Below, piece by piece: positions 1 through 26,464 of a stretch of 26,464 nucleotides of DNA. Every line of letters starts with the position of its first letter. Position 1 is the first letter of the stretch. The stretch is taken from the IMG/VR virus record IMGVR_UViG_3300029787_000273, positions 1 to 26,464 of that record; one strand, 5' to 3'. The notes under the pieces were generated by a model, which did not search any database, was not told the origin of the DNA, and saw nothing but the letters and a program-made list of their open reading frames with translations. Source of the stretch: a virus. A program made the position numbers and the translations under genes.

Positions 1-33
1 TTTAGTAGTAATAAGGTATAAATTTCAATAATT

Positions 34-489
34 ATGGCACATTTTGCAAAAATTAATGATAATAATGAGGTTCTATCAATTCTTTATATTGATAATGAAA
101 AAATTCAAAATAGTGAGGGTGTAGAAACTGAATCTATAGGGCAACAATATTTACAAACACATAATAATTGGCCAGCTGAAAAATGGATTCAAACTTCTTA
201 CAACACAGAAAATAACACACGTAAGGACGGAGGAACTCCATTTAGAGGAAACTATGCGGGCATAGGTTATATTTGGGATCCAGAAAACAATATGTTTTTT
301 GGAGAAAAACCTTTTCCATCATGGGTAAAAAATACTTCAACTGCAAGTTGGGATCCACCTACAGCTGCACCAAATTTAACTGCAGAACAACAATCTCAAA
401 ACGAAGCTAATACTCACATGTGGACTTATGAGTGGGATGAAAACAATCAATCTTGGACATTAACAGATCTTGGCCCTGAAGTCCTGTAA
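34..489 (+). CDS. Conserved marine-phage virion/tail-fibre-associated protein
   Basis: This 151-residue protein has no assigned enzymatic role. It matches by eye a family common in cyanophages and other marine phages: an N-terminal MAHFAKI segment, a central NYAGIGYIWDPE stretch (about residues 74-85), then a KPFPSW motif (about 92-97) and a tryptophan-rich C-terminus. From my knowledge of the family, these genes usually lie next to tail-fibre genes, so a virion or adhesin accessory role is inferred, not shown. No signal peptide or membrane segment is visible. It is the first gene in the window and is followed by the oxygenase cassette. The ATG is preceded by AT-rich sequence with TATAAATT at 17-24 and no convincing Shine-Dalgarno. 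The family assignment is fairly sure; the function is not. Confidence 0.75.
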   Translation: MAHFAKINDNNEVLSILYIDNEKIQNSEGVETESIGQQYLQTHNNWPAEKWIQTSYNTENNTRKDGGTPFRGNYAGIGYIWDPENNMFFGEKPFPSWVKNTSTASWDPPTAAPNLTAEQQSQNEANTHMWTYEWDENNQSWTLTDLGPEVL

Positions 490-534
490 TTAAATATTGA
501 TTTTAAACTATAAATAAGTATATTCATTCTTAGA

Positions 535-1038
535 ATGAAAAAGAAAGTATTAACAGAACAAGCTATTTACAGTGACATAGTAAAGTTACCTAAAGGATAT
601 GAAGTTAATTCCTTAGAAATGTGTCAAAATATTTTTAAATGTTTTTACAAAAATAATAACGCTGTTTTTTGTAAATCTTGGGATCAATTAAATAGATACA
701 TAATTGAAAATGTTCAATTAAGACATCAAATAAAATTAGTAAATAAAAAAACTTGGGGAAATATTTTTACTCCAAATGAAGAATATACTTGTTTGTCTCC
801 TGTTGATCCGGTTGATTTAAAGAATTCTCCTGACTTTACATGTATATATGGAATTAATACTGAAGAATGTTATGTGACTATTTATTATGATGATAATAGA
901 AGAAAAGGTAGAAGTTTTAAAATGCCATTAAAACATAATTCTTTTATTATGTTTCCTTCAACTAATATATACACAATATCTAATAATCAAAAATCTTCTT
1001 TAAATTTTGTACAAACCATCACTTTTGAATTATTTTAA
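535..1038 (+). CDS. Hypothetical protein, possible triad-less relative of the neighbouring oxygenases
   Basis: This 167-residue protein is the first of seven tightly packed small genes. Its C-terminal 60 residues (about 107-167) read like the second half of a double-stranded beta-helix: strand-like YVTIYYDD, then NSFIMFPS, then SLNFVQTITFEL. That resembles the IVFPS and IFPG strands of the downstream oxygenases. I see no HxD or HxH pair, and no histidine after the FPS strand, so the usual iron site is missing. Alternatives are a cupin-like structural protein or an unrelated family. The start ATG follows an AT-rich 45-base gap with no clear Shine-Dalgarno; TATAAATA lies at 509-516. Only a three-base gap separates its stop from the next gene, so they are almost certainly co-expressed. 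Confidence 0.6.
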   Translation: MKKKVLTEQAIYSDIVKLPKGYEVNSLEMCQNIFKCFYKNNNAVFCKSWDQLNRYIIENVQLRHQIKLVNKKTWGNIFTPNEEYTCLSPVDPVDLKNSPDFTCIYGINTEECYVTIYYDDNRRKGRSFKMPLKHNSFIMFPSTNIYTISNNQKSSLNFVQTITFELF

Positions 1039-1041
1039 AAT

Positions 1042-1671
1042 ATGCAATTCGATAATTATTATTGGTATTTTAAGTCAGCTATACCTGAAAAAATATGTGA
1101 TGACATAATTAAATATGCATTATCTAAAAAAGAAACTATGGCAAAAACTGGTACTTATGGTGATAAAAAATTAACAGAAAAAGAAATTATAGATTTAAAA
1201 AGAAAAAGAAATTCTGATTTAGTATGGCTTAGTGATACTTGGATATATAAAGAAATACATCCATATGTACACAGAGCTAATCAAAATGCTGGGTGGAACT
1301 TTGAATGGCATAGATCAGAAGCTTGTCAATTTACAAAATATAAATTAAATCAATACTACGATTGGCATTGTGATAGTTGGAATAAACCCTATGAAAAAAA
1401 AGGACCTGAACAAGGTAAAATAAGAAAACTTTCAGTAACTTGTCAATTAACTGATGGATCAGAATATGAGGGTGGTGAATTAGAATTTGATTTTAGAAAC
1501 TATGATCCAAATATGAGAGAGGAATCTAAACATTTAAAACAAGCAAAAGAAATATTACCAAAAGGTTCTATCATTGTATTTCCTTCATTTGTTTGGCATA
1601 GAGTTAAACCTGTTACGAAAGGAGTAAGATATTCATTAGTTATGTGGAACCTTGGATATCCTTTTAAATAA
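1042..1671 (+). CDS. 2-oxoglutarate/Fe(II)-dependent oxygenase, PKHD/prolyl-hydroxylase-like
   Basis: A 209-residue protein with the pattern of the 2OG-Fe(II) oxygenase superfamily (PF13640-like), which uses iron, O2 and 2-oxoglutarate to hydroxylate a substrate. The predicted iron ligands are H109 and D111 (DWHCDSW) and H186 (FVWHRV). R196 in GVRYSLV would bind 2-oxoglutarate. The strands between them are typical: LSVTCQLT, a GGELEF turn, and GSIIVFPS before the distal histidine. The whole protein is essentially one catalytic domain, like PKHD-type hydroxylases. Phage members occur in cyanophages and pelagiphages, but their substrates are mostly unknown. No Shine-Dalgarno precedes the ATG, which lies three bases after the previous stop, suggesting reinitiation. 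The superfamily call is strong; the substrate is unknown. Confidence 0.88.
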   Translation: MQFDNYYWYFKSAIPEKICDDIIKYALSKKETMAKTGTYGDKKLTEKEIIDLKRKRNSDLVWLSDTWIYKEIHPYVHRANQNAGWNFEWHRSEACQFTKYKLNQYYDWHCDSWNKPYEKKGPEQGKIRKLSVTCQLTDGSEYEGGELEFDFRNYDPNMREESKHLKQAKEILPKGSIIVFPSFVWHRVKPVTKGVRYSLVMWNLGYPFK

Positions 1672-1672
1672 A

Positions 1673-2308
1673 ATGGAAAAAGTAGATTATTTTAAAACAC
1701 CTATTTGGGTAGAAGACAGACCTGAATATTTAAAATCTTTGATAAGACACTCTAATGAATATATTAAAGCTGCAAAGAAGATGGACTTTAATAAAGAATA
1801 TATAAAAAAGTTTGGTGATTTTGGAACATCTTATCATTCAACACCACTTACAATAGACAATAATTTTTTAGATTTTAGAAAATATGTTGGTCAAAAATCT
1901 TGGGATTTTTTAAATGAACAGGGTTTTGATATGGAACAGTATTCTGTTATGTTTTCTGAAATGTGGGTACAAGAGTTTTCAAAAAAAGGTGGTGGTCATC
2001 ACTCTGCACACATACATTGGAATCAACACGTATCAGGATTTTATTTTTTAAAGTGCAGTGATAAAACATCATACCCAATATTTCACGAACCAAGAACAGG
2101 TGCACGTGCAACCAAATTAAAAATGAGGCCTAGCGAAACAATACTTAATGGAAATGATTTAGTTCACTTTAGACCTAAACCTGGAAATTTAGTTATTTTT
2201 CCTGGTTATTTAGAGCATGAGTTTGTAGTAGATCACGGTATAGAACCGTTTAGATTTATTCATTGGAATATACAAGCTGTGCCAAAAGAAATGGCAAAAA
2301 AATTTTAA
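1673..2308 (+). CDS. 2OG-Fe(II) oxygenase-like protein, PF13759-type, HxH variant
   Basis: This 211-residue protein resembles the 2OG-FeII_Oxy_5 group. Residues 109-126 contain SAHIHWNQHVSGFYFL, matching the family's histidine-rich strand before an SG-x-YL motif. FHEPR follows at 137-141, then GNLVIFPGYLEHEF at 171-184. Predicted metal ligands are H113, H115 and H182, with R194 in the 2-oxoglutarate position. The usual aspartate of HxD is a histidine here. I chose the ATG at 1673 because it falls one base after the previous stop; an in-frame ATG at 1652 would lie inside the upstream gene. The substrate is unknown. In cyanophages such genes often sit near tail fibres, which fits this neighbourhood. 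The call is firm at superfamily level. Confidence 0.85.
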   Translation: MEKVDYFKTPIWVEDRPEYLKSLIRHSNEYIKAAKKMDFNKEYIKKFGDFGTSYHSTPLTIDNNFLDFRKYVGQKSWDFLNEQGFDMEQYSVMFSEMWVQEFSKKGGGHHSAHIHWNQHVSGFYFLKCSDKTSYPIFHEPRTGARATKLKMRPSETILNGNDLVHFRPKPGNLVIFPGYLEHEFVVDHGIEPFRFIHWNIQAVPKEMAKKF

Positions 2309-2937
2309 TGGAAAGTAAATTAATACATTTTAGTAATGTTGGTTTTTTAGAACAAAAACTTCCAAAAGAAGTTTTAGATAGATTAAGAACTTATATTAAA
2401 GATAAAAAACACAAAAATAACCACACTTTAGCAGGTAATATAAAATCTTCATATGAACTGGTGGATAAGGATAATTGGTTTTTTCAAAAAATTTTGTTGT
2501 TTAGCATTAGTGATTTTGAAAAATACTGCGTAAAAGAAGCTTTGGTTCCTAGCGTATTAACAAAAAATTGTGCTTATGAATTAAATAGATTTTGGGTAAA
2601 CTTTCAAAAAAAATATGAGTTTAATCCTGTTCACGATCATGGTGGTATTTATTCTTTTGTAATATGGTTAGACATACCTGCAGATTATGAAAAAGAAAAA
2701 AAGTTATCTTTTTCTAATCATTCTAATTCACCATTTCCAAATACATTTCAATTTTTATACACTAATTCTTTCGGTAAAATAGCAACTCATCAATATCATT
2801 TATCTCCAAAAGACGAAGGAACCATGTTGTTTTTTTCTAGTAAAACTCAACACACCGTTTATCCTTTTTATACTTCAAATAAAACAAGGGTTAGTATTTC
2901 AGGTAATATCTATTTAAACCCAGAAAGAATACTATGA
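2308..2937 (+). CDS. 2OG-Fe(II) oxygenase-like protein, HxH variant
   Basis: A 209-residue protein. The core NPVHDHGGIYSFVIWLDIP spans about residues 106-124 and resembles the oxygenase strand seen in T4-like cyanophage 2OG enzymes. Predicted ligands are H109 and H111, the distal H172 in TQHTVYP, and R184 in TRVSISGN for 2-oxoglutarate. GTMLFFSS just before H172 corresponds to the IVFPS strand of the relatives. An insert of about 35 residues between the core and GTMLFF is rich in N, S, F and H. I place the start at 2308, where TAATG overlaps the previous stop; an in-frame ATG at 2263 is internal to the upstream gene and less likely. There is no Shine-Dalgarno, so translation probably depends on coupling. 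The substrate is unknown. Confidence 0.8.
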   Translation: MESKLIHFSNVGFLEQKLPKEVLDRLRTYIKDKKHKNNHTLAGNIKSSYELVDKDNWFFQKILLFSISDFEKYCVKEALVPSVLTKNCAYELNRFWVNFQKKYEFNPVHDHGGIYSFVIWLDIPADYEKEKKLSFSNHSNSPFPNTFQFLYTNSFGKIATHQYHLSPKDEGTMLFFSSKTQHTVYPFYTSNKTRVSISGNIYLNPERIL

Positions 2938-3416
2938 GTTACAAGCATTGTTTTCAATATACTATTTTTGAGGAAGAAATTAATATAACTTCTAAATTAT
3001 TAAAAGAAATAAAATCATATTCATTAACCAAAGATGAAACAAATAATAATAACTTTCTTAAAAAAGATAAAAAATTATTAAGTATGATTAAAAAAAATTT
3101 ACAAGATATATTTAAGAAACATAAATTAAATATTATAGATTGTTGGATTCAATTATATTTAAAGAATGATTATCATAGTATACACACACATTTTGCAACT
3201 CAAAAAGATTATTCCTTTGTATGGTTTATTGATGGAGATAAAAACTCCTCTCCTATTATATTCCATGAAATAGGTTATCCCTTAATTAACAATAACAGAC
3301 AAATAAAATTTGATTTTAAGCCCGGCACACTATTAATATTTCCAGGTTTTATGCCTCACGAAGTTCCTTTAAATAAAAGTAACAATAGATTAATTGTAAG
3401 TGGAAATGCAATATGA
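2934..3416 (+). CDS. Short 2OG-Fe(II) oxygenase-like protein, HxH variant
   Basis: A 160-residue protein and the smallest of the cassette with a complete ligand set. SIHTHF places H84 and H86. YSFVWFIDG follows as the next strand. GTLLIFPGFMPHEVP gives the distal H142, and R152 in RLIVSGN would contact 2-oxoglutarate. The N-terminal 70 residues are lysine-rich and largely helical. Its pattern is closest to the gene just upstream, suggesting duplication and divergence within the array. It shares an ATGA overlap with the upstream stop and another with the downstream start, so translation is likely coupled. A weak AGAAAG lies upstream of the ATG. The substrate is not deducible. Confidence 0.82.
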   Translation: MSYKHCFQYTIFEEEINITSKLLKEIKSYSLTKDETNNNNFLKKDKKLLSMIKKNLQDIFKKHKLNIIDCWIQLYLKNDYHSIHTHFATQKDYSFVWFIDGDKNSSPIIFHEIGYPLINNNRQIKFDFKPGTLLIFPGFMPHEVPLNKSNNRLIVSGNAI

Positions 3417-4078
3417 GTTTTAAAAAATTAAAATATACTGTAATAAAAAAAGCTATATCCGAAGATTTAGCAATATATCTTTACAATTATTTTTTAATGA
3501 AAAAACAAGTCTACGATACTTGTATACAATATCGTTATTTAAGTCCTTTTGAAACTATAAATGGTTTTTACGAAGGTAAAGACGATCAAATACCAGACAC
3601 ATTTGCTATGTACTCAGATGCAGCAATGGACACTTTAATGTTAAAGTGTCAACCAGTAATGGAAAAAACAACAGGATTAAAATTACAACCATCTTATACC
3701 TATGCTAGAATTTACAAAAAAGGTGACATATTAAAAAGACACAAAGATAGGTTTAGTTGTGAAATATCAACCACTCTTAATTTAGGTGGAGACAATTGGC
3801 CAATATATTTAAGTCCAAATGAAAATGTTGGGATACCGGATTGGGAAAAAATAACGAGTTCTAGCAAAGCAAAAGGTATTCAAATAAATTTAAATCCTGG
3901 TGACATGTTAGTTTATAGAGGTATGGAATTAGAGCATTGGAGAGAAAAATTTAAAGGGAAAAGTTGTGGACAAGTTTTTTTACATTACAATAATTTAAAG
4001 ACTCCAGGTTCAAGATTTAATATTTTTGATAAGAAAAAACATTTAGGATTGCCTGCTTGGTTTAAAGAAAAAGAATGA
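3413..4078 (+). CDS. 2OG-Fe(II) oxygenase, phage P4H-like, HxD type
   Basis: This 221-residue protein resembles a 2OG-Fe(II) oxygenase family that recurs in marine T4-like and other phages. YARIYKKGDILKRHKDR (about 97-113) provides H110 and D112, followed by a STTLNLGGDNWP strand. GDMLVYRGMELEHWRE provides the distal H175. The expected arginine about ten residues later is not obvious: the segment reads KGKSCGQVFLHYN, so K183 or Q187 may take that place. In this family the residues before the distal histidine are commonly of the form GxELxHWRE. It starts in an ATGA overlap with the gene upstream. The substrate is unknown; collagen-like prolyl hydroxylation of a virion protein is only one possibility. 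Confidence 0.83.
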   Translation: MSFKKLKYTVIKKAISEDLAIYLYNYFLMKKQVYDTCIQYRYLSPFETINGFYEGKDDQIPDTFAMYSDAAMDTLMLKCQPVMEKTTGLKLQPSYTYARIYKKGDILKRHKDRFSCEISTTLNLGGDNWPIYLSPNENVGIPDWEKITSSSKAKGIQINLNPGDMLVYRGMELEHWREKFKGKSCGQVFLHYNNLKTPGSRFNIFDKKKHLGLPAWFKEKE

Positions 4079-4560
4079 AAATTATAGATAACTTTTTACC
4101 TAAAGAAGAATTAAAAGAATTACAAAATATAATGATGGGACCTAATTTTCCATGGTTCTATAATAATTCAGTAGCATTTAACAAGGTTCTTAATGATCCC
4201 TTTGAATATTATTTTACACATAATTTTTTTACGGATGTTTTACAAAGCGGACATAATCATATTATTGAAAGAATAATATTATCAAAATTTAAATGGTTTT
4301 CTATTAAAAGAATTAAAGGAAATTTATATCCAGCAACAAATAAAAAAGTAACATATGAATATCACACAGATTATAAATTTAAACATAAAGGTCTAATATT
4401 TTCTTTAAATACATGTAATGGAGGTACAATATTATCTGACGGTAAAGTAATTAAATCAGTAGCTAACAGAGCATTATTTTTTGATCCTTCTAAAAAACAC
4501 TCATGTACTAATACTACAGATACAAAAGGTAGGTTTAATATAAATATTAATTATGTGTAA
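4075..4560 (+). CDS. 2OG-Fe(II) oxygenase, HxD type, last of the array
   Basis: A 161-residue protein with a compact 2OG-Fe(II) oxygenase pattern. YEYHTDY gives H97 and D99. The downstream strand GLIFSLNTCNGGTILSDG carries the GGT turn often seen in P4H-like enzymes. NRALFFDPSKKHSC gives H142, and R153 in GRFNINI would bind 2-oxoglutarate. The N-terminus begins KIIDNFLPKEELKEL, the usual helix that opens P4H-like phage enzymes. It overlaps the upstream gene by ATGA and ends in TAATG shared with the next gene. It differs clearly from its neighbours in sequence, so the array is not a recent tandem duplication. The substrate is unknown. Confidence 0.82.
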   Translation: MKIIDNFLPKEELKELQNIMMGPNFPWFYNNSVAFNKVLNDPFEYYFTHNFFTDVLQSGHNHIIERIILSKFKWFSIKRIKGNLYPATNKKVTYEYHTDYKFKHKGLIFSLNTCNGGTILSDGKVIKSVANRALFFDPSKKHSCTNTTDTKGRFNININYV

Positions 4561-4874
4561 TGAAATTGTTTATAGAAAAACATTTAAGTGATGTTGTTTA
4601 CCCTGTAGAAAAAGAAGGTTGGGATGTAAGAGGTATTCTTAAAAACAGATTGAATCAAAATTTTAAATTTGATTTAAGGCCTATTAAAAATAATGGTAAA
4701 ATAGGAAGCTTTTATACTAAAGCAGATAAAATGGTTTTTGATATGAAAGATCAATATATTATTGTCGATATAGAAGAATTACATCAATATTTAAGAGAAA
4801 ATAAATTAAAAGATGTTCATTTACAGGATTTGATATCTAAGTTAGATTGGAATATAATACTACCAAAAATTTAA
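4560..4874 (+). CDS. Hypothetical phage protein
   Basis: I do not recognise a function for this 104-residue protein. It is mixed alpha/beta with basic patches (KNRLNQNFKFDLRPIK) and an acidic or leucine-rich stretch near residues 70-92. It has no signal peptide, membrane segment or metal-binding motif. It starts in a TAATG overlap with the last oxygenase and ends 20 bases before the large tail protein gene, so it links the two groups and is probably co-translated with the oxygenase cassette. It lacks the HxD and distal His pattern, so it is not another oxygenase. A virion-assembly or enzyme-accessory role would be a guess. Confidence 0.6.
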   Translation: MKLFIEKHLSDVVYPVEKEGWDVRGILKNRLNQNFKFDLRPIKNNGKIGSFYTKADKMVFDMKDQYIIVDIEELHQYLRENKLKDVHLQDLISKLDWNIILPKI

Positions 4875-4894
4875 AAACCTTATATTATAACAAT

Positions 4895-6805
4895 ATGGCA
4901 CTTAAAAAAGTCAAATTTGCAGCAGGTTTCAACAAACAAAGTGTACCCTCAGCTCTTCCAGGACAATGGGTGGATGGAGATTTTGTGCGTTTTAGATACA
5001 CGGCTCCTGAAAAAATAGGTGGTTGGAAACAATTAACTCAAGCTAATGAAACAATTCCCGGAGCAGCACGAGCTCAATTAGCGTTTACTAGTTTAAAAGG
5101 TGAAAGATATACGGCCATTGGAACATCACAAGGTTTATTTTTATATTATGGTGAAGCGTTTTACGATATCACTCCTTTAGATACAGCAATCACTGGAGCT
5201 ACATTTGATACATTTTCTAGTCAAAATAATGTTACAGTAAACAAAGTTGGTCATGGATTAGAAGTTGGAAGATACGTAACGTTTACATCAGTTACACCAC
5301 CCACAGGATATGTGGCAACAGATTTTACTGACGGAGCTTTTGAAATATTAACTGTTCCAGACAATGATACTTTTACTATTCAAATGAGAGTCAATGCTTC
5401 TGGCGCTGCCTCTGCTTCAGGATCAGCTAGTATTAATCCATACGTTGAAGTAGGTCCTACTTTTCAAACATTAGGGTATGGCTGGGGAACGTATCTTTGG
5501 GGGGACTCTACATGGGGTACTGAACGAGGAACTAGTAATGTAATATTAGATCCAGGTAACTGGTCATTAGATAATTTTGGTGAAGTATTAGTTGCAACTA
5601 TATTTAACGGTAAAACTTTTACATGGGATGCGGGAGCATCTAATCCAAGAACAATTAGAGCTTCCATATCCACAAGTGGATTTGAAACTACAAACAATCC
5701 AACTGCTAGTAGATTTACTTTAGTGTCCGACAGAGATAGACATCTATTTCATTTTGGAACAGAAACCACTATTGGCAATTCTTTAACTCAAGATCCTATG
5801 TTCGTAAGATTTTCTAACCAAGAAGACCTTAATACTTATTTACCTAAAGCTACTAATACCGCGGGAACATTTAGATTAGATACAGGAAATAAAATTACTG
5901 CAGCTTTACAAGGTAAAGATTATGTATTTGTATTAACTGATTTAGCCGCTTATGTTATTCAATTTGTTGGTCCCCCATTTACATTTAGTGTTAGACAAGT
6001 TGGAACTAATTGTGGATGCATTGCTCAACACGCAGCTAGTTATGTTAATGGCGCGGTATATTGGATGTCGGGTGAAGGTGGATTTTTTATGTATGATGGT
6101 ACAGTTAAAGCTTTACCATGTCTTGTAGAGGATTTTGTATTTACTACACGTAATGGAGATTTAGGAATTAACTATGATTCGGCTGCTACAGTTTTTTCAG
6201 CACCCAACACTTTATACACAGAAGTAAATTGGTTTTATCCTAAAGCAGGATCTTTACAAATAGATCGATGTGTAACCTATAATTATCAAGAAAATTGTTG
6301 GACCACTAGTTCTTTAGACAGAACTACTTATCAAGATCAAGGTGTTTTTAATTTACCTTATGCAACAGATTATGAAACAACAAGCACTCCAGTTTTTTCT
6401 GAAATATCCGGCATTACAAATAAATACGGAGCATCAATATATTATGCTCATGAAATAGGAACTGATCAAGTTAATAGTTCAGGAACTACAGCGATTGCAG
6501 CATTTATTAGATCAGGAGATTTTGATATAGACGACGGAGAATTATTTATGTCTATGAAAAGATTTATGCCTGACTATAAATTTTTAGTTGGTGATTCAAA
6601 AGTAACTTTGTTTATTTCTGACTTTCCTTCTGATATTCAAACAGGGTCACCACTCGGACCTTTTACAATAACCAGCACTACAGAAAAAGTAGATACTAGA
6701 GCACGAGGAAGATTATTATCATTAAAAGTAGAAAACGATGCTGCAGGACAAACATGGCGTTATGGTAGTTTTAGAATGGATGCTCAACCAGACGGGAGAA
6801 GATAA
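4895..6805 (+). CDS. Large beta-rich tail/connector structural protein (gp10/gp12-like candidate)
   Basis: A 636-residue protein that opens with a segment widespread in marine and other podovirus-like phages: MALKKVKFAAG, then DGDFVRFR and PEKIGGW before residue 50. The rest is rich in aromatic, Gly, Thr and Asp residues in short strand-like blocks, for example GTYLWGDSTWG and GGFFMYDGTV. This suggests a beta-propeller or beta-barrel structural protein such as the P22 gp10 packaged-DNA stabiliser or the T7 gp12 nozzle. The family assignment rests on architecture and context and was not tested by a profile search. I chose the ATG at 4895 because the M-A-L-K-K start is typical of the family; an in-frame ATG at 4847 lies inside the upstream gene. 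The coding stop overlaps the next ATG as TAATG. Confidence 0.6.
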   Translation: MALKKVKFAAGFNKQSVPSALPGQWVDGDFVRFRYTAPEKIGGWKQLTQANETIPGAARAQLAFTSLKGERYTAIGTSQGLFLYYGEAFYDITPLDTAITGATFDTFSSQNNVTVNKVGHGLEVGRYVTFTSVTPPTGYVATDFTDGAFEILTVPDNDTFTIQMRVNASGAASASGSASINPYVEVGPTFQTLGYGWGTYLWGDSTWGTERGTSNVILDPGNWSLDNFGEVLVATIFNGKTFTWDAGASNPRTIRASISTSGFETTNNPTASRFTLVSDRDRHLFHFGTETTIGNSLTQDPMFVRFSNQEDLNTYLPKATNTAGTFRLDTGNKITAALQGKDYVFVLTDLAAYVIQFVGPPFTFSVRQVGTNCGCIAQHAASYVNGAVYWMSGEGGFFMYDGTVKALPCLVEDFVFTTRNGDLGINYDSAATVFSAPNTLYTEVNWFYPKAGSLQIDRCVTYNYQENCWTTSSLDRTTYQDQGVFNLPYATDYETTSTPVFSEISGITNKYGASIYYAHEIGTDQVNSSGTTAIAAFIRSGDFDIDDGELFMSMKRFMPDYKFLVGDSKVTLFISDFPSDIQTGSPLGPFTITSTTEKVDTRARGRLLSLKVENDAAGQTWRYGSFRMDAQPDGRR

Positions 6806-6987
6806 TGACGAAAAGACTAAACATTAAAAAAGCAATTAAGAAACCAGGTTCTTTAAGAAAAGCTTTAAATATTAAAAAAGGTGAAAAGATACCTTTAGCT
6901 AAATTAAATAAAGCAGCTAAAGCAAAAGGCAAATTAGGACAAAGAGCTCGTTTTGCTAAAACATTAAGAAAAATAAATAGAGCATAA
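6805..6987 (+). CDS. Very small basic phage protein
   Basis: A 60-residue protein of highly basic composition, mostly Lys, Arg, Ala and Leu. The C-terminal half, AKAKGKLGQRARFAKTLRKI, follows the pattern of a short helical phage domain found in many tailed phages, where arginines and a hydrophobic face recur after a KGKLxxRA core. The function is unsettled; binding to packaged DNA or to an acidic virion partner is plausible from charge alone. It has one of the better Shine-Dalgarno sequences in this region (GGGAGA upstream of the ATG). It sits in TAATG overlaps with both neighbours, within the structural operon. Confidence 0.7.
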   Translation: MTKRLNIKKAIKKPGSLRKALNIKKGEKIPLAKLNKAAKAKGKLGQRARFAKTLRKINRA

Positions 6988-7151
6988 TGGCTAAGTTAAC
7001 TAATTATATACCAGAACCTCAACAAGACTATGATGTAGAAAATCAAAGACAAATTATTGAGTCTATGACAACTATGAAACAACAATTAAATTTTGCTTTT
7101 CAAGAAGATTTAAAAAACGAACAAGATGCTTTTAATTATTTTTTATCATGA
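6987..7151 (+). CDS. Small hypothetical phage protein, 54 residues
   Basis: A short open frame I read directly from the sequence: it starts MAKLTNYIPEPQQDYD and ends AFNYFLS before TGA. The ATG overlaps the preceding stop as TAATG, and its own TGA overlaps the next start as ATGA. Those two couplings, the lack of any other explanation for 160 bases in an otherwise gapless operon, and phage-like composition all support a real gene. It is mostly helical, glutamine-rich and acidic, with a likely amphipathic coiled helix over residues 17-50. Function is unknown; short proteins like this beside tail genes may be virion or assembly factors. Confidence 0.7.
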   Translation: MAKLTNYIPEPQQDYDVENQRQIIESMTTMKQQLNFAFQEDLKNEQDAFNYFLS

Positions 7152-7498
7152 CAATACAATATAAAAATCAAGGTTTTAAACAGGTTGACACAAATAAAGC
7201 TACAGTGCTTACTTGTCCTACTACTGGGGCAATTATAGTTAAAAGTGTTTATTGTGCTAACAATGATGCGTCATCATCTATTTTAGTAAACATGAATTTG
7301 GTAGATTCATCAGATTCAAATACTGAATATGAATTTTTTAGAGATGATGTGCCTGGTAAATCACAAATAAATGCTTCACCTCAAGGCTTGAATTTAGAAG
7401 CAGGAGATGCTATAACTGTGCAAGCAGCTACAGGCAGTAATAAAATACAAGGCCTAATAAGTTATGCTTTAATAAACAGAGAGAATGAAAACGGATAA
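7148..7498 (+). CDS. Small conserved phage protein, probably structural
   Basis: A 116-residue protein of a type I associate with marine phage structural regions. Residues 1-60 contain alternating hydrophobic strands (TTGAIIVKSVYCAN, SSILVNMNLVDS) and the C-terminus has GLNLEAGDAITVQAA, a beta-sandwich-like edge. The pattern suggests a small all-beta virion or tail protein, perhaps a head-decoration or fibre-interacting domain. It starts in an ATGA overlap and ends overlapping the next gene by 14 bases. No catalytic motif is visible. A sigma70-like TTGACA lies within it at 7185-7190 but has no credible -10. Function is inferred from context only. Confidence 0.65.
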   Translation: MTIQYKNQGFKQVDTNKATVLTCPTTGAIIVKSVYCANNDASSSILVNMNLVDSSDSNTEYEFFRDDVPGKSQINASPQGLNLEAGDAITVQAATGSNKIQGLISYALINRENENG

Positions 7499-7679
7499 TT
7501 TGACAAAAATAGATTGCACTACAATAACAACGTGGCGTAATACAAAGACAGGTGAAATATATAAAGATAAAAAAGAAGGACCTGATATTGCGCAGGATGT
7601 AACTGTTCAAGTATCTCCTAAAGGACTAGAGGTTCTTCAGAAAGTGATGCAGAAACAAAATGAAAAACCAAAACCCTAA
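7485..7679 (+). CDS. Small hypothetical phage protein
   Basis: A 64-residue protein that I do not recognise by function. It contains a short strand-rich N-terminus (CTTITTWRNTKTGEIY), a charged middle and a helical, lysine-rich C-terminus ending QKQNEKPKP. A GAGAG Shine-Dalgarno-like run precedes the ATG. It overlaps the gene before it by 14 bases and the glycosyltransferase after it by 20 bases, so it belongs to the same transcript. There is no membrane segment or known motif. Its position between a small structural gene and the glycosyltransferases is the only clue to its role. Confidence 0.6.
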   Translation: MKTDNLTKIDCTTITTWRNTKTGEIYKDKKEGPDIAQDVTVQVSPKGLEVLQKVMQKQNEKPKP

Positions 7680-8598
7680 AGGCGGAACTGAGTTACAGTT
7701 AGAGTTTTTAAACAAGTACGTTAAAAAAGAGTTATTAGATCAAGTACAAATTTGTACTAGTGTTCCTGGTAAAATACCTACTGATCCAAATAAAGTAAAT
7801 ATACTTTGGCAAAAAAATTCTTGGGACCAACCTAACTTATATCCATGGTTTAAAAACAAAGCTAATCATCACAAGTATGATTGGTATGTATTTAATTCAC
7901 ATTGGAACTATGAAAAATTTAGAATGATGTTTGGTTTACCGTGTCACAAATGTTTAGTAATTAAAAACGGAATAGAAAAAATAAGAAAAGCTAAACCTTA
8001 TGAACAAAACAAACCTATAAAAATTATTCATCAAAATACCCCTTGGAGAGGACTAAGTGTATTATTAGGTGCAATGCAATTAGTAAAGAATCCACTTATT
8101 AGTTTAGATGTATATTCATCTACAGAAATATATGGAAAACAATTTTATGAACAAAACGATCATAATTATACAGCACTTTATAAACAAGCAAGAGAATTAC
8201 CTAATGTAAATTACATTGGTTATAAACCTAATGAATACATTAGAGAAAATATTCATAATTATAATATGTATGTATATCCAAGTATCTTTGAAGAAACATC
8301 ATGTATATCCTTATTAGAAGCTATGGCTGCTGGTCTTTACTGTATTACAACTAATTATGGAGCTTTGTTTGAAACAGGCGCAGAGTTTCCTATGTATATA
8401 CCCTATGATATTAACTACAGAAATTTATCTGAAAAATTTGCTTATGGTATTGATGCAGCTGCTATCACTTTGCATGATCCTGCTATTCACCGTCATTTAG
8501 AAGATCAATCTAAGTATGTTAATAATTACTACAACTGGACTAAACAAGCTACGTCTTGGGTCCGATTTTTACAAGGAGCAATTAATGCAAAAAAGTAA
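7660..8598 (+). CDS. Glycosyltransferase, GT-B fold, GT4-like
   Basis: This 312-residue protein resembles family-4 glycosyltransferases, which move a sugar from an NDP donor to an acceptor. The N-terminal PKGGTELQ loop resembles the GGTE opening of that group. The C-terminal domain begins near IKIIHQNTPWRGLSVLLGA, and residues 211-220 (EETSCISLLE) contain the donor-binding E-x7-E motif (E212 and E220). AMAAGLYCITTNYGALFE follows, as expected for that domain. It is shorter than a full GT4 enzyme (about 350-400 residues), so part of the N-terminal domain appears reduced. It sits directly upstream of a GT-A enzyme, so the pair may act in sequence on one acceptor: virion, host envelope or DNA. 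Substrate and linkage cannot be read. Confidence 0.82.
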   Translation: MKNQNPKGGTELQLEFLNKYVKKELLDQVQICTSVPGKIPTDPNKVNILWQKNSWDQPNLYPWFKNKANHHKYDWYVFNSHWNYEKFRMMFGLPCHKCLVIKNGIEKIRKAKPYEQNKPIKIIHQNTPWRGLSVLLGAMQLVKNPLISLDVYSSTEIYGKQFYEQNDHNYTALYKQARELPNVNYIGYKPNEYIRENIHNYNMYVYPSIFEETSCISLLEAMAAGLYCITTNYGALFETGAEFPMYIPYDINYRNLSEKFAYGIDAAAITLHDPAIHRHLEDQSKYVNNYYNWTKQATSWVRFLQGAINAKK

Positions 8599-9547
8599 TA
8601 CGCCCTCGGGCAAAAACAATGAACCCATCTGGTTTAATAAAACAGATTCGAGCAAAATTGTAGAACACAATAAAGATACTTATCAAACTATAAAGACTAA
8701 CAAAGTAGATTCGGAGGTTACAGAAATTAATATAGGAAATGTATCCCCGTACAAAATCATGGTATGTACACCATGTCATAGTGAAGTCACTATGCATTAC
8801 ACACAAGCTGTTTTAAAATTTCAACAAGCTTGTTTAAGAAAAAATATATTAGTAAGTTTTACTTTATTAAAATCTTCTTTAGTTACACAAGGTAGAAATA
8901 TATGTGTTGCTAGTATGTTAAATCATGAAGATAACTATACTCATTTATTATTTGTAGACTCTGATATTGATTTTAATCCACAAACTATATTTAAAATGTT
9001 AGAAAAAGATAAAGATATTATAGGTGTCCCTTATCCTATGAAAACTTTAAGTTGGGATAAAATGTGGAGAAGATTGCATGAAAAAAAAGATGCTATACAA
9101 GGGCCAGATGATTTAATGAATTCTGGTTATACTTATCCAGTTAAAACAGATAATCCTAATGAGGTAGAGGCCCATGATGGTGTAGTAGAACTTACTCATA
9201 TTCCTACAGGATGTATGTTAATTAAAAGAAAAGTATTAACTGATTTAATAGAAGCTAATCCAGACCTTGAAATATTTCAACCAACTATAATAAACGGTAA
9301 AGAAGTTAAACAACCTAATATGTATAATTTATTTGACACTTTACATGACCCTGAAACCAAAAGATATTTTGGTGAAGATTTTGGTTTTTGTCAAAGATGG
9401 CGGAATATAGGTGGTAAAGTATATGCATATATTAATGATTTTATTACTCATGTAGGTGAGTATTCTTATTGTGGTCGTTTTAGAGATGATTTGTGGCAAG
9501 GTAGTCGCCCCCTCAAATCTATTGACGAGCCTAAAAAAATCAAATAA
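8585..9547 (+). CDS. Glycosyltransferase-like protein, GT-A fold
   Basis: A 320-residue protein with a GT-A pattern. The DxD-type metal site is LLFVDSDIDF at 121-130 (D125, D127). Upstream of it are the CTPCHS opening strand and VTQGRNI, and downstream are KDIIGVPYPMK, TGCMLIKRKVL and YFGEDFGFC (E274-D275). A late histidine at 299 (THVG) completes a family-2-like arrangement. I chose the ATG at 8585 because AAGGAG sits about six bases upstream, the best Shine-Dalgarno in the area; an earlier in-frame ATG at 8516 lies inside the upstream gene. It is clearly related to the protein at 24165-24875. The N-terminal 55 residues are probably unstructured. Acceptor is unknown. Confidence 0.82.
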   Translation: MQKSNTPSGKNNEPIWFNKTDSSKIVEHNKDTYQTIKTNKVDSEVTEINIGNVSPYKIMVCTPCHSEVTMHYTQAVLKFQQACLRKNILVSFTLLKSSLVTQGRNICVASMLNHEDNYTHLLFVDSDIDFNPQTIFKMLEKDKDIIGVPYPMKTLSWDKMWRRLHEKKDAIQGPDDLMNSGYTYPVKTDNPNEVEAHDGVVELTHIPTGCMLIKRKVLTDLIEANPDLEIFQPTIINGKEVKQPNMYNLFDTLHDPETKRYFGEDFGFCQRWRNIGGKVYAYINDFITHVGEYSYCGRFRDDLWQGSRPLKSIDEPKKIK

Positions 9548-9550
9548 AGT
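9522..9550 (+). promoter_or_regulatory. Weak sigma70-like promoter candidate before the internal virion operon
   Basis: TTGACG (9522-9527) and TAAAGT (9545-9550) are separated by 17 bases and lie 54 bases before the ATG at 9604. The -10 is poor. The octamer CTATTGAC at 9519-9526 is the same as the half-site of the 20598-20638 inverted repeat, though the octamer also occurs inside coding sequence at 10610 and 13829. Confidence 0.3.
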
Positions 9551-9603
9551 GTAGTATTTTCAGGATATCTATGCCTGCTCAACAGTATAAATATATTTAA
9601 ATT

Positions 9604-11247
9604 ATGGCAATATCTAGATCTTTAATGAACAGACAATTACAAGCAAACGGCGGCATCATGCAAGTTGCCCCTAGAGAAAAATTTGGCTTAGGTAGTAAAC
9701 TTAAAAAATTTGTAAGAAAAATTATACCCAATGAAGTAGCGGATATAGCAGTTAAAGCTGCTCCTTTTGTAGCTCCATTTAACCCTGCTCTTGCAGGTGC
9801 TATGGCCGGTATTGGTAGCTTTGATCAAACTGGTAGTATTGGTGATTCTTTAAAAAGAGGTGCACTGACATATGGTGGCGGACAGCTAGCCCGATATGCA
9901 GGTGGTGCAGGATTCCAAGGTAATCCTTTTGCATCAGGCGGTGCGTTTACACCTAGTGGTTTTACATCAGGATTTAGTTCCCCTATAGGTACAGACACGG
10001 GTCTTGGTAAGTTCTTCTCGAACCGAGGAACTCAACCTGTTTCAAGTGTAGGAGACGGATTAACAGGATCTGAAGTAGGTGGAGAAATAACTTTAGCAGA
10101 ATCTGCAGGAGGCACGAGTGCTTCGCCAAATATTTTAGCAGAACAAATGAGTGAAGTATCTTTAACCCCACAAAACATAGCTGAAAAAGTAACACAAGAA
10201 ACTCTTACAGGTTCACCAAAACAAATGACAATCACAGAATCTATACAAAAAATTTTAAGTCCTAATAGCACTTTAAATGAACGAGGATCTGAAGCTTTAA
10301 ATCTTTTAAAAAGAGGAACTAAAGCGGCGTTTACTAAACCAGATGGTAAAGGTGGAACTACACTTGACAAAGCAGCGGTAATGGGAGCATTGGCTTTTTC
10401 AGCCTCATATGCAGAAGCTAAAGCACTAGCCGCTGAAACTGGAATTGATACTGATTTAACTGAAGCAGAGTATGATGAATTAAAAAAAGCAGAAAAACAA
10501 GAAGAGTACGCAGGTTACTTAACTAACTTCTTTGCTGGTAAAAAAGACGGTGGAAGAATAGGATTTAAATTTGGTTCAGAACCAGAAGATGCAGAAATAG
10601 GTATCATGACTATTGACGTTGAAGCCGGTGACGACGAAAAAGAAGAAAACGATTTAATGGCAGGTATTACATTTAGTTCTGCAGAAAAATCATATTTATT
10701 TAGAAGACTAGGAGGTGCAGGTGGAGCAAGTAGATCTTACACAATGCCTCAGTTGTATAGAATATTAAGTAATCCTAACAGATACGCTACCGATGCAGCG
10801 ATATTAAAAGAAATTGCTATTATGGGTATGAAAGCAGATGGCGGTAGAATAGGATTTGCAGGTGGATCTAACAGAGTATCTGAATTATTAGTTTTAAGAG
10901 ATGGTATATTAGCAAAAGATGCAGATGCAGATGTATCTGATATTGAAGCAGAACTATTTCAATTAACAGGTAAAACGTTTAGATCAGTAGGTGGCATTGG
11001 AGATGTGCCAACAGGTAAATTAACACAAAATAAAGCAGGTGTAATTGAAAGAGACTATAGAGACGAAGGTGGTTTTGTACCAGTTGGTGTAAAAGAAAAA
11101 GCAGATGACGTTCCAGCAATGTTATCTAAAAACGAATTTGTAATGACTGCTGATGCTGTTAGAGGTATTGGTGGAGGAGACGTTGAAGAAGGCTCTAAAA
11201 AATTATATAAAACAATGAAACAAGCAGAACAAGTAGGTAAAGCATAA
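9604..11247 (+). CDS. Virion protein with DGGRIGF motifs
   Basis: A 547-residue protein with the features of a marine-phage structural family. Near the N-terminus it has NGGIMQVAPREKFGLGSKLKK, where a GGIM motif is followed by a basic amphipathic segment and a hydrophobic Ala/Pro/Gly stretch (about 45-75). Two identical DGGRIGF motifs lie at residues 315-321 and 412-418. The C-terminus has DDVPAMLSKNEFVMTADAVR followed by a glycine-rich hinge, which recurs in such proteins. The middle is low-complexity, rich in G, S and T. An internal or tail-associated virion role is inferred from its neighbours. No enzymatic motif is visible. A 56-base AT-rich gap with TATAAATA at 9586-9593 precedes the ATG, and no Shine-Dalgarno is evident. 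Confidence 0.75.
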   Translation: MAISRSLMNRQLQANGGIMQVAPREKFGLGSKLKKFVRKIIPNEVADIAVKAAPFVAPFNPALAGAMAGIGSFDQTGSIGDSLKRGALTYGGGQLARYAGGAGFQGNPFASGGAFTPSGFTSGFSSPIGTDTGLGKFFSNRGTQPVSSVGDGLTGSEVGGEITLAESAGGTSASPNILAEQMSEVSLTPQNIAEKVTQETLTGSPKQMTITESIQKILSPNSTLNERGSEALNLLKRGTKAAFTKPDGKGGTTLDKAAVMGALAFSASYAEAKALAAETGIDTDLTEAEYDELKKAEKQEEYAGYLTNFFAGKKDGGRIGFKFGSEPEDAEIGIMTIDVEAGDDEKEENDLMAGITFSSAEKSYLFRRLGGAGGASRSYTMPQLYRILSNPNRYATDAAILKEIAIMGMKADGGRIGFAGGSNRVSELLVLRDGILAKDADADVSDIEAELFQLTGKTFRSVGGIGDVPTGKLTQNKAGVIERDYRDEGGFVPVGVKEKADDVPAMLSKNEFVMTADAVRGIGGGDVEEGSKKLYKTMKQAEQVGKA

Positions 11248-12149
11248 TGGCAGTAACAGATTATACACAAACAGTAAGACGATCCCCTGCAATAGAAGCA
11301 GCTCAGGAAAACTATATAGATTTATTAACGCAACAAGTTGGTAGAGCTCCTGGCTCAGTAGGTGTACCAACACTTGCGGAACTTGGACCACAAGTTGCAG
11401 GTCAAAATGTTTTAACTCAAGCTGCGCAACAACAAGCAGCTACTCAAGCAGGACTTGGTCAATTACAATTTGATGCAACAGGAGCTGTGATAGGGACAGG
11501 TACTGGAACGGGTGTTGCAGGATACCAACCTTTTTTAGATCAAGCAGCAGCTTATTCAGGCCCACAAGCTTTTCAAAGTTTTATGTCGCCTTATCAACAA
11601 CAAGTAATTGATACGACGTTACAAGAATTTGATGTACAAACCGCAAAAGGTGTTCCACAATTAGCAGCTACAGCTATTCAAGCGGGAGCTTTTGGTGGTG
11701 GTAGAGAAGGTATAGCTCAAGCAGAGTATGCTAACACTGCAGCAAGAAACAGAGCAGCATTACAAGCACAATTATTAGGTCAAGGATTTACTCAAGCAAA
11801 TCAATTTGCACAAAATGCATTTGAACAACAAAAAAACTTAGCATCATTACAACCATCATTAGCAGCGTCAGGTGTACAACAATTAGGTGCAGCTGGTACA
11901 GGGAACTTAGCTTTCCAACAAGCTCAGTTAGATGCAGCACAACAACAAGCTCAGTTAGCTTACAATGAACCATTAAGTAGAATACAGGCTTTTGGATCAG
12001 GTATTGCATCACAAGCTAGCGGATCACCAATAACAACAACCAACCAATCCATGGGTGGCGCTGGTGGCGGAGTCGGACCTTTATCTCAAGCTTTATCTGC
12101 TGGATTAAGTGCTTATGGCTTAGGTAGTATTTTTGGTGGAGGAAAATAA
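11247..12149 (+). CDS. Alanine/glutamine-rich virion protein, likely internal/ejection protein
   Basis: This 300-residue protein is dominated by Ala, Gln and Gly, with long helical stretches rich in AQ (about 60-75 and 165-245) and a glycine-rich C-terminus. Podovirus-like phages carry Ala/Gln-rich internal or ejection proteins in this position, so that role is the best inference. It contains no enzymatic motif and no signal peptide. It starts in a TAATG overlap with the preceding gene and ends in a TAATG overlap with the next, with AGGTAAAG upstream of its ATG. The composition makes it compatible with coiled oligomers that form a core or a tube. A fibre or baseplate role cannot be excluded. 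Confidence 0.65.
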   Translation: MAVTDYTQTVRRSPAIEAAQENYIDLLTQQVGRAPGSVGVPTLAELGPQVAGQNVLTQAAQQQAATQAGLGQLQFDATGAVIGTGTGTGVAGYQPFLDQAAAYSGPQAFQSFMSPYQQQVIDTTLQEFDVQTAKGVPQLAATAIQAGAFGGGREGIAQAEYANTAARNRAALQAQLLGQGFTQANQFAQNAFEQQKNLASLQPSLAASGVQQLGAAGTGNLAFQQAQLDAAQQQAQLAYNEPLSRIQAFGSGIASQASGSPITTTNQSMGGAGGGVGPLSQALSAGLSAYGLGSIFGGGK

Positions 12150-13660
12150 TGTATTTAAAAAGAGCATCATTTAGAAGAGGCGGCAATACCATAGGTGGCG
12201 GAATTATGTCCGGAACAAACATGGGAAGTAGAACAGGTTTTCAAAATCCTATTATTAATTTTTTAAATCAAAATATATTAGGAACTAAAACTCAAATTCC
12301 ATTATTACCTGGACAAATTAAAGAAACACAAAAAGCAAAAGGAATAGAAGAAGTATTAGCGGGTAGTGATACTAGAGGAAGCGTTAACACTGCGCCTCAA
12401 ACAATAGAAGAATTATATAAAAAAAGAGGAGAAAAACTTAAAAAATCTGCTGATTTTATATTTTCTGCAGAAAATACTTTTACAGATGCTGAGGGTAATG
12501 TAAGAAATAGAAATACGGGAAAAATAATTACAGATACTGCATCTTCTGGTATTGATACTTTAGAATTTACTGAACAAGATGATATTAGACAAAATTACCA
12601 AGGCACTGTAGCTAACCAAATATTAGAAAACGAAGCAGAAAAGAAAAAAATAATAGAACTAGGAGGCGAAGAAAACTCAATTACTTTAGATCCTATGGAA
12701 GAAATTAAAAGAGAAAAAGATTTTTTAAATAAACTTTTAAAAAATGAAGGTTTGGAAAAAGGAGAAGCTGCATTAGTAGCTGCTAAAGCTGTTGGAACTG
12801 AAGGTAGCTTTAAAGAGAAATTAGATGCAGCTGTTAATATGGCTCTACCTATTGTAAGACAAAGAAACAAAGAAGACAAAGCTGTTACATTAATGGCATA
12901 CAAAGCTTTCAAAGAAAAAGAAAAAGAAGAAGCTAAAGCAGGTAAGGATACACCTGGTATTAAAGATTTAAAATATCAAGCATCTATTTTAATGAAATCA
13001 GACAACCCTAAATATAAAGGTAAATCACAAGATGAAGTTATATCTACTATAATAGAAGAAAAATTTAGTGATGCAGATTCAACAACACGTAAAAAGAATT
13101 TAAGTGACAAGACTGTAGTAGGAGAAATATATGATAGATACGAAAGTGTAAAAGATGCAAAAACTGCAATAGATTTATACATTGAAGAAAAGTATACTAA
13201 AAAAGGTAAAGAGGTAGATTTAACAGATAAAAAATTAATTCGTTATAAAAAAGCTTTAGAAGAAGCTAAGAAAAATTTTAATTTATTTACTACTATTCCA
13301 GAATTTAAAGACATTCATCCTAACATCGCAGATGCTTATGAAAGATTAGGTGTAAAAGATGGTGGTAGAATTAAAAGAGCTTTTGGTACTCCAGACACGG
13401 GGTCAGGAGAACAAATAGTTTCAACAGAAGTCCAAACTATAGGAGCTAACACAGCTGAAAAACCTGTCATAAAATTAAATTATGCTCAATTAAGAGACAG
13501 ATTACCAGAAGAAATTACCGACGACGTAGTACAATTATTAGCAAACAGTGAAGAGGCCTTACAAGATTTTGCATACATAGAAACACAAAATGATGTTAAT
13601 GCTTTTAATTTAAAGTATGGTGTTAATCTTATAATTCCTCCTGCACCACAAACAGCATAG
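12149..13660 (+). CDS. Virion-associated protein, helical, with N-terminal GGIM motif
   Basis: A 503-residue protein of unknown function. The first 30 residues are basic and glycine-rich (KRASFRRGGNTIGGGIM), repeating the GGIM theme of its neighbours. Residues of about 130-380 are Lys/Glu/Ala-rich and predicted largely helical or coiled-coil. A VKDGGRIKRAFG segment at nucleotide 13365-13397 is a diverged form of the DGGRIGF motif. The C-terminus ends in VNLIIPPAPQTA. A GGAGG Shine-Dalgarno lies just before the ATG, and the start shares TAATG with the previous stop. The position between an Ala/Gln-rich protein and the giant internal protein suggests an ejected or internal-core component, but this is an inference from order. 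Confidence 0.65.
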   Translation: MYLKRASFRRGGNTIGGGIMSGTNMGSRTGFQNPIINFLNQNILGTKTQIPLLPGQIKETQKAKGIEEVLAGSDTRGSVNTAPQTIEELYKKRGEKLKKSADFIFSAENTFTDAEGNVRNRNTGKIITDTASSGIDTLEFTEQDDIRQNYQGTVANQILENEAEKKKIIELGGEENSITLDPMEEIKREKDFLNKLLKNEGLEKGEAALVAAKAVGTEGSFKEKLDAAVNMALPIVRQRNKEDKAVTLMAYKAFKEKEKEEAKAGKDTPGIKDLKYQASILMKSDNPKYKGKSQDEVISTIIEEKFSDADSTTRKKNLSDKTVVGEIYDRYESVKDAKTAIDLYIEEKYTKKGKEVDLTDKKLIRYKKALEEAKKNFNLFTTIPEFKDIHPNIADAYERLGVKDGGRIKRAFGTPDTGSGEQIVSTEVQTIGANTAEKPVIKLNYAQLRDRLPEEITDDVVQLLANSEEALQDFAYIETQNDVNAFNLKYGVNLIIPPAPQTA

Positions 13661-13668
13661 GAGACAAC

Positions 13669-16600
13669 ATGGCATTAGAAGGCTTAAGAGGTTTCGACTA
13701 CGAAGAAGATATTACCGAGGCTCGGGGAACCGATGTAGGTGTTACAGATTATCTTTTTGATATTCCTGTTGGAGCTGTAGCTGGTTTAAGTCAAGCTGTT
13801 AAAGGTCTTCTTCAATTAGGTGTAATGCCTATTGACTATCTTGCAAACACAGATTTACTTACAGGTATTGATAATATCTTTGATAAGATAACTCCAGAAA
13901 CAGATACGGCAGTTGGAGACATTACATCTATTCTTGCGCAATTTGCTATACCTTATGGAGCTGCATTAAAAATTGCAGGAGGTATTAGTAAATTAAAAGG
14001 TTTAAGCACAGCTACTAAATTAACTGCACCTGGTATGACCAGAGCATCACAAGGTATGGAGCTTGCAAAACGTGCTGGTTATTATGGAGGTATTGGAGGT
14101 CTTACAGATTTTGCAGTTTCTACTCCAGATGATTTAGGAACACTTTCTGATGTAGTAGGCCTAACAGAACAAACTGACTTTGAGGGTTTAACAGGTAAAG
14201 AAAGAGCTGCGGAAACAATTAAAGGTAAATTAAAGTTTGGTGCTGAAGGTACAGTAATAGGTGGTGGAATTACTTTATTACCAGCGGCGGCTACAGTTGG
14301 ATTTAAATATGGAATTATACCTGCAGCTAAAACAGTTGGCTATGTAGGTGGTAAAGCTTTAAATGTAATTGATTATCCTTTAACAGGAGCCATTAATGCT
14401 ATTGTAGGTAAAGGTGAGAAAAGTGCTATTCAATCTGCTGTTGCTAAAAGTGGAGCTCTTGCAGAAAAAGTTGGAGATAAATTAGGTTTAAGTGGTGAAT
14501 GGAGACATGTCCCTGTGGGCGGTGGAATGATAGATCAAATTAAAAGAGGTTTAGTAAGAGTAGGAGATCAATTTAGAACAGACAGAGGAGTAGGACCCGA
14601 AATAAGAAATTTACAACTTCAAGCTAATCAAGCACTAGCAGGAAAAGAAAAAACATTAAAAACATTTGCAACTAAAATTCAAGACATACAACAAGATATT
14701 ATTAAAGACTACAAATTAAAATTTGATGATGGGGAATCTTTACTTGCTTTACAAATAGAAGCAAATAAAGTTAAAGATATTCTTAAAGCACCCGCAAGTC
14801 AAACAGATGAATTAATTAAAAGTTTAAATAAGGGAACAGATAAAGCCGTAGAAAAAGAATTAATTACCAATATTAAAGAATTTAAAAAAATAGTTGATGC
14901 TGCAGAAAATGAATACAAATTTCTTACAGCGGGTGTAGAGTTAAAAAATGGTGCAGCTCTGGATTTTGGAACATATGCTCAAAGAAGATTTGCAGCTTTT
15001 AATAATAAAGATTTTAAATTTAATCCATTATTAGAAACAAAAGCAGTTGATTGGTTTCGAACTGCAATAAAAAAGAAACAACCTGGTTTTGAAACAAGTT
15101 TAAAAAACGCTCAAGATTCGGCAGAAAAAATAATTGCAAATAAAAATCTTAAAGGTGCAGAAAGAGCTACTGCCTTAAAAGCTGAAGTAACTAAACAAGT
15201 AGATCTTTTAGCTAAAAATAAAATGTTAAATTTAAAACAATTAGCTATTCAAAGTAATGTAAAACCTAACAGTTTATTTATTGCAGTAGGAAAATCATTA
15301 GGTATGGCTCCTGAAATAGTTAAAAAAGAAGGTTTGCCAGATGCAATGAAAAAACTTTTATCTGTTGAAAAAGGTAGAACTGTTGAAGAATTAGCAAAAG
15401 CAGGTAAAATAGTTTCTAAAGATGTTGAAACATATAATCCTTTGATAGCAGGATTAGATGTTGTTTTAAATCAATCCAGACAATTACATAACAAAAAAAT
15501 ATTTGATGCAATGGTCAGAGAAGGTTTAGATACTGTCGACAGACCTGGAATTATTTTTGATGCAGCAGCAATAGAAAGAAGAGGTTTTGCAACAAGTAAA
15601 AATTTAACAAACATAGAGTCTATCGGAAGAAAAGCTGACTTAGATGATTTTTCTATGACTAGTGATTTATTTACTGGTGAGTTTAAAGCAGCACCAGAAA
15701 TAGCAAATGCATTAGTAGGAATGAAAGAAGTAACAGCTAGTCTTTATGGTTTACCTGGATATAAATCTTTAATGAGTTTAAAAGCTGGGGCTCAAATATC
15801 TAAAACTATTTTGTCACCAATGACTCAAGTAAGAAACTTTACTACGGCTTCTTTTTTCCCATTAGCTAGTGGTTTGATTGGGGGCAGAATAGGATTTAAA
15901 GATGCATGGAGATTAACTGGAGACGATATATTTAAAGGAGCTAAAACCGATCTAGAAAAAATTGCTAGAATAGAAAACAAAATTAAGAATGGTGTTATTG
16001 ATCAAAACATAAACGTACAAGAAATGAGAAGAGTTCTTGAAAGTGCTAAAGATGGAAAAATAAGTTTTCAAAAATTAATGAATACCAAAATTATGCAGAA
16101 GCTTACAGATATTTATCAAGGTGCTGATAACTTTTGGAAAATATATGCAGATAATTTTTATCAAGGTGCTTTAAAAACTGCATTTGGAAATCCTGAAACA
16201 TTAATTAAAGGTAGTAAACAATATACTCAATATATGAAAAACGTTGAAGATTGGTTTAGAGTAGTAGGGGGACAAAGATTTGTAAAATTAGATCCATTAA
16301 CTGGTGTAGAAAAAACACCATTGCAAGCATTAGAAGAAGCTTCAGCTTACCTGGTTACCAATACTATTCCTACATATAGTAAAGTACCTTTAATAATTGA
16401 AAACATAAGAAACTTACCTTTAGGTAATTTTGTAGCTTTCCCGGCAGAAATTTTAAGAACAACTGCAAACATTATAAATATAGGTGCAAGAGAACTAACA
16501 AGCACTAATCCGTTTATAAGACAAATGGGTGCAAGAAGATTAGTAGGAGTTTCAACTGTTCTTGGTGGTATAGGTTTTACAGTTCAAAAAGGTGCACAGT

Positions 16601-17892
16601 ATATGACGGGTGTAGACGAAGAAATGATGACAGCATTTCAAACTTCTTTTGCTCCACCATATCAAAAAAACTCAACCCTAGTCCCAGTATCTGCTCCTGA
16701 TGAAAATGGTAATTTTAAATACTATAATTTTTCATATTCTAATCCTTACGATTCATTAGTAGCACCTGTAAATGGACTTCTCGGTGCTTTTACAGAAGGT
16801 AGATTAAGAGAAGACAATGTAATGTCTATTGTAATGAATTCATTGTTTGGTGGTGCAATAGATCCAAACAAAAGAAAAGGTGCGGTCATAGAATTTTTAA
16901 CACCTTTTATATCAGAGTCTATTGGTACTGAAAGAGCTTTTGACGTTACAGTTAGAGGTGGCAAAACTTCAGAAGGTAAACAAATTTATTTTCCTCAAGA
17001 TGATCCAAGTGTAATTATTGCTAACTCTCTTAAACATATTTTTGGTGGATTAACTCCAGGAGCTGTAACTTCTTTTGCACGAATTTGGGACGGAGCAACA
17101 GGTAGATTTACTGATTATGGAACTCAAAGAGATGGCCTTGACGAAGTAGTAGCTTTAATGTCAGGGGTTAGAGTAGAAGATGCAAAACCATTATCTAGCA
17201 TGCCATTTATTTTAACATCATTTAATGGTGATAAAAAAAATATGAGAAGTAAATTTGCAAGAACGGCATATTCTGCTCGTTCAGGTGCAGAACAAAAACT
17301 TGGAGCTTATGTACAATATACGTTGGAGTCTTTTGATTCTCAAAATAAATTATATATTACATTAAAAAATGCAGAAACATTAGGGGTCAGTAAATCTAAA
17401 TTAAAAAAAATATTAGAAGAACGTTTAACAAAAACTGAATCTAAACTTTTATTAAAAGGTATATTTAAAGCACCATCTTACAGTGAAAATGCATTTAAAT
17501 CTATTGAGAAACGACTTAAAAAAGAAGATGTATTTGAAGGAATTAGAATAGGTAATGAAAACGATACTGTTATGGAAATATATGATGACCTTAAAAAAGA
17601 TTTAAAAAAATATAAATTAGGTGGATCAACAGATCTTTTAAATGATGCAATAGATAGTTTATTGAGTCCTGGAGTAGAAGAGGTTAGAGATTTAAGAAGT
17701 GATTTAGCTTCTCCAACCGGAACTTTAATAACAGAAACTAAAGCAGTTCTGCCTGTAGACGTAAACAAAGATGTGCCTGTAAATGCTAATTTATTTGCAA
17801 ATAACATAAATGCAGGAACTCAATTTAATTTAAATAACATGAATAGTGCACAAAAAATAGATGCCTTATTTAATAATCGAGGTATAGTATAG
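13669..17892 (+). CDS. Very large internal virion (ejection) protein candidate
   Basis: At 1407 residues this is the largest gene in the window, and the scale is like T7 gp16 (about 1300 residues) and similar ejection proteins. I see no clear lytic transglycosylase active site. The N-terminal 200 residues contain several Gly/Ala-rich hydrophobic segments (AQFAIPYGAALKIAGGI and IGGGITLLPAAATVGF) that could insert in the envelope. The middle, roughly 300-600, is Lys/Glu-rich and helical. Further weakly hydrophobic segments lie around 730-740 and 945-990. A GGRIGF copy at nucleotide 15880-15897 sits in a hydrophobic context and may be coincidental. GGAG eight bases upstream of the ATG sets the start. 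Function is inferred from size, order and composition. The C-terminus is Asn-rich. Confidence 0.7.
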   Translation: MALEGLRGFDYEEDITEARGTDVGVTDYLFDIPVGAVAGLSQAVKGLLQLGVMPIDYLANTDLLTGIDNIFDKITPETDTAVGDITSILAQFAIPYGAALKIAGGISKLKGLSTATKLTAPGMTRASQGMELAKRAGYYGGIGGLTDFAVSTPDDLGTLSDVVGLTEQTDFEGLTGKERAAETIKGKLKFGAEGTVIGGGITLLPAAATVGFKYGIIPAAKTVGYVGGKALNVIDYPLTGAINAIVGKGEKSAIQSAVAKSGALAEKVGDKLGLSGEWRHVPVGGGMIDQIKRGLVRVGDQFRTDRGVGPEIRNLQLQANQALAGKEKTLKTFATKIQDIQQDIIKDYKLKFDDGESLLALQIEANKVKDILKAPASQTDELIKSLNKGTDKAVEKELITNIKEFKKIVDAAENEYKFLTAGVELKNGAALDFGTYAQRRFAAFNNKDFKFNPLLETKAVDWFRTAIKKKQPGFETSLKNAQDSAEKIIANKNLKGAERATALKAEVTKQVDLLAKNKMLNLKQLAIQSNVKPNSLFIAVGKSLGMAPEIVKKEGLPDAMKKLLSVEKGRTVEELAKAGKIVSKDVETYNPLIAGLDVVLNQSRQLHNKKIFDAMVREGLDTVDRPGIIFDAAAIERRGFATSKNLTNIESIGRKADLDDFSMTSDLFTGEFKAAPEIANALVGMKEVTASLYGLPGYKSLMSLKAGAQISKTILSPMTQVRNFTTASFFPLASGLIGGRIGFKDAWRLTGDDIFKGAKTDLEKIARIENKIKNGVIDQNINVQEMRRVLESAKDGKISFQKLMNTKIMQKLTDIYQGADNFWKIYADNFYQGALKTAFGNPETLIKGSKQYTQYMKNVEDWFRVVGGQRFVKLDPLTGVEKTPLQALEEASAYLVTNTIPTYSKVPLIIENIRNLPLGNFVAFPAEILRTTANIINIGARELTSTNPFIRQMGARRLVGVSTVLGGIGFTVQKGAQYMTGVDEEMMTAFQTSFAPPYQKNSTLVPVSAPDENGNFKYYNFSYSNPYDSLVAPVNGLLGAFTEGRLREDNVMSIVMNSLFGGAIDPNKRKGAVIEFLTPFISESIGTERAFDVTVRGGKTSEGKQIYFPQDDPSVIIANSLKHIFGGLTPGAVTSFARIWDGATGRFTDYGTQRDGLDEVVALMSGVRVEDAKPLSSMPFILTSFNGDKKNMRSKFARTAYSARSGAEQKLGAYVQYTLESFDSQNKLYITLKNAETLGVSKSKLKKILEERLTKTESKLLLKGIFKAPSYSENAFKSIEKRLKKEDVFEGIRIGNENDTVMEIYDDLKKDLKKYKLGGSTDLLNDAIDSLLSPGVEEVRDLRSDLASPTGTLITETKAVLPVDVNKDVPVNANLFANNINAGTQFNLNNMNSAQKIDALFNNRGIV

Positions 17893-17893
17893 T

Positions 17894-18778
17894 ATGGCAA
17901 CAGATAAAAAATTAACATACAAAGATCAAAGGCTAACTAAAGATCAACAGAAAAAAATTAAACCTGTAGTACAAGCAGGCACAAAAAATTTTCTTGGTAA
18001 ACAAGAAATGGTAACAGTTCCTAAAAAATGGCTATCTTCTTCAGATCATGTAGTAGCAGAGTTAGCGTACATTACACCCAGAGAACAAAAAATTTTAATA
18101 AATAAAAATTTATATGGATCATTAAAAGGTAAACCTAATGTAGGTCCTGGTGGTATTATGTCACTACAAGGAGGAGATGCGGGTGGACTAGGAGGAAGTA
18201 AATCTTCGGGAGGAAATGGAGGCAGCTCTAACAGAGAAAAAGGAATAATGTCTCAAGGTAAAGGTCCAAAAGGAACCACTGGAAATATAGGTGGTTTTAC
18301 AGATACAGGTCCTGATAAAAGTGCAGTTAGTCAGTTTTCACAATATGGTAAAAACGTAATGGCTCAAAACTTACAATCTTTACAACCAACTACCTTTGAC
18401 CAGATTAAATCTTTTTATAATAAACTTCCAACTCCTTTAAATTTAGTAAAAAATATAGCTAAAAAATTAGGACCAACAAATAATTTAGATTTTTATAATC
18501 AAAAAGTTGTACCTGCAGGTAAAACTAATTTAGGTTTTCAGGACTATATGGCAGCTAGAATGGCAGGTACGATAGACGCTTATGGTAACCCGATTGGAAG
18601 CACTGGCGGAGGCGAAGGAAAAAATAATATATCCAACACTGGTATTTTACAAGTTCAAGAAATTAATCCAATAGGGATCGATGAAGAAGTAGAGGTTGCT
18701 GACACTTCTAATGTAAATAATATGAATTTTAATTTTGGAACCGCTAGTAACCCTATTTATGGAAAAGATTTAGTATAA
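17894..18778 (+). CDS. Marine-phage virion-associated protein with Gly-rich linker
   Basis: A 294-residue protein that begins with a conserved-looking domain (about 1-80) including MVTVPKKWLSSSDHVVAELAYI, then PNVGPGGIMSLQGG, which carries the GGIM motif at 86-89. I associate this order of segments with proteins near the end of pelagiphage-like structural modules. Residues 91-140 are a glycine/serine-rich linker, followed by a helical section and a C-terminus rich in Asn. The role is unknown; a virion or internal-core accessory protein is most likely. The start lies one base after the large upstream gene, with GAGGT nearby, and its stop overlaps the next ATG as TAATG. No catalytic motif is visible. 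Confidence 0.65.
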   Translation: MATDKKLTYKDQRLTKDQQKKIKPVVQAGTKNFLGKQEMVTVPKKWLSSSDHVVAELAYITPREQKILINKNLYGSLKGKPNVGPGGIMSLQGGDAGGLGGSKSSGGNGGSSNREKGIMSQGKGPKGTTGNIGGFTDTGPDKSAVSQFSQYGKNVMAQNLQSLQPTTFDQIKSFYNKLPTPLNLVKNIAKKLGPTNNLDFYNQKVVPAGKTNLGFQDYMAARMAGTIDAYGNPIGSTGGGEGKNNISNTGILQVQEINPIGIDEEVEVADTSNVNNMNFNFGTASNPIYGKDLV

Positions 18779-18954
18779 TGCCAAGAAAATCAGCACTACA
18801 GAAAATAGAATATCATGAAAAGATTTGTCGAATTATGCAGAAACAAACTTTTGAAAGAATTGATAGAATGGAAACTAGAATAGCAAGATTAGAAAAATGG
18901 ATTATAGGTGGACTAGGTGCCATACTTTTAGCTGTGCTTTCAAATCATATGTAG
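18778..18954 (+). CDS. Small membrane protein, XhlA-like holin/lysis candidate
   Basis: This 58-residue gene was read from the sequence. It starts MPRKSALQKIEYHEKIC, then has a helix with heptad-like RMETRIARLEK (residues 30-40), and ends in one hydrophobic segment WIIGGLGAILLAVLS (41-55). Coiled coil followed by a single C-terminal membrane span is the layout of haemolysin XhlA-type phage proteins, which are thought to cooperate with lysis functions. It is the last gene of the rightward structural operon. The ATG shares TAATG with the upstream stop. Its stop is one base from the end of the convergent gene. The start and structure are well supported; a holin or lysis role is an inference from topology and position, as no endolysin is seen in this window. 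Confidence 0.7.
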   Translation: MPRKSALQKIEYHEKICRIMQKQTFERIDRMETRIARLEKWIIGGLGAILLAVLSNHM

Positions 18955-18955
18955 T

Positions 18956-19162
18956 CTAGCGACACATACAACCAATCCAATTGCCACTACCGTCATTCAT
19001 TATATGTAAGTTTAAAGTATCTACGTATCCTGTTAATTTTAGTCTAAGTATATCACATACTTCCATACAATTTGTTTCTGCTGTTATTACAATTCCTTCT
19101 AACATTTGTTTTGTAACAGGTATTAATTGATACAGACCATCGTTTACTATTATTAAATCCAT
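18956..19162 (-). CDS. Small hypothetical phage protein
   Basis: A 68-residue protein on the minus strand. Cysteine residues sit at about 32, 36, 65 and 67 (NCMEVC and GCMC), spaced in two pairs, which could be a metal site or disulfides but is not proof of either. The start ATG lies in a ten-base overlap with the end of the SNF2-family gene, indicating translational coupling. Such short proteins follow SNF2 helicases in some marine phages to my recollection, but I cannot name a family. It ends one base from the rightward gene at 18954. No signal peptide or membrane span is visible. Confidence 0.6.
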   Translation of the reverse strand: MDLIIVNDGLYQLIPVTKQMLEGIVITAETNCMEVCDILRLKLTGYVDTLNLHIMNDGSGNWIGCMCR

Positions 19163-20583
19163 GCTTTTAATTCTTCTCCCATAACCTCAGACGCTATGTT
19201 TATTTTTTTACGCAATGCTTTTACTATACGTTCATCTACGGTTTTTTCACATATAATATCTATGTAAGTCATTTTTCTTTTTTGACCTATACGATTTATT
19301 CTAGCCTCACTTTGAGTTCTTTTTTCTAAATCATAACCATTAGAATAATAAATCATTACATTAGCTTCCGTAAGTGTGATACCATAGCCACCCGTTTGAG
19401 GTGTACCTACTAAGAATCTAACTTTAGATTTAGGGTCTTGTATTTCTTTTATAGCTTTGGCCCTATCTTCAGTAGAAGTGGAACCATAGTAAGTCATCAC
19501 GGAACCCGGATATTCTTTTTCAATAGCTTTAACTATAGAGTCTATATCATGTCTCCAATGGGCCCAGATAATAGCTTTGCCCTCTACCTCTTCTAATATG
19601 TCCATCAATGCATTAACTCTTTCATTCTTAATAATTTTAAGTGTACCATCATCAGCTTTGAAGTGACCACAAGTAATTTGCTGAAGTCTCATCAGTTGCA
19701 CTAATGCAGTAGAAGTGGTCATCAATTTACCGTCCATTTGTGCAAGAGCTACATTTTTCATTTGATCATAAATTTTTTGTTGTTCTTTACTTAATTGTAT
19801 AATTCTTTTTTGATATGTATAATCAGGTAAATCTAAACAATCTTCTTTTAAAACTCGGTCAGAAAACACAGCAATTTTATCAGATAATTCTTGTAAATTT
19901 TTATAACCAACTGGAACTTTTGCACTATGTGAACCAAAGTTCATAGTTTTAAGTATGGCATATCTAGTTCTAAATGCATAATAAGAAGTAAAATCTAATA
20001 AACCTTCTCCTAAGAATTCACATTGTTTATACAAATCTAATGGTGATTTAGTTACTGGTGATCCTGTAAGTATTCTTTTGTATTTAGCATACTGGCCCAA
20101 GGAACATATATGTTTAGATCTCTTAGCATCAGGATTTTTAATTGTAGTAGACTCATCAACGGCCATCATAGTTCGATGACAACGTAAAAATTTAGCTGCA
20201 AACTCTACACCTTTGCTCGTACTAAATGCATCAACATTCATAATTAATATATGAAGATCTTCTCCAGGTTCAAATAAAGTATCTAATTTTTGTTGTTGAG
20301 ATTTAGTAATGTTTGCTTGCCATAATACCATTTTCTTTTCAACATGGTCTACCATGTGTGTTGGTATTTCCGAATCAAACCAGTTTTTATAAACACCTTT
20401 AGGTGCTACTAATAAAAATCCATTTATCTTACCTTTATCATACAACATAGATACATTGTCTATTAACACTTTAGATTTACCTGTACCCATCTCCATAAAG
20501 TATGCAAATAATTCTTTATTATAAGACTTCTTAAGAGCTTTTAATTGATGCTCGTATGGCTTTGTTTTAAATTTATAGTTCAT
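19153..20583 (-). CDS. SNF2-family DNA-dependent ATPase/helicase
   Basis: A 476-residue superfamily-2 protein. Motifs in order are: the Q-like motif near the start (KPYEHQLKAL), Walker A EMGTGKSK (31-38), motif Ia LLVAPKGV, motif II as AVDEST (143-146), motif III LTGSP (162-166), motif V GYGITLTEA, and motif VI QSEARINRIGQ (434-444). This is a minimal SNF2 ATPase without extra domains; the family couples ATP hydrolysis to remodelling or translocation on dsDNA. It is about 10% shorter than many phage relatives. I chose the ATG at 20583; an upstream in-frame TTG at 20616 would place the start inside the promoter region. It lies alone with a small gene on the minus strand. A role in replication, recombination or defeating host restriction is possible. 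Confidence 0.9.
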   Translation of the reverse strand: MNYKFKTKPYEHQLKALKKSYNKELFAYFMEMGTGKSKVLIDNVSMLYDKGKINGFLLVAPKGVYKNWFDSEIPTHMVDHVEKKMVLWQANITKSQQQKLDTLFEPGEDLHILIMNVDAFSTSKGVEFAAKFLRCHRTMMAVDESTTIKNPDAKRSKHICSLGQYAKYKRILTGSPVTKSPLDLYKQCEFLGEGLLDFTSYYAFRTRYAILKTMNFGSHSAKVPVGYKNLQELSDKIAVFSDRVLKEDCLDLPDYTYQKRIIQLSKEQQKIYDQMKNVALAQMDGKLMTTSTALVQLMRLQQITCGHFKADDGTLKIIKNERVNALMDILEEVEGKAIIWAHWRHDIDSIVKAIEKEYPGSVMTYYGSTSTEDRAKAIKEIQDPKSKVRFLVGTPQTGGYGITLTEANVMIYYSNGYDLEKRTQSEARINRIGQKRKMTYIDIICEKTVDERIVKALRKKINIASEVMGEELKAWI

Positions 20584-20597
20584 AGTAATTCTTCTTT

Positions 20598-20638
20598 CTA
20601 TTGACACGCATATCAAAACCTATATAACAAGTCAATAG
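20598..20638. promoter_or_regulatory. Divergent promoter region with perfect inverted repeat
   Basis: CTATTGAC (20598-20605) and GTCAATAG (20631-20638) are perfect inverted repeats with 25 bases between them. On the plus strand TTGACA (20601-20606) and TATAAC (20623-20628) have a 16-base spacer, a good sigma70-like promoter for the operon at 20648, with a start expected near 20635 and an AGGAAAG Shine-Dalgarno at 20637. On the minus strand the other arm supplies TTGACT (20635-20630), but its -10 is weak (TATGCG at 17 bases). The two promoters would overlap and compete, and the repeat could also be an operator. Confidence 0.7.
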
Positions 20639-20647
20639 GAAAGTTAT

Positions 20648-21040
20648 ATGACGTTAACAACATTAAATACAGTACCAACTCAAAGTAATGAGCCTTTAGT
20701 TTATGTTATTCAAGAATTACCTGGTACAAAAATAGGTAGCCCTAAATTTAATATTATGGGAGCTCAAAAATATGGTAAACTAGTACAATTACTTCCAGAA
20801 CATTCACAAATTATTTTATCTCCTGGGCCATTAATATTTAAATTAAGAAAACTTTTAGATAAATATACACCTAAAGATTATTTACTACTTACAGGCGATC
20901 CAGCTATAATAGGGGTTGCATGTTCTATTGTTGCAGATAAGACACAGGGTAAATTTAATTTATTAAAATGGGATAGACAAGAAAAAATGTATTATCCAAT
21001 AGAAATTAACATATATGAAAAAGGAAAGATTGAAGATTAA
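20648..21040 (+). CDS. Conserved hypothetical phage protein of the replication operon
   Basis: A 130-residue protein with no known function that I can name. The central part PEHSQIILSPGPLIFKLRKLL (split over about residues 57-77) and the strand YLLLTGDPAIIGVACSI look like a compact alpha/beta domain. It contains LVYVIQELPG and ends in an acidic tail EKGKIED. It is the first gene after the strong plus-strand promoter, and AGGAAAG precedes the ATG. Early position before ssDNA-binding and primase genes suggests a small regulator or replication accessory protein. No zinc or helix-turn-helix motif was seen. Proteins like this are common in marine viral contigs, to my recollection. Confidence 0.7.
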   Translation: MTLTTLNTVPTQSNEPLVYVIQELPGTKIGSPKFNIMGAQKYGKLVQLLPEHSQIILSPGPLIFKLRKLLDKYTPKDYLLLTGDPAIIGVACSIVADKTQGKFNLLKWDRQEKMYYPIEINIYEKGKIED

Positions 21041-21042
21041 GC

Positions 21043-21070
21043 TTGACATAGGATATTATGACATTATATT
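21043..21070 (+). promoter_or_regulatory. Sigma70-like promoter for the 21104 gene
   Basis: TTGACA (21043-21048) and TATATT (21065-21070) are separated by 16 bases, the same spacing as the 20601 promoter. Transcription would begin about 21077. GAAAGG at 21089-21094 supplies a Shine-Dalgarno nine bases before the ATG at 21104. The element lies in a 63-base gap after the previous stop. Confidence 0.7.
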
Positions 21071-21103
21071 AACATTATTAACTACTACGAAAGGTAAAAA
21101 GCA

Positions 21104-21691
21104 ATGAGTGTAAAACAAAAAATAAAGATCCCACAATCTTCTATTAATTTAGAAGAGGACAAAGTTGATTCGTTAGCAAATGTGCAAACGAATGACATTA
21201 AAGAACTATCTGCCCAGGTCATTAAATTAAGAGACATGGAAGATAAGTTTAAAACAAAAGAAGAAGAATTAAAAAAAATTAAAAATGATATAGACGTTTT
21301 ATCAGGAGAGGTTATACCTACCATGATGACAGAGATGAATATATCAAAATTTAGTTTGGAAGATGGGGCTGGCGTAGAAGTCAAACCCGTCTATGGTGCT
21401 TCGATTCCTAAAGCAAAAGAGGAAGAAGCATTTAACTGGCTTCGTAATAATGGCTTAGGTGACGTAATTAAAAATATGATCACTGTTTCCTTTGGTCGTA
21501 ACGAAGATAACAAGGCAGCAACTTTTGCTGACCTTGCACAAGGTCAAGGGTATCAACCGACCCAAAAGTTAAAGGTTGAACCAATGACACTTAAAGCTCT
21601 GGTCCGTGAGCGTACCGAAAAGGGTCTCGAGATGCCCACGGATCTATTTAACGTGTTCGCAGGAAACAGAACCAAAATAACAAGGAAATAG
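21104..21691 (+). CDS. Conserved phage protein with N-terminal coiled coil, replication module
   Basis: A 195-residue protein. Residues 28-68 (ELSAQVIKLRDMEDKF and following) form a strong acidic/basic coiled coil. A core region GAGVEVKPVYGASIPKAKEE follows, then FNWLRNNGLGDVIKNM. The C-terminus MTLKALVRERTEKG recurs in related phage proteins by my recollection. It has its own promoter and a good Shine-Dalgarno. Codon use shifts toward higher GC in its second half. It lies directly before the candidate ssDNA-binding protein gene, with four bases between them, so the two may act together. I cannot assign a function and would not call it a nuclease or polymerase. A DNA-binding or recombination accessory role is an inference from position. 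Confidence 0.7.
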   Translation: MSVKQKIKIPQSSINLEEDKVDSLANVQTNDIKELSAQVIKLRDMEDKFKTKEEELKKIKNDIDVLSGEVIPTMMTEMNISKFSLEDGAGVEVKPVYGASIPKAKEEEAFNWLRNNGLGDVIKNMITVSFGRNEDNKAATFADLAQGQGYQPTQKLKVEPMTLKALVRERTEKGLEMPTDLFNVFAGNRTKITRK

Positions 21692-21695
21692 AAAC

Positions 21696-22478
21696 ATGAA
21701 CAAAGAACCAACAACAAAGAAGAATGGTGCATTGTCTACAAACGTTGTGTTTGAAGCTGATGCAGCCATACAAACTGGAACGGTAACTCAAGATGATCTT
21801 GCATTACCATTTCTTAAAATACTTGGTCAGTTATCTCCTGAAGTAAACAAGAGAGACGGCAAGTATGTAGAAGGTGCAGAACCTGGAATGATATACAATT
21901 CAGTAACAGGTGAACTCTTCAATGGTGAAAAAGGGGTCCAAGTGATTCCATGTTACTACAAACTCGAGTATGTTGAGTGGAAAGATAGAGGAAAAGATGG
22001 ATCAGGTGCTCCGGTCAATATCTATCCTTCATCAAGTGACATCATGACTAAAACAACTAGAGGTGGGGATTTCAAAGATAGATTACCTAATGGTAACTAT
22101 ATTGAGAAAACTGCACAACACTTTGTATTAGTTAATAGTGCTTCACCGACTACAGCGTTGATTGCTATGAAATCTACTCAATTAAAAATTAGTAGAAAAT
22201 GGAATAGCATGATGCAAAGTATAAAAATGCAGGGGAAAAACGGATTGTTTACTCCCGCATCTTTTAGCCATCTTTATCAATTAAAAACTGTACAACAGTC
22301 TAACGACAAAGGTACATGGTTTGGTTGGGAAGTTAGCAAATCAGGTCCAATCGAAAATGCTGCATTGTATCAACAAGCCAGAAGTTTTTCTGAAAGCATC
22401 TCTAAAGGAGATGTCCAGGTTAAACATGGTGAGGAAGATACAATTAAAGCTACCGATGGGTCAGCTAACATAATGTAG
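21696..22478 (+). CDS. Candidate ssDNA-binding/replication protein
   Basis: A 260-residue protein that resembles a broad phage family often placed with single-stranded DNA-binding proteins because of its location beside primases and helicases. Its landmarks are DLALPFLKILGQLSPEVNKRD near residue 31, a GMIYNSVTGEL motif near 63-73, a mid-region KISRKWNSMMQSIKMQGK (about 165-182) and TWFGWEV at 208-214. The core has many short beta segments with aromatic residues, suggesting an OB-like barrel, but that is not established. It has an AAGGAA Shine-Dalgarno and its start follows four bases after the preceding stop. The C-terminus is acidic in part (HGEEDTIKATDG), as in many SSB tails. The function needs testing; the coding call is strong. 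Confidence 0.6.
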   Translation: MNKEPTTKKNGALSTNVVFEADAAIQTGTVTQDDLALPFLKILGQLSPEVNKRDGKYVEGAEPGMIYNSVTGELFNGEKGVQVIPCYYKLEYVEWKDRGKDGSGAPVNIYPSSSDIMTKTTRGGDFKDRLPNGNYIEKTAQHFVLVNSASPTTALIAMKSTQLKISRKWNSMMQSIKMQGKNGLFTPASFSHLYQLKTVQQSNDKGTWFGWEVSKSGPIENAALYQQARSFSESISKGDVQVKHGEEDTIKATDGSANIM

Positions 22479-22479
22479 T

Positions 22480-22536
22480 ATTCCTTAAGAGGAATTGTTG
22501 CAACTAGGGTGGTGAAGCGAGAGTGGATCCACCCTT
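22480..22536. promoter_or_regulatory. Palindrome-rich leader before the primase gene
   Basis: The 70-base gap between genes holds nested dyads: ATTCC-TTAAGA-GGAAT (22480-22495), GTTGCAAC (22497-22504), GTGGATCCAC (22523-22532), and the longer pair AGGGTGG (22506-22512) with CCACCCT (22529-22535). The last two share CCAC, so the RNA could adopt alternative hairpins. There is no T-run for a terminator. The primase ATG at 22549 has no clear Shine-Dalgarno. Operator, RNA control or origin are all possible. Confidence 0.45.
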
Positions 22537-22548
22537 AAAAATATAAAG

Positions 22549-24168
22549 ATGGAAGAAAAATTTATAGATATATTTACAGGTCTTAAAAGAGACTATGGTT
22601 ATGCTGATATCAATTCAGCATTTAAAGATCCTGCTACAGGAAAATTAAAATTAAAATATGGTTGGGCAGCTAAAGAATTATTAGAGTCAGACTATCTCGA
22701 CCATCTTAGTGGTAAAAAATCTATAGGTATACAACCATGCGATGATGATGGATTAGCAAAGTTTGGAGCGATAGACATAGACTCTGATGAATATGATAAC
22801 TTTGATCTTAGAAAATATTTAGAAATTATAGACAAAAAAAATATTCCAGTAGTCCCAGTTAAATCTAAAAGTGGTGGACTCCACATATATGTATTCTTTA
22901 ATCAACCAGTTAAAGCTAGCTTTGTAAGAAATTTTTTAGATAAATTATTATTTACTTTTGACCTTAAAGCTTCAACAGAAATATTTCCAAAACAAACTCA
23001 ATTAGGAATAGGTTCAGATAGTAAACCTATCAATGGTAACTTTATAAACTTACCTTATTATAATCGTAATGAAAGAGTGGGTGTGAATTTAGATGGGACT
23101 GAGTTTACTTTTGAACAATTTATAAAAGTCGTCGAGGCTAACACAAAAAGCAAAGAAGATCTAGAAGAATTTGCTACAGAACTTATGAGATTAGAACTAA
23201 CTGGTGGTGCAGATGAATTTGTCGATGGTCCAGTTTGTTTACAAAGATTATCTAAATCTAAATTAGATGATTACAGAGATCGATTTATTTATAACTACAT
23301 GGTGTTTGCTAAAAAGAAATATCCAGACAACTGGGAAGAAAAACTTTTAGAGGGTGCAAGAAATTATATTGTTTACGATAACATATGGGGGGATGAAAAA
23401 GTAAAACAAAAAATTAAAGCATATAAAAAAGATACCGCAGGCCATACTTGTTCGGAAGAACCTATTAATAGTATGTGTGTTAAATCAGAATGTTTAAAAA
23501 GAAAATTTGGTGTAGCCTCTGATAAAGTTAAAAAGTTTCCTGCACTATCTGCATTAATTAAAATAGATTATTCTCCTGAACCAGAGTTTAGATTCACTGT
23601 ACATTACAATGACAAAGTAGAAGGTGAAACTACGCAGCAAATAATTGCTAGAGATATTAATTACATTATGGACCAAGAAAAACTTAGACGTTTAATTGGA
23701 GCTCACACCCCTATTCCACCACCACGAATCAAGGGTGATGACATGCAAAATATTTTAGATAACCTATGGCAAGGAATGAAAACAGAAAAAGCTCCTCCAG
23801 GTACCTCACCAAAAGAAATACTTCATAAACATTTAGATGATTATATTCATGGTGTACCAGCAGTAAGTGACGCTTCGTTTAGAAGTGGTAGCACATTAAT
23901 TGATGATGGTTTTGCTTATTTTGTATTTGATCCTTTCTATAATTTTTTAAAGAATAAAGAATGGAAATCTAAAATAGATAGGACAGGGCAAATGATGATG
24001 GATTTTTTTACTGCAGAACTTAGGAGTCTTAAACGATATCCTAAAAAAGAATCAGAAAAAAAATCACATAACCCAGTCAGGTGTGTTAAAATATCAATGA
24101 CTCATTTTGAAAGAGAAGAAAACCCTGTTGAAATAATACCAATGAAAAGCAAAAAGGATATACTATGA
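22549..24168 (+). CDS. Archaeo-eukaryotic-type (TOTE-like) DNA primase
   Basis: A 539-residue protein. The catalytic part resembles the AEP-superfamily TOTE primase domain: GAIDIDSDEY at about 73-81 supplies acid residues D76 and D78, SKSGGLHIYVFF at 106-117 gives the S/H of motif II (H112), and GNFINLPYYN at 163-172 is a further typical signature. Four cysteines at C230, C301, C310 and C315 (GPVCLQRL; CSEEPINSMC; SEC) could bind zinc or an Fe-S cluster. The C-terminal half (about 330-539) is unassigned. It makes primers for phage replication, presumably with the downstream helicase. It follows the palindromic leader, and its TGA is shared with the next ATG. It lacks an obvious helicase domain, which fits with separate helicase genes nearby. 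Confidence 0.85.
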   Translation: MEEKFIDIFTGLKRDYGYADINSAFKDPATGKLKLKYGWAAKELLESDYLDHLSGKKSIGIQPCDDDGLAKFGAIDIDSDEYDNFDLRKYLEIIDKKNIPVVPVKSKSGGLHIYVFFNQPVKASFVRNFLDKLLFTFDLKASTEIFPKQTQLGIGSDSKPINGNFINLPYYNRNERVGVNLDGTEFTFEQFIKVVEANTKSKEDLEEFATELMRLELTGGADEFVDGPVCLQRLSKSKLDDYRDRFIYNYMVFAKKKYPDNWEEKLLEGARNYIVYDNIWGDEKVKQKIKAYKKDTAGHTCSEEPINSMCVKSECLKRKFGVASDKVKKFPALSALIKIDYSPEPEFRFTVHYNDKVEGETTQQIIARDINYIMDQEKLRRLIGAHTPIPPPRIKGDDMQNILDNLWQGMKTEKAPPGTSPKEILHKHLDDYIHGVPAVSDASFRSGSTLIDDGFAYFVFDPFYNFLKNKEWKSKIDRTGQMMMDFFTAELRSLKRYPKKESEKKSHNPVRCVKISMTHFEREENPVEIIPMKSKKDIL

Positions 24169-24875
24169 CCGATAAAAAAATACCTACTGTGCATGTATCG
24201 ATGCCTTGCTACGATACCATGCAAGTACCAACTTGTTTAAGTTTATTAAAACTATTTGATAAATTTACTGCAGCTAAAATTAAAACAAATATATCTACAT
24301 TTAAATCACCTTACGTAGGTTATTCAAGAAATATATTGTCCGCAATATTTTTAGAATCTAATTATGATTATCAATTATTTGTTGATGCTGATGTAAGTTT
24401 TGAACCTGAAGTTATCGGATCAATGATCATGGCTCAAAAAGATTTTATTTGTGCTCCTTATAGAAAAAAGACTCATGATAATTCTGTGTCTTATTCTGTA
24501 GCTTTTCCTGATTACAAAAATATCAATATTGATAAATCAGGAATCACGGAAATTATCGGAGGGCCAGCAGGACTAACATTAATCCATAGATCTGTTTATA
24601 AAAAATTAATTAAACAATACCCACAATTAAAAATTAAATACGCTTCTGGAATATCTGATGAACAAAAAAAATATTTATATAATTTTTGGGAAAATACTTT
24701 TGATTCAAAAGAAGGTGCTTGGTATGGAGAAGATGTTTCTTTTTGTAGTCTAGCGCGACAAGCGGGATTTAAACTTCATGCTCTAGTTCATTGTGAGGTT
24801 GGACATCACGGTACATTTAACTTTTCTGGAAAGTTTGTAGATACATTTTCGCCGAGTGATGAAAAAAGTAACTAA
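24165..24875 (+). CDS. Second GT-A glycosyltransferase-like protein
   Basis: A 236-residue protein that is a shorter relative of the enzyme at 8585-9547. Shared features include the SMPCYD opening, YSRNIL, LFVDADVSFE (D74-D76), KDFICAPYRKK, GGPAGLTLIHRSV and WYGEDVSFC (E189-D190), and the HH pair at 214-215. The GT-A fold and a metal-dependent DxD are probable. It lies between a primase and a UvrD-like helicase, which is unusual for a structural or envelope glycosyltransferase. It starts in an ATGA overlap with the primase stop. A role in modifying DNA bases is possible but no base-modifying partner is seen; protein or host-surface modification is equally plausible. Confidence 0.82.
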   Translation: MTDKKIPTVHVSMPCYDTMQVPTCLSLLKLFDKFTAAKIKTNISTFKSPYVGYSRNILSAIFLESNYDYQLFVDADVSFEPEVIGSMIMAQKDFICAPYRKKTHDNSVSYSVAFPDYKNINIDKSGITEIIGGPAGLTLIHRSVYKKLIKQYPQLKIKYASGISDEQKKYLYNFWENTFDSKEGAWYGEDVSFCSLARQAGFKLHALVHCEVGHHGTFNFSGKFVDTFSPSDEKSN

Positions 24876-26304
24876 GATATACGGTCCACCAGGTACTGGT
24901 AAAACTGAAAAATTAATTAGACGTGCCATGGCCTACATAAGAATAGGCACTCCCGTTAATAAGTTAGGATACTTTGCATTTACACGTAAAGCGGCAAACG
25001 AAGCAAAAGATCGTATGCTTAAAAAAAATCCACAATATAAAAAGAAACAATTAAAATATTTTCAAACACTACACTCTTTAGCTTTTCATAGCTTAGGACT
25101 CCGAGAAGAAAATGTAATGCAGGATTATCATTACAATGATCTAGGTAAAGAACTTAGTGTAAGAGTTAATGCAAAAAAAGATGCCGACGCATCTCCTTAC
25201 TTAACATGTGATAATGAATACTTTCAAATTATTTTAAAAGCAAAAGAAAAAGATATACCGGTGTGGGAGGAATACTGCACAGCTGAACATTCTACTAATG
25301 TAGATCCAGATCTTTTAAAACATATAGAAGCAAACTATAACCATTATAAACATCCTGATGTAAACAACTTAGTTGACTTTACAGATATGATTCATGACAT
25401 TGTACAACAGCCACATAAAATACCAAAGTTCGATGTAGTTTTTATTGATGAAGCTCAGGACCTATCACCAATACAATGGAAACTTTACGACATATTAAAA
25501 TCTAAATCTAAAAAAATTTATCTTGCAGGTGATGATGACCAAGCAATCTATGGTTGGGCTGGTGCAGATGTAGATAGATTCATTCAAGAGCCAGCAACAG
25601 AAAAAGTATTGTCCAGATCTAGAAGAATACCTAAAGCAGTGCAAGACATTTCAGAAATTATTACTGCTAGGATTGAAGGGTTAAGAGCAACTAAAAATTA
25701 TCTTCCTAGAGATGAAGAGGGTTTGTGTAGCAAAATTAATAGCTTAGAGAATCTTGACTTATTTAGTCAGGATTGGTTAATCTTAACTAGAACTATATCT
25801 AGGTCTAAAGAAATATGTGATCTGTTAAAAGTAAAAGGTTTGTATTATGAAAACAAACATCAAAAAAGTTACAATACTAAATTATACAGGGCCATTATTA
25901 ATCATAGCAAATGGTTAAATGGCGAATCAATACCAGATACAGCATTAGAAGATATCAAAGAATACATGGGTAACAGAGAACTCAAGAAAGATTTAAAGTG
26001 GTTTGAGTGTTTTGATAATGCGCCAGCTGAAGATAAAATTTATATAAGATTAATGTTGTCAAATAAAGAAAAATTAAGTGATGAAGCAAGAATTAAAGTA
26101 TCTACTATTCATGCAGCAAAAGGTGGAGAATGTGAGAACGTAATTTTGGTATTAGATAATGCTAAAAAAATAAGAGAAGCTACAATAAAAAGTGTAATAA
26201 AGCGTGACGAAGAGCACAGAGTATGGTATGTAGGTTGCACGAGAGCCAAAAGAAATTTATATTTAATGAGAGCTAAAATTGAAAGGAAGGGATATCAACT
26301 ATGA
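24859..26304 (+). CDS. UvrD/Rep-like superfamily 1 DNA helicase
   Basis: A 481-residue SF1 helicase. Motif I is GPPGTGKT (9-16), motif Ia includes FAFTRKAANEAK, motif II is VFIDEAQD (194-201), motif III is GDDDQAIYGW (224-233), motif V is STIHAAKGGECE (425-436), and motif VI is YVGCTRAKRNLYL (467-479). It lacks the large 2B insertions of full UvrD and is shorter than those (about 700 residues). Unwinding the phage fork or recombination intermediates is the expected task. I prefer the ATG at 24859 over the adjacent in-frame GTG at 24856. It overlaps the preceding gene by 17 bases, and its stop is shared with the DUF3310 start (ATGA). Confidence 0.92.
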   Translation: MKKVTKIYGPPGTGKTEKLIRRAMAYIRIGTPVNKLGYFAFTRKAANEAKDRMLKKNPQYKKKQLKYFQTLHSLAFHSLGLREENVMQDYHYNDLGKELSVRVNAKKDADASPYLTCDNEYFQIILKAKEKDIPVWEEYCTAEHSTNVDPDLLKHIEANYNHYKHPDVNNLVDFTDMIHDIVQQPHKIPKFDVVFIDEAQDLSPIQWKLYDILKSKSKKIYLAGDDDQAIYGWAGADVDRFIQEPATEKVLSRSRRIPKAVQDISEIITARIEGLRATKNYLPRDEEGLCSKINSLENLDLFSQDWLILTRTISRSKEICDLLKVKGLYYENKHQKSYNTKLYRAIINHSKWLNGESIPDTALEDIKEYMGNRELKKDLKWFECFDNAPAEDKIYIRLMLSNKEKLSDEARIKVSTIHAAKGGECENVILVLDNAKKIREATIKSVIKRDEEHRVWYVGCTRAKRNLYLMRAKIERKGYQL

Positions 26305-26464
26305 CAAACGACGATATATTTAAAGAATCATTTCCACAGTATACTCAGGTCGGCGGGAATCATTACACAAAGTTTCCGATTCAACCTTATGAGTTTATTT
26401 CTAAAAATGATCTTTCGTTTTTTCAAGGCAACGTAATTAAATACGTTTGTCGTTATCAACGGAA
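26301..26464 (+). CDS. DUF3310 / T7 gp1.7-like protein, start only
   Basis: Only the first 54 codons are present because the window ends. Residues 18-33 (GGNHYTKFPIQPYEFI) and the following NVIKYVCRYQR are the signature of DUF3310 (PF11753), a domain also present in T7 gp1.7, a nucleotide kinase. That match suggests a role in phage nucleotide metabolism, but the domain in most phages is untested. The ATG overlaps the upstream stop, and AAGGAAGG gives a strong Shine-Dalgarno. The partial sequence shows no frameshift. Confidence 0.85.
   Translation, partial: MTNDDIFKESFPQYTQVGGNHYTKFPIQPYEFISKNDLSFFQGNVIKYVCRYQR

Follow-up and report, generated by a model that had tools for sequence, protein, structure and literature searches.

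What would a marine phage do with a run of adjacent oxygenase genes set between a fibre-associated gene and a tail gene? Genes for 2OG oxygenases rank with the most common accessory genes in marine phages, and the usual view is that they serve host metabolism. The run considered here lies in a stretch of viral DNA of 26,464 nucleotides, analysed as a whole (the window), which is a fragment of an HTVC023P-type pelagiphage, a marine virus of SAR11 bacteria. The initial annotation had described six oxygenase-like genes with fibre-associated and tail genes as flanks, and we found both flanks, at 34-489 and 4895-6805, with a small ORF (4560-4874) before the tail gene. We call the fibre-associated gene F, a ligand-less member p (W0b), the oxygenase-like genes W1-W6 and the tail gene T.

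34..489, + strand: F, fibre-associated, 151 aa (phrog_7759, E 7e-34)
535..1038, + strand: p (W0b), predicted pseudo-oxygenase, 167 aa (DSBH fold, no Fe ligands)
1042..1671, + strand: W1, 2OG-Fe(II) oxygenase, PKHD/PiuC-like; H109-x-D111/H186/R196 (phrog_61, 2e-36; PF13640, 57.6 bits)
1673..2308, + strand: W2, 2OG-Fe(II) oxygenase, HxH type; H113-x-H115/H182/R194 (phrog_81, 7e-20; PF13759, 51.6 bits)
2308..2937, + strand: W3, 2OG-Fe(II) oxygenase, HxH type; H109-x-H111/H182/R194 (phrog_81, 1e-28; PF13759, 37.5 bits)
2934..3416, + strand: W4, 2OG-Fe(II) oxygenase, HxH type; H84-x-H86/H142/R152 (phrog_81, 8e-28; PF13759, 27.3 bits, cut-off 27)
3413..4078, + strand: W5, predicted 2OG-oxygenase fold, PHROG label 'ferrochelatase'; H110-x-D112/H175, Gln187 where Arg is expected (phrog_2954, 1e-48)
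4075..4560, + strand: W6, predicted oxygenase-like, PHROG label 'DNA endonuclease V'; H97-x-D99/H142/R153 (phrog_274, 3e-39)
4560..4874, + strand: small ORF, 104 aa, no family assigned, sharing one base with W6, missing from several relatives
4895..6805, + strand: T, podovirus tail/stabilisation protein (phrog_3287, 7e-80)
7660-8598, 8516-9547 and 24165-24875: glycosyltransferase-like genes, downstream

W1-W6 are tightly packed plus-strand ORFs that run back to back over 1042-4560, and at four of their five junctions start and stop overlap by 1-4 nt. Counting p, the only one that lacks iron ligands, seven genes of 2OG-oxygenase fold or families follow one another between the adhesin/F module and T. 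T is 70% identical to HTVC027P gp75, and in relatives it bounds the cassette on the right. Scans for promoters and terminators did no better than chance, and a scan for RNA families and tRNAs found none.

Five members with a complete oxygenase site

The ORFs are not chance, because all six array proteins match PHROG families (E about 1e-20 to 1e-49), four of the six (W1-W4) pass the curated Pfam cut-off for PF13640 or PF13759, and the dN/dS values of the array genes, 0.05-0.28, indicate purifying selection. The full, spaced set of iron ligands proposed for six adjacent genes is indeed present, each position being kept in 91-100% of homologues (35-276 sequences per family), with 100 of 100 for the ligands of W3 and 35 of 35 for those of W4. 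The facial triad is HxD in W1 and W6 and HxH in W2-W4. An arginine about ten residues past the distal histidine had been reported for five of the six, and this count is exact: W1-W4 and W6 have it, at 88-100% conservation depending on the family, and W5 has Gln187 instead. The I-F-P-like strand said to precede the distal histidine is literal in W1, W2 and W4, but not in W3, W5 or W6.

W1 matches PiuC structures (E 2e-5), and W2 scores 56.2 bits against TIGR02466, under the cut-off. The HMM searches suggested for the array bear out W1-W4, but W6 reaches only 16.2 bits against PF13640, which is below the cut-off. In a profile comparison with hhalign, W6 matches the W4 family (96.5%, E 7e-10) with its ligands (HTD...H...R) in register, and by this comparison it is an oxygenase-like protein. 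Its label 'DNA endonuclease V' is unsupported.

The 'ferrochelatase' W5 and the ligand-less member p

A sequence search with W5 against the PDB returned nothing meaningful, and profile-profile links of both W5 and p to the other array families failed (probabilities of 0.6%, 5%, 0.7% and 3%), probably because the alignments are shallow (Neff 1.5-2.0). The claims for these two proteins are therefore carried by fold search. The AlphaFold2 model of W5 (pLDDT 77, pTM 0.80, with pLDDT below 50 at residues 110-114, which hold two of the ligands) is a double-stranded beta-helix, as the initial annotation had expected, and it matches P4H, PHD2, P3H1 and SnoN folds in the PDB (Foldseek, VIA; E to 7e-7, Z 13-14). 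The ligands of the HKD...H motif and the glutamine are kept in 226 of 226 homologues. Among matches with E<=1 of 50 W5-family members the ferrochelatase Pfam model is absent, which together with the fold led us to reject a ferrochelatase; the AlphaFold2 model indicates that W5 is really a 2OG-oxygenase-fold protein. A fusion of W5 with W1 is found in cyanophage S-SCSM1 as gp124, a gene labelled 'ferrochelatase', and links the predicted activities of the two.

A search of 84,980 genomes for cellular homologues of W5 gave, at the pattern stringency used, five contigs and no more. Three of these have the adhesin-F-oxygenase-T context (L357, L358 and L359), one the tail gene (L360) and one an oxygenase array (L361), so all five look like phage DNA in SAGs or MAGs, and a cellular source of W5 was not found among those genomes.

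The initial annotation had overlooked p. Its AlphaFold2 model (pLDDT 85, pTM 0.81) has 2OG-oxygenase folds as its best PDB matches (Z 12-13.4), and AlkB is one of its fold matches. There is no conserved histidine in p, and Tyr146 occupies the distal-His position in 54 of 54 sequences. As modelled, p is a seventh member with the double-stranded beta-helix, a pseudo-oxygenase without an iron site that shares the fold alone. Prolyl 4-hydroxylases and P3H1 resemble W5 and p in this fold, and W5 in its HxD...H motif, but identity is 6-17% and a prolyl substrate is unsupported.

Old divergence and a changing gene set

W2, W3 and W4 have a common family, phrog_81, but across phages they separate into three clades, one for each (SH-aLRT 97-100). 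W2 is 73% identical to its orthologue, HTVC023P gp66, versus 33% over 90 residues to its neighbour W4. The separate clades and the closeness of W2 to its orthologue exclude recent tandem duplication, in agreement with the old divergence first proposed for the array.

The rarity first attached to six such genes in a row did not hold. A comparison of gene order in related contigs, also suggested at the outset, found 2-10 oxygenase genes in 33 of 33 contigs anchored on T; L184 has ten consecutively, and S-SCSM1 has 24 (PMC9602691). A run of six is thus unexceptional in this phage group. The 70 non-redundant F-p loci have 32 gene compositions, in which a 1-2-5 core is frequent. Across related viruses the content ranges from 1 to 10 oxygenase genes, with members gained or lost singly; the cassette is variable and mosaic, and under purifying selection. 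The initial annotation had also suggested that the enzymes differ in their targets, which may be the case.

A cassette site behind an adhesin gene

In relatives, a gene for a Gly-rich adhesin immediately precedes F; 151 loci show this adjacency, and so do other phage families. Here the adhesin lies just outside the window; it is found at L007:1488-2543 on contig L007, which is 98.6% identical. An adhesin, Gly-rich or tail-collar (assigned by Pfam as PF21722 and PF07484), lies at most three ORFs upstream in 170 of the 183 loci with sufficient upstream sequence. The strand of the cassette goes with the adhesin type: 150 cassettes are forward and 3 reverse behind the Gly-rich type, versus 0 and 17 with the collar type. 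W1 and W5 are found with either type, and p solely alongside the Gly-rich one.

T4-like pelagiphages and cyanophages also have these gene families beside their adhesin modules. HTVC008M and HTVC033P have the Gly-rich adhesin, F and oxygenases together, and the cyanophages S-SSM5 and S-TIM4 have the Gly-rich adhesin, W1, W5, F and further oxygenases; p was not detected in the clusters of HTVC008M, S-SSM5 and S-TIM4. Bellamy, Melnitz, Greip and HTVC025P carry the Gly-rich adhesin and F without adjoining oxygenases, so any modification would not be obligatory. The adhesin link consists of genes lying side by side in related phages, and linkage could be all there is to it. A test for pairing of adhesin sequence with gene content was at first significant (partial Mantel r 0.19, P 0.001). 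Without the window-type loci, however, r falls to 0.07 (P 0.11), and in 18 p-anchored loci there is nothing. We dropped this fine-scale pairing as support, since the signal is not robust to the choice of loci.

Relation to described phages

HTVC023P-type pelagiphages (Wittmers et al. 2022, PMC9599517; HTVC023P gp65-67, 023Pt_psg01) belong to the same phage group and have the same families at the same site, with W1, W2 and W5 at 68-77% identity. For them, eight distinct oxygenase families have been described that lie close together, 'although not adjacent', and have one or two ferrochelatase partners (PMC9599517). The window differs in its strictly adjacent genes, its partner of predicted oxygenase fold and its extra ligand-less member. 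The T4-like pelagiphage HTVC008M (gp68-72) and the cyanophages S-SSM5 and S-TIM4 likewise have W1, W5 and more oxygenases by the Gly-rich adhesin and F, but are myoviruses with another gene order and strand. S-SCSM1 also has a large, divergent set, partly among tail-fibre genes, but its 24 genes are spread genome-wide and include the W5-W1 fusion; they have been discussed as reprogramming host metabolism (PMC9602691). Co-located oxygenases with a 'ferrochelatase partner' are already published for these phages. What is new is that this partner itself has, by its model, an oxygenase fold, that a pseudo-oxygenase, p, is conserved, and that the cassette occupies a set position behind an adhesin of either of two types, its strand switching with the type.

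What the enzymes may modify

An oxygenase set directly behind the gene for a host-binding tip suggests that the virus modifies its own attachment protein. The reading that we prefer, and hold tentatively, is an adhesin-linked cassette of predicted hydroxylases that act on the phage's own adhesin or fibre. W1-W6 would act as Fe(II)/2-oxoglutarate hydroxylases, produced together with the tail proteins, on target residues in the phage's own adhesin or fibre (the Gly-rich tip, PF21722, in loci of the window type). Hydroxylation during adhesin folding would tune stability or receptor fit, and p may serve as a partner without catalytic activity, keeping hold of the adhesin, F or the enzymes. Differing gene sets would give differing modification patterns, and this would account for a locus as variable as a host-recognition island. 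The lack of the usual 2OG-binding arginine in W5 counts against this adhesin model; 2OG-binding anchors at other positions occur within the oxygenase superfamily.

In the literature we found no test of any substrate of these phage enzymes. Passages on marine phage metaviromic islands (PMC3909814) count Fe(II) oxygenases among the commonest identifiable genes, under host recognition, and describe no array, adhesin type or mechanism. In S-TIM4, ORF23, a 2OG gene adjoining a tail-fibre gene, mutated along with tail genes in phages evolving on sub-optimal hosts (PMC6224464). An adhesin-linked cassette offers a concrete and testable alternative to the usual reading, with the receptor-binding protein itself as the modified protein, and p, conserved and ligand-less, is a clear starting point for biochemistry. 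It is unlikely, but conceivable, that interchangeable hydroxylase sets, with a dead adaptor in the Gly-rich type, write a modification pattern on the receptor-binding protein, the sets being tied to either of two types of adhesin in abundant ocean phages. If true, this would be a post-translational route to diversified host recognition.

Somewhat unlikely in our view are host-metabolism AMGs whose targets are metabolites or proteins of the host or 2-oxoglutarate itself, with suggested roles in nitrogen signalling or PiuC-type iron uptake, at an adhesin locus that merely tolerates insertions. AMGs are known in hypervariable host-recognition loci (PMC7029224), and published interpretations point the same way, invoking 2OG/NtcA in cyanophages (PMC3037559), the pairing of oxygenase AMGs with 'ferrochelatase' (PMC9599517, PMC11561400) and a PiuC-like function (PMC13184970), with which the PKHD/PiuC match of W1 can be aligned. 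However, the 'ferrochelatase' on which the heme/iron reading was based has a predicted oxygenase fold and no ferrochelatase match, a diversity of enzymes is unneeded for draining 2OG, and linkage to the adhesin module recurs across several phage families. With both the 'ferrochelatase' and the 'endonuclease V' partners appearing oxygenase-like, the heme/iron story, told for a phage group among the most abundant in the ocean, loses a support.

Modification of the host surface or a polymer together with glycosyltransferases, excluding super-infecting phages or releasing progeny, is improbable: the window has three glycosyltransferase-like genes, and surface alteration has been proposed for the glycosyltransferases of pelagimyophage host-recognition clusters (PMC7029224), but tail genes, and not glycosyltransferases, share the tightly packed operon.

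An AlkB/TET-like role in modifying or repairing bases of DNA or RNA is very improbable for genes in a tail operon. The AlkB match of p and the label of phrog_274 speak for it, and DNA repair has been suggested as a role of phage 2OG genes (PMC3037559), but any protein of this fold tends to give AlkB-type matches, and W6 matches oxygenases. Equally improbable is the multi-step pathway first suggested, six enzymes acting in sequence on one substrate; six adjacent, mostly overlapping genes, the frequent 1-2-5 core and the W5-W1 fusion would suit it, but an obligate six-step pathway fits poorly with a gene set that varies in number and composition from locus to locus.

Oxygenase-like genes of the window

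Judged by its sequence, the 26.5-kb window represents part of the genome of an HTVC023P-type pelagiphage: the product of its tail gene has 70% identity to HTVC027P gp75, and HTVC023P and 023Pt_psg01 proteins share 68-77% identity with W1, W2 and W5. The initial annotation had placed six consecutive 2OG-Fe(II) oxygenase-like genes between a fibre-associated gene and a tail gene, and ORF calling confirmed that the six ORFs (W1-W6) are present and packed end to end. The region is laid out as follows.

34-489, + strand: F, fibre-associated gene (phrog_7759)
535-1038, + strand: p, predicted ligand-less relative of the oxygenases
1042-1671, + strand: W1, phrog_61, '2OG-Fe(II) oxygenase'
1673-2308, + strand: W2, phrog_81, '2OG-Fe(II) oxygenase'
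2308-2937, + strand: W3, phrog_81, '2OG-Fe(II) oxygenase'
2934-3416, + strand: W4, phrog_81, '2OG-Fe(II) oxygenase'
3413-4078, + strand: W5, phrog_2954, labelled 'ferrochelatase'
4075-4560, + strand: W6, phrog_274, labelled 'DNA endonuclease V'
4895-6805, + strand: T, tail/stabilisation gene (phrog_3287)

W1-W4 score above the Pfam threshold for PF13640 or PF13759, and each Fe-ligand position of W1-W6 is kept in 91-100% of the homologues found; W5 homologues have an invariant Gln where the usual Arg would stand. All cassette genes are under purifying selection. W2, W3 and W4 fall in three distinct clades of a tree, a separation that is supportive rather than independent, since the groups had been sorted by profile beforehand. 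Sequence conservation and the fold modelled for W5 support the assignment of the W-family proteins as iron-dependent hydroxylases. Co-located oxygenases have already been published for the HTVC023P-type phage group (PMC9599517), as have large oxygenase sets in cyanophages (PMC9602691), and phage oxygenases have been described as structurally similar to the human prolyl hydroxylase EGLN3 (PMC12774648).

Two misleading labels and a seventh member

The 'ferrochelatase' label of W5 is long-standing and common: a W5 homologue occurs in 156 phage records, many of them so labelled, S-PM2 among them; the family was entered as 'ferrochetalase domain' in PMC3037559, and arguments in PMC9599517 and PMC11561400 rest on the label. 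An AF2 model of W5 built from 50 homologues (pLDDT 77, pTM 0.80) matched 2OG oxygenases when searched against the PDB with Foldseek, with P. putida prolyl-4-hydroxylase at the top (E 7e-7), and a structural aligner gave Z 13-14 with SnoN, FtmOx1, P3H1, P4H and PHD2; the ligand loop (110-114) lies in a low-confidence region of the predicted structure. The Pfam ferrochelatase model matched 0 of 50 W5 family members. On these fold matches and the lack of Pfam ferrochelatase matches the ferrochelatase assignment is rejected, and the modelled structure identifies W5 as a protein of the 2OG-oxygenase fold that has been wrongly labelled. Cyanophage S-SCSM1 gp124, also labelled ferrochelatase, is a fusion in which a W5 domain is joined to an oxygenase domain of the W1 type, and PHROG alignments suggest the same fusion for phrog_3531.

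As for W6, its profile alignment with the W4 oxygenase family (96.5%, E 7e-10) brings the ligands into register, so that the endonuclease label is wrong and W6 is, on this alignment, an oxygenase-like protein.

No sequence family match was found for p. Its AF2 model (pLDDT 85, pTM 0.81) retrieved only 2OG-oxygenase folds at the top ranks of a structure search (Z 12.0-13.4). An alignment of homologues contains no conserved histidine, and the position of the distal His is occupied by Tyr in 54/54. Model and alignment together identify p as a conserved pseudo-oxygenase, relatives of which are encoded in at least 586 IMG/VR stretches.

Gene content at a conserved position

We labelled the ORFs of about 345 loci using profiles built in this analysis. 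All 33 contigs that were retrieved via T alone and extend at least 4.5 kb upstream of it carry 2-10 oxygenase genes before T, in runs of 2-8. The order found in the window, F-p-1-2-3-4-5-6 (digits denoting the W families), recurs in about a dozen contigs, and 70 non-redundant F-p loci display 32 compositions, of which the commonest core is 1-2-5. Contig L184 has ten consecutive oxygenase genes in the order F-p-6-1-2-4-6-a-b-5-b-6-T, and all ten match phrog_61, phrog_81, phrog_274 or phrog_2954. Identities between contig L012 and the window form a mosaic (87-97% for W1-W6, 66% for p and 48% for T). A small ORF between W6 and T (4560-4874), for which no family match was found, occurs in some but not all of the relatives that share this cassette.

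Association with adhesin type

The gene directly before F encodes a Gly-rich protein with PF21722, which in L007, a contig 98.6% identical to the window, sits just upstream of the window's start. Of 131 tabulated loci with p, 130 have a forward-strand cassette behind this Gly-rich adhesin. A second architecture combines a tail-collar adhesin (PF07484) with a reverse-strand cassette without p. Cassettes are forward in 150 and reverse in 3 loci of the Gly-rich type, and forward in 0 and reverse in 17 of the collar type (Fisher P 1e-20, which is overstated because the loci are related). A finer pairing of adhesin and cassette, tested across loci, was not robust. The association of adhesin and oxygenases extends to HTVC008M, HTVC033P, S-SSM5 and S-TIM4, and Bellamy, Melnitz, Greip and HTVC025P have the Gly-rich adhesin and F without oxygenases. 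Collar-type adhesins have a small neighbour gene of their own (about 120-130 aa, MATNANWTV...; L003:7718-8107, L109:379-747, L123:3874-4233), apparently a counterpart of F.

The literature searched, without most subscription journals, did not describe these adhesin-type-linked architectures, the p-type pseudo-oxygenase or the oxygenase nature of the 'ferrochelatase'.

Possible substrates

The main rival explanation for such genes is that phage oxygenases reprogramme host metabolism. The position of the cassette, its variability and its recurrence beside adhesins suggest that the hydroxylases would modify the adhesin, the fibre or their partner F. Two published observations hint in the same direction: oxygenases occur in metaviromic islands (PMC3909814), and a 2OG gene adjoining a tail-fibre gene was mutated in host adaptation (PMC6224464). 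Elsewhere in the window, a PF00534 glycosyltransferase gene and a pair of phrog_1574 genes separated by about 15 kb (7660-8598, 8516-9547 and 24165-24875) possibly act on the virion or host surface.

Arrays in other records

A run of eleven genes, nine of which match oxygenase families, occupies L361:271-7225 (NZAX01000069.1), filed as a Flavobacteriaceae MAG, which is probably misbinned phage DNA. Genome contigs L357-L360, filed as Maricaulis or Pelagibacteraceae, carry the phage tail gene with oxygenase genes and appear to be virus DNA in SAGs/MAGs. A 'minor coat protein' (phrog_1644, DUF6445/PF20043) is encoded inside oxygenase arrays at L361:5324-6040 and in S-SCSM1 (gp130, L363:6902-7633); since gp130 has an HHD...H pattern, this label, too, may conceal an oxygenase fold.
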